Positions 1-44,567 of a stretch of DNA of 44,567 nucleotides are shown here, one piece after another. Source of the DNA: Gemmatimonadota bacterium (GTDB lineage: Bacteria; Gemmatimonadota; Gemmatimonadetes; Gemmatimonadales; GWC2-71-9); the NCBI GenBank assembly GCA_003221035.1, contig QHUB01000051.1, forward strand, positions 1 to 44,567. The letters run 5' to 3'. The notes under the pieces were generated by a model. It was not told the DNA's origin and ran no database searches. It saw only the letters and a list, made by a program, of their open reading frames with translations. The first letter of the stretch is position 1, and each line of letters begins with the position of its first letter. A program made the translations under genes and the position numbers.

Positions 1-828
1 AGCGATCAGTACTCCCTCGCGGTGGTGGCGTTTCAGATGCTCGCGGGCGCGACGCCATTTCAATCGGACACGCTGGCGGGAATCATCCAGCATCATTTCT
101 TCACGGCGCCCCCCGACCTGCGCTTCGCGCGCCAGGACATCCCGCCGGCGCTGCTGGACGTCATCGGCCGGGCTTTGGGCAAGAATCCAACGGAGCGGTT
201 CGGCTCGACAAACGACATGCTCCATGCGCTCGAGGCGATTCCGTTCACTGCGATCGAGCACACGACGAGCCGCCGCATCCTCCGCGATCTCGCGCGCGGG
301 AACAGCGCTCCACGGATCAACACGGGGACCTTCCCGGCGCTCCCCGACATGCCCACACTCGCGGTGCCGCCGGCGAGGGCTCCGGCGGCGCGTGCCACGC
401 GCGCGGGTCGCGTCATGCGCTCGCTCGCGTACGTGGCAGCAGCGGTGCTCGTGGTCGGAGCGGGCTGGGCCGTGACGCGATTGACCAGCGCCGCGGCGGA
501 ACGCGACGCGAGTCCGGAGCCCCACAATGTCGCAGTCACACCCGCGGTCTCCATGGCTCCCGCCCCCACGGCTCACACGCCTCCGCCGCTCCCGGCGCCG
601 GTGCTGACCGGCAAGCTCCGCGTGCTGACCAGCCCGCCGAGCGCAGAGATTCTCGTCGATGGCCGGCGCGTCGGAATCGGGGGCGTTGTCGATCTTCGGA
701 TCCCGACGGGCGCGCGGCGGCTGCGCGTGCAAGCGGCCGGCTACCAGGCCTGGGACACAACGATCATCGTCCAGACGGGCGCCACACACACCCTGGGCCG
801 AGTGACATTGCGCGCTCCGTCGGAATGA
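1..828 (+). CDS. Ser/Thr protein kinase, C-terminal part, with PEGA domain (5' truncated)
   Basis: The reading frame is open from base 1, so the catalytic N-lobe lies outside the window. The first residues (SDQYSLAVVAFQMLAG) match the DxxSLGVxxxxMLxG helix of the C-lobe of Hanks-type kinases, followed by the terminal kinase helices to about residue 85. A proline/alanine-rich linker, one transmembrane helix (SLAYVAAAVLVVGAGWAV) and a second linker lead to a C-terminal PEGA domain with SPPSAEILVDGRRVG and a closing GYQAWD, a surface-layer-type beta domain expected outside the membrane. The kinase would therefore phosphorylate cytoplasmic targets while sensing or binding outside. It overlaps the next gene by ATGA, so the three genes to 2521 look like one transcript. 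The domain call is firm; substrate and ligand are unknown. Confidence 0.9.
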   Translation, partial: SDQYSLAVVAFQMLAGATPFQSDTLAGIIQHHFFTAPPDLRFARQDIPPALLDVIGRALGKNPTERFGSTNDMLHALEAIPFTAIEHTTSRRILRDLARGNSAPRINTGTFPALPDMPTLAVPPARAPAARATRAGRVMRSLAYVAAAVLVVGAGWAVTRLTSAAAERDASPEPHNVAVTPAVSMAPAPTAHTPPPLPAPVLTGKLRVLTSPPSAEILVDGRRVGIGGVVDLRIPTGARRLRVQAAGYQAWDTTIIVQTGATHTLGRVTLRAPSE

Positions 829-1874
829 GACGCGTCGTCCTGGTGGTGCTGTGCGTCAGCGCGCTCAGCGTCCCCGCATCTGCGCAGGACACGACCGCGG
901 CGACCCTGCGTCGCGCTCGGGATCTCTACGAACAGCTCGAGCTGGAGCGTGCACTGCCGCTCTTGCGCCAGATCATCTCCCCCGGGTGGTCGTACGAGGT
1001 AACAGCCGCCCAGCGCGTGGAAGCCAACCTCTATCTCGGCGCGGCACTCGTCCTGCTCGGCGCGACCGATTCGGCGGTCACGCATTTTCGCGCCGCGCTC
1101 GAGCGCGATCCGTTTACCGACCTCGATCCGGCACAGTTCACGCCGACCCAGGTGGATGCGTTTCGGACAGCCCGGCGGGCGGTGTTCCGGATCGGAGTAC
1201 GGCCCGTCGCCGCGACGCGGCTCGACCCACGCACGGAGCGCATATCGTTTACGGTCGTCGCGACGCATGCGGCCTCGGCGCGCTGCGAGATCCGTGCAAT
1301 CGCGCCGGCGCTTGCGTTTCCGCTCTTCGTCGGAGCGATCGACGGGATGCGCGAAATCGAATGGGATGGCGTGCTCGCCAACGGGCAGCTCGCGCCGTCG
1401 GGACGCTACGCCGTCGTGCTGCTCGCGCAGAGTCGCGTGCACGCTGGGGGAGGAACCGACTCCGCGAGCGCGTATTTCGACGTCCAGCAGGAGTTCCCGG
1501 CGCTGGAAGACACGCTGCCCGACTTGCAGTCCCCTGAGTTGTTACCGGAACGCTACGAAAAGTCGGCAGGCACGACCGATCTACTGAAGGGACTCGGCGT
1601 GGCGGCGGGCGCGTTCCTCCTGTCGGAGATCGGCACGAACCGCGGCCTGGGCGAGTCGCGAGGCATGGCCACCGTCGTCGCGACAGCCGGCGTCGCGGTC
1701 GGAGTCGGCAGTTTCTTCACGCGGCGGGGCAGTAGCCGCCCGGAGAACGTTGCGGCCAACGAGCGCCGGCGCGCGGAACGCGCCGCGACGAATCAGCAGA
1801 TACGGCAGCGCAACGCGGAACGGCTCGCGCAGACGATTCTCGTGATCCGGCCGGCCGCGGGCGCCGCGCCGTGA
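825..1874 (+). CDS. Secreted or periplasmic TPR-like protein of unknown function
   Basis: 349 residues, with a clear signal peptide (MRRVVLVVLCVSALSVPASA then QDTT). Residues 25-110 are helical with TPR-like spacing (RARDLYEQLELERALPLLR and a later LYLGAALVLLGATDSAVTHF), and contain the phrase ALERDPFTDLDP seen in TPR units before 'DPxxFxP'. The middle is a beta-rich segment resembling a FlgD/Ig-like fold (EWDGVLANGQLAPSGRYAVVL). Two glycine/alanine-rich hydrophobic stretches near residues 250-295 may be membrane segments. It starts inside the stop of the kinase gene and ends inside the start of the next gene, which suggests translational coupling and a joint envelope role. No enzymatic motif is seen. 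Confidence 0.7.
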   Translation: MRRVVLVVLCVSALSVPASAQDTTAATLRRARDLYEQLELERALPLLRQIISPGWSYEVTAAQRVEANLYLGAALVLLGATDSAVTHFRAALERDPFTDLDPAQFTPTQVDAFRTARRAVFRIGVRPVAATRLDPRTERISFTVVATHAASARCEIRAIAPALAFPLFVGAIDGMREIEWDGVLANGQLAPSGRYAVVLLAQSRVHAGGGTDSASAYFDVQQEFPALEDTLPDLQSPELLPERYEKSAGTTDLLKGLGVAAGAFLLSEIGTNRGLGESRGMATVVATAGVAVGVGSFFTRRGSSRPENVAANERRRAERAATNQQIRQRNAERLAQTILVIRPAAGAAP

Positions 1875-2521
1875 GCCGGATCCGCCACGCAGCGACGTGG
1901 GTCGCGGCGCTGCTCGTCCTCACCGCCGGGCGCGCCGCGAGTCAGGGCCGGTGGATCGGGACCGGCGGACTCGGCTACGTCGAGCAGCGCGTCGATGCCG
2001 GCTACGGACTCGAGAAGTTCAGCGGTCTGGCACTCGAATTCGGCGTGGACGGGCGCCTCAGCTCTCGCCTGGCGATTACGCTTCGCGGGCTGGGTGGCGA
2101 GCTGCAGTCGGCAGACGCGGCAGATCTGGATCGTCGCATCGGGGAAGCTGAGGCGCTGGCCAGTTACACGTTAGCGTCGGTGTGGGGATTCTACGGGGGC
2201 GTGACCCTCCGGGCGATTTCGAGCGACGCCGGCCGGCAGCACTGGGTCGTCGGCCGGATCGGTGCGGAATTTCGGCCCGCGTTCAGCGGCGGGCGATTGC
2301 ACGCGATCGGGCGGATTGGGCTGATTCCCGTCGCGGCGATCGAAGGCCTCTCCTCCGCTGCAATCACGCTCGATGGGGCGGTGGGTCTCGAGTATGAACG
2401 CGACCGCATCAGCGTGGGACTCGTGTATGCGCTCGAACAGTATGCCTTCACGGCACCGGGCGACATCGAGCGCGCGGAGCAGCTGAGTCGGCTGATGTTG
2501 CGAGGTGGACTGCGACTCTGA
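1871..2521 (+). CDS. Outer-membrane beta-barrel-like protein, unknown function
   Basis: 216 residues starting at GTG with a 4-base GTGA overlap on the preceding gene. A signal peptide ends near RAASQG. The mature part alternates polar and hydrophobic residues in strands (LALEFGVDGRLSSRLAITL, WGFYGGVTLRAIS, VGLEYERDRISVGLVYAL) and ends with a terminal strand whose last residue is leucine (LMLRGGLRL), as expected for a small outer-membrane barrel rather than the more usual terminal Phe/Trp. Neighbours are the TPR-like protein and the PEGA kinase, so an envelope module is likely. Family not recognised. Confidence 0.65.
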   Translation: MSRIRHAATWVAALLVLTAGRAASQGRWIGTGGLGYVEQRVDAGYGLEKFSGLALEFGVDGRLSSRLAITLRGLGGELQSADAADLDRRIGEAEALASYTLASVWGFYGGVTLRAISSDAGRQHWVVGRIGAEFRPAFSGGRLHAIGRIGLIPVAAIEGLSSAAITLDGAVGLEYERDRISVGLVYALEQYAFTAPGDIERAEQLSRLMLRGGLRL

Positions 2522-2633
2522 CCGGAGCACGAGTCCGGAAGGTGTCAACTCACGATTCCATGCAACCTTTCGCGCGCTGGCTGCGTCTCATATCACGAAA
2601 GTCATCACCATATCCCTAGCTGAGAGGTTGCAG

Positions 2634-2855
2634 ATGCGCGGCCTGACCCTGTTGATCGCGACGATCCTGACGTTCGGATACGGCTTCGCCGCCCAAGCCG
2701 CCATGACCATGGACCGAGCGGCGACGTACCGCCGGGCGGCCCTGACGGTCGCAGCGCCGGACCCGACCGCAGACGCTAACCGCGTCTGGTATGGCGGGAT
2801 GCTGGCCCCGGTAACGGTCGAGGCAACCGCCCAGCCCAAGTGTACCCAGAGCTGA
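2634..2855 (+). CDS. Small exported protein, 73 residues
   Basis: The ATG at 2634 is preceded by GAGAGG at 2622-2627 with a 6-base spacer, which decides this start over a longer in-frame GTG-type start at 2505. The first 22 residues form a signal peptide (MRGLTLLIATILTFGYGFAAQA). The 50-residue mature part is low in complexity, with one Cys near the C-terminus (PKCTQS) and no known motif. It stands alone between the envelope genes and a hairpin at 2900-2925. Function unknown; a coding call rests on the signal peptide and ribosome binding site. Confidence 0.5.
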   Translation: MRGLTLLIATILTFGYGFAAQAAMTMDRAATYRRAALTVAAPDPTADANRVWYGGMLAPVTVEATAQPKCTQS

Positions 2856-2899
2856 TCCCCGATCCCCCGATCCCTGACCTCCCTCGGGGATCGGACCGC

Positions 2900-2925
2900 A
2901 CCGCCCGCGCAGTTCGGCGGGCGGT
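2900..2925 (+). terminator. GC hairpin, possible terminator without T tract
   Basis: ACCGCCCGC (2900-2908) pairs perfectly with GCGGGCGGT (2917-2925) around an 8-base loop. It follows the small exported gene by 44 bases. No T run follows, so it is either a Rho-assisted stop or an mRNA end-protecting hairpin. Confidence 0.35.
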
Positions 2926-2944
2926 CGCGTATCCGGGCGAAACC

Positions 2945-2950
2945 TATAAG
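2945..2950 (+). promoter_or_regulatory. Possible -10 box for the DUF4097 gene
   Basis: TATAAG lies 28 bases upstream of the ATG at 2978 in an otherwise G+C-rich spacer and matches 5 of 6 bases of the sigma-70 -10 consensus. No convincing -35 is visible 17 bases upstream (CGGTCG). Confidence 0.3.
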
Positions 2951-2977
2951 ATTGAACCAACGTAACAGCGGATATCC

Positions 2978-4021
2978 ATGACCATGTCAATCGAGCAAGC
3001 AGCAACGCCGTCCACGGCGAAGCGGTTCTGGCGCACCTGGCGTCGCGAGATCGTTCGCGGTGGGGTGCTATTCGGGCTCGTGGTTGGGGCCGGTCTCTTC
3101 ATTCGAAGCATTCGCGTCAATGTCCCCTCGCCGCTCGGCGCCCTGGGCGCGTTCGGCGACTTCAACTGGGGCGACGGTGACGCCGGAGAGCTCTTCGGCC
3201 ACGGCCGGCACACCGGCGATGAATGGGAATACCACGCGCTCATCAAGCCTTCCCAGCACGTGTGGATTCGGAACACGAACGGCCCAATCGAGGTGGTGGC
3301 CGCAGAAGGCGACAGCGTGGTCATCCGCGTCGAGAAGAGCTGGCACATGTCCGATCCGCAGATCGTGAAAATCATTCCGGTGCCTACCGAGCGCGGTCTC
3401 ACCGTCTGCGCGGTGTGGGAAGCGCGCGACGGCCGCTGCGACGACGGCGGCGACTATCACATGAACGGCGTGAAGAAGAACGACGTGGCGGTGCGGTTTA
3501 CGGTCGAGCTGCCCAGGAACGTTCCGGTCAATGCCTCGACCGTGAACGGCGGCCTCGAGATCGACGGCGTCAGCGCCCCGGTCGAAGCCGCGACGGTGAA
3601 TGGCCGGATTGCGGTGAGCACGTCGGCCGGTCCCGTGCAGGCGACCACCGTGAACGGCAGCATCGAAGCCAACATGCAGTCACTGACGGGCGGGGACGTC
3701 CGGCTCACGACGGTGAACGGCTCGGTGAGCGCTGGACTGCCGGTTCAGCTCAATGCGGAGATCGACGCCGAGACGGTGAACGGCCGGGTCGAGACCGATT
3801 TCCCTGTCAAGATCATCGGCAAGATTACGCCGCGGCATTTGCGCGGCACGATCGGCACCGGGGGATCGGCGTTGAAGCTCGTGACCGTCAACGGCTCGAT
3901 CACGCTGCATTCGGCGGACGCGGATCCAAATCCAAATCCAAATCCGCATCCTCATCCGCGCATGTGGACGCCGAAGGCTCCGCACCCGCCACGCGCTACG
4001 CCGCCACCCGACCGGCCCTAA
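2978..4021 (+). CDS. Membrane-anchored DUF4097 (putative adhesin-type) protein
   Basis: 347 residues. A cytoplasmic N-terminus is followed by one transmembrane helix at about residues 28-45 (GGVLFGLVVGAGLFIRS). The rest is a right-handed beta-helix-like repeat typical of DUF4097/DUF4098 proteins: recurring TVNGxI/L turns (STVNGGLEIDG, ATVNGRIAVS, TTVNGSIEANM, TTVNGSVSAG, ETVNGRVETD, VTVNGSITLH). The C-terminal 35 residues are a low-complexity Asn-Pro/His-Pro tail encoded by hexamer repeats, then a proline-rich end. A second ATG two codons in is possible. The gene is convergent with the DoxX gene and the two stop codons overlap inside a palindrome. Role unknown; proteins of this family often act near anti-sigma or stress-response systems. 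Confidence 0.8.
   Translation: MTMSIEQAATPSTAKRFWRTWRREIVRGGVLFGLVVGAGLFIRSIRVNVPSPLGALGAFGDFNWGDGDAGELFGHGRHTGDEWEYHALIKPSQHVWIRNTNGPIEVVAAEGDSVVIRVEKSWHMSDPQIVKIIPVPTERGLTVCAVWEARDGRCDDGGDYHMNGVKKNDVAVRFTVELPRNVPVNASTVNGGLEIDGVSAPVEAATVNGRIAVSTSAGPVQATTVNGSIEANMQSLTGGDVRLTTVNGSVSAGLPVQLNAEIDAETVNGRVETDFPVKIIGKITPRHLRGTIGTGGSALKLVTVNGSITLHSADADPNPNPNPHPHPRMWTPKAPHPPRATPPPDRP
3923..3958 (+). repeat. Six tandem hexamers (AATCCA-like) coding for Asn-Pro/His-Pro
   Basis: Six hexamers of the form RATCCN/CATCCN run in frame at the 3' end of the DUF4097 gene and encode alternating Asn-Pro then His-Pro. The exact period and in-frame unit suggest slippage expansion in a permissive tail. Confidence 0.7.
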
Positions 4022-4029
4022 AGGGCCGG
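4012..4029. repeat. Palindromic hairpin carrying both convergent stop codons
   Basis: CCGGCCC (4012-4018) and GGGCCGG (4023-4029) flank the loop TAAA. On the plus strand the loop supplies the TAA of the DUF4097 gene; on the minus strand it supplies the TAG of the DoxX gene. The stem and TAAA loop resemble the hairpin at 9421-9438 (CCCAGGC/GCCTGGG, loop TAAA). It may act as a bidirectional 3' end, though it has no T tract. Confidence 0.6.
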
Positions 4030-4443
4030 CGGGACTCCGGCGCGGCCGATGCTGTATGGCCAGCGCGCCGGATACAGGGTCACGAATCCAGAGATCATCA
4101 GACACGCGCCGGCGAGCGCGATGTTTTTCCAGAAATTCGCCGCCTGATTCGCCGCCATCATCGGATCGGCAATTCCCCAGAATTTGTGCACCGTGAACGC
4201 GGCGGGAATGAGGAAGGCCGCGATGAGCAATACGCCCAGGCGAACCTGGACGCCTAACAGCACGCTCAAGCCGCCCGCGATCAGCATCAGTCCGGAGATA
4301 GCCGTCAGCAGCGTGGGTGCGGGAACACCCGAGGCGCCCGCCAATTGGGCATACATGCCGAGTTTGGTGAGGTGATTGAATCCGGAATATAAAAAGAAGA
4401 AAGCAAAGACGAGTCGCCCGACCAGCAGCACCTTACCGCCCAT
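4018..4443 (-). CDS. DoxX family membrane protein
   Basis: 141 residues with four hydrophobic helices: LLVGRLVFAFFFLYSG, LLTAISGLMLIAGGLSVLLG, LGVLLIAAFLIPAAF and ALAGACLMISGFVTL. The N-terminal RLxxxxxFLYSGxxHLT pattern and the short four-helix length match the DoxX/SURF4-like superfamily, small integral membrane proteins linked in some bacteria to thiol or quinone redox balance. The gene is last on the minus strand after the sensor kinase and response regulator, separated from the latter by 2 bases, so the three are probably co-transcribed. Its stop codon lies in the palindrome shared with the convergent gene. Family assignment is good; substrate unknown. Confidence 0.85.
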   Translation of the reverse strand: MGGKVLLVGRLVFAFFFLYSGFNHLTKLGMYAQLAGASGVPAPTLLTAISGLMLIAGGLSVLLGVQVRLGVLLIAAFLIPAAFTVHKFWGIADPMMAANQAANFWKNIALAGACLMISGFVTLYPARWPYSIGRAGVPPAL

Positions 4444-4445
4444 GA

Positions 4446-4814
4446 TTAGCCTCCCAGGTAACGCGATACTTCCGCAGGAAACGCGCGCACGTCGATTGGC
4501 TTGGTGATGTACCCGTCGAAACCCGCCGCGGTTGCGCGCTCGCGGTCTTCCGGCAGCGCGTGCGCGGTCAGCGCGATCACCTTCCAGGAGTGTTCCGGCA
4601 ATGCCTTGAGTTCCTCGAGCAGCGCATATCCGTCGCGGCCCGGCAGTTGAATGTCGAGCAAGACCAAATCGGGGACCGGCTGGTGCGTCCGTACGGTCTC
4701 AACCAGGCGATCGCCATTGGGGAGGCCGACGACGCGATGTCCCTTACTCGTCAACACCGCCGTGAGCAGTTTGAGATTGTCGGGCTGATCCTCTACGACA
4801 ATGATGGTGGCCAT
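4446..4814 (-). CDS. Single-domain response regulator (CheY/DivK-like)
   Basis: 122 residues that make up one receiver domain with no output domain. The acidic pair is Glu8-Asp9, the phosphoacceptor is Asp54 (LVLLDIQLPGRDG), the switch Thr is Thr83 and the conserved Lys is Lys105 (YITKPID). These are the complete active-site residues, so phosphotransfer is expected. One base separates the histidine-kinase stop (4816-4818) from this ATG, so the kinase directly upstream is the evident partner. With no DNA-binding domain it probably acts by protein-protein contact or as a phosphorelay intermediate, as DivK does. Confidence 0.92.
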   Translation of the reverse strand: MATIIVVEDQPDNLKLLTAVLTSKGHRVVGLPNGDRLVETVRTHQPVPDLVLLDIQLPGRDGYALLEELKALPEHSWKVIALTAHALPEDRERATAAGFDGYITKPIDVRAFPAEVSRYLGG

Positions 4815-4815
4815 G

Positions 4816-6540
4816 TCATTCCGCCTGTGGCAGCGTGAACCAGAAGGTGCTGCCTTTGCCGAGCTGGCTGTCCACCCCGATCGTCCCGCCGTGCAGCTCG
4901 ATCAACCGCCGCGACAACGCAAGTCCGAGACCGGTGCCTTCGTACTTGCGGCTGGCCGAGGCATCGAGCTGCGAGAATTCCTGGAACAGTTTTGGCTGAT
5001 CGTCCGCGGCGATTCCGATGCCCGTGTCTGTGACCGCGACTCGAACAGAGGGTGCGTCGCCGCCGTTGACGGACGCCGCCGCCACGGTGACGCGCCCGCC
5101 ATCGGGTGTGAATTTGATCGCATTCGAGAGCAGGTTGAGCAATACCTGCCGGATCCGACCGCGATCGGCGTGGACGCGCAGGCCGGTGGGAGGCGGCGTG
5201 ACTACCAGCGTGTGGCCATGTTTTTGCGCTTGCGCAGTCACGGTCTCCGCCGCTTCGTCGAACAGGGCCGACACCTCCACAGAGTCGGGCTTGATTTCCA
5301 TGCGGCCGGCGGCGATACGCTGCAGATCGAGCAGTTCGTTGATCAGCTCGAGCAGGTGGCGGCCGTTCCGGCCGATCGTCTCGAGAAAGTCGCGCTGCTG
5401 CGCTGACAATGGCGCGTCGCCCTCCTGCGTCAGCAGCAAATCGGTGAACCCGATGACGCTGTTGAGCGGCGTGCGCAGCTCGTGTGAGATATTGGACAGG
5501 AACTGGTCCTTGGTCTTCATCGCGCCGTCGAGCTCGGTATTCAACTCCTCCAGGCGCTTCGCGGTCTGCCGGACTTCCACCGCCAGCCGGCGGGTGTTGT
5601 GGTGTGCCGCGCCGCGCTCGCTCGCGATGGCGAGGTTCGGCGCCGCCTGCTCCAGTGCCGCGCGCTCGTCCGCGCCGAAGGTCGCCCCCGGAATCACGCC
5701 AAGGACTCCGATGAGTCGCGTGCCCGTGCGGAGCGGTACGAGCACGAGACCCTGCGGCATCGCGGCGGTGAGCCGCAGCTGGTGCCGCACGGCCTGCACC
5801 GCTTCGCCGTGATAGTGGATCGCCTGCGCGGCGTCGCCCATGAGGTCGCGCATCGTCGCCCGTTGCACCGGGGCAGGAGCGGATTCGAAGCCCCGCGCGG
5901 CCGTAGGCGACCACTCGTTGGCATCGTACGCCGGCTGGTACAACACGATGCCGGCGGCTCGGGTCGCGCCCGCGATCACGCCCAGGGCCTGGTCGAGGCC
6001 GATGGCTGCGTCATCGGCCGACGTGTTGAGTGCCGAGAGGAGTTGCGAGAGGAAGGCCTGTATCTCTTCGCGCCACGCCAGCGACTTCGCCATGCGATTG
6101 ACGCCGCGCGCAATGGCGCCGAATTCGGCCGGCTGATTCTCTTCCAGGGGCTCGGCGAACTGGCCTTCGGCGACGCGCTGCAGGGCCTGCGCAAGACGGC
6201 CGAAGGGAATAGCGAGACGGCGCCGGTTGTACCAGAAGCCCAGAGCGAGGACGCCGAGCATGGCGGCGAACAGCACGGTGGCGGCCAGGGCGGCCTGCAG
6301 CGCATCATCGCCGGCGTCTGCGGCCAACTCAGCAGCAGCCGTGGCCTCGGTGGCGATGAGGGGAGAGGCATCGATCTGTTGAATGCGCTCGAGCCGTTGC
6401 GTCAGCGCGACCATCGCGGCCTGCGTGGCGCGGGCACTCCGCCACGTCGCGACCTGCGTGACCAGGCCGACGAGCGCCACGGCGATGAACGTCGCAGCGA
6501 AGAGTCGAGTGATGCTCGGCGCACCGCGACCGGACCGCAT
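4816..6540 (-). CDS. Membrane sensor histidine kinase (HAMP-GAF-HisKA-HATPase)
   Basis: 574 residues from the ATG at 6540; longer in-frame starts up to 6894 were rejected because they run antisense through tyrA and lack coding character. Order of parts: TM1 (about 12-31), a short periplasmic segment, TM2 (84-104), HAMP (105-155), a GAF-like region (170-305), HisKA with the phosphoacceptor His353 in SNISHELRTPLNSVIGF, and HATPase with N-box NLLSNAIKFTPDGG, G1 DTGIGIA and G2 GTGLGL. It ends in GSTFWFTLP. The short sensory loop argues that the GAF or the membrane state carries the signal. It shares a compact intergenic region of about 40 bases with divergent tyrA and is followed by its likely receiver. 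Confidence 0.93.
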   Translation of the reverse strand: MRSGRGAPSITRLFAATFIAVALVGLVTQVATWRSARATQAAMVALTQRLERIQQIDASPLIATEATAAAELAADAGDDALQAALAATVLFAAMLGVLALGFWYNRRRLAIPFGRLAQALQRVAEGQFAEPLEENQPAEFGAIARGVNRMAKSLAWREEIQAFLSQLLSALNTSADDAAIGLDQALGVIAGATRAAGIVLYQPAYDANEWSPTAARGFESAPAPVQRATMRDLMGDAAQAIHYHGEAVQAVRHQLRLTAAMPQGLVLVPLRTGTRLIGVLGVIPGATFGADERAALEQAAPNLAIASERGAAHHNTRRLAVEVRQTAKRLEELNTELDGAMKTKDQFLSNISHELRTPLNSVIGFTDLLLTQEGDAPLSAQQRDFLETIGRNGRHLLELINELLDLQRIAAGRMEIKPDSVEVSALFDEAAETVTAQAQKHGHTLVVTPPPTGLRVHADRGRIRQVLLNLLSNAIKFTPDGGRVTVAAASVNGGDAPSVRVAVTDTGIGIAADDQPKLFQEFSQLDASASRKYEGTGLGLALSRRLIELHGGTIGVDSQLGKGSTFWFTLPQAE

Positions 6541-6580
6541 GGGGCTCCATAATATGCGGGCGACGTGTACCTTCCAAGCC

Positions 6581-7429
6581 GTGCGACCCCAGACCCTCGG
6601 CCTGATCGGGCTCGGTGCGATGGGCGGTTCGATTGCCCGGCAGGTAAAGCAGCCGGGACCGGGACACGGGATTCGGGTGGTCGGGTGGTCGCCCGAGCCG
6701 GCCGAGCGGGCCATTGCGGCGCAGGAAGGCGCCCTCGACGACGCGCCCCCTCGCGCCATCGATGTGGCCCAGGTGGCCGACTTGCTCGTTCTCGCCGCTC
6801 CCCCCGCCGCCAATCTCACGCAGCTCGAAACGTTGGGCCCGCAGCTCAAGCGTGGCGCGTTCATCACGGACGTGGGCTCGGTGAAACGCGGCATCGTGGC
6901 GCGCGCCGAGCGACTCGGGCTCAGCGATCGGTTCGCCGGCAGTCATCCGCTCGCGGGAACACATCGCTACGGCTTCGAAGCGTCCCGGCCCGATCTGTTT
7001 CGCGGCGCGGTCGTCTATGTCACGCCCACTCCGGGTGGTGAGAACGCCGCCTTCGAGATCTCACACTTCTGGCAGGACGTGCTCGAGGCGGAGCCCGTGT
7101 TGATCGACGCCGCACGACACGACGCGCAGCTCGCCGCCACCAGTCATGTGCCGCAGGTCGTCGCGTCGTTGCTTGGCGACTTTCTCGCGCGTCACGCCCC
7201 GCCCGGATCTTCCTTCGGCACCGGCGCAGCCGACACCACACGCCTGGCCGCGAGTGACCCCGCGCTCTGGACCGAAATCCTGCTCATGAACCGCGACGAG
7301 ATTCTTCCGGCGCTCCGTGAGCTCGAGGAGTCGCTCGGCACCGTAGAGCGGGCGCTCGAGACCGGGGATGCGGGCGCGCTGACGGCGTGGCTGGAGCGCG
7401 CCGCGCACTGGAGACGCCGCCTTGGTTAG
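6581..7429 (+). CDS. tyrA: Prephenate dehydrogenase
   Basis: 282 residues. It oxidatively decarboxylates prephenate to 4-hydroxyphenylpyruvate with NAD(P) for tyrosine synthesis. The Rossmann motif is at the extreme N-terminus (GLIGLGAMGGS), followed by the substrate-site GSHPLAGTHRYG and helical C-terminal dimerisation half. I chose GTG 6581, which places the motif at the usual distance; ATG 6554 is possible but would add MRATCTFQA and overlap a CATAAT at 6548-6553 that could be the -10 of this operon. The gene heads tyrA-aroA-cmk-rpsA, a gene order known from many bacteria, and overlaps aroA by 8 bases. It has no chorismate mutase or ACT domain. Confidence 0.9.
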   Translation: MRPQTLGLIGLGAMGGSIARQVKQPGPGHGIRVVGWSPEPAERAIAAQEGALDDAPPRAIDVAQVADLLVLAAPPAANLTQLETLGPQLKRGAFITDVGSVKRGIVARAERLGLSDRFAGSHPLAGTHRYGFEASRPDLFRGAVVYVTPTPGGENAAFEISHFWQDVLEAEPVLIDAARHDAQLAATSHVPQVVASLLGDFLARHAPPGSSFGTGAADTTRLAASDPALWTEILLMNRDEILPALRELEESLGTVERALETGDAGALTAWLERAAHWRRRLG

Positions 7430-8696
7430 CGGCGTCGTCCGGCCGCCGGGTGATAAGAGCATCTCGCATCGCGTGCTGATGCTGGCGGCGGTGGCCCGAG
7501 GCAGGAGCGAGCTGACGGGTTTGCTCACGGGGGACGATGTGCGGTCGAGTGCCCGCGTGCTGCGCCAGCTCGGTGCGGATATTTCGAGGATTCAGGAGTC
7601 TGGAGTCAGCGTCGCCGGCTCCCGGCTCCGGGCTCCCAGCTCCCGGCTCAATTGCGGCAATTCCGGCACGACTGCGCGCCTCATGTGCGGGATCCTCGCC
7701 GGCCAGCGCTTCGCGAGCACGCTCACAGGCGACGCGTCGCTGCGGCGCCGGCCGATGCGAAGAGTAACCGAACCCCTCAAGCAGATGGGCGCCGATATAA
7801 AGGAAAGAGGAGACGGACTGCCGCTCACGATTCGCGGCGGTACGCTTCGCGGCCTCACCTACACGAGCCCCGTAGCGAGCGCGCAGGTCAAGAGCGCCTT
7901 GCTCTTCGCGGGACTGACGGGGCAGGTGCCGGTAACTATTCGGGAGCCGTACCGTTCGCGGGATCATACCGAGCGGTTGTTCGCGCATCTTGGGTTGGGT
8001 ATTCACGAACGCGACGGCGCAATTGTGTTCGAGCCGTCTCATCGCTCCAACATTCCAGCATTCCAACTCTCCGTGCCAGGAGATCCGTCGTCGGCGGCGT
8101 TTCTGGTTGCAGCGGCGGTCCTAGCGGACAAAGGCGAGCTCATCATCGAAAACGTGGGCGTGAACCCCACGCGCACGGGATTCGTGGTGGTGCTCGAGCG
8201 CATGGGTGCGCACGTCGAGCGTGTGAATTTGCGCGACGCAGGGGGCGAGCCGGTCGCGGACCTGGTCGTGCGTCCGGCAAACCTGCGCGGGACAGAGGTG
8301 ACGGCCGCCGAGATCCCCACTCTGGTCGATGAGGTCCCGATTCTCGCGGTGCTCGCGAGTCGCGCGGGCGGCACGACGATGTTTCGCGAGGTTGGTGAAT
8401 TGCGGGTGAAGGAGAGCAACCGTCTCGAGCTGATCGCGGCGAATCTGCGGGCGGTTGGCGTGAAGGCCGAAGTACACGGAAACGATCTCCACATCGAGGG
8501 GACGGAGACAGCGCCACGCGGAAAAGTCGACACCGCCAAAGATCATCGACTCGCGATGGCGTTCGCCGTGCTCGGCACCGTTGACGGAGCGAAGGTCACG
8601 CTGTCGGAACGCAAGTCCGTGGCGATCAGCTATCCAAACTTCTTCGCAGATTTGCGGCGCATGCACGCACGACGCACGACGCACGACGCACGATGA
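7422..8696 (+). CDS. aroA: 3-phosphoshikimate 1-carboxyvinyltransferase (EPSP synthase)
   Basis: 424 residues from TTG 7422. It transfers enolpyruvate from PEP to shikimate-3-phosphate. Seen motifs: PPGDKSISHR at the N-terminus (phosphate-binding Lys), CGNSGTTARL, LRRRPMRRVTEPL, SAQVKSALL, the catalytic region TLVDEVP with its Asp, and LRVKESNR with the catalytic Glu (the usual Asp after KES is Asn here, a tolerated position). Two repeat tracts are translated within it: a 7-base-period tract at 7594-7649 encodes the loop just before CGNSGTT, and an 8-base-period tract lies at 8049-8072. Its last ten residues (HARRTTHDAR) come from tandem heptamers that also form the start of cmk. Catalytic residues look intact, so I expect a working enzyme. 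Confidence 0.95.
   Translation: MVSGVVRPPGDKSISHRVLMLAAVARGRSELTGLLTGDDVRSSARVLRQLGADISRIQESGVSVAGSRLRAPSSRLNCGNSGTTARLMCGILAGQRFASTLTGDASLRRRPMRRVTEPLKQMGADIKERGDGLPLTIRGGTLRGLTYTSPVASAQVKSALLFAGLTGQVPVTIREPYRSRDHTERLFAHLGLGIHERDGAIVFEPSHRSNIPAFQLSVPGDPSSAAFLVAAAVLADKGELIIENVGVNPTRTGFVVVLERMGAHVERVNLRDAGGEPVADLVVRPANLRGTEVTAAEIPTLVDEVPILAVLASRAGGTTMFREVGELRVKESNRLELIAANLRAVGVKAEVHGNDLHIEGTETAPRGKVDTAKDHRLAMAFAVLGTVDGAKVTLSERKSVAISYPNFFADLRRMHARRTTHDAR
7594..7649 (+). repeat. Eight tandem heptamers inside aroA, core CCGGCTC
   Basis: The 56 bases divide exactly into eight 7-base units. Units 4, 5 and 8 are CCGGCTC, units 6 and 7 differ by one base, and the first three drift (AGGAGTC, TGGAGTC, AGCGTCG). 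Because 7 is not a multiple of 3, each unit is read in a different phase, yet the frame stays open and encodes a Ser/Arg/Pro-rich loop. Confidence 0.85.
8049..8072 (+). repeat. Three tandem octamers inside aroA (AACATTCC-like)
   Basis: AACATTCC, AGCATTCC and AACTCTCC follow each other directly. Period 8 here contrasts with the heptamers elsewhere. They encode SNIPAFQLS in a surface segment before PGDPSSAAF. Confidence 0.6.
8666..8693 (+). repeat. Four perfect CGCACGA heptamers at the aroA/cmk junction
   Basis: Four identical copies of CGCACGA end at 8693, whose final A begins the cmk ATG (8693-8695) while TGA at 8694-8696 stops aroA. The array supplies the last codons of aroA. Inverted and direct relatives of the same heptamer occur at 18123-18185. 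Confidence 0.9.
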
Positions 8697-9400
8697 CTGT
8701 AAGAGTCATCGCCATCGACGGGCCGGCCGCGTCCGGAAAAAGCTCGACCGCCGGCCAGGTCGCCGAGCGGCTCGGCTGGGCGCATCTGGACTCGGGCGCG
8801 CTCTATCGGGCGCTGACGCTCGCCGCGCTCGACAACCTCGGCGAAGGCGGGCGCCGCAAGGGCGAGGAATGGCCGGCGCAGCAGGTGGTGGACCTCGCGG
8901 GGCGGCTGCCGGTCCGGCTGGTGCTGGCCGGCAACAGTTTCCGGCCCGAGGTGGCGGGCGCCGACGTCGAGCAAGCGATCCGGGGCGAGCGCGTCACGCG
9001 CTTCGTGTCGGTCGTCGCCGCCATGCCGGAGGTTCGGACCTGGGTAAATACCCAGCAGAGGAGGGCGGTCGGGGGCATGGAGGTTGGTGGAGGAGTGGTC
9101 GTGGATGGTCGCGATATCGGGACGATCGTCTTTCCCGAGGCCCCGCTGAAGGTCTTTTTGACCGCCACACCGCACGAACGCGCTCGGCGGAGGCTCTTTC
9201 AGCGCGGGCAGGCGGTGGATGTGGAGCTGGTGCGGCGTGAGAGTCAGGCCTTGGAGGCCCGGGATGCGGCCGATTCCAACCGCCGCGTGGCCCCGCTCAA
9301 ACCGGCACAGGACGCGGTCTTACTGGACACAACGGCCCTCACGCTGGAGGAGCAGGTCACGCGCGTCGTTGAACTGGCGCGGGCACGGTTCCCTGGGTAG
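8693..9400 (+). CDS. cmk: (d)CMP kinase
   Basis: 235 residues. It phosphorylates CMP/dCMP with ATP to the diphosphate. The P-loop GPAASGKSS is at residues 10-18, the CMP-binding DSGALYRALTL follows, and VVVDGRDIGTIVFP is the family signature before the lid segment (HERARRRLFQRG). The C-terminus DTTALTLEEQV is the usual conserved end. The start overlaps the aroA stop by 4 bases inside a heptamer array. rpsA follows after a 105-base spacer filled with hairpins, the common cmk-rpsA order. An insertion of Gly-rich residues near VGGMEVGGG is unusual but lies in a loop. Confidence 0.95.
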   Translation: MTVRVIAIDGPAASGKSSTAGQVAERLGWAHLDSGALYRALTLAALDNLGEGGRRKGEEWPAQQVVDLAGRLPVRLVLAGNSFRPEVAGADVEQAIRGERVTRFVSVVAAMPEVRTWVNTQQRRAVGGMEVGGGVVVDGRDIGTIVFPEAPLKVFLTATPHERARRRLFQRGQAVDVELVRRESQALEARDAADSNRRVAPLKPAQDAVLLDTTALTLEEQVTRVVELARARFPG

Positions 9401-9420
9401 GTTTCCGCCCGTCGCAGCTC

Positions 9421-9494
9421 CCCAGGCTAAAGCCTGGGCTCGGGTTACACTGTCCTTACGGACAGCGATTGCCGAGCACACCCTTCAGGGTGTG
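9421..9494. repeat. Compound palindromic repeat element upstream of rpsA
   Basis: Three hairpins stand in series: CCCAGGC/GCCTGGG with loop TAAA (9421-9438), CTGTCC/GGACAG with loop TTAC (9450-9465) enclosed by an outer GCTCGG/CCGAGC pair (9438-9443 with 9472-9477), and CACACCC/GGGTGTG with loop TTCA (9477-9494). The middle part is related in sequence and design to 16563-16633. It ends 11 bases before the rpsA start. It looks like a dispersed REP-like element; an mRNA-processing or regulatory role is possible. Confidence 0.75.
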
Positions 9495-9505
9495 AATATG
9501 GAGGG

Positions 9506-11290
9506 GTGAAGATAAACCTCAAACCCACAACCGAACCGGTGCACCGCATGCTCGTAGAAGCACGTGACGTAGAAGATTTCGAAGAAGATCTCCCCACTCG
9601 CAAACCTCCCAAGTCGCAACTTCGCGTCCGCTCCGGTCTCGACGAGGAATATTCCGCCGACGAGATCGCGAAAATGACTGAGCTGTACGAGGGGACGCTC
9701 TCCAATATCGAAGAAGGCGAGATCGTCAAATCGAAGGTGCTGCGCGTGACCGACACCGCCGTCATTCTCGACGTCGGCTTCAAGTCGGAAGGCGCCGTGG
9801 CGATCGACGAGTTCAAGGATCCGAAGAGCCTCAAGGAAGGTGACGAGGTGGAAGTATTCCTCGAGCACCTCGAGGACCAGGAAGGCGCCGTCGTGCTTTC
9901 GAAGAAGAAAGCCGACTTCATGCGCGTCTGGGAGCGGATCCGCGAAGCGCACGAGAAGGACGAGGGCGTCACCGGCACGCTCGTGAAAAAGATCAAGGGC
10001 GGTGTGGTCGTGGATCTGATGGGTGTGGATGCGTTCCTGCCCGGCAGTCAGATCGCGCTGCGCCGCGTGCCGAACATCGACGAGCTCCTCGGCCAGAGCT
10101 TCGAGTTCAAGATCATCAAGCTGAACAAGCGGCGCCGCAACATCGTGGTCTCGCGCCGCGTGCTGCTCGAGGCCGAGCGCAAGACGAAGCGCGACGTCCT
10201 GATGAAGGAGCTCTCGGTCAATCAGGTGCGGAAGGGTGTCGTCAAGAACATCACCGACTTCGGCGCGTTCATCGATCTCGGCGGTGTGGACGGCCTGCTG
10301 CATATCACCGACATGAGCTACGGCCGCGTGTCGCACCCGAGCGAGATGGTGCAGATCGGTCAGGAGCTCGAAGTCAAAGTTCTCGACATCGACTGGGAGC
10401 GCGAGCGCATTTCGCTCGGCCTGAAGCAGCTCCAGCCGTATCCGTGGCAGAACGTCGCCGCGAAATACCCGGTCGGCACGCGCGTGCAGGGCAAGGTCGT
10501 CTCGATCACGAACTATGGCGCGTTCGTCGAGCTCGAGCCGGGGATCGAAGGTCTCGTGCACATCTCCGAGATGAGCTGGACGCGCAACGTCCGGCATCCG
10601 TCGAAGCTCGTGTCGATCGGCGAATCGATCGAAGCCGTGGTGCTCAAGGTCGACGAGACGGAAGAGAAAGTCTCGCTCGGCATGAAGCAGACAGAGCAGG
10701 ATCCCTGGATGGCGCTGCCGCAGAAGTATCCGGTCGGCACGCGGCTCCGCGGGAAGGTGCGCAACCTCACGTCGTTCGGCGCGTTCGTCGAAATCGAGCC
10801 GGGCATCGACGGCCTGATTCACATCTCCGACATGTCGTGGACCAAGCGCGTGCAGCATCCGTCCGAGGTGGTGAAGAAGGGCGACGAGGTCGACGTGCTG
10901 ATTCTGAACGTGGATGCCGAGAACAAGCGGATCTCGCTCGGATTGAAACAGGCGCAGGAAGATCCGTGGCTGCGCATCGGCGAGACCTATCCTGTCGGCA
11001 CGGAGCTGCGGGGCCGCGTCATGCGGCTGATGGACAAGGGCGTGGTCGTCGATCTCGGCAACGATATCGAGGGCTTCGTGCCGATGTCCCAGCTCGGCAT
11101 CCCGGACATTCAGCAACCGGGGGATGCAGTCAAGGAAGGGCAGGCGGCCGAGTTGAAGGTGCTGGAGGTGGATCCGATCCATCACAGAATCGTCCTCGCC
11201 GCGACCGGATTCCCCAAGGACGACATCATCCCGCCGCCGCCGCCGCCGGCGCCTGCGCCGGAAGAGGACATGCAAAAGCTGGACGCGTAG
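9506..11290 (+). CDS. rpsA: 30S ribosomal protein S1
   Basis: 594 residues with six S1 (OB-fold) repeats: [80 protein letters not shown] and [16 protein letters not shown]. Repeats 3-5 have the classical GAFVEhxPGhxGLhHISxMSW core; 1, 2 and 6 are divergent as in other S1 proteins. The C-terminus is a short proline-rich tail. S1 binds mRNA on the small subunit. The annotated GTG 9506 has a GGAGG only about one base away, too close for normal Shine-Dalgarno use; in-frame alternatives are GTG 9539 and ATG 9548, both without a clear site. An intrinsic terminator follows. Confidence 0.95.
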
Positions 11291-11312
11291 GCGCACCGCG
11301 GTGAATGGCATG

Positions 11313-11338
11313 AGGGGACAGGTTATCCTGTCCCCTTT
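11313..11338 (+). terminator. Rho-independent terminator after rpsA
   Basis: AGGGGACAGG (11313-11322) pairs perfectly with CCTGTCCCCT (11327-11336) around TTAT, followed by TTTCCATTTC. It lies 22 bases after the rpsA stop and ends the tyrA-aroA-cmk-rpsA transcript. Confidence 0.8.
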
Positions 11339-11363
11339 CCATTTCGAGCCATACATTTTCCGC

Positions 11364-12887
11364 ATGTCCATGCGAGAGAAGCTCGAGCTGCTGCAGCAGA
11401 AGCGATCCGAGTCAGAGCAGGGCGGCGGTACTGATCGCATCGCCACGCAACATCAAAAAGGCAAGATGACCGCGCGCGAGCGGCTCGACGTGCTCCTCGA
11501 TCCGGGGACATTCGTCGAGCTCGATCGCTTCGTCACACACCGCGCCACCGATTTCGGGCTCGCCGACCAAAAGGTGCTCGGCGACGGCGTCGTCACAGGG
11601 TGGGGCCGCGTCGAGGGGCGGCTCGTCTACGTGTTCTCGCAGGACTTCACCGTGTTCGGCGGCTCGCTGTCGGAAGCGCACGCGGAAAAGATCTGCAAGG
11701 TGATGGACCTCGCGGTGCAGAACGGTGCGCCCGTCGTCGGACTGAACGACTCGGGCGGGGCGCGCATTCAGGAAGGCGTCGCGTCGCTCGGCGGCTACGC
11801 CGACATCTTCTTGCGCAATACTCTGGCGTCGGGCGTCGTGCCGCAGATCAGCGCGATCCTCGGTCCCTGCGCGGGCGGCGCGGTCTACAGTCCCGCAATC
11901 ACCGATTTCATCTTCATGGTCCGCGGCATCTCCTACATGTTCGTGACGGGCCCGAACGTGGTGAAGACGGTCACGCACGAGGAAGTCGATTTCGAAAAGC
12001 TCGGCGGCGCGGACGTCCACGGCGGAACGTCCGGCATCGCGCACTTTGTGCACGACTCCGAGCTCGAATCCATCACGGCCATTCGAACGCTGCTCGGCTT
12101 CCTGCCCGGCAACAACCTCGATTCGCCGCCCGTCCGGCAGTCCGACGACCCGTCCGACCGGCGCGAAGAAGCGCTGCTCGAAGTCGTCCCGGACGAGCCG
12201 ACCAAGCCCTACGACATGCACGAGGTGTTGAAGCACGTCATCGACAACGGCAAGTTTCTCGAGGTTCAACCCGACTACGGGAGCAACCTGATCGTCGGCT
12301 TCGCGCGGCTCGCGGGCCGCCCGGTGGGGATCGTCGCGAATCAACCCGCGGCGCTCGCGGGGGTGCTCGACATCGCGGCATCGCTCAAGGGCGCGCGATT
12401 CATCCGGTTTTGCGACGCGTTCAACGTGCCGCTCGTCACGTTCGAGGATGTGCCGGGATTTCTCCCGGGTGTCGCGCAGGAACATGGCGGCATCATCAAG
12501 CATGGCGCGAAGCTGCTGTACGCGTACTGCGAAGCGACCGTGCCCAAACTCACGGTCATCACCCGCAAGGCCTACGGCGGCGCCTACGACGTCATGAGCT
12601 CCAGGCACATCCGCGGCGACTACAACGTCGCGTGGCCGAGCGCCGAGATCGCGGTCATGGGGCCGAAGGGGGCGGTGGAGATCCTGTACAAGGGCGAGGC
12701 GAGCGACGAACGCACCAACGAGTACCGTGAGAAGTTCGCGCACCCCTACCAGGCGGCGGCGCGCGGGTATCTCGACGACATCATCGACCCGCGCGACACA
12801 CGTCCCCGGCTGATCGAGGCCCTGATCACGCTCGACACGAAGCGCGCCAAGAATCCGCCGAAGAAGCATGGGAATATTCCTTTATAA
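11364..12887 (+). CDS. pccB: Acyl-CoA carboxylase carboxyltransferase (beta) subunit, propionyl-type
   Basis: 507 residues. It moves carboxyl from carboxybiotin to an acyl-CoA, probably propionyl-CoA. Start ATG 11364 ([10 protein letters not shown]) fits family N-termini; an in-frame ATG at 11301 lies before the terminator and was rejected. N-half: [41 protein letters not shown] and the oxyanion turn [12 protein letters not shown]-half: [27 protein letters not shown] and [10 protein letters not shown]. This is the full two-crotonase-fold architecture. The biotin carboxylase and carrier are encoded downstream on the same strand. Substrate preference cannot be settled from sequence alone; propionyl/methylmalonyl-type is the closest match. 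Confidence 0.92.
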
Positions 12888-13794
12888 GGCGGCGTCCGTC
12901 CTGACGCTGCTGCAGAACCCGCAGAACCCGCATCCCGATTCGGTGCGGGCGGGACTGTGGGCCAAAGTCACCGCCGACTCGACCGATGCGTCCGCCTGGC
13001 TCGAGCTCGGGCTCGCCTATCTGGATCGCAACGCCGACTATCACGCCCACAAGAAGCCGGTCACCGTCGATACGGTGATGGCGCACGCTACGCTCGACAC
13101 GGCGCAGCTTGCATTCGACCGCGCGGCGCGCCTCAGCACCGGGACGCGCACCGCCGACTCCGCGCGCGTGTACCGGGTGTACGCCTACGGCGAACGCGCG
13201 GCGATCGACTGGGAAACGGCCGGCACGAGCGCGGCGACGCTGGCGTGGCATGCCGTGCCGGAAGACCTGAAGCTGCCTCCGGTACTGGAGGAACTCGGCG
13301 AGAACCTGCTGCGCGCCTGCCCGCACCAGGGCATCCTGTTCACGGCCGGCGAGACCGATACGCAGGCGGCGTGGTACCTGCGATTTGCGCGCGGCTTGAG
13401 ACCCGACCTGATGATCGTGCCCTTCGAGCGCTGGCGCGGCGACAGCGTGCTTCGCAACCGCGTCCTGCGCGAGATGAAGACGCGCGATCCGTCACTCCGC
13501 GCGTTGAGCCAGGCGCGCGCCGTGTGCGCAAGCATGGCGTTCGAGCGGCCGCCCGACGAGCGCACGGTGAAGTGGAACAAACGGCCGCTCGTGTGGGTGA
13601 CGGGCAACGAAACCAAAGCCGATCGGGTCCCACCACAAGATTTTGTGTTCGCAGCGCTGAAGCAGGCGGTGGATGAGCATGACACCTGGACACCGCCGGT
13701 CACGGCGATTTATCGCCGTTCGGTCGTGAACTTTGGTGGCCTCTGCAAGGCCTTCGAGACGTTTGAGCTTGGCGACGAGGTCGGGTGTCGCTGA
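12868..13794 (+). CDS. TPR/DUF2723-motif protein of unknown function in the carboxylase operon
   Basis: 308 residues, starting 20 bases inside the pccB 3' end and ending 10 bases inside accC, so it is embedded in the operon. Residues 25-120 look like TPR-type helical repeats ([34 protein letters not shown]). Residues 150-185 contain [19 protein letters not shown] followed by [10 protein letters not shown]. That phrase closely resembles the cytoplasmic/periplasmic 'GDNDTxPLWYLQxVxGxRPDVxVV' region of DUF2723 membrane proteins, but the many transmembrane helices of DUF2723 are missing here. No signal peptide is evident. I do not recognise a function; its position suggests an accessory role for the carboxylase complex, which is inference only. 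Confidence 0.7.
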
Positions 13795-15317
13795 AGCGCG
13801 TGCTGGTTGCGAATCGCGGCGAGATCGCGGTCCGCATCATCCGCGCCTGTCACGAGGAAGGCCTGGCGGCGGTCGCCGTCTACTCCGAACCTGACCGCCT
13901 GGCACCCCACGTTCGCGACGCCGACGCCGCGGTGCTCATCGGCCCGGCGCCATCCGCGGACTCGTATCTCAACATCCATAAGCTGATCGCGGCCGCCAAA
14001 GACACCGGCTGCCAGGCGGTCCATCCCGGCTACGGCTTCCTGTCGGAGCGGGCGGCGTTTGCGGAAGCGTGCAAGGATGCCGGCCTCACGTTTGTCGGAC
14101 CCCCGGCGGCGGCGATCAAGGCGATGGGCGACAAGACCGAGGCGCGGCGCCGAATGCAGGCGGCGGGGGTGCCCGTCGTTCCCGGCACGACGACGCCGCT
14201 GCGTGATCCCGTGGAGGCGCGCACCGAGGCCAAGCGCCTCGGCTACCCTGTGCTGCTCAAGGCCGCGGCCGGCGGTGGTGGCAAGGGGATGCGGCTGGTC
14301 GCGAATGACCGGGAAGTCGAAGCGGCGTTTGCCGCCGCGCGGCGAGAAGCGCAAAAAGCGTTTGGCGACGGCGCCGTGTACGTCGAGAAGTATCTCGAGC
14401 GCCCGCGGCACATCGAGATCCAGATTCTCGCCGACCATCGGGGCCGGGTGGTCGCGCTGGGCGAGCGCGAGTGCAGCATTCAGCGCCGCCATCAAAAGCT
14501 CATCGAGGAGTCGCCGTCGGTTGCCGTCTCGCCGGCGCTCAGACGGCGGTTGTCCGAGGCGGCGACGGCGGCGGCGGGCGCCGTCGGCTACGTGAGCGCG
14601 GGCACGATCGAGTTTCTGCTCACGCCCGGCGGCGAGTTCTACTTCCTCGAAATGAACACGCGCATTCAGGTCGAGCATCCGGTCACCGAGCTCGTGTACG
14701 GCGTCGATCTGGTTCGCGAGCAGCTGCGCATCGCCGGCGGCCAGGCGATGCGGGTGCACGTCGCGGCGGGCTCAGGAGGCCAGCTGCATCCGCGCGGTCA
14801 CGCGATCGAGTGCCGCATCACCGCGGAAGATCCGTTCAACGATTTCCTGCCGGCGACCGGCGTCCTCGAGTATCTGCGTGTGCCGAGCGGGCCGGGGATC
14901 CGGTGGGACGGCGGGGTCGAGGCGGGCAACGATGTCACGCTGTTCTACGATCCGCTGCTCGCCAAGCTCCTCGCATGGGGAGAGACGCGCGAGGTCGCGA
15001 TTCAGCGCATGCGACGTGCGTTGAGCGAGCTGGTGATCGTCGGGTTGCCAACGAGCCAGCCGTTCCATCTGCGCGTGATGGACGACGCCGAGTTCCTGAA
15101 GGGCGATATCGACATCGGCTACCTGGAGCGAGCGGGCGGGCGAGTGTTGGCTGCTCCGTCAGGGCCTGGGTTGGAGCGGGCGGTGGCGGTGGCTGCGGCG
15201 ATTCTGGCTGACGAGCAGAAAGGTCGAACGGTCGGACCGTCGGACGGCCGGACCGCACGCTCGGCGTCACCGTGGGTTCTGGAAGGCCGGAGACTCGGCC
15301 TGAGAGATGTCGAGTGA
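13785..15317 (+). CDS. accC: Biotin carboxylase subunit of acyl-CoA carboxylase
   Basis: 510 residues from GTG 13785 ([18 protein letters not shown]). It carboxylates biotin on the carrier using ATP and bicarbonate. Domain order: N-terminal preATP-grasp with HPGYGFLSE, ATP-grasp with KAAAGGGGKGM, GERECSIQRRHQKLIEE and EMNTRIQVEHPVTE (Glu, Asn and Arg of the active site), and the biotin-carboxylase C domain (GHAIECRITAEDPF). The last 60 residues extend past the usual ~450-residue length and include a tract encoded by 8-base repeats (15221-15252); this tail may be dispensable. It overlaps both neighbours by 10 and 4 bases. Confidence 0.95.
   Translation: MSLKRVLVANRGEIAVRIIRACHEEGLAAVAVYSEPDRLAPHVRDADAAVLIGPAPSADSYLNIHKLIAAAKDTGCQAVHPGYGFLSERAAFAEACKDAGLTFVGPPAAAIKAMGDKTEARRRMQAAGVPVVPGTTTPLRDPVEARTEAKRLGYPVLLKAAAGGGGKGMRLVANDREVEAAFAAARREAQKAFGDGAVYVEKYLERPRHIEIQILADHRGRVVALGERECSIQRRHQKLIEESPSVAVSPALRRRLSEAATAAAGAVGYVSAGTIEFLLTPGGEFYFLEMNTRIQVEHPVTELVYGVDLVREQLRIAGGQAMRVHVAAGSGGQLHPRGHAIECRITAEDPFNDFLPATGVLEYLRVPSGPGIRWDGGVEAGNDVTLFYDPLLAKLLAWGETREVAIQRMRRALSELVIVGLPTSQPFHLRVMDDAEFLKGDIDIGYLERAGGRVLAAPSGPGLERAVAVAAAILADEQKGRTVGPSDGRTARSASPWVLEGRRLGLRDVE
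15221..15252 (+). repeat. Four tandem octamers in the 3' end of accC (CGGTCGGA-like)
   Basis: AGGTCGAA is followed by CGGTCGGA, CCGTCGGA and CGGCCGGA with exact 8-base spacing. They encode KGRTVGPSDGRT in the non-conserved C-terminal tail of the biotin carboxylase. Confidence 0.7.
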
Positions 15318-16555
15318 GTGACCTCGTGACGATTACTGGGATCGCGGTGGGCGGAGATGGCGTGGGACGACTCAGCGATGGTCGAGTGGTGTTCATCCCG
15401 AGGACGGTTCCCGGCGACCGCATTCGCCTGCGCGAAGGCTCGCTGCAGCGGCATCGCAACTTCGCCCGTGCCGACGTTGGGAGCGTCGTCGCAGCGGGCT
15501 CCGGACGCGTGGCGCCGCCGTGCCCCCATTATACGGCAGATCACTGTGGTGGTTGTCAGTTGCAGCACCTGGCCTACGACGAGCAGCTCACCGCGAAGCG
15601 CGCGATCGTCGGTGAGACACTGCGGCGCGTCGGCAAGCTGGATCTGCCCGATCCCGAAATCGTGGAAGCGCTGGACGAGTGGCGCTACCGCTCCAAGATC
15701 TCCATGGCGGCGAAGGGCGGCGACGGGGCGGTAACGGCAATTGGGTTGCATCCCTACGACCGGCCCAATTTTGTTTTCCCGCTCGCCGATTGTCACATCA
15801 CAGACTTCCGGCTCATGGCGCTGTGGCGGGAACTGCGCGGGCGACTCCCCATGCTTCCGCATCCATTGACGCGGCTGACGCTCCGGCTCGATCGCGAGGA
15901 GCGCCGCCATATCATCGCGGAGTCGGCGGGCGAGCCGTGGCTCAACGCCGACGAGCTGCGCGGGGCGTTGCGAGGCTCGATCGAAGGCGCCGTCGTCTGC
16001 TGGTGGCAGCCGGTCGACGGAGCCGCGCGTGTCGTGGCAGGTCCGGCAACTGGTTTTCCCGCGACGGCATTCGAGCAGGTGAATCCGGAAATGGGCGCCG
16101 TGGCGCGGCGGTGGGCGGTCGAGCGGCTGGGAGACGTGAAGGGCCAGACGATCTGGGACCTCTACGGCGGCATCGGCGATACGGCGGCGCTGCTGGTCGA
16201 GCGCGGCGCGAATGTGGTGAGCGTGGACGTCGATGAGAAAGCGGTGAGTTGGGGTCGCGCGCGCCTCCCCGCGGCGCGCTTCATCGCTGCGCGCGCAGAG
16301 GACATCCTGCCCAGTTTGCCGCCGCCGCACGCGGTGGTGGTGAATCCTCCGCGGGGCGGATTGCACTGGGATGTGTCACTGAGACTGACATCGCAGCCGG
16401 TGGCGAAGCTCGCGTACATCTCGTGCGATCCGGCGACGCTGGCGCGGGACCTCGGGCGGCTGAATGTGAACTACACCGTGACCGCGGTGCAGGCGTTTGA
16501 TCTGTTTCCGCAAACCGCACACGTAGAAACAGTTGCTGTCTTGGAAGCCGCATGA
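15314..16555 (+). CDS. TrmA/RlmC/RlmD-family RNA uracil-5 methyltransferase
   Basis: 413 residues from GTG 15314, with a 4-base GTGA overlap on accC; an upstream in-frame ATG at 15272 would cut deep into accC. The N-terminus is a TRAM domain (ITGIAVGGDGVGRLSDGRVVF). The Fe-S ligands are CPHYTADHCGGCQ plus the later Cys in LADCHITD. The SAM-binding site is DLYGGIGDTAALL, then VVVNPPRGGL, and the catalytic Cys is in YISCDPATLARDL. The fold and Cys set match 23S rRNA m5U methyltransferases of the RlmD type or a relative; which uridine it modifies cannot be decided. Its position between accC and the biotin carrier gene is odd and may only be read-through. Confidence 0.88.
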   Translation: MSDLVTITGIAVGGDGVGRLSDGRVVFIPRTVPGDRIRLREGSLQRHRNFARADVGSVVAAGSGRVAPPCPHYTADHCGGCQLQHLAYDEQLTAKRAIVGETLRRVGKLDLPDPEIVEALDEWRYRSKISMAAKGGDGAVTAIGLHPYDRPNFVFPLADCHITDFRLMALWRELRGRLPMLPHPLTRLTLRLDREERRHIIAESAGEPWLNADELRGALRGSIEGAVVCWWQPVDGAARVVAGPATGFPATAFEQVNPEMGAVARRWAVERLGDVKGQTIWDLYGGIGDTAALLVERGANVVSVDVDEKAVSWGRARLPAARFIAARAEDILPSLPPPHAVVVNPPRGGLHWDVSLRLTSQPVAKLAYISCDPATLARDLGRLNVNYTVTAVQAFDLFPQTAHVETVAVLEAA

Positions 16556-16562
16556 ACCGTGC

Positions 16563-16633
16563 GCTGAAGCGCCGGCTCGGCCACGACACTGCGTCCTTAA
16601 GGACGCGCGATTTCGCCGAGCCGCGGCTTCAGC
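16563..16633. repeat. Compound palindromic repeat element upstream of the biotin carrier gene
   Basis: GCTGAAGC (16563-16570) pairs with GCTTCAGC (16626-16633), then CGGCTCGG (16573-16580) with CCGAGCCG (16616-16623), enclosing the hairpin GCGTCC/GGACGC with loop TTAA (16591-16606). It shares with the rpsA-upstream element a GGCTCGG edge, CACTG, the GTCCTTA-GGAC hairpin and GCGATT before CGAG. It ends 13 bases before the next start. Confidence 0.75.
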
Positions 16634-16646
16634 CGACGGGGGAATG

Positions 16647-17156
16647 ATGAGGTATCACGTCACTATTCGATCTCGAGTTTACGTCGTAGACGTCGACGGC
16701 GGCGCCGTCACGGTCGACGGTGAGAAGTTCGAAGCGCATGCGGCCGCGATCCCCGGCACACCTCTGATGCACTTGCTCCTCGGCAGGGACTCATGGACCG
16801 TCGCCTACCAGCAGCTCGGCGGCGGCCGTTGGGTCATGGGCGCCGCGGGCGAGCGCCTCGAGGTGGGAGTCCAGGATGACCGGTCCAAGCAGATCGAGGC
16901 ACTGACCGGACAGGGAAAAAAGCCGGCCGCCGGCGGGGGAGTGAAAGCGCCGATGCCGGGTCTGGTGGTGCGAGTTGAGGTGAGCGAAGGGCAGGTCGTC
17001 GAGGTTGGCGAGGCGCTCGTGGTTGTCGAGGCAATGAAGATGGAGAATGAGCTTCGGGCCACGATCAGCGGCGTCGTGGAGCGGGTTCATGTAAAGGCCG
17101 GGGATCGGGTCGAGAAGGGCACGGAGTTAGTCAGCATAAAATCGGCAAACTCATAG
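16647..17156 (+). CDS. Biotin carboxyl carrier protein of acyl-CoA carboxylase
   Basis: 169 residues from ATG 16647, chosen because GGGGG at 16638-16642 gives normal spacing; ATG 16644 is adjacent. The C-terminal 75 residues are a biotinyl/lipoyl domain with MPGLVVRVEV and the biotinylated lysine in VVEAMKMENEL, then GVVERVHVKAGDRVEKGTEL. The N-terminal 90 residues are a beta-rich part with no clear family, as in the carrier half of PccA-type proteins. Together with pccB and accC this completes a three-polypeptide biotin-dependent carboxylase. The long N-terminal segment favours an acyl-CoA (propionyl) enzyme rather than the classical AccB. Confidence 0.9.
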   Translation: MRYHVTIRSRVYVVDVDGGAVTVDGEKFEAHAAAIPGTPLMHLLLGRDSWTVAYQQLGGGRWVMGAAGERLEVGVQDDRSKQIEALTGQGKKPAAGGGVKAPMPGLVVRVEVSEGQVVEVGEALVVVEAMKMENELRATISGVVERVHVKAGDRVEKGTELVSIKSANS

Positions 17157-17185
17157 TTGACACGTCGTTACGGCCCGGTTAGAGT
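17157..17185 (+). promoter_or_regulatory. Sigma-70-like promoter for rplM-rpsI
   Basis: A perfect -35 TTGACA (17157-17162) begins the base after the preceding stop codon. After a 17-base spacer comes TAGAGT (17180-17185), 4 of 6 to TATAAT. Transcription would start near 17192, so the 63-base repeat at 17203-17265 would lie in the 5' leader. Confidence 0.6.
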
Positions 17186-17202
17186 TCGCGTCTGCTAAAA
17201 TC

Positions 17203-17265
17203 AGGTGCCTGGTGTCAGGTGTCAGGCACGTGATTCGAGTCGTAGACACCTGGCGCCTGACACCA
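17203..17265. repeat. 63-base heptamer-built palindromic element in the rplM leader
   Basis: The element divides into nine 7-base units. Units 2-3 (TGGTGTC, AGGTGTC) pair with units 9-8 (GACACCA, GGCGCCT) to give a 17-bp stem at 17210-17226 with 17249-17265, including two G-U pairs. The centre contains GCACG-N6-GAGTC (17226-17241). It ends 10 bases before the rplM ATG and abuts the GAGAG ribosome site. Same length and design as 18123-18185. Confidence 0.8.
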
Positions 17266-17275
17266 ATTGAGAGCA

Positions 17276-17713
17276 ATGAAAACGTTTTCGCTTCGTAAAG
17301 AGGACGTCGCGCGTCGCTGGTGGCTGGTGGACGCGGCTGACAAGCCGCTCGGCCGCCTGGCGAGCCGCATCGCGCAGATTCTGCGCGGAAAGCACAAGCC
17401 GACCTTCACGCCGCACGTGAACGGCGGGGACTTTGTTATCGTCATCAACGCCGAGAAGGTGCAGCTGACGGGCCGGAAGCTCGAGCAGAAGCGCTACTTC
17501 CGGCACACGGGGTACATGGGCCACGAACGGTTTACGCCAGTGTCGAAAGTGATCAGCAAGCATCCCGAGCGCGTGATCGAGAAGGCGGTCTGGGGCATGC
17601 TGCCCAAGACCACGCTCTCGCGCCAGCACGTGAAGCAGATGCTCAAGGTGTACGCAGGCGCCGATCATCCGCACGCGGCGCAGCAGCCGACGCCGCTCGC
17701 GGAGGTCAAATGA
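17276..17713 (+). CDS. rplM: 50S ribosomal protein L13
   Basis: 145 residues from ATG 17276 (MKTFSLRKEDVARRWWLVDA), the normal L13 start; the in-frame TTG at 17267 adds only three residues. Conserved blocks are present: LGRLASRIAQILRGKHKP, TPHVNGGDFVIVINAEKV, KRYFRHTGYMG, PERVIEKAVWGMLPK and LKVYAGADHPHAAQQP. L13 is an early-assembly large-subunit protein. It overlaps rpsI by ATGA. The upstream heptamer hairpin lies against its ribosome binding site and could influence translation. Confidence 0.98.
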   Translation: MKTFSLRKEDVARRWWLVDAADKPLGRLASRIAQILRGKHKPTFTPHVNGGDFVIVINAEKVQLTGRKLEQKRYFRHTGYMGHERFTPVSKVISKHPERVIEKAVWGMLPKTTLSRQHVKQMLKVYAGADHPHAAQQPTPLAEVK

Positions 17714-18117
17714 GCACAGGCATCACGCCGGAGCTGCGATGGCATGCGATCGGCCGCCGCAAGCTGGGCATTGCGCGCGTGTATCTGACGCCGGGCTCAG
17801 GCAAATGGACGGTCAACGGGCGCACGCTGGGGGATTATTTCCCGCGGCCCTCGCTCGTGTCGCACATTCAGCAGCCATTCACTGCGACCGACACGCTCGG
17901 CGCCTTCGACGTGAAAGCACGCGTCAACGGCGGCGGGATGACCGGTCAGGCTGGTGCGCTGCGTCTCGGGATCGCGCGGGCGCTCGTGATGGCGGACGAT
18001 CGGCACCGGAAGAAGCTGCGCGAGCAGGGACTGCTCACGCGCGATCCGCGTGCGGTCGAACGGAAGAAGCCGGGCCGTGCCGGTGCCCGGAAGCGGTTCC
18101 AGTTCTCGAAGCGGTAA
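17710..18117 (+). CDS. rpsI: 30S ribosomal protein S9
   Basis: 135 residues. The S9 signatures are WHAIGRRKLGIARVYLTPG, NGRTLGDYF, NGGGMTGQAGALRLGIARAL and the C-terminal RDPRAVERKKPGRAGARK followed by RFQFSKR, whose terminal Lys-Arg reaches the P-site tRNA. Genes rplM and rpsI are co-transcribed in nearly all bacteria. A run of A residues overlapping the stop codon leads into the heptamer palindrome. Confidence 0.98.
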   Translation: MSTGITPELRWHAIGRRKLGIARVYLTPGSGKWTVNGRTLGDYFPRPSLVSHIQQPFTATDTLGAFDVKARVNGGGMTGQAGALRLGIARALVMADDRHRKKLREQGLLTRDPRAVERKKPGRAGARKRFQFSKR

Positions 18118-18122
18118 AAAAA

Positions 18123-18185
18123 CGTGCGTCGTACGTCGTGCGTAACTGCACGACTAATGACTCACGCACGACGAACGACGCACGA
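18123..18185. repeat. 63-base heptamer-built palindromic element between rpsI and rpsB
   Basis: Nine 7-base units: three of the CGTGCGT type (18123-18143), a 21-base centre, and three of the CGCACGA type (18165-18185). The arms 18123-18143 and 18164-18184 are complementary at 20 of 21 positions. The centre carries GCACG-N6-GACTC (18148-18163). The same heptamer is tandemly repeated at 8666-8693. Length and layout match 17203-17265. Confidence 0.9.
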
Positions 18186-18210
18186 AAACTCACACGCTGC
18201 CTGATTCGTT

Positions 18211-18236
18211 GCCGGGTCCCCGATATCCGGGGTGGC
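18211..18236 (+). promoter_or_regulatory. Possible rpsB leader hairpin
   Basis: CCCCG (18218-18222) pairs with CGGGG (18228-18232) around ATATC, with an outer GCC/GGC pair (18211-18213, 18234-18236). It lies about 50 bases before the chosen rpsB start. In other phyla S2 binds an rpsB leader; this hairpin is a candidate here, but homology is not shown. Confidence 0.3.
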
Positions 18237-18285
18237 ACCGAAGATGAGGGTAGCGGCGGACAAACCCAAAGAAAGGGATAAGGAA

Positions 18286-19170
18286 GTGCCTCAGCCTCAG
18301 TTGCAGGAATTGTTGGAAGCAGGCGTTCATTTCGGCCATCAGACGCGCCGCTGGAATCCCAAGATGCGGCGGTTCATCTTCGCCGAACGCTCCGGCATCT
18401 ACATCATCGATCTGCAGAAGACGATGCGGCAGCTCGAGTCGGCTCAGGAGCTGCTGCGCAACGTCGTGCTCAAGGGCGACGGCATCCTCTTCGTCTGCAC
18501 CAAGAAACAGCTGAAGGGGATTCTGGAAGCGGAAGCCAAGCGCTGCAGCGCGTTCTACGTCACGGAGCGCTGGCTCGGCGGCACGCTGACGAACTTCCAG
18601 ACGATCAAGAAACAGATCAAGCGCCTGAAAGACCTCGAGCAGGGTGCGGCGGAAGGCGACTTCACGAATTACACCAAGAAAGAGCAGCTGCTGTTCGACC
18701 GCGAGCGCTCGAAGCTCGACAAGAACCTCGCGGGTATCAAGAACCTCGGCCGTCTGCCGGGCGCGCTGTTCATCGTGGACGCGAAGAAGGAGCGCATCGC
18801 GGTCGCGGAGGCGAACAAGCTGGGGATTCCGGTCGTGGCGATCGTGGATACGAATGCCGATCCCGATCTGATCACGGTGCCGATCCCGGGGAACGACGAC
18901 GCGATTCGCGCGGTCTCATTGATCACGAATGCGATTTCGGACGTGATCGCCGAGGCGCGGCGCCAGATGCCGCTGCGCGAGTCGGCCGCGCCTGAAGAAG
19001 GCGAGGGCACCACGTACTCGACGGAGACGGGCGAAGCCGAAGGCGAGGGTGATCGCAAGAAGCGGCCCGCGCGGCGCAAGCGCCGGCCCAAGCCCGAGGC
19101 GATCGCCGCCCGGCTGAAGACCGAAGAAGCGCCCGCCCCGGCGGAGCCCGTGACCGGGGGCGAGTCCTAA
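18286..19170 (+). CDS. rpsB: 30S ribosomal protein S2
   Basis: 294 residues from GTG 18286, preceded by AAAGGG at about 7 bases, which gives the canonical N-terminus (PQLQELLEAGVHFGHQTRRW). An in-frame GTG at 18232 would add 18 charged residues and sit inside a hairpin, so it is less likely. Other S2 blocks are FAERSGIYIIDLQKT, ERWLGGTLTNFQTI, LGRLPGALFIVDAKKE and VDTNADPDLITVPIPGNDDA. The last 65 residues are an acidic then Lys/Arg-rich extension beyond the usual ~235-250 residues. It precedes tsf, as in most bacteria. Confidence 0.97.
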   Translation: MPQPQLQELLEAGVHFGHQTRRWNPKMRRFIFAERSGIYIIDLQKTMRQLESAQELLRNVVLKGDGILFVCTKKQLKGILEAEAKRCSAFYVTERWLGGTLTNFQTIKKQIKRLKDLEQGAAEGDFTNYTKKEQLLFDRERSKLDKNLAGIKNLGRLPGALFIVDAKKERIAVAEANKLGIPVVAIVDTNADPDLITVPIPGNDDAIRAVSLITNAISDVIAEARRQMPLRESAAPEEGEGTTYSTETGEAEGEGDRKKRPARRKRRPKPEAIAARLKTEEAPAPAEPVTGGES

Positions 19171-19196
19171 CAACGCAGGCAGCATGAACAACCCAC

Positions 19197-19234
19197 CGCC
19201 GCCCCCGGCTGTACGGCGCGAGGGCGGCGTTTTT
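19197..19234 (+). terminator. Intrinsic terminator or attenuator between rpsB and tsf
   Basis: CGCCGCCC (19197-19204) pairs with GGGCGGCG (19222-19229), followed by TTTTT (19230-19234). The 17-base loop can form an inner CCG/CGG pair. It ends 20 bases before the tsf ATG, so it probably tunes the S2 to EF-Ts ratio. Confidence 0.75.
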
Positions 19235-19254
19235 ATGAGGAAGTGAAAGGACCA

Positions 19255-19863
19255 ATGACGACAGTGAAAGAGATTCCCGCAAAGCAAGTCGCCGAGCTGC
19301 GTGCCAAGACGGGGGCGGGCATGATGGATTGCAAGAAGGCGCTCGAGGAGGCGGGCGGCGACATGGCGAAGGCCGTCGACATCCTGCGCGCCAAAGGCGC
19401 CGCCAAGGCCGAAAAGCGCGCGGGCCGCGAGGCGTCGGAAGGCTGGATCGGGGCGTACGTGCATCATGACGGCTCCGTCGCCGTCCTCGTCGAGCTGAAC
19501 AGCGAGACCGATTTCGTGGCGCGCACCGACGACTTCAAGGTACTGGCGAAAGAGATCGCGGTGCACATCGCCGCGACCAAGCCGCTCACCGTGCGGGTCG
19601 AGGACCTGCCAGCCGAGGTGGTACAGCGCGAGCGCCAGGTCTACGAGGCGCAGGTGGCGGAGCAGAAGAAGCCGGAGGCCATCCGCGGCAAGATCGTGGA
19701 CGGGATGATGAAGAAGTTCTACGAGGACAACGTCCTGCTCGAGCAGAAATTCGTGAAGGACGACAAGCGGACCGTCGGCGAGATGGTGCAGGAATTGTCC
19801 GGCAAGACGGGCGAGAAGATCCAGGTCCGGCGCTTCATGCGCTTCGAGCTCGGAGGCAACTGA
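19255..19863 (+). CDS. tsf: Elongation factor Ts
   Basis: 202 residues from ATG 19255 with AAAGGA at 19246-19251; a GTG at 19243 lies in that ribosome site. EF-Ts reloads EF-Tu with GTP. The N-terminal UBA-like domain with [18 protein letters not shown] is followed by the core ([33 protein letters not shown]) and a C-terminal helical module. It is the short form common outside gammaproteobacteria. A terminator-like hairpin precedes it; pyrH begins at the next base after its stop. Confidence 0.97.
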
Positions 19864-20580
19864 GTGGCTGCGAAGCTCGCCTACAAGCGCGCGCTCCTGA
19901 AGCTCTCGGGAGAGGCGTTCGCGGGTGGGCGAGTTTCCGGTATTGATTTCGGCGTCATCGAACGATTGTCGGACGAGTTGAAATCCGTCGCCGCCACCGG
20001 CGTGCAGCTCGGCCTCGTGATCGGCGGCGGCAACATCCTGCGCGGCACAGCGGCGAGCGAGCAGGGGATGGATCGCGTCTCGGCCGATTATATGGGGATG
20101 CTGGCGACGATCATCAACGCGCTCGCGCTGCAGGACATCCTGGAGAAGAAGGGCGTGGACACGCGGGTGATGACCGCGATCCGCATGGAGGAGCTGGCCG
20201 AGCCGTACATTCGGCGCCGTGCGGTGCGGCACCTCGACAAGGGCCGCGTGGTCATTTTCGCGGGCGGCACCGGCAATCCCTACTTCTCCACCGATACCGC
20301 CGCCGTGCTGCGCGCGCTCGAGATCGAAGCGCAGGTGATTCTCAAGGCCACCAACGTGGACGGGATCTATACGGCGGATCCCAAGAAAGACCGGTCCGCG
20401 ACGTTTCTGCCGACGCTGACGTTTCAGGAAGCACTCGTGAAAGGCTACGCCGTGATGGATGCGAACGCCTTCGGGTTGTGCAAAGAGAACAAGCTTCCCA
20501 TCGTAGTGTTCAACATCAACCAGTCCGGCGCGACGGCCAGAGTGCTGGCCGGTGAGCGCGTCGGCACCATCGTCCAATGA
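19864..20580 (+). CDS. pyrH: UMP kinase
   Basis: 238 residues from GTG 19864. It is an amino-acid-kinase-fold enzyme making UDP. Motifs: [65 protein letters not shown] and [16 protein letters not shown]. The length is typical. Its stop overlaps the frr start by 4 bases. The tsf-pyrH-frr order is conserved in bacteria. Confidence 0.97.
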
Positions 20581-21146
20581 CTCCTGCGCCCGCCGGTGGG
20601 TTAGCCGATCACCTCAAGCACGCCAAGCAGCTCATGGACAAAGCGGTCGAAGCGGTGAAGCGCGAATTCGGGACCGTGCGCACCGGCAAGGCGACCACAT
20701 CGCTGCTCGATCTCGTGCGCGTCGAAGCGTACGGGAACGAGATGCCGCTGACACAGGTCGCGAGCGTGGCGGCGCCCGAGCCGAAGCTCCTGACCGTACA
20801 GCCCTGGGATAAGAGCCTGCTCAAAGCGGTGGAGAAGGGCATTCTCGCCTCGGACCTCGGGCTCACCCCCTCGAACGACGGCAACATCATTCGCATTCCG
20901 GTGCCGCCGCTCACCGAAGAGCGCCGCAAGGAGCTCGTCAAAGTCGTGCACAAGTTCGCCGAAGAGGGCCGGGTGGCGATTCGGCACGCGCGGACCGAGA
21001 CGATGACCAGGATCAAGAAGACCGAGCACGTCTCCTCCGATGATCAGAAGCATGCCGAGAAAGACGCCCAGAAGGCGCACGACGATCATCTGAAGGCGAT
21101 CGACGCCGCGGTGAAAGCCAAAGAAGCGGAGATCATGGAAGTGTGA
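20577..21146 (+). CDS. frr: Ribosome recycling factor
   Basis: 189 residues. It splits post-termination ribosomes with EF-G. Recognisable parts: the first helix ([25 protein letters not shown]), [45 protein letters not shown] and the C-terminal helix with [17 protein letters not shown]. The N-terminal MTPAPAGGL is a short extra segment. It overlaps pyrH and uppS by 4 bases each, indicating tight translational coupling. Confidence 0.97.
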
Positions 21147-21847
21147 TTCCGCGTCACGTTGCGATCATCATGGACGGGAACGGACGGTGGGCGGCCGAGC
21201 GCCACCTGCCGCGGCCGTTCGGCCACCGGGCCGGTATGAAGGCGGTGCGCGAGGCGGTCTCAGGCGCGCTCGACGCCGGCGTCGAGGTGCTCACGCTGTT
21301 CGCGTTTTCCGAAGAGAACTGGAACCGCCCGGCGCCCGAGATCTCGGCGCTGATGGAGCTGCTCGAGGAGTACATCGCCCAGGAGGTCGCCGAGTTGAAG
21401 GGCGAGGGCGTGCAGGTCCACGTGCTCGGCGATCGCGGCCGGCTGACGCCCGGGGGGCGTGCCGCGGTCGAGCGCGTGGAGCGCGAAACGGCGAGCGGCC
21501 AGAAGCTGCATCTCAATCTCTGCATCTCGTACTCGTCGCGCGGCGAGATCGCGCATGCGGCGCGGCTGTTGGCGGAAGAAGTCCTCAAGGGTACGAAGCG
21601 GCTCGAGGACATCGACGAAGAGGCGATTTGCGCGAAGCTGTACACGGCGCGCTGGGGCGATCCGGATCTCCTGATTCGCACATCCGGCGAACAGCGCCTC
21701 TCGAATTTTCTGCTGTGGCAGCTCGCCTACACCGAGCTGTACATCACGCCGGTGCTGTGGCCGGACTTCAACCGGCGCACGCTGCTCGACGCCATCCTGG
21801 ACTATCAGCGCCGCGATCGGCGGTTCGGCAAAGTCACTGCCTCCTGA
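21143..21847 (+). CDS. uppS: Undecaprenyl diphosphate synthase (cis-prenyltransferase)
   Basis: 234 residues from GTG 21143. It makes the C55 carrier lipid for peptidoglycan from FPP and IPP. The catalytic Asp11 is in IIMDGNGRWA; other signatures are GHRAGMKAVRE, LTLFAFSEENWNRP, ISYSSRGEI, DPDLLIRTSGEQRLSNFLLWQ and YTELYITPVLWPDF. All conserved positions seem present. It overlaps frr by 4 bases and cdsA by one base (TGATG). Confidence 0.97.
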   Translation: MIPRHVAIIMDGNGRWAAERHLPRPFGHRAGMKAVREAVSGALDAGVEVLTLFAFSEENWNRPAPEISALMELLEEYIAQEVAELKGEGVQVHVLGDRGRLTPGGRAAVERVERETASGQKLHLNLCISYSSRGEIAHAARLLAEEVLKGTKRLEDIDEEAICAKLYTARWGDPDLLIRTSGEQRLSNFLLWQLAYTELYITPVLWPDFNRRTLLDAILDYQRRDRRFGKVTAS

Positions 21848-22710
21848 TGCCATCCAAAAATCTGATGCAGCGCATTGCCGTGGCGGTGATCGCCATACCG
21901 CTGGTCATCGCCATCATCTGGCTCGGCGGCTGGGTGCTCGCGGCGATCCTCGCAGCGCTGGGCATCCTGGGCGCGCACGAGATCTACGATCTGGGACGGC
22001 GCCAGGGCTTCGAGCCGCTCGAGCGCACGGGGTTTCTCGCCGCCGCGGCAATTCCGCTGCTCGCCTACTGGGCGAAAGGCTCGGAGACGCGTTGGGCCGA
22101 GCCCGCTATTTATCTGGGCGCCGTCTGGCTCATGATCGCACTGGCGATCGCGATGTGGCGGCGCGGGCCGACGGGGCGGCCGCTCACCAGTCTCTCCGTC
22201 ACGATGTTCGGCTGCCTGTATGCGTCAGCCATGCTCGCGTTCCTGATCGGGATCCGGCACGCCACTGGAGCGGCGACGCGACCGGCGCCGTACGTGCTGC
22301 TGACCCTGTTTCCGCTCGCGATCACGTGGATCTGCGACACCGCGGCGATGGCGGCGGGATCAGCGATCGGTGGACCCAGGCTCGCGCCCGTGCTCTCGCC
22401 CAAGAAGACGCACGCCGGCGCGATCGGCGGGACGTTCGGCGGCGTGATCGCGGCGCTCGCGCTCGGCAAATTCGTGCTCAACCGCCACGGCTGGAGCTTC
22501 AGCGACGGTCAACTGTTGCTGTTTGGCCTCGCGGTCTCCATTGTCGGGCAGGTCGGCGATATCGCCGAATCGCTGCTGAAACGGGAAGCGGGACTCAAGG
22601 ACTCGTCGAATCTCATCCCGGGACACGGCGGCATTCTCGACCGGCTCGATTCGCTGTACTTCGTGATTCCCACGGCGGCGGGATTGTATCGCATGTTCGG
22701 AGTGATATGA
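21847..22710 (+). CDS. cdsA: Phosphatidate cytidylyltransferase (CDP-diglyceride synthase)
   Basis: 287 residues from ATG 21847; longer open frames upstream are shadows of uppS. It is a polytopic membrane enzyme making CDP-diacylglycerol from phosphatidate and CTP. About seven helices are visible, and the family signature spans the C-terminal half: SPKKTHAGAIGGTFGGV, VGQVGDIAESLLKREAGLKD and LIPGHGGILDRLDSL with the metal-binding Asp residues. The gene sits in uppS-cdsA-dxr-rseP order, classical for envelope and isoprenoid genes. Confidence 0.96.
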   Translation: MPSKNLMQRIAVAVIAIPLVIAIIWLGGWVLAAILAALGILGAHEIYDLGRRQGFEPLERTGFLAAAAIPLLAYWAKGSETRWAEPAIYLGAVWLMIALAIAMWRRGPTGRPLTSLSVTMFGCLYASAMLAFLIGIRHATGAATRPAPYVLLTLFPLAITWICDTAAMAAGSAIGGPRLAPVLSPKKTHAGAIGGTFGGVIAALALGKFVLNRHGWSFSDGQLLLFGLAVSIVGQVGDIAESLLKREAGLKDSSNLIPGHGGILDRLDSLYFVIPTAAGLYRMFGVI

Positions 22711-23846
22711 GCGTTGGCGTGGCGGTGCTCGGTTCTACGGGCTCGATCGGCCGTTCGACTCTCCAGGTGCTGGCGAGACAACGGGAACGGTTCCGTGTCG
22801 TCGCGATCACCGGGCACTCCAACAAAGATCTGCTCGCGCAGCAGGCTCAGGAGTGGAAGCCGGCGTTCGTAGGGCTGGTGAACGGCGGGAGCCGGGAGCC
22901 GGGAGCCGGCAGCCGGAATGGCACATCATGTCTCGTGGAAGCCGCCACCCATCCGGACGTACAAATTGTCGTCAATGGGATTGTCGGCGCCGCGGGGCTC
23001 GAGGCGACGCTCGCGGCGCTGCGCGCGGGGAAGCGTGTCGCGCTCGCGAACAAAGAGACGCTCGTGATGGCCGGCGCGCTGGTCGCGGAGGCCGCCAGGC
23101 AGGGGGGCGGCGAGATCGTGCCCGTGGACTCCGAGCACAGCGCGGTGCTGCAATGCGTGGCCGGGCGGCGCCCGACGGAATTGGCGCGGCTCATTCTCAC
23201 CGCCTCGGGCGGCCCGTTCCGCACCTGGGAGCCGGAGCGCGTGTCGAAGGCGACCGTGGCCGAGGCGCTCAAGCACCCGACGTGGACGATGGGAAAGAAG
23301 ATCACGGTGGACTCGGCGACGCTCGTGAACAAGGCGCTCGAGGTCATCGAAGCGCAGTTTCTGTTCGACGTCTCCTACGAAAGAATCGACGTAGTGATCC
23401 ATCCCCAGTCGGTCATTCACGGATTCGCGGAGTTTGTCGACGGCTCGGTGCTCGCTCAGGTAGGATTCCCGACGATGGAGCTGCCGATCCTCTACGCGCT
23501 GACCTATCCCGATCGCGTGCCCGACCAGGGCATTCGACGGTTCGATCCGGTCGCGGCCGGCACGCTGACGTTTGAAGCGCTGGACCCTCACCGTTTTCCG
23601 GCGTACGTGGTAGGGCGTGAAGCCGCCCGCGTCGGCGGCACGGCACCCGCGCGGTTCAATGCCGCGAACGAGGTGGCGGTGCAGCTCTTTTTGGAAGAAC
23701 AAATCACTTTTGGACGGATTGCGGAGATCATTGAGCGCGTCCTTGCAGAAGGGAGCGGGGAGAAGGAAGAAGGGACGTCGCTCGAGGAAGTGTTGGCAGC
23801 GGACGCGGATGCCCGCCGGCTCGCCCGGGAGGCCGCATGCTCCTGA
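22707..23846 (+). CDS. dxr: 1-deoxy-D-xylulose-5-phosphate reductoisomerase
   Basis: 379 residues from ATG 22707 (4-base overlap on cdsA). It converts DXP to MEP with NADPH in the isoprenoid pathway. Seen: LGSTGSIGRSTLQVL (NADPH), LANKETLVMAG, VPVDSEHSAV with the metal-binding residues, TASGGPFR, HPTWTMGKKITVDSATLVNK and NAANEVAV. Two repeat tracts are translated: four heptamers at 22887-22914 encode GGSREPGAGSR in a loop of the NADPH domain, and four at 23748-23775 encode a Glu/Gly/Lys-rich stretch near the C-terminus. The core is intact. Confidence 0.96.
   Translation: MSVGVAVLGSTGSIGRSTLQVLARQRERFRVVAITGHSNKDLLAQQAQEWKPAFVGLVNGGSREPGAGSRNGTSCLVEAATHPDVQIVVNGIVGAAGLEATLAALRAGKRVALANKETLVMAGALVAEAARQGGGEIVPVDSEHSAVLQCVAGRRPTELARLILTASGGPFRTWEPERVSKATVAEALKHPTWTMGKKITVDSATLVNKALEVIEAQFLFDVSYERIDVVIHPQSVIHGFAEFVDGSVLAQVGFPTMELPILYALTYPDRVPDQGIRRFDPVAAGTLTFEALDPHRFPAYVVGREAARVGGTAPARFNAANEVAVQLFLEEQITFGRIAEIIERVLAEGSGEKEEGTSLEEVLAADADARRLAREAACS
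22887..22914 (+). repeat. Four tandem heptamers in dxr, core GGGAGCC
   Basis: Three perfect GGGAGCC copies and one GGCAGCC. Rotated, this is GAGCCGG, the exact reverse complement of the CCGGCTC unit found in aroA. It keeps the dxr frame open. Confidence 0.85.
23748..23775 (+). repeat. Four tandem heptamers near the dxr 3' end (GAAGGGA-like)
   Basis: GAAGGGA, GCGGGGA, GAAGGAA and GAAGGGA follow one another with exact 7-base spacing and encode a charged linker (EGSGEKEEGTS) in the C-terminal helical region. Confidence 0.65.
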
Positions 23847-25174
23847 CGCTGCTCGCGCTCGTCATCGTGCTCGGCGTGCTGATCTCGGTGCACGAGTTCG
23901 GTCACTTCATCGTCGCGAAGCTCGTCGGCATTCAGGTGCTGCGCTTCTCGCTGGGGTTCGGCCGTCCGGTGATCGAGTGGCGCCGCGGCGAGACCGAGTA
24001 CTGGATCTCCTGGATTCCGCTCGGCGGTTACGTGAAAATGGCGGGGTTGGAAGACGAGGGGATGGTGGGCGAGCTGGAAGGCGGGAAGGCGTCGGCGCCG
24101 ATCGATCCCGCGCGCGCGTTCGATCAAAAGCCGCTACCGGCGCGGATGGCGGTGATCCTCGCGGGTGTCACGATGAACCTCGTGCTCGCATTCGTCATCT
24201 ACACTGGGCTGGTGGCGATTGCGGGTGCGCCCCGTGCTGCCGTGACGCCGGTGGACTCCGTCCAGACTGCGCGGCTTCCTCAGGAGGCGGCGCCGCTGGC
24301 CGCGCTGCATCGCGGAGACCGCATCACGCACGTCAACGGCGACTCCTTGAAAACGTGGGATGATCTCGAGGAAAAGATTCTGGAGGGACCGGAGCAGCTC
24401 TCGTTCCGCGTTGCGGGCCGCTCCGAGCCGATCGTGGTCCACCTGCCGCAGGATAGTGCCGTGCGCACTCAGGTGGCGCGTTCGATCGTGCAGCTGTTCC
24501 CGGCGCGGATTGGCCCGGTCAATCTCGGGCAACCGGCACACAGGGCCGGCCTCAAGGGTGGCGACGTGGTCGTGCGGATCGGCTTGGATACGATCGAATC
24601 GTGGACCGACATGACGCGCCGCATCCGCGCGAGCCCCGGCAAGCCGCTGCACTTGACGGTGCAGCGCGGCGACAGTCTCGTGCACCTCACCGTTACGCCC
24701 GACGAGGTCGACTCGGGCGGCCAGAAATTCGGCTTGATCGGCGCGTACGCCAATCCGCCGGTGGTCCGGATGCACGTACCGGTGGTCGCGGCGCTCGTCA
24801 TCGGGGTGCGGCTGACCGGCGCGCAGATCGTGGCGGTCGTGACGTCGGTGAAACGGTTCGTCACCGGCCAGGCGTCGGCCAAGGAGCTGGGGGGGCCGAT
24901 CGCCATCGCGCAAATGTCGGGTCAGGCGCTGCGCCTCGGCATCGACTGGTTCCTGCAATTCATCGCGTTCTTCTCCGTCAGCCTCGCGGTGCTGAACCTG
25001 TTGCCGATTCCCGTGCTCGACGGTGGCCACGCGATGTTCTTGATCGCCGAAGCAATCCGGCGCCGCCCGCTGTCGCCGCAGCTGAGGCTCCGGCTCACCC
25101 AGGTGGGGATGTTGATCGTCCTCGCCATCATGGTCATCGCGCTTTCGAACGATGTCATCCGCAACGTCCGCTGA
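23837..25174 (+). CDS. rseP: Site-2 metalloprotease RseP
   Basis: 445 residues. An intramembrane zinc protease that cleaves anti-sigma factors and leftover signal peptides. The active site His19-Glu-Phe-Gly-His23 lies in the first helix (ISVHEFGHFIVAKLVG), and the second zinc ligand motif is LLPIPVLDGGHAMF near the C-terminus. Two PDZ domains lie between (ALHRGDRITHVNGDSL and AGLKGGDVVVRIGLDTI). The GFGRPVIEWRRGETEYWISW segment and YVKMAGLEDE are typical. It overlaps dxr by 10 bases. Confidence 0.96.
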   Translation: MLLTLLALVIVLGVLISVHEFGHFIVAKLVGIQVLRFSLGFGRPVIEWRRGETEYWISWIPLGGYVKMAGLEDEGMVGELEGGKASAPIDPARAFDQKPLPARMAVILAGVTMNLVLAFVIYTGLVAIAGAPRAAVTPVDSVQTARLPQEAAPLAALHRGDRITHVNGDSLKTWDDLEEKILEGPEQLSFRVAGRSEPIVVHLPQDSAVRTQVARSIVQLFPARIGPVNLGQPAHRAGLKGGDVVVRIGLDTIESWTDMTRRIRASPGKPLHLTVQRGDSLVHLTVTPDEVDSGGQKFGLIGAYANPPVVRMHVPVVAALVIGVRLTGAQIVAVVTSVKRFVTGQASAKELGGPIAIAQMSGQALRLGIDWFLQFIAFFSVSLAVLNLLPIPVLDGGHAMFLIAEAIRRRPLSPQLRLRLTQVGMLIVLAIMVIALSNDVIRNVR

Positions 25175-25514
25175 CCGCCTGGCCGACTACCTCGCCGGTC
25201 GAATGACCGCGGCGCAGCTCGTGGCCGCGGTGACGGCCGAGTACTACAAGGGCGATGGGAGCAGGGAGATGTTGCGTGCGGTGATGGATGTGATCGAGCG
25301 AGCGCATCCAGGCATCGTGGAGCTTGCGTCCAGCGACCAAAGGCCCGGATTCACAGTGCGACTGGCCGAGCGGCCGTTTCCGAAGCAGTGGGAACCTGCG
25401 TTGCGGGAAGCGGTCGCGACCGTCAGCGGCACCGCATCGAACGTCTCCCCTCTCCCATCTCCCGGTTTCTTCACCCGAGTCTTCCGGGCCATCCGCAAGA
25501 TTTTCAGCGCATAA
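25152..25514 (+). CDS. Small protein of unknown function downstream of rseP
   Basis: 120 residues from ATG 25152, overlapping the rseP stop by 23 bases. The N-terminal 60 residues look helical (LADYLAGRMTAAQLVAAVTAEYY, MLRAVMDVIERAHPGIVELA). The middle has no motif I recognise, and the C-terminus is an amphipathic basic helix (FFTRVFRAIRKIFSA) that could lie on the membrane. Two heptamer tracts (25250-25270, 25444-25464) fall inside it. It ends convergent with the kinase gene, with an 11-base overlap. Probably co-translated with rseP. Confidence 0.6.
   Translation: MSSATSADRLADYLAGRMTAAQLVAAVTAEYYKGDGSREMLRAVMDVIERAHPGIVELASSDQRPGFTVRLAERPFPKQWEPALREAVATVSGTASNVSPLPSPGFFTRVFRAIRKIFSA
25250..25270 (+). 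repeat. Three tandem heptamers (GGGAGCA-like)
   Basis: GGGCGAT, GGGAGCA and GGGAGAT follow directly with 7-base spacing in the small gene after rseP. Confidence 0.5.
25444..25464 (+). repeat. Three tandem heptamers TCTCCCN
   Basis: TCTCCCC, TCTCCCA and TCTCCCG. TCTCCCA is the complement-strand form of the GGGAGA unit at 25250-25270 in the same gene, so the two tracts are inverted relative to each other. Confidence 0.65.
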
Positions 25515-26496
25515 GCTTCACCACCAGCCCGATCAGCAACAGCAGTCCAATCCCTGCTCCGGCGAGAATCACCCAGGTCCTCCGCTGTCCAGGCGGATCG
25601 GTTAGAGCTTCCCGCTGCCGCGTTCCCATCGGTGCCGTGCCGAGGTTGGCCGTCGGCCGCTGCTTCTGCTCGATCTCGTCGAGGTCAGCGCGCAGCTCGG
25701 CGGCATTCGCATAGCGGTCGTCGGGGTGCTTGGCGAGGCATTTCAGCACCACCCGCTCGAACCGCTTCGATATCTCCGTGCGCTTCTTCCGCAGCGACGG
25801 CGGCGGATCCTCCACGTGCATGCGGGCGAGCTCGAACCAGTCGTTCGAGCTGAACGGCACCTCGCCGGTCGCGGCCTTGTAGAGCGTGACGCCGAGGGCG
25901 TAGAAGTCCACGCGTTGATCGAGGGAGCGCCCCTGGGCCTGTTCGGGCGAGAGATAGTGCGGCGTGCCGATCGTCATGTTCACGCCGGTGGAGGCGACAT
26001 AGCCCGACACCGCGCGCGCGATCCCGAAGTCCGTGAGCACCGCGGTGCCGTCGGAGCGAATCAGGACGTTGTCAGGCTTCAGGTCGCGATGGATGACGCC
26101 CTGCTGGTGCGCGAATTCGAGCGCGGCCGTGATGTCGCGTGCGAGACGCAGGATGTCGGCCTCGGCCAGCGGCCCTTCGCGCGCGATCCGCGCGCCCAGG
26201 CTGTCGGCGCACAGGTCCATGGCGAAGTAGACATGGTCGCCGCTCTTCGCGACGGAGCGAATGCGAATAATGTTGGGGTGCTCGAGCCTGGCCGCGGTCT
26301 CGCTCTCGTTGCGGAAGCGGCTCTCGAACTGCGCGTCGCCGGCGTAGAGGGGCTTCAGCACCTTCACGGCGACCGGGGTCCCGTCCGGTTCTCGGCCGGC
26401 AAACGCCCAGGCAAACCCTCCCTGGCCCAATAGCCGTTCGAGGCTATAAGGGCCCAGGGTCCGGCCTACGAGATCCGTCGCAGCGTTAGTACTCAG
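25504..26496 (-). CDS. Membrane-anchored Ser/Thr protein kinase with apparent CTG start
   Basis: About 330 residues. The kinase domain is complete: glycine loop LGQGGFAWAF, AVKVL lysine near 45, HRDLKPDNVLI near 136, DFGIARA near 156, GTPHYLSPEQAQG and the final DDRYANAAELRADL. A single C-terminal helix (VILAGAGIGLLLLIGLVV) anchors it with almost no outside part. Conserved sequence (LVGRTLGPYSLERLL) continues 22 codons upstream of the first TTG (26430), and no ATG, GTG or TTG occurs before the TAG at 26520. CTG 26496 gives MSTNAATDLVG, a natural kinase N-terminus; CTG 26514 is the alternative. A frameshift or base-call error near the start could also explain this. Confidence 0.85.
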   Translation of the reverse strand: MSTNAATDLVGRTLGPYSLERLLGQGGFAWAFAGREPDGTPVAVKVLKPLYAGDAQFESRFRNESETAARLEHPNIIRIRSVAKSGDHVYFAMDLCADSLGARIAREGPLAEADILRLARDITAALEFAHQQGVIHRDLKPDNVLIRSDGTAVLTDFGIARAVSGYVASTGVNMTIGTPHYLSPEQAQGRSLDQRVDFYALGVTLYKAATGEVPFSSNDWFELARMHVEDPPPSLRKKRTEISKRFERVVLKCLAKHPDDRYANAAELRADLDEIEQKQRPTANLGTAPMGTRQREALTDPPGQRRTWVILAGAGIGLLLLIGLVVKLMR

Positions 26497-26532
26497 CGTG
26501 CTCGGCGGCTCCAGCGGCTAGGCGTGCATGCC

Positions 26533-26561
26533 TTTACAAAGGTGGGTAAGCCCATTAACCT
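26533..26561 (+). promoter_or_regulatory. Possible promoter for rpsO
   Basis: TTTACA (26533-26538) and TAACCT (26556-26561) with a 17-base spacer lie 33 bases before the rpsO ATG. The -10 matches only 3 of 6 bases. Confidence 0.3.
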
Positions 26562-26593
26562 ACGGCGCTTCCAACGATTAGGGAACAGGGACG

Positions 26594-26851
26594 ATGTACG
26601 ACAAGACGACGCCGGTCAGGAAGTACGGGCAGCACGAGAAGGACACGGGATCGTCCCGGGTCCAGGTCGCGCTGCTCACCGAGCGCATCAACAGCCTCAC
26701 CGAGCACTTCCGGGTCCACGCGAAGGACTTCCACGGGCAACGCGGCCTGCTGCGCATGGTGCACCGCCGCCGCCGCCTGCTGGAGTACTTGAAGCGCACC
26801 GATCTCGCGAAGTACCGGCAGCTCATCGACGAGCTCGGTCTCCGACATTAA
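26594..26851 (+). CDS. rpsO: 30S ribosomal protein S15
   Basis: 85 residues, four less than the E. coli protein. It binds 16S rRNA helices 20-22. Conserved segments are [39 protein letters not shown] and [17 protein letters not shown] with RYRQLI-type end ([12 protein letters not shown]). The ribosome site is AGGGA a few bases upstream. rpsO-pnp is a classical pair. The Ser/Thr kinase gene diverges upstream. Confidence 0.97.
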
Positions 26852-26866
26852 GTCGCAACAGGCGTC

Positions 26867-26925
26867 GTGCTGGGCCGCCCCGGGAAGAGCACCCGGGGGG
26901 GCGCTCCAGCACTATTTCCAGTGCT
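26867..26925 (+). promoter_or_regulatory. rpsO-pnp spacer with overlapping alternative hairpins
   Basis: Hairpin A: GTGCTGG (26867-26873) with CCAGCAC (26906-26912), enclosing a GC-rich inner stem (CGCCCCGGG with CCCGGGG). Hairpin B: AGCACT (26908-26913) with AGTGCT (26920-26925). Both need AGCAC at 26908-26912, so they exclude each other. In E. coli the same spacer holds an RNase III processing hairpin for pnp autocontrol; a similar job is inferred here. Confidence 0.55.
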
Positions 26926-26941
26926 CTAGACAGGCAATGCA

Positions 26942-29020
26942 GTGAAGCGTGTAGAAACGAATTTCGCCGGCCGCACCCTGACAATCGAATCGGGACGGCT
27001 CGCCAAGCAGTCGGCAGGATCGTGTCTCGTGCAGTTCGGTGAAACGGTTGTATTGGCCGCCGTCACCGTGTCCGAGAATGTCTCGAACCTCCCGTACTTT
27101 CCCCTGACCGTCGAATACCGCGAGAAGGCCTACGCCGCCGGCAAGATCCCCGGCGGCTTTTTGAAGCGCGAAGGCCGGCCCTCCGACGACGAAGTCACGT
27201 CGGCGCGCGTCATCGACCGCGGGGTGCGGCCGCTCTTTCCCGAAGGCTTCAAGAACGAAGTGCAGGTCTTCGTCTACGTGATTTCGGCGGACCAAGAGAA
27301 TGATGCGGATGTTCTGGGAGTCGTAGCGGCTTCGACGGCACTCTCGTTGTCCAAGGTGCCCTGGAATGGCCCGATCGCCGCGGTGCGCGTGGGGCGCGTC
27401 GAAGGCGCGTGGATCCTGAACCCGACGTTCCAGCAGCTCGAATTCTCCGATGTGGATCTCACCGTGTCCGGGTCTCGGGATTCGATCGTCATGGTCGAGG
27501 GCGGCGCGCTGGAGCTGACCGAGGCGGAGATCATCAAAGGCCTCGAAGTTGCTCACAAGGGCATCAAGGAGCTGCTCGGCGTCGCCGATCAGGTGGTCGA
27601 AGCGGTGCAGCAGCCCAAGATGGAATGGACCAAGGCCGAGCCGGCTCCGGCGCTCGTGGCGCGCGTGAAGGAGCTTGCGGAGGACAAGATCGCCGAGGCG
27701 CTGACGCTCGCCGCAAAGGCCGAGCGCACGCAGGCGCTCAGCGCGATCAAGTCCACGACCATCGACACGCTGGCCGAGGAGTTCCCGGACAAGCTGCGCG
27801 AGATCGCGGACGTGATCGAAGGGATCGAATACACCACGATGCGCGAGCGCGTGCTGTCGTCGGGCGAGCGCGTGGACGGCCGCGATCTCGATACGGTGCG
27901 GCCGATCACCTGCGAGGTGGGCTGGCTGCCGCGCACGCACGGCTCGGCGCTGTTTACGCGCGGGCAGACGCAGGCGCTCGCGACCGTGACGCTGGGCACG
28001 ACGGACGACGAGCAGCGCATCGACTCGATCGACGTCGCGCAGGAGACGACGAAGTCCTTCATGCTGCACTACAACTTCCCGCCGTTCTCGACGGGCGAAG
28101 TGAAGCCGGTCCGCGGCGTCTCGCGGCGCGAGATCGGCCACGGCGCTCTGGCCGAACGGGCGCTCCAGGCCGTGCTGCCGCCGTACGAGCAGTTTCCGTA
28201 CACGCTCCGGATCGTCTCCGAGATCCTCGAGTCCAACGGCTCCTCGTCGATGGCCACGGTGTGCAGCGGGTCGCTGGCCCTGATGGACGCGGGCGTGCCG
28301 GTGAAATCCGCGTGCGCGGGTGTGGCGATGGGGCTGATCACGGACGGCCCGCGAACCGCGATCCTCACCGACATTCTGGGCACCGAGGATCATCTGGGCG
28401 ACATGGATTTCAAGGTCGCTGGAACGCGCGATGGCGTGACGTCGATTCAGATGGACATCAAGGTCGAGAAGCTGGATTTCAAGGTCATCGGCCAGGCGCT
28501 CGAGAAGGCGCGCATTGCACGCGTCCACATTCTCGACATCATGCAGCAGGCGATGCCGCAGCCGCGCCCGCAGCTGTCCAAGTACGCACCTCGCATCCTC
28601 ACGATTCAGATCCGGCCCGACAAGATCGGCGACCTGATCGGCCCCAAGGGCAAGACGATCCGCGGCATCCAGGAGCAGACGGGCGCCCAGATCAACGTTG
28701 AGGACACGGGCATGGTCACGATTTCGGGCGTGGGCGAAGCGGCGGACCGGGCCCGGGACATGGTCTCCGGCCTGATGCAGGAGCCGGAAGTCGGCAAAGT
28801 GTACGAGGGCGTGGTGAAAAGCACGACGGCGTTCGGCGCGTTCGTGGAGATCATTCCCGGCATCGAGGGGCTGCTCCACATCTCCGAGCTGCAACACGGC
28901 CGCACCGAGAAGACCGAAGACGTCGTGAAGAAGGGCGACCACCTGAGGGTGAAGCTGCTCGAGGTGGACGAACGGGGCCGGATGCGGTTGTCGCGGAAAG
29001 CGCTCATCGAGAAGAACTAG
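26942..29020 (+). CDS. pnp: Polyribonucleotide nucleotidyltransferase (PNPase)
   Basis: 692 residues from GTG 26942; an ATG five bases earlier is followed by a stop. It degrades RNA 3' to 5' with phosphate. Two RNase PH domains ([14 protein letters not shown] and later [13 protein letters not shown]), FKRE-like [12 protein letters not shown], and the catalytic [22 protein letters not shown] are present. The C-terminus carries KH ([21 protein letters not shown]) and S1 ([18 protein letters not shown]) domains, a complete enzyme. Its stop codon is inside a perfect palindrome with the start of the next gene. Confidence 0.97.
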
Positions 29021-29037
29021 CGTGGTGACCACGCTAG
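29017..29037. promoter_or_regulatory. Perfect palindrome over the pnp stop and M16 protease start
   Basis: CTAGCGTGG (29017-29025) is complementary to CCACGCTAG (29029-29037) with a 3-base loop TGA. It includes the pnp TAG (29018-29020) and both candidate GTG starts (29022, 29025) of the protease, so translation of the latter probably depends on ribosomes finishing pnp. Confidence 0.7.
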
Positions 29038-30290
29038 ATACGGTCCGGCTGGACCGGGAAATCCACCGTACGGCCGCTCCCAACGGGGTGACCGTCCTGA
29101 GTGAACGCGAGCCCAACGTGCGGTCGGTGGCGGTGGGCGTGTGGGTGCGCACGGCGAGCGCGCACGAGCTGCGTCCCAAGATGGGTGTGTCGCACCTGCT
29201 CGAGCACATGGTGTTCAAGGGCACCGAGCGGCGCACGGCCCAGGAGATCGCGTTGTCGCTCGAGGCGCGCGGCGGCTCGCTCGACGCCTATACGTCGCGC
29301 GATTCGACTGCCTATCATGCCCGCGTGCTCGACGCCGACCTGACGCGCGCGCTCGACGTCATCACGGACATGGTCCGCACGCCACTGCTCCGTGACAGCG
29401 ACCTCTCCCTCGAGCGCCAGGTGGTGCTCGAGGAGATCAGCACCGTCGAGGACACGCCCGACGACGAAGTCTTCGATCTCAGCTACGAAACGCTGTGGCC
29501 GAGCCATCCCTACGGTTTCCAGATCCTCGGCACCAAAGAGAGCGTCAGTGCGCTGTCGGCCGACGATCTCAAGAGCCTCCACAATCGCGCGTACTTTCCG
29601 GGCAATTGCGTGATTGCCGCGGCGGGCAATCTCACGCACGATGCGTTGCTCAAGGAAGTCGAGGCGCAGGGATGGTTCGAGGACGGCGCCAGTGCCATAC
29701 CGCCGCCCGTGCCGCCGGTCCCGCCCGCCATCCGCAGCGTGAATCGGAGTGTCGAAAAGGACACGGCGCAGACGCACGTGGTGTTCGCCACCGATACGAT
29801 TCCATACGCCGACCGGCGCAAGTACGGATTGCTCGTGTTGGCGAACGTCTTCGGCGGCGGGATGTCGAGCCGGTTGTTTCAGCGGATTCGCGAAGAGCTG
29901 GGGCTCGCGTACGCGATCTACAGCTTCACGTCGTTCTATCGCGCGATCGGGATGCAGGGCGTGTATGTCGGCACGCAGCCGGCGCGCGCGGAGAAGGCGG
30001 TCGCGGCGATTCGCGGCGAGTTCGGGCGCATGGCGGCCGAAGGGTTGCAGGGCGCGGCGCTCGAAGATGCGAAGCAGCAGACGCTGGGCCAGCTCATGTT
30101 GTCGCTGGAGAGTCCCACGTCGCGGATGTATCGTTTGGCGAGTACGGCGGTGTATGGCGAGTCGTATCGCAGTCTCGACGAGGTGCTCAGGACGGTCGAG
30201 GCGCTGACTGAGAACCAGATCTCCGAGCTCGCGGCCGAGTTCTTTGCGCCCGAGCGTCAGACCGTCGTCTCACTGGGGCCAAGACCATGA
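29022..30290 (+). CDS. M16 family zinc metallopeptidase (processing-peptidase type)
   Basis: 422 residues. The inverted zinc motif HxxEH is HLLEHMVFKGT near residue 65, with the downstream Glu in LEEISTVEDTPDDEVFDL. The C-terminal half is the inactive M16 repeat (VFGGGMSSRLFQRIREELGLAYAIYSF). The length matches the single-gene YmxG/PqqL-like or MPP-like group that often follows pnp. GTG 29022 or 29025 could serve as start, both in a palindrome without a Shine-Dalgarno. It overlaps ald by 4 bases. No signal peptide is seen, so it is probably cytoplasmic. Confidence 0.9.
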   Translation: MVTTLDTVRLDREIHRTAAPNGVTVLSEREPNVRSVAVGVWVRTASAHELRPKMGVSHLLEHMVFKGTERRTAQEIALSLEARGGSLDAYTSRDSTAYHARVLDADLTRALDVITDMVRTPLLRDSDLSLERQVVLEEISTVEDTPDDEVFDLSYETLWPSHPYGFQILGTKESVSALSADDLKSLHNRAYFPGNCVIAAAGNLTHDALLKEVEAQGWFEDGASAIPPPVPPVPPAIRSVNRSVEKDTAQTHVVFATDTIPYADRRKYGLLVLANVFGGGMSSRLFQRIREELGLAYAIYSFTSFYRAIGMQGVYVGTQPARAEKAVAAIRGEFGRMAAEGLQGAALEDAKQQTLGQLMLSLESPTSRMYRLASTAVYGESYRSLDEVLRTVEALTENQISELAAEFFAPERQTVVSLGPRP

Positions 30291-31399
30291 TCGTCGGCGT
30301 TCCGAAAGAGATCAAAACTGCCGAGCACCGCGTGGCCCTGGTGCCGGCGGGTGCCGAATCCCTGAGTGGTGACGGACACACCGTGCTCGTCGAACAGGGC
30401 GCCGGCCTCGGCTCCGGGTTCAGCGACGAGGCGTATCGCTCGGCGGGCGCGCAGATCGCGCCGAATGCCGATGCGGTGTGGTCCAGGGCCGAGATGATCA
30501 TGAAGGTGAAGGAGCCGACCGAGCCCGAGTGGCCGAAGCTGCGCAAGGGGCAGGTCATCTTCACCTACTTTCACTTCGCCGCATCGGAGCCGCTGACCAA
30601 CGCGGTGATCAAATCGGGCTGCATCGCCATCGCCTATGAGACCGTCGAGCTGCCGAGCAAGGAGTTGCCGCTGCTCACGCCGATGAGTGAAGTCGCGGGC
30701 CGGATGGCGGTGCAGGAGGGCGCGAAGTATCTGGAGAAAGTCTTCGGCGGTTACGGCATTCTGCTCGGCGGTGTGCCGGGCGTGCTGCCGGCCGAGGTTC
30801 TGATTCTGGGCGGCGGCGTGGTCGGGGCCAACGCCGCCAAGATGGCGGCGGGGCTGGGCGCCCACGTCACGCTGCTCGACATCTCGCTCGACCGCCTGCG
30901 CTATCTCTCCGACGTCCTCGCCCCCAATGTTGATCTCCTCTACTCCAACCGACACAATGTGCTCGAGCAACTCGCCAAGGCCGATGTGGTCATCGGGGCG
31001 GTGCTGCTGACGGGGGCGAAGGCGCCGAGGCTCGTGAAGCGCGCGGATCTGAAGCTGATGAAGCAGGGGTCGGTGATCGTGGATGTCGCGGTCGATCAGG
31101 GCGGATGCATCGAGACCACAAAGCCGACCACGCACGACCAACCCACGTATATGGTCGACGGCGTGATCCACTATGCGGTGGCGAACATGCCGGGCGGTGT
31201 GCCGAGGACGTCGACGCTGGCGCTGACGAATGCGACGTTCCCGTATGCCAAACGCCTGGCGCGAGACGGGTGGAAAAATGCCTGCAAGAAGGATCCGAGT
31301 CTGGCGCTCGGGTTGAACGTGGTCGAGGGGAAGGTTGTCTATCCTGGCGTGGCCGAGGCGTTCGGGTTGCCGCTTGCCGAGGCAACGTCGGTGCTCTAA
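30287..31399 (+). CDS. ald: Alanine dehydrogenase
   Basis: 370 residues. It interconverts L-alanine and pyruvate plus ammonia with NAD. The N-terminal [20 protein letters not shown], the active-site AxYFHF-like [14 protein letters not shown], EMSxVAGR-like [14 protein letters not shown], and the NAD-binding [19 protein letters not shown] are all present, as is [16 protein letters not shown]. Length equals the family norm. It overlaps the M16 gene by 4 bases and is followed by the fluoride-type leader. Confidence 0.96.
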
Positions 31400-31418
31400 G
31401 GTGCTCGAGGGGGGGGAC

Positions 31419-31544
31419 ATGCGACTGCCCGTTGTCATTCTCGCAATAACCGCCTCCATGGCTGATGACTCCTACCTTGCACTCGCGTCGAGTGCGGCAG
31501 GAGTTTTTTTTGCCCCTCGACCGCCTGAGAGGGGAACTCCGTGA
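31419..31544 (+). CDS. Possible 41-residue leader peptide overlapping the crcB leader
   Basis: ATG 31419 follows a very strong purine tract (GAGGGGGGGG, ending 31416) and the frame runs through the riboswitch-like segment and terminator to a TGA that overlaps the crcB GTG by 4 bases. The product (MRLPVVILAITASMADDSYL and a further 21 residues) is hydrophobic at its N-terminus. The overlap suggests possible coupling, but the RNA element is the stronger explanation of this sequence, so the coding call is weak. Confidence 0.3.
   Translation: MRLPVVILAITASMADDSYLALASSAAGVFFAPRPPERGTP
31444..31477 (+). promoter_or_regulatory. Fluoride (crcB-motif) riboswitch, 3' half recognised
   Basis: AATAACCGCC, a short GCC/GGC hairpin with loop TCCAT, and GGCTGATGACTCCTACC match the conserved second half of the crcB/fluoride riboswitch, and crcB lies downstream. 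The ACTCC here should form a pseudoknot with GGAGT in the loop of the first stem, but no GGAGT exists upstream; the first stem may be GCGA/TCGC (31421-31424, 31441-31444) with an unusually long loop. The aptamer is therefore a variant or is degenerate at its 5' side. Confidence 0.65.
31468..31511 (+). terminator. Intrinsic terminator of the crcB leader (riboswitch expression platform)
   Basis: ACTCCT (31468-31473) pairs with AGGAGT (31499-31504), with an inner stem GCACTCG/CGAGTGC (31479-31485, 31489-31495) and eight T residues (31504-31511). ACTCC belongs both to the aptamer and to this stem, the usual switch design: ligand-bound aptamer would keep ACTCC away and allow crcB read-through. Confidence 0.85.
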
Positions 31545-31933
31545 GAACAGTCTATGGATATCTGCTGGTCTTCCTCGGCGCCGGCATGGGTGGGGCGCTG
31601 CGACATTCGTTCAACCTGGCGTCGGCCAGGGTGTTTGGACCTGACCTTCCCTTGAGCACGCTCGTGGTGAACGTACTTGGCTCTTTCAGCATAGGATGCA
31701 TCGCGGGCTATTTCGCGGTCCGCGGGCACGGTTCCCAATCGCTGCAACTGTTTCTCACGACCGGCATCCTCGGCGGTTTCACGACATTCTCTGCATTCTC
31801 GCTGGAGGCCGCGCTCCTCTGGGAGCGCGGGCAACTGAACAGCTTCGGCGTGTTCGTCCTGGCCTCGGTGATGTTGTCGATTGCGGGAGTGTTTGCCGGC
31901 CTGGCACTGGTTCGCTCGTGGCACCTGGTCTAA
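31541..31933 (+). CDS. crcB: CrcB/Fluc fluoride channel
   Basis: 130 residues, four transmembrane helices (YLLVFLGAGMGGALRHSF, TLVVNVLGSFSIGCIAGYF, LFLTTGILGGFTTFSAFSL, VFVLASVMLSIAGVFAGLAL). The Asn in VNVLGSFSIG and the GGFTTFSAFSLE motif are the fluoride-pore signature. It exports fluoride as a dual-topology dimer. The start GTG has GAGGGG about 7 bases upstream. Expression is expected to be fluoride-induced through the leader at 31444-31511. Confidence 0.95.
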   Translation: MRTVYGYLLVFLGAGMGGALRHSFNLASARVFGPDLPLSTLVVNVLGSFSIGCIAGYFAVRGHGSQSLQLFLTTGILGGFTTFSAFSLEAALLWERGQLNSFGVFVLASVMLSIAGVFAGLALVRSWHLV

Positions 31934-31966
31934 GACGCGATTCGCCACCCTTACTGATCATCAGTC

Positions 31967-32230
31967 ATGACGCATAGCGACCCACACAATCGCAGCTCAT
32001 GGACCGGCCAGATCGTGACTCTCTGCGTCGTTCTGGCGGTTCTCCTCTGGTTTGTGCAGATGCGGCGCGCGCCGATGCAGCTTCTCGAGCGCCGAGATTG
32101 CCAGAACGCGTACGCGGCGGCAAAAACGCAGGCTGACTCGGCCTCAGTCGATGCGCGGCAACCATTGGGCGACAACCGCACGGACCGTGGCGCCATCACG
32201 TGTGGGGAGCTGCGCAAGAGGGAGACGTGA
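31967..32230 (+). CDS. Small single-pass membrane protein, unknown
   Basis: 87 residues from ATG 31967. One transmembrane helix (IVTLCVVLAVLLWFVQM) is followed by a charged tail with two Cys (RDCQNAYAAAK, GAITCGEL). It overlaps the GrpB gene by 4 bases (GTGA), which argues for translation. A small palindrome (ACTGA/TCAGT, 31952-31964 region) lies just upstream. No family recognised. Confidence 0.5.
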   Translation: MTHSDPHNRSSWTGQIVTLCVVLAVLLWFVQMRRAPMQLLERRDCQNAYAAAKTQADSASVDARQPLGDNRTDRGAITCGELRKRET

Positions 32231-32763
32231 GTCTTCCCGAGCCGCTCGGCTTGCAGCGTGGGCAGGTCCTTGTCGTACCCTACGATCCGCGGTGGCCCGG
32301 CCTCTTTGACGAAGCGGCGGTACAGCTGAGGGCGTTGCTTGGATCCGGGATTCTGGACGTGCAGCATGTCGGCAGCACCGCCGTGCCCGGACTCTGCGCC
32401 AAACCGATTCTCGATGTCCTCGTCTCCGTTCGGGACTTCGCCGTCGCAAGAGAAATGATTCCGCAACTCGCAACGCTGGGCTATGAATTCCGTCCCGACG
32501 AAGAGATCCCGGACCGCCATTACTTCCGTCGCCCGCCCGGCGGCGAGCTGCGGACGCATCATCTGTCATTGTCCGAGCCTGGATCGCGCCATCACACAGT
32601 CACACTCGCCTTCCGTGATGCCCTGCGCCGGAATCCGGGCCTCGCAGCCGCGTACGCGCGCCTGAAGCTGGAGTTGGCGCGACGGTTTCCGTTCGACCGG
32701 CCGGCGTACATCGAGGGGAAATCTCAGTTTGTCCGAGACGCACTGGCCTCTAGCGCCCCGTAA
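32227..32763 (+). CDS. GrpB family (UPF0157) nucleotidyltransferase-fold protein
   Basis: 178 residues from GTG 32227, with GGGAG upstream; an in-frame ATG at 32200 lies in the previous gene. Conserved segments: VVPYDPRWPGLFDEAAVQL, ILDVQHVGSTAVPGLCAKPI followed by LDVLVSV, HYFRRPPGGELRTHHLSL and the C-terminal YIEGKSQFVRDAL. GrpB proteins have a minimal nucleotidyltransferase fold of uncertain biochemical role. This is an accessory-type gene with no obvious partner beside it. Confidence 0.88.
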   Translation: MSLPEPLGLQRGQVLVVPYDPRWPGLFDEAAVQLRALLGSGILDVQHVGSTAVPGLCAKPILDVLVSVRDFAVAREMIPQLATLGYEFRPDEEIPDRHYFRRPPGGELRTHHLSLSEPGSRHHTVTLAFRDALRRNPGLAAAYARLKLELARRFPFDRPAYIEGKSQFVRDALASSAP

Positions 32764-32787
32764 TAGTCGCAGGAATACTGTTGTGAG

Positions 32788-32952
32788 ATGAATCGCACGG
32801 GCTTTCGAGCCTTGTCGCCCGGTCCCTCCGTGCTGACATGGATTGCGTATGCTGCGAACATCGTCACGGTCGGCGCCGGTGTGGTCGCAGGTCTCCTGAC
32901 CCTCATGGGCGCACTCGGCGCAGTGAAGGGCGATCGACAGAGAGGATCATGA
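32788..32952 (+). CDS. Small membrane protein, 54 residues
   Basis: ATG 32788 to TGA 32950-32952. The peptide begins [14 protein letters not shown] and has one hydrophobic helix ([19 protein letters not shown] plus [10 protein letters not shown]) and a charged end (VKGDRQRGS). A purine-rich TGTGAG precedes the start. It is too short for common ORF cut-offs. A 14-codon frame starting at 32949 links it by 4-base overlaps to the DUF1801 gene at 32990. Confidence 0.45.
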
Positions 32953-32989
32953 TGCGGCAAATGCTGCTCACCCGGCAGGGAGGCCGGCA

Positions 32990-33427
32990 ATGAGTCCACC
33001 GAAAAAGTCTGCCAAGAAGTCGAAGGGGTTCACGGCCGAGGAACGCGCGGCCATGCGGGACCGCGTCCAGGAGATGAAAGGGGGCAAGTCGGAGGGCGAA
33101 GGCGTCGTCCTTGCGAAGTTCGCCGCGATGGCGGAACCGGATCGTACGCTGGGTAAGCGGCTCCATGCTGTCATCAAGGCGAATGCGCCTGGTCTCGAGC
33201 CGAAACTGTGGTACGGAATGCCCGCGTATGCCAAGGACGACAAGATCGTCTGCCATTTCCAAAGTGCGTCGAAGTTCAAGACACGGTATGCGACGTTGGG
33301 CTTCAGCGACAAAGCGAAGCTCGACGACGGCACCATGTGGCCGGTGGCGTTTGCGCTCAAGGAGTTCACCGCCGCTGACGAAGCAAAGGTTGCCGCGCTC
33401 GTGAAGAAAGCCATTCGGGAGGATTGA
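32990..33427 (+). CDS. DUF1801 (YdhG-like) domain protein
   Basis: 145 residues. A basic Lys-rich N-terminus precedes the DUF1801 fold with [37 protein letters not shown] and [10 protein letters not shown]. The fold resembles small iron-chaperone/frataxin-like proteins (YdhG/Fra-like), with a conserved Trp-Tyr-Gly-Met-Pro motif. Function is not established. It precedes the oxidase gene by one base, so the two may be co-transcribed. Confidence 0.85.
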
Positions 33428-33428
33428 C

Positions 33429-35282
33429 GTGTCCGATAACCTCGGCATGAACGAGGCGATCACGCGGCGCGACTTCCTCAACGGAACCCTGCTCGCGGGA
33501 GCCGGGCTCGTGCTGGGACGGTCCATCCAGGCTCCCGCGATCTCTCCCGCCGACGCCTGGGATGGCTACGGCGGCGTGGGCGACTATGCGCGCGCGCACG
33601 GCAACATGTACGACGTCATGACTACGGCGCATCGCATGCGCGACGGCGATTTCGAGCGCAAGATCGGCGGCGCGACCGACACCGGTGAGATCTACGACCT
33701 GGCCTGCGTGGGCGGGGGACTCAGCGGGCTCGCCGCGGCGGTGTTCTTCCAGAAAAGGCGCACAGGCACGTGCGTCGTGCTCGATAATCACGCGATCTTC
33801 GGGGGCGAAGCCAAGCGCAACGAATTCAGCGTAGACGGGCAAACCGTCGTCGCGCATCAGGGCTCGGCCATCTTTCTGGTTCCGCAAAAGGGCGGCTACA
33901 CCGACTCCGTCTACAACCTCATCGGGATGGATCGGTCATCGTTTGAGTATCAGGCGTGCGCCGAGATGCCGCTCGCGCACAGCCCGTACGAGGAGCCACA
34001 CAACTACGGCTTCTATTTTGGCTCGCCATTCGGGCAGCGTCCCGGGGTCTGGGTGCTGGATCCGTGGGGCCGGCAACTGGACGGCGCGCCGCTCTCTGAT
34101 GCCGTGAAAGCGGAATGGCTGCGCACGCGGACCGTGATCAATCCGGGACCGCGACCAGTGACGGAAGGGGACACCATCTCCCGTCAACTCGACGGCATCA
34201 CGCTCGAAGATCATCTGATGGCTCAGCACCAGGTCAGCCGCGAAACGGTGCGCACGTTCCTGTCGCCGGTCGAGGGTGGCGGCTACGGCCTCGGCCCCGA
34301 CGCGCTGTCGGCCTACTGCAACTACGCGATCGAGACACAGTTTCCCGAAGACGGCGACGAGACGCTCGGCGATCAGATGTTCCCCGACGGGAACAGCGGG
34401 TTCGCCCGCCTGATGGTCAAAACCCTCATTCCCGCTGCGATTGCGGGGCCGAGGACCGTCGATGCAGTGTGGCAGAACCGCGTTCAGTTCGCCGCCTTGG
34501 ACCGCGCCGGCCAGGCGACGCGAATCCGGCTGAATGCGACGGTCGTGAGAGTGGTCCATGCGGGGAATCCCGCACAGGCTCCCCACGTCGTCATCACATA
34601 CCTGAAGGGCAACCGCCTGTTCAATCTGAAGGCACGCGCGGTCGTGATGGCGGGAGGGAGCTGGACCACCAAGCACATCGTGAGTGATCTGCCCGAGAGC
34701 CATCGCGCGGCGTACGCACAGTTCTACCGGTCGCCGTGCCTGATGGCCAACATCGCGGTTCGCAACTGGCGTTTCCTCTACAAGATGGGAATGTCGGGAT
34801 GCCGCTGGTTCGGGGGCCTGGGGGACTATCTCTCGGTGCGGAAGCAGGCGACGGTCGGCGGCATGCGCTCGGAGTTCGGACCCGACTCGCCCACCGTGCT
34901 GACCATCAAAGTCCTATTTGCCAAGCCGGGGTTGCCCGTCGCCGAGCAGGGCAGCGGAGGTCGAACGGAACTATTGGGCACTTCGTTCGGGCAGTATGAA
35001 CGGACGTTCCGGCAGCAGTTCGGCGATATGTTCGCGCCGGGCGGATTCGATCCGCGCCGCGACATCGCCGGCATCATCCTCAATCGCTGGGGACACGCGT
35101 ACGTGAATCCGCAGCCCGGATTCTTTTTCGGAGTGAACGGACAACCGGCTCCGCGCGACGTGCTCCGAAACAGCGCCCACGGGCGCATTGCGTTCGCGAA
35201 CACCGATCTCGCGGGAGCGATGGATCACCGCAACTCGATCCGCGAAGCCGACCGCGCGGTCAATCAGCTGATCGGCGCGTGA
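33429..35282 (+). CDS. Tat-exported FAD oxidoreductase, spermidine dehydrogenase-like
   Basis: 617 residues. A twin-arginine signal (ITRRDFLNGTLLAGAGLVLG) marks export in folded form. The FAD-binding Rossmann motif is LACVGGGLSGLAAAVFF at about 91-107, and the second half of the flavin site is near RIAFANTDLAGAMDHR at the C-terminus. Overall length, the ADAWDGYGGVGDYARAHGN segment and FFxxG-type HNYGFYFGSPF match SpdH-like spermidine dehydrogenases. It would oxidise a polyamine or other amine in the periplasm. A VOC gene overlaps its stop by 4 bases. Substrate is inferred from family only. Confidence 0.85.
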   Translation: MSDNLGMNEAITRRDFLNGTLLAGAGLVLGRSIQAPAISPADAWDGYGGVGDYARAHGNMYDVMTTAHRMRDGDFERKIGGATDTGEIYDLACVGGGLSGLAAAVFFQKRRTGTCVVLDNHAIFGGEAKRNEFSVDGQTVVAHQGSAIFLVPQKGGYTDSVYNLIGMDRSSFEYQACAEMPLAHSPYEEPHNYGFYFGSPFGQRPGVWVLDPWGRQLDGAPLSDAVKAEWLRTRTVINPGPRPVTEGDTISRQLDGITLEDHLMAQHQVSRETVRTFLSPVEGGGYGLGPDALSAYCNYAIETQFPEDGDETLGDQMFPDGNSGFARLMVKTLIPAAIAGPRTVDAVWQNRVQFAALDRAGQATRIRLNATVVRVVHAGNPAQAPHVVITYLKGNRLFNLKARAVVMAGGSWTTKHIVSDLPESHRAAYAQFYRSPCLMANIAVRNWRFLYKMGMSGCRWFGGLGDYLSVRKQATVGGMRSEFGPDSPTVLTIKVLFAKPGLPVAEQGSGGRTELLGTSFGQYERTFRQQFGDMFAPGGFDPRRDIAGIILNRWGHAYVNPQPGFFFGVNGQPAPRDVLRNSAHGRIAFANTDLAGAMDHRNSIREADRAVNQLIGA

Positions 35283-35653
35283 CGCACTTCGAGAACTCGC
35301 AACCGATCCTCCGCGTCCGCAGCATGGCCGCGAGCCTCGAGTATTACGTCAACGTGCTGGGCTTCAAGAACGCCCATTGGGGGACCGAGCTGTTCACGTC
35401 GGTGAACCGCGACCATGCCGGCATTTATCTCTGTCAGGGGAATCAAGGTGCCCCGGGCACGTGGGTGTGGATTGGCGTCGAGGACGTGGCGGCGTTGCAC
35501 GAGGAGTATCGCACGCGTGGTGCGAAGATCCGCCTACCTCCCGGGAACTATCCGTGGGCATATGAGATGCATATAGAAGATCCTGACGGACATGTGCTTC
35601 GCTTCGGTTCCGAGCCCAAACCCGATCTCCCATTTGATGAGGCGACCTTCTAA
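35279..35653 (+). CDS. VOC/glyoxalase-like protein
   Basis: 124 residues from GTG 35279. It shows the VOC beta-alpha-beta-beta-beta pattern twice: QPILRVRSMAASLEYYVNVLGF and VWIGVEDVAALHEEYRTRGAKI, ending with DPDGHVLRFGSE, where the Glu-type metal ligands of glyoxalase-fold enzymes lie. It resembles bleomycin-resistance/dioxygenase relatives; metal ligands are only partly conserved. It is coupled by GTGA to the spermidine-dehydrogenase-like gene. Substrate unknown. Confidence 0.85.
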   Translation: MTHFENSQPILRVRSMAASLEYYVNVLGFKNAHWGTELFTSVNRDHAGIYLCQGNQGAPGTWVWIGVEDVAALHEEYRTRGAKIRLPPGNYPWAYEMHIEDPDGHVLRFGSEPKPDLPFDEATF

Positions 35654-35719
35654 CAGGCTTCATTTTTCCTTCATTCCCGCCGCGTCACGCTACAAGATCC
35701 TCATAAATCGAGCACAGCC

Positions 35720-36478
35720 ATGAACAGACGACTGAAGCAAGTCGCGAGTCCATGGCGTAGCTTATGGATCGTGAACCAGCGCAAGATCGCTCGCGACGTG
35801 CTCCTGCGGCGCCTCGGCGTCGAACGCTCGTATCGCCCGGCGGCGTTGTTCCGGCATCCCGACTGGAACTTCGACGATCCCTTGAAGCTCGCGGTGGCCT
35901 ACGCACTGCGGCGGCGTCCCGATTTCACATTTCTCCAGGTGGGAGCGTTTGACGGACGCACCGACGATCCGATCTATCCGCTGGTCGAAGAATTCGGAAT
36001 TCGGGGCATCGTCGTCGAACCGCAGCCCGAGATGCTGGAAACGCTGCGCGCGAGCTACGCGGAGTATCCGCAGGTCGTTGTGGTGAATGCCGCGATCGCC
36101 GATGAAGAAGGCACGCGGGAGTTCTACGGCACCAAGGGCGGGCCCAGCAGGAAGGCGTCGTTCTTCCGGTCCAACCTGCTCAAGCACGGCGTCCGGCCGG
36201 CAGACATCGTGGCGCAGACCGTCCGCTGCACCACGATTGGCAATCTGATGCGCGGGCAGGGCTTCGAGCGCTGCGACCTGATTCAAATCGACGCCGAGGG
36301 GTTCGACGCCGCGATCGTGCGGACGATCGACTTCCAGGCCGTGCAACCCAGCATCGTCCGGTTCGAGCACGTCCATCTGTCCGAGACGGACTGCGACCGC
36401 TGCGTCGAGCTGCTCGCGCACCACGGGTTCCGCTTCATCGGTCAACGGCGCGACATCATCGCGCTGCGCGCGCTTTGA
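35720..36478 (+). CDS. FkbM family SAM-dependent methyltransferase
   Basis: 252 residues from ATG 35720. The SAM motif is FLQVGAFDGRTDDPIYPLV, with GIVVEPQPEMLETLR downstream, TIGNLMRGQGFERCDLIQI containing the FkbM signature DLIQIDAEGFDAAIV, and the C-terminal RFEHVHLSETDC. FkbM enzymes O-methylate sugars or polyketides. The first 60 residues are a basic extension. It stands as its own unit after a 66-base spacer and has no sugar biosynthesis genes around it. Acceptor unknown. Confidence 0.88.
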   Translation: MNRRLKQVASPWRSLWIVNQRKIARDVLLRRLGVERSYRPAALFRHPDWNFDDPLKLAVAYALRRRPDFTFLQVGAFDGRTDDPIYPLVEEFGIRGIVVEPQPEMLETLRASYAEYPQVVVVNAAIADEEGTREFYGTKGGPSRKASFFRSNLLKHGVRPADIVAQTVRCTTIGNLMRGQGFERCDLIQIDAEGFDAAIVRTIDFQAVQPSIVRFEHVHLSETDCDRCVELLAHHGFRFIGQRRDIIALRAL

Positions 36479-36494
36479 CTATAGAATTCCGATT

Positions 36495-36959
36495 GTGGAA
36501 CTGCGACCTCTCAGCGACTCTCACGCCGACCTCCTGACCTCGCTCCAGCAGCAGGAGGATGTCTGGGAATCCATCGGCACGCTTCCGGTCTCGACGCGCG
36601 CCGCCGGCGATCATGTGTTCGCGATCATGGAGGGGCCCGAGGCGCTTGGCTTCGCGGGACTGATCAAGTCGCGCGCCGCGGGCGGAGAAGACTTCGAGCT
36701 GCTCTGCGCGCTGCGCTCCGAGGCACAGACACGCGGCATGGCGAAGCAGGCGTGCCAGCTCGTGCTGAACTGGGCCTCTCAGACCGGCAAACTGGAGCGC
36801 GTCATCGCGTGCATCGACGAAAGCAACCAGCCTGCTCGCGCGATCGCTCGGAAGCTCGGCATGACTGAAATGGGGAGGCAGTCGCCGAACCGGATCATCT
36901 ACGTCAAATCCTTCGCAGAATCGCTCGTGCCGGCGCCCCCTCGTGGCCGGCAACCTTGA
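36495..36959 (+). CDS. GNAT family N-acetyltransferase
   Basis: 154 residues from GTG 36495. GNAT motif A is visible as QTRGMAKQACQLVLNWA and motif B as DESNQPARAIARKLGMTEMG. The acceptor-side N-terminus (SIGTLPVSTRAAGDHVFAI) and EALGFAGLIK match a RimJ-type group. It is convergent with the GntP-cyclase gene; the last 56 bases overlap it. Acceptor unknown. Confidence 0.82.
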   Translation: MELRPLSDSHADLLTSLQQQEDVWESIGTLPVSTRAAGDHVFAIMEGPEALGFAGLIKSRAAGGEDFELLCALRSEAQTRGMAKQACQLVLNWASQTGKLERVIACIDESNQPARAIARKLGMTEMGRQSPNRIIYVKSFAESLVPAPPRGRQP

Positions 36960-38931
36960 GCGGGAGCACGATACAGTCGTAGTCACCCGCCGGCGCCGAG
37001 CGTAAATCCAGACCTTCGACAATAGGAATGCCGCGGCCGAGCAGGATCTGATGGGTCCGCGGCGCGGGCGCGCCGAATTGCTCGGCCGAGATGTAATCGA
37101 CGCCGACCAGGAGAACCCCGGCGTCGGCGAGCAGCTGTGCCGCATCCGGTGCGATGTACGCAAAATCCTTATGAAAAGTGGACGAGTCCATCCAGCCGCG
37201 CAGGGTGCTCCGGGTGCGGAACAATATGCGCGGCACGCCTTTCCAGTCGTGCCGGCTGAGCTCCGCCGCGTCGATCGCCTGAACACTATCGGGGATCTCG
37301 ATGACGCGCGCCGTGCCGATGAGCGGCTCGAGCGGGATGCGGTCCACGGACCCACCACGGGCGATGAAGTGCATCGGCGCATCGACGTGGGTTCCGCTGT
37401 GCGCACCCAGCGAATAGACCGAGAGCGTGAACTTGTCGCCCTTCCGCATGTCCTTGAGGAAATCGAACCGCATCGGCGCGTCACCCTGGTAGATCGGTGT
37501 CGTGGCGGGATCGAGCGTCGCCGTGACATCGACCCACCCGCGCGCACTGATCTGGCCCGGTCGCTCACGGGGAGCCGGAGCGCAACCCACCAGCGCGCTG
37601 AGCAGCAACGTGAACGCCAATCCCGCGACGCCGATGATGGTCTCGGCGACGGTCCAGGTCTTCAGTGTCTGTGGCACGGTCATGTTGTAGAACTCCTTGA
37701 TGAGCCAGAAGCCCGCGTCGTTGACATGCGAGAGCACGAGCGATCCCGCCCCCGTGGCGAGCACCAGCAGCTCGGCGCTGGTCCCCGGTGTCGCCGCGGC
37801 AATCGGCGCGACAATGCCGGCGCTGGTCGTCATGGCGACCGTCGCGGAGCCCGTGGCGACGCGAATCAGCGCGGCGACGGTCCAGGCGAGAAGGAGCGGG
37901 GATGCATGCGACCCGAGCGCGACGTCCGCAATCGCCTTGCCCACGCCGCTCGCGAGCAGCACACGGTTGAAGCCGCCCCCGGCGCCGATAATCAGCAGAA
38001 TCGTCGCGGTGGGGCCCAGGCAGTCGTTCGCGTACTTGAGGATTTGCGCGCGCGTGATGTGTCGCCGATAGCCCAATGCCCAGAACGAAAACAGGAGGGC
38101 GATGAGCAGGGAGACGATGGGGTTGCCGAGGAAGTCCAGATTCGCGAGGAGCCGGGAGTCGGGAGGCAGGAGGAGGTGCGCCACGCTGGCGCCCAACATG
38201 AGAATCACCGGGAGCAGGACGGTGCAGATCGTGATGCCAAATCCGGGCAGTTCCTGCGACAGAGACATGTCGCCGCCGAGCTGGTCGGCCATCGGATTGT
38301 CCGGCGGCAGCGTGACGCGCGGGGCGATCCACGACGCGAAGATGGGGCCGGCGAGCGCCGCGGTCGGCAGCCCCACGAGAATCGCATAGGCGATCGTCAG
38401 TCCGACGTCGGCGTGATAGGTCCCGACTGCGAGCATGGCCGCGGGGTGGGGCGGCACCATGCCGTGAACGACCGACAGTCCCGCCACCAGTGAAATGCCG
38501 ATTTTCACCAGCGAGACCCCGGTCCGCCGGGCGATCGTGAAGACCAGCGGGATCAGCAGCATGAAGCCGACCTGGAAAAACACAGGAATGCCGACGATGA
38601 ACGCCACGAACATGATGGCCCAGTGCACGCGCCGCTCGCCGAAGAGTCCGATCAGCGTCGTGGCAATGCGGGCGGCGCCTCCCGATTCCGCCATCATCTT
38701 GCCGAGCATCGTGCCGAGGGCCACGACGACTGCGATGAATCCGAGCACACTGCCCACGCCGTCCTCAAACGCCCGCACCGTATCGGCCAGCGGCATGCCG
38801 GCGGCGGCGCCCAGCGCCAGGGAAACCGCGACCAGCACCACGAATGGATGGATCTTGAAGTGCGCGATCAGGACGATCAGCGCCACGACCGCCGTGAGCG
38901 CGTAGACAAGCAGCAACGTGTTATGGCTCAT
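36904..38931 (-). CDS. GntP gluconate permease fused to KynB-type cyclase/hydrolase
   Basis: 675 residues in one unbroken frame from ATG 38931, which overlaps the gluconokinase TGA by 4 bases; an in-frame GTG further upstream lies in gntK and was rejected. Residues 1-448 are a full GntP-family proton:gluconate symporter (FKIHPFVVLVAVSLALGAAAG, FFQVGFMLLIPLVF, VVHGMVPPHPAAMLAVGTY, HVNDAGFWLIKEFYNM, TWTVAETIIGVAGL). After LLLSALVGCAPAPRERP comes a 215-residue cyclase family domain with the metal motif HSGTHVDAPMHF (511-522), GVPRILFRTRSTL, YIAPDAAQLLADAGV and VDYISAEQFG. Both parts have normal length. Likely role: gluconate import plus hydrolysis of a related substrate such as a lactone. The Leu-Val-Gly-Cys at the junction is lipobox-like. 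Confidence 0.9.
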   Translation of the reverse strand: MSHNTLLLVYALTAVVALIVLIAHFKIHPFVVLVAVSLALGAAAGMPLADTVRAFEDGVGSVLGFIAVVVALGTMLGKMMAESGGAARIATTLIGLFGERRVHWAIMFVAFIVGIPVFFQVGFMLLIPLVFTIARRTGVSLVKIGISLVAGLSVVHGMVPPHPAAMLAVGTYHADVGLTIAYAILVGLPTAALAGPIFASWIAPRVTLPPDNPMADQLGGDMSLSQELPGFGITICTVLLPVILMLGASVAHLLLPPDSRLLANLDFLGNPIVSLLIALLFSFWALGYRRHITRAQILKYANDCLGPTATILLIIGAGGGFNRVLLASGVGKAIADVALGSHASPLLLAWTVAALIRVATGSATVAMTTSAGIVAPIAAATPGTSAELLVLATGAGSLVLSHVNDAGFWLIKEFYNMTVPQTLKTWTVAETIIGVAGLAFTLLLSALVGCAPAPRERPGQISARGWVDVTATLDPATTPIYQGDAPMRFDFLKDMRKGDKFTLSVYSLGAHSGTHVDAPMHFIARGGSVDRIPLEPLIGTARVIEIPDSVQAIDAAELSRHDWKGVPRILFRTRSTLRGWMDSSTFHKDFAYIAPDAAQLLADAGVLLVGVDYISAEQFGAPAPRTHQILLGRGIPIVEGLDLRSAPAGDYDCIVLPLKVAGHEGAPARAILRRI
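38149..38176 (+). repeat. Four tandem heptamers in the gntP part (GAGCCGG-like)
   Basis: GAGCCGG, GAGTCGG, GAGGCAG and GAGGAGG with exact 7-base spacing. The first unit is the same heptamer as in dxr and the reverse complement of the aroA unit. On the coding strand it encodes a loop (LLLPPDSRL) between helices. Confidence 0.65.
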
Positions 38932-39431
38932 GCGGTGCGCCGCACCAGATCGGCCACGATCGCGGCGGGCGCCTGGCCGACGTCGTACACCCACGCGGCT
39001 TCATCCGGTGCCGGCTCTTCCAGGGTCGCGAGCTGGCTGTCGAGCAGGGACGCGGGCATGAAATGGCCGCGGCGCGCCGCGAGTCGCTCATCGAGCAGCG
39101 GCCGCTTCCCGCGCAGAAACACGAAGCGCACGTCGGGCGCGCCGTTCGTCCGCAGGAGGTCCCGGTAGCTGCGTTTGAGCGCGGAGCACGCCACGACGAG
39201 GCCGTGGCCGGCGTGCCGCGCTTCGTGCAGGCGGTCCGCGATCGCGAGCAGCCAGGGACGGCGATCGCTATCGCTCAACGGAATTCCCGCCGCCATGCGC
39301 CGGCGGTTCTCGGCCGAGTGCAGGTCGTCTCCTTCGACGAACGGCAGGTCGCGCGCGCGCGCGAATTGCGCGCCGATCGTTGTCTTGCCGGATCCGGCGA
39401 CGCCCATGAAAACATAAAGTCCCGTGTCCAC
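38928..39431 (-). CDS. gntK: Gluconokinase
   Basis: 167 residues from GTG 39431. It phosphorylates gluconate to 6-phosphogluconate. The P-loop MGVAGSGKTTIG, the LPFVEGDDLHSAENRRRMAAG substrate segment, GHGLVVACSALKRSYRDLLR and FLRGKRPLLDERLAARRGHFMP followed by LLDSQLATLE are the GntK/IdnK signature. Full length. It is first in a two-gene operon with the fused permease (4-base overlap) and diverges from gnd, which uses its product. Confidence 0.95.
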   Translation of the reverse strand: MDTGLYVFMGVAGSGKTTIGAQFARARDLPFVEGDDLHSAENRRRMAAGIPLSDSDRRPWLLAIADRLHEARHAGHGLVVACSALKRSYRDLLRTNGAPDVRFVFLRGKRPLLDERLAARRGHFMPASLLDSQLATLEEPAPDEAAWVYDVGQAPAAIVADLVRRTA

Positions 39432-39437
39432 GGTCGC

Positions 39438-39458
39438 CCAATCCTATCCCACGATTGG
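39438..39458. promoter_or_regulatory. Inverted repeat between gntK and gnd, possible operator
   Basis: CCAATC (39438-39443) and GATTGG (39453-39458) are separated by 9 bases in the 49-base divergent spacer. Position and symmetry fit a regulator site controlling both gluconate operons, but the arms are short. Confidence 0.35.
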
Positions 39459-39480
39459 TTTCGGTGCTACGCTTAGCGAA

Positions 39481-40386
39481 ATGGAACTGGCGATGATCGG
39501 GTTGGGGCGGATGGGCGGGAACATGGTGCGCCGCCTGATACAGGGGCCCGGGGCGCACGGCCTGGTCGTGTACGATCAGAGTGCGGCAGTCCTCACGGCC
39601 AGCGCCGGCCCGGGCATCAAGGCCGCGAAAAGCGTCGCCGATGTCGCGCGGCAGCTGAGTCCGCACCGGATCATCTGGCTGATGCTTCCCGCCGGTGCCG
39701 CCGTGGACGGCGCGATCACGGAGCTGCTGCCGCATCTGGCGCCCGGCGATATCCTGATTGACGGCGGGAACTCGAACTTCCATGACTCGCTGCGGCGCGC
39801 CGAGCAGCTCAAGGCCAAGGGAATCGAGTTCGTCGACGTCGGCGTGAGCGGTGGGGTATGGGGGCTCACCGAGGGGTATTGCCTCATGGTCGGTGGCGCG
39901 GCGGCTGCGTTCAAGGAGTGCGAGCCCATCTTTCGCTCCCTGGCTGCGCCTGGCGGTTACGCGCGCGTCGGCCCGGCCGGCGCGGGGCACTACGTGAAGA
40001 TGGTGCACAACGGGATCGAGTACGGAATGCTGCAGGCGTACGGCGAGGGTTACGAGATCCTCCACGCCAGCCGCGAATTTCAACTGGATCTCGCGCAGAT
40101 CTCCAAACTCTGGAACCACGGCAGCGTCGTGCGCTCCTGGCTGAATGAGCTGGCGGAGCGCGCGTTCTCCCGGGACGGCACGTTGGAAGGGATTCGCGGC
40201 CACGTGCAGGACTCGGGCGAAGGCCGCTGGACCGTTGAGGAGGCGATGCGGCTCGACGTACCGGCGCCGGTGATCACGCTGTCACTCCTCGCGCGGTTGC
40301 GTTCGCGCCAGGAGGAATCGTTCGGCGCCAAACTGATCGCCGCGCTACGTCGCGAATTCGGCGGTCACGCCGTGCAGCCGAAGTAG
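39481..40386 (+). CDS. gnd: 6-phosphogluconate dehydrogenase, decarboxylating (short NAD-type)
   Basis: 301 residues from ATG 39481; an in-frame GTG-type extension to 39424 reads into gntK. The NAD(P) motif is MIGLGRMGGNMVRRL, followed by WLMLPAGAAVDGAI, DGGNSNFHDSLRR, GVSGGVWGLTEGYCLMVGG and the catalytic GAGHYVKMVHNGIEYGMLQAY with Lys and Asn. The 300-residue length is the short GndA/YqeC-like form rather than the 470-residue form. Product is ribulose 5-phosphate plus CO2. It completes the gluconate route with gntK and gntP. Confidence 0.93.
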   Translation: MELAMIGLGRMGGNMVRRLIQGPGAHGLVVYDQSAAVLTASAGPGIKAAKSVADVARQLSPHRIIWLMLPAGAAVDGAITELLPHLAPGDILIDGGNSNFHDSLRRAEQLKAKGIEFVDVGVSGGVWGLTEGYCLMVGGAAAAFKECEPIFRSLAAPGGYARVGPAGAGHYVKMVHNGIEYGMLQAYGEGYEILHASREFQLDLAQISKLWNHGSVVRSWLNELAERAFSRDGTLEGIRGHVQDSGEGRWTVEEAMRLDVPAPVITLSLLARLRSRQEESFGAKLIAALRREFGGHAVQPK

Positions 40387-40390
40387 ATCC

Positions 40391-40825
40391 GTGAAATTAC
40401 CGGTCGTGGCCGTGCTGCTCGCTGCCGTGGCGTGCACGCCAAAGGGCTGGCGGAGTGTGCCCGCGATCGACAACCTGGCCGTACCGCGGCCCTGCACGAC
40501 TCCCCTTTCGGGCATCTGGACCGACAGTCTGCCGCTCGTCAGCGACACGGCGCAGCAGCACATCGTCAGCGGGCGAGGTGCGCTGGCCGCCAGGGCAGAT
40601 CAGGCGACGAGCTATGTCGCCGGACTCGTGCGTGCCCGGTTCGCGATCGACACCCTCGGTAGCGTCGTCGCCGGTTCGGGCATTATCGAGGCGTCGAGTG
40701 ACGAGCGGTACTCCCTGGTGGTCTGTCAGGCCTTGCCCAAGCTCAAGTTCACGCCGGTGGTGATCGATGGACGCAAGACCGTTGCGGGCCTGGTTCATGT
40801 CCCCTTTCCATTCGAAGTGAACTAG
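40391..40825 (+). CDS. Lipoprotein with TonB C-terminal-like domain
   Basis: 144 residues from GTG 40391. The signal sequence ends with a lipobox (VVAVLLAAVACTP), giving lipidated Cys15. Residues 85-144 resemble a TonB/energy-transducer C-terminal domain: LVRARFAIDTLGSVVAGSGI, CQALPKLKFTPVVIDGRKTV and the closing VHVPFPFEV. There is no transmembrane plus proline-rich energy-coupling part, so it is not a classical TonB. It begins four bases after the gnd stop. Role unknown. Confidence 0.75.
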   Translation: MKLPVVAVLLAAVACTPKGWRSVPAIDNLAVPRPCTTPLSGIWTDSLPLVSDTAQQHIVSGRGALAARADQATSYVAGLVRARFAIDTLGSVVAGSGIIEASSDERYSLVVCQALPKLKFTPVVIDGRKTVAGLVHVPFPFEVN

Positions 40826-40829
40826 TCCT

Positions 40830-41450
40830 TTGATCCCGGCGCAGCAGGCCCTCGCACGGCTGCGCGAGGGCAACCGCCAGTTTGTCGAGACCGGCGCGGG
40901 TGGGGGTTCCAGCGGCCGCCCCAGCGCCCAGCAGCACGGCCGCCCCAGCGCCCAGCAGCAGCCCTTCGCGATCGTCCTCGGCTGCTCCGACTCACGCGTC
41001 CCCGCCGAGTTGATCTTCGGCCAGGGGTTCGGCGACCTCTTCGTCATTCGGGTCGCGGGCAACATCGTCGCTCCCTCACAGATCGGTAGCGTCGAGTTCG
41101 CGGCGGAGCGCTTCGGCACGCGGTTGGCGGTGGTGCTGGGGCATACGCAGTGTGGCGCCGTCGCGGCGACGCTGGAACAGCTGCGCGAGCCGCAGAGCCA
41201 TCAATCACCGAATCTTCGCGCCATCGTGGACCGGATTCGTCCGGCGGTGGAACCGCTGCTTCGGGCGCCGAGCGCTCGCGACGCCGCCGAGCTCTCGGCA
41301 GTGGCGACGCGCGCCAACATTCGAGCCTCGGTGAGTCAGTTGCGGCACGGTTCCACACTGCTCGAACGTCACATCGCAGATGAAGGACTGCTGATCGTCG
41401 GCGCGGAGTATCGGGTGGAAAGTGGCGTGGTGGAGTTCCTTTCCGATTAA
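40830..41450 (+). CDS. Beta-class carbonic anhydrase
   Basis: 206 residues from TTG 40830 (ALARLREGNRQFVE is the usual family N-terminus). It interconverts CO2 and bicarbonate. Zinc ligands are Cys in LGCSDSRVPAEL and His/Cys in LGHTQCGAVAAT; Asp-Arg dyad is in SDSR. The C-terminal VSQLRHGSTLLERHIADEGL and GAEYRVESGVVEF are conserved. An eight-residue segment (GRPSAQQH/Q) is duplicated before the first zinc Cys by an exact 24-base tandem repeat. No signal peptide, so probably cytoplasmic. The function call is firm. Confidence 0.93.
   Translation: MIPAQQALARLREGNRQFVETGAGGGSSGRPSAQQHGRPSAQQQPFAIVLGCSDSRVPAELIFGQGFGDLFVIRVAGNIVAPSQIGSVEFAAERFGTRLAVVLGHTQCGAVAATLEQLREPQSHQSPNLRAIVDRIRPAVEPLLRAPSARDAAELSAVATRANIRASVSQLRHGSTLLERHIADEGLLIVGAEYRVESGVVEFLSD
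40913..40960 (+). repeat. Perfect 24-base tandem duplication in the carbonic anhydrase gene
   Basis: Bases 40913-40936 are repeated without change at 40937-40960. Each copy holds eight codons, so the frame is kept and GRPSAQQH/Q is doubled in a loop ahead of the zinc site. Confidence 0.9.
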
Positions 41451-41485
41451 GCATTAACCCCGACACCGGGGCGCCGGCTTCGGGT

Positions 41486-43042
41486 ATGTATCGCATGGCC
41501 ACCGCCGTTACCGGGACGCATTTCGCGCGCTACGACTCCGTCTGGTCGGCATCCGTTCAAGTTCCCTCCTATCCCAGGCTCGACCGTGACCTCGTCACTG
41601 ACGTGGTCGTGGTCGGCGCGGGCATCGCCGGGCTCTCGGTCGCCTACCATCTGGTCAAAAGCGGCCGTCGCGTGGTCGTTCTGGATGACGGACGCATCGG
41701 TGGCGGGATCACGAGCCGGACCACGGCGCATTTGGCTTGCGCGATGGACAACAGCTACACGGTGGTGGAGAGCCGGCGCGGGACTGAAATTACGCGCCTG
41801 GCGGCGGCGAGTCATCTCGCGGCCATCGACCGGATCGAGCAAATCGCGCGCGCCGAAGGCATCGCGTGTGATTTCGAGCGCGTCGACGGGTTTCTGTTCT
41901 TGCCGCCCAGAGAAAAGATCCAAACGCTGGACGACGAGCAGGAAGCCGCGCAACGGGCTGGAGTGCCGGTCGAACGTATCGAGCGCGCGCCGCTCGATTT
42001 CTTCGATACCGGGCCGGCAATCCGGTATCCAAATCAGGCGCAGTTCCATCCGCTCAAGTACATCAGCGGACTCGCGCGCGCGATCGAGCGGCTCGGGGGA
42101 CGGATATTCGCCGAGTCGCACGCCGATCAGATCGTAGGTGGCAAGGACGCTCATGTAGTCACGGGCTCGTATGACGTCGCGACACAGGCGATCGTCGTTG
42201 CCACGAATTCGCCCGTGAACGACCGCGTGTTCATGCACACGAAAATGGCGCCCTACATGACCTATGTCATCGGCGCGCGGATCCCCGCCTCCTCGGTCCC
42301 GCGCGGGCTCTATTGGGACATGGACGATCCGTATCACTACATCCGCGTTCACACGATCCAGCCCGAGGGGGAAGAGCCGCGCGAAGTCCTCATCGTGGGC
42401 GGTGAAGATCACAAGAGCGGCCAAGCCCGGGATACGGAGCGCCGTCACGCCCGGCTCGAACGCTGGGCGCGCAAGCGATTCCCGATGATCGAGGAAATCG
42501 AATTCCGCTGGGCAGGACAGGTGATGGAGTCCGTCGATGGTCTGGCGTTTATCGGCCGGAATCCCGGTCTCGAGCGCAACGTCTACATCGTCACCGGCGA
42601 TACGGGGATGGGGATGACGCACGGCACGATCGCGGGCCTGCTGATCAGCGACCAGATCCGCGGCAAGCCCAATCCCTGGGCAGAGGTCTACGATCCGTCC
42701 CGCAAGCCCGTGCGCGCCGCCGGCAAATTCATCAAGGAAAACGCCAACGTCGCCCGGCAATACCTGGACTGGGTGGCGCCCGGCGAGGACATAGAGACCG
42801 AGGAGATTCCGCCCGGCTCGGGCGCAGTCGTGCGCGCGGGACTCAAGAAGATCGCGGTGTACCGCGATGCGCGTGGGGCCCTCCATCAATTCTCCGCCGT
42901 CTGTCCCCACCTCGGGTGCATCGTGCAGTGGAATCCGACGGAGCGAAGCTGGGACTGTCCATGCCATGGCTCCCGCTTCGACAAGCGTGGCGAAGTGATC
43001 AACGGTCCTGCCAACAGGGATTTGCGTCCGCTTTCCGAATAA
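41486..43042 (+). CDS. FAD-dependent oxidoreductase with C-terminal Rieske 2Fe-2S domain
   Basis: 518 residues from ATG 41486 (ATG 41495 is an alternative). The N-terminal part is a DAO-type FAD fold: VVVVGAGIAGLSVAYHL at about 40-56, ATNSPVND in the middle and VYIVTGDTGMGMTHGTIAGLL near 370 closing the flavin site. The last 95 residues are a Rieske domain with CPHLGC (Cys473, His475) and CPCHGSRF (Cys491, His494). The fusion is a known architecture in which electrons pass between FAD and the cluster. The donor and acceptor are unknown. The gene stands 35 bases after the carbonic anhydrase. Confidence 0.92.
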   Translation: MYRMATAVTGTHFARYDSVWSASVQVPSYPRLDRDLVTDVVVVGAGIAGLSVAYHLVKSGRRVVVLDDGRIGGGITSRTTAHLACAMDNSYTVVESRRGTEITRLAAASHLAAIDRIEQIARAEGIACDFERVDGFLFLPPREKIQTLDDEQEAAQRAGVPVERIERAPLDFFDTGPAIRYPNQAQFHPLKYISGLARAIERLGGRIFAESHADQIVGGKDAHVVTGSYDVATQAIVVATNSPVNDRVFMHTKMAPYMTYVIGARIPASSVPRGLYWDMDDPYHYIRVHTIQPEGEEPREVLIVGGEDHKSGQARDTERRHARLERWARKRFPMIEEIEFRWAGQVMESVDGLAFIGRNPGLERNVYIVTGDTGMGMTHGTIAGLLISDQIRGKPNPWAEVYDPSRKPVRAAGKFIKENANVARQYLDWVAPGEDIETEEIPPGSGAVVRAGLKKIAVYRDARGALHQFSAVCPHLGCIVQWNPTERSWDCPCHGSRFDKRGEVINGPANRDLRPLSE

Positions 43043-43057
43043 CGCACCTTCGGGCCC

Positions 43058-44567
43058 GTGAGGCTCGTCACCGTCGCATGCCTCTCCGTGTTGTCCAGCA
43101 GCTTGCTCGCTCAGGAGCGAGGCGCGCTGTCAGGACGTGTCATCGAACGCCTGGGCCGGCCGGTCGCCCAGGCGAGCGTGCGTCTCGCGCGCGGCGACTC
43201 GAGTCTCCAAGGCCAGCTCACCACGGATGCGAACGGCGCGTGGTCCATCGGCGACCTGGTGGCGGGATCGTATCGCTTGACGATCCGTCGGTTGGGGTTT
43301 CGTGCGCTCCAGGTCGACACGCTGGTCGAAGCCAACCGAACCACCGTACTCCTCTTGCAACTCGATCCGGCGCCGCTCACGCTCGATACACTCGTCGTCC
43401 AGAGCTCCACGACTCCGGCTCCGACGTCGGACGTCGGGACATCGCTCCACGCCGCGGAAATAGCGCTGCTGCCCACGACCCTCGATATCCGGCAACTCAT
43501 CGCGCTCACGCCGGGCCGCCTACTCGCTCGATGGAACCACGGTCACGCATGCCGGCCTCGGTGGCGCACTGCTGTTGCCGAGTCCCACGTGGGTCGAGAC
43601 ACTCGACGTGCGGGGTCTCGGCGCGGATGCCGATGTGCCGGGCGCGCAGGGCGGCGTCGTCGCGATGACGACACGGTCGGGCCGCAACATCCTGGAAGGC
43701 GAACTGCGGACCTCCTTCGAATCGCATCAATTGAACGGCTCGAATCTGATTCCGGGCGAGATCGGGAGAGAGCTGGATCAGCGGTGGGAGCTGGACGGCC
43801 AGATTCGAGGCCCACTCGTCCCTGACCGGCTGCACTTCGCGCTGTTCGGGAATCGCGTGGAGCAGACCGACATCGTGCCGAACTATCTGCCAACGCAAAG
43901 CGGTGAGTTCGTGCCGAATCCACCGTCCGCGGTGGACTATCGCGGGCTGGCATAACTGAGCTGGAAACCGAGCACGCGCGATCTGGTCGAAGGCGGACTC
44001 ATGGGCCGCGATGTGTCCGGTGAACGCACGGGACAAACGGGCTACGAGGATGCGGCCGCGACGATCCGTACACGGAACTGGGGCCTGTCGGGCAACCTCA
44101 CGTGGCAGCGGAGCTGGTCTCCGGCCAGTGCGCTCTCGGTGCGCCTCGGCGGGTACACGAGCCGCGATCACCGCGACCCCTACGCGGGCGCCACGGTCCC
44201 GGGGATCGAGCTGCTCAGGCAGACCAACCCACCGCGCTATCAGAACGCGCCGTTTCGCTCGCTCGGCGCGCCGTCCAGTTATCAAGCCGCCGCGGTGTGG
44301 TCGCGCACGGTGCACGCGGGCGGAGCCACGCACGACCTCAAGCTCGGCGCCGATTACGAACTGGGGAGCTGGTACTTCAGCAGCCAGCGCAACACCGCCA
44401 TGACGTGGCAACCGCTCCCGGTGCTCGGCTTCGATCCGGCATCACCGCCGACCTGCGTGTACGCCAATGCGATCGGGACCGGTTGGGGCGGGGACGTGCG
44501 CCTCGACTCACGGACCGGGAGTGGTGCCCTGTTCATTCAGGACCACGCCACAATCGGCTCCTGGCTT
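43058..44567 (+). pseudogene. TonB-dependent receptor, interrupted, 3' end outside the window
   Basis: A signal peptide (MRLVTVACLSVLSSSLLAQ) and a carboxypeptidase-regulatory-like beta domain (GRVIERLGRPVAQASVRLAR) with plug start (DIRQLIALTPG) are read from GTG 43058. Near 43511-43522 the homologous sequence moves to another frame: AAYSLDGTTVTHAGLGG, then PTWVETLDVRGLGADADVPG and AQGGVVAMTTRSG, a normal plug. In that frame a TAA at 43953-43955 interrupts YRGLA and LSWKPSTRDLVEGG, after which the barrel continues open to the window end (SGNLTWQRSWSPASALSVRL). Thus one frameshift plus one nonsense codon. Either a decayed SusC/RagA-like receptor or two sequence errors; two lesions favour decay. 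Confidence 0.8.

Follow-up and report, generated by a model that had tools for sequence, protein, structure and literature searches.

A likely chimeric, truncated fluoride riboswitch in front of a Gemmatimonadota crcB gene

In the stretch of Gemmatimonadota DNA analysed here (44,567 nucleotides, referred to as the window), the gene for the fluoride exporter CrcB is preceded by what we consider likely to be a chimeric, truncated fluoride riboswitch, in which a rearrangement fused the end of the alanine dehydrogenase gene ald with the interior of a riboswitch, leaving a fluoride-blind attenuator and a crcB gene expressed by read-through. Two of the features by which a functional fluoride aptamer is defined are missing from the element. 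As the fluoride-gripping half has been replaced, crcB is probably no longer under fluoride control; to judge from the sequence, fluoride sensing has probably been lost and the element acts as a fixed terminator. It is ordinary in kind and unusual in its clean cut.

The 3' half of the aptamer is intact

A cmscan search of the window gave a match to RF01734 at 31411..31481 on the + strand (34.2 bits, E 1.7e-7), only marginally above the gathering cut-off of 34 bits, and the sole match at that level in the 3.36 Mb genome. Nearly all of this score derives from a perfect 3' half (AACCGCC...GGCUGAUGACUCCUACC), and the two stretches that a preliminary description of this DNA had assigned to the crcB motif, AATAACCGCC (31446-31455) and GGCTGATGACTCCTACC (31460-31476), are indeed present. 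The intact part (31448..31469, +) comprises AACCGCC, P3 (GCC/GGC) and GGCUGAUGAC; in the full 3' half, AAUAACCGCC-UCCAU-GGCUGAUGACUCCUACC, every letter is the consensus of the genus and phylum relatives, and AACCGCC-P3-UGAUGACUCCUAC is likewise identical to consensus. The 3'-half pattern is present in 21 of 395 genomes of the phylum, and a reversed control pattern gave 0 matches. Eighteen of the 20 other matches are evident fluoride aptamers, and all 18 carry GGAGT; the remaining two (L199 and L200, from genomes G392 and G063) lack the flanking aptamer motif, apparently lie within a coding region and are ascribed to chance. They are a reminder that, as sequence, the 3' half on its own is no proof of an aptamer.

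The promoter-proximal half has been replaced

The element ACUCC (31468..31472, +), the 3' strand of the canonical pseudoknot, is partnerless here and also makes up the base of the terminator. The preliminary description had found no GGAGT upstream of ACTCC, and the same holds for any five-base partner of ACTCC, G-U pairing included. Only a G-run (31408-31416) offers complements to CUCCU; it is located outside P1, its pairing would be nested instead of making a pseudoknot, and this candidate was discarded. The AUG that the P1 loop contributes to the site for fluoride and magnesium is missing as well, GCGA-UGG having become GCGA-CUG followed by a longer loop. Canonical aptamers carry GGCGAUGGAGUUCGCC ahead of AACCGCC, and the window has UGCGA-CUGCCCGUUGUCAUUC-UCGCA instead.

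These losses are exceptional among relatives. In a script check, a five-base complement to the tail was found upstream in 47 of 50 loci, the exceptions being the window, L028, which is a weak 23-bit match without the motif, and L087 from Ensifer, so that the pseudoknot partner is kept in about 47 of the 48 other genuine fluoride aptamers compared (same genus, family, order and class, plus Alphaproteobacteria). Note that the Ensifer aridi aptamer (L087:2736-2813, 46.6 bits) places GGATT in the P1 loop against ACTCC, a pseudoknot with one mismatch, and by its sequence is a possible second weakened case. Since the 3' half is perfect and the replaced features are kept by almost every relative, a decayed aptamer with constitutive attenuation is the best fit among the three options considered in the preliminary description, the others being a variant aptamer and control by leader translation.

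The first stem may survive. In the covariance-model alignment and in ViennaRNA folds, a candidate P1 (31420..31445, +) pairs UGCGA (31420-31424) with UCGCA (31441-31445) around the 16-base loop CUGCCCGUUGUCAUUC, which replaces UGGAGUU, compares with 7 canonical loop bases and contains neither AUG nor GGAGU. Its predicted pairing probability is 0.8-0.92; among shuffles of the upstream sequence, 28% contain TGCG and 5% contain TGCGA. The covariance-model check, proposed earlier as a way to reveal a normal first stem and pseudoknot, thus returned a match whose first stem may have four or five pairs and which has no pseudoknot. One observation speaks against a mere remnant, namely that in P1 the outer pair may have changed from G-C to U-A with the stem preserved, as might be seen in functional RNA, although chance could produce the same. 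A structured replacement aptamer was considered and rejected, as region 31400-31466 folds no better than shuffled sequences (z 0.28).

The boundary is abrupt: a perfect 3' half stands beside a wholly replaced 5' half, with no scattered mutations. The aptamer match begins 11 bases past the ald stop codon, and a consensus promoter scan found no promoter-like site in 31150-31600; such scans perform poorly in GC-rich phyla, and ald itself may contain a promoter. Read together, the perfect 3' half, the replaced 5' half, the closeness to ald and the lack of a promoter-like site suggest a single joining event.

The terminator is strong

An intrinsic terminator hairpin (31467..31515, +) is predicted here. 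GACUCCU/AGGAGUU, with ACTCCT (31468-31473) pairing to AGGAGT, encloses a GCACUCG/CGAGUGC hairpin, and eight T follow. At -21.9 kcal/mol (z -3.67; zero shuffles equally stable) it is much stronger than the corresponding hairpins of the two genus relatives folded (-11.4 and -15.3 kcal/mol). A simple terminator scan of the window did not list it because that scan disallows the hairpin's internal loops. The earlier statement that ACTCC is common to the motif and a strong terminator is thus borne out, and a terminator sharing the pseudoknot strand is followed, as in genuine members of the class, by a fluoride gene.

Genomic context of crcB and ald

The crcB gene (31541..31933, +) is intact, encodes 130 aa (PF02537 81.3 bits; NF010794 CrcB equivalog 156.9 bits, above cut-off), and the genome has no other crcB. 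Its closest relatives are alphaproteobacterial genes, up to 66% identical, several of which have canonical aptamers, and the nearest family member (in G023) is 56% identical, has no aptamer and directly overlaps an upstream gene; aptamer-less crcB genes are common within the family. Same-genus species carry canonical aptamers of 60-67 bits at other genomic places, in front of divergent crcB genes about 30% identical to that of the window. By similarity only, this suggests a lateral origin of crcB. The ald gene (30287..31399, +; TIGR00518 517.9 bits) is 87-93% identical in most same-genus genomes, where other genes, not crcB, come next wherever the contig continues. The arrangement of the window was found by DNA comparison in 0 of 60 relatives, and plasmid matches are confined to the crcB part and stop short of the query's first 159 bases. 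Because no relative with this locus was found, we infer its function, and with only one genome carrying it conservation cannot separate decay from a lineage-specific working variant.

Some further observations were made on the way. One same-genus genome, 79% complete, has a pair of strong fluoride riboswitches on the same contig, separated by about 1.5 kb (L004:1501-1562 and L029:1501-1562; G001:C216:20365 and 18820), and only one crcB was found in it. In two Delftia records, matches to the Rfam P9 sRNA (RF00624) lie just after crcB (L116:3447-3529 and L117:3432-3514). Within the window, 33429-35282 encodes a 617-aa protein with a twin-arginine-like start (RRDFLNG) and weak FAD/NAD-binding matches only, its best NCBIfam hit being PigB, far below cut-off.

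The leader ORF and possible translational control

The genes pnp, M16 peptidase and ald follow one another closely in the same orientation, and the sole large gap before crcB is filled by a 41-codon leader ORF (MRLPVVILAITASMADDSYLALASSAAGVFFAPRPPERGTP, 31419..31544, +). Its ATG lies 19 bases past the ald stop codon behind a Shine-Dalgarno-like, G-rich run read directly from the sequence (GAGGGGGGGG, 31407..31416, +), no stop occurs before the start of crcB, and its TGA overlaps the crcB GTG (31541) by 4 bases (GUGA). Ribosomes could nonetheless read the ORF as a link between ald and crcB, and the arrangement invites the explanation that it is translated through the terminator, which would block the hairpin and couple the leader to crcB, so that expression follows ribosome traffic and not fluoride. 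We regard control of this kind as unlikely. The ORF and ribosome site emphasised in the preliminary description do exist as sequence, but the case for the ORF is weaker than that description suggested: in the window, reading frames of at least 41 codons start at 64% of the + strand ATGs, and the codon score of the leader, although above 99% of out-of-frame stretches (their mean -0.62), is -0.15 against a mean of 0.56 (sd 0.17) for in-frame stretches of the window genes and below all of them, with a GC3 of 0.51 vs 0.83. Its codon usage is thus not gene-like, predicted pairing buries the G-run, and the peptide has no family match in Pfam or NCBIfam. The same codon usage is unsupportive of long-standing leader translation and to that extent also counts against the ribosome step in the mechanism that we prefer.

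In three same-genus species a gene for a small secreted or anchored protein, which received no family assignment, lies downstream of ald (L173, L174, L175). The start of the leader ORF bears a weak likeness to this gene that is not significant, being reached by a fraction of 0.13 of shuffles for DNA and 0.03-0.25 for protein, and descent from it was rejected as an explanation; no match to the gene was found in the window's genome.

A possible shifted pseudoknot and other readings

A second alternative is a working variant aptamer with an enlarged P1 loop, in which GUUGUCA (31431-31437) would pair with UGAUGAC (31463-31469) as a shifted pseudoknot that still competes with the terminator base. 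We hold it to be quite improbable. The helix, which is the only alternative pairing of the loop with the 3' tail, has seven contiguous pairs including two G-U and is matched by 3.4% of shuffled loops; together with the five-pair P1, whose TGCGA is itself found in few shuffles, the perfectly kept 3' half and a match above the Rfam cut-off, it gives the variant some footing. The helix would, however, pair away UGAUG, which we take to be unpaired and touching the fluoride-bound core in known structures (PDB 4ENC), it shares only three bases with the terminator stem, and the arrangement was not seen in any other genome searched. The broader proposition, judged from sequence features, that the element is either an aptamer responsive to fluoride or another ligand through GUUGUCA/UGAUGAC, or a remnant rebuilt as a translation-controlled attenuator whose terminator is overridden by leader ribosomes, appears doubtful to us. 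An assembly or binning error joining two molecules at about 31400-31446 would account for the abrupt boundary and for an arrangement confined to this genome, but is very improbable, as the site is internal to its contig, completeness of the genome is 98.7% and its contamination 0.5%, the same contig runs on into the downstream genes, and this is the genome's only crcB.

Proposed origin and mode of action

We thus favor the chimeric remnant. On this view, the end of ald would have become fused by a rearrangement with the interior of a unit made up of fluoride riboswitch, terminator and crcB. The promoter-proximal half of the aptamer would have given way to other sequence, and with it the GGAGU pseudoknot strand, the fluoride-site AUG and presumably the unit's own promoter. 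Without the pseudoknot, fluoride would be unable to keep ACUCC from the terminator, and the hairpin would therefore act as a fluoride-blind attenuator. Production of CrcB would then rely on polymerase reading through from pnp-M16-ald, with crcB as the tail of that operon. Ribosomes re-initiating on the leader ORF may follow the polymerase across the terminator and suppress it, and might then hand over at the GUGA overlap, yielding low constitutive crcB expression.

If this is correct, the window holds a natural 'half riboswitch', in which the expression platform and the 3' half of the aptamer were retained while the ligand-gripping half was swapped in a single step. From cases of this kind one can see how riboswitch control over a gene is given up and what a fluoride exporter does thereafter, and they are a warning that a match barely over the Rfam threshold can be a remnant that does not sense its ligand.

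Comparison with known systems

Literature searches, covering mainly titles and abstracts, gave no record of a natural fluoride riboswitch without a pseudoknot or of a leader ORF in a fluoride riboswitch. According to excerpts of PMC11077080, the B. cereus pocket mutation U41A gives 16% fluoride-independent antitermination, and T. petrophila variants with weakened pseudoknot pairs show no fluoride response in vitro; from these mutants, loss of the whole pseudoknot should abolish sensing.

The closest known system is the Bacillus cereus crcB riboswitch (RF01734), which has an intrinsic-terminator platform. The window element resembles it in the 3' half of the aptamer, P3, the U-tract and crcB as the regulated gene, and in both ACUCC belongs to the pseudoknot strand as well as to the terminator. 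It differs in lacking the GGAGU strand, the fluoride-site AUG and a promoter-like site in front, and in its P1 loop of 16 rather than about 7 bases. A second parallel is found in the logic of trp-type attenuation, where read-through of an attenuator depends on translation; here, likewise, a short ORF preceded by a ribosome site extends across the terminator. Unlike a trp-type leader, however, the putatively translated leader of the window has no regulatory codon run and no stop before the terminator.
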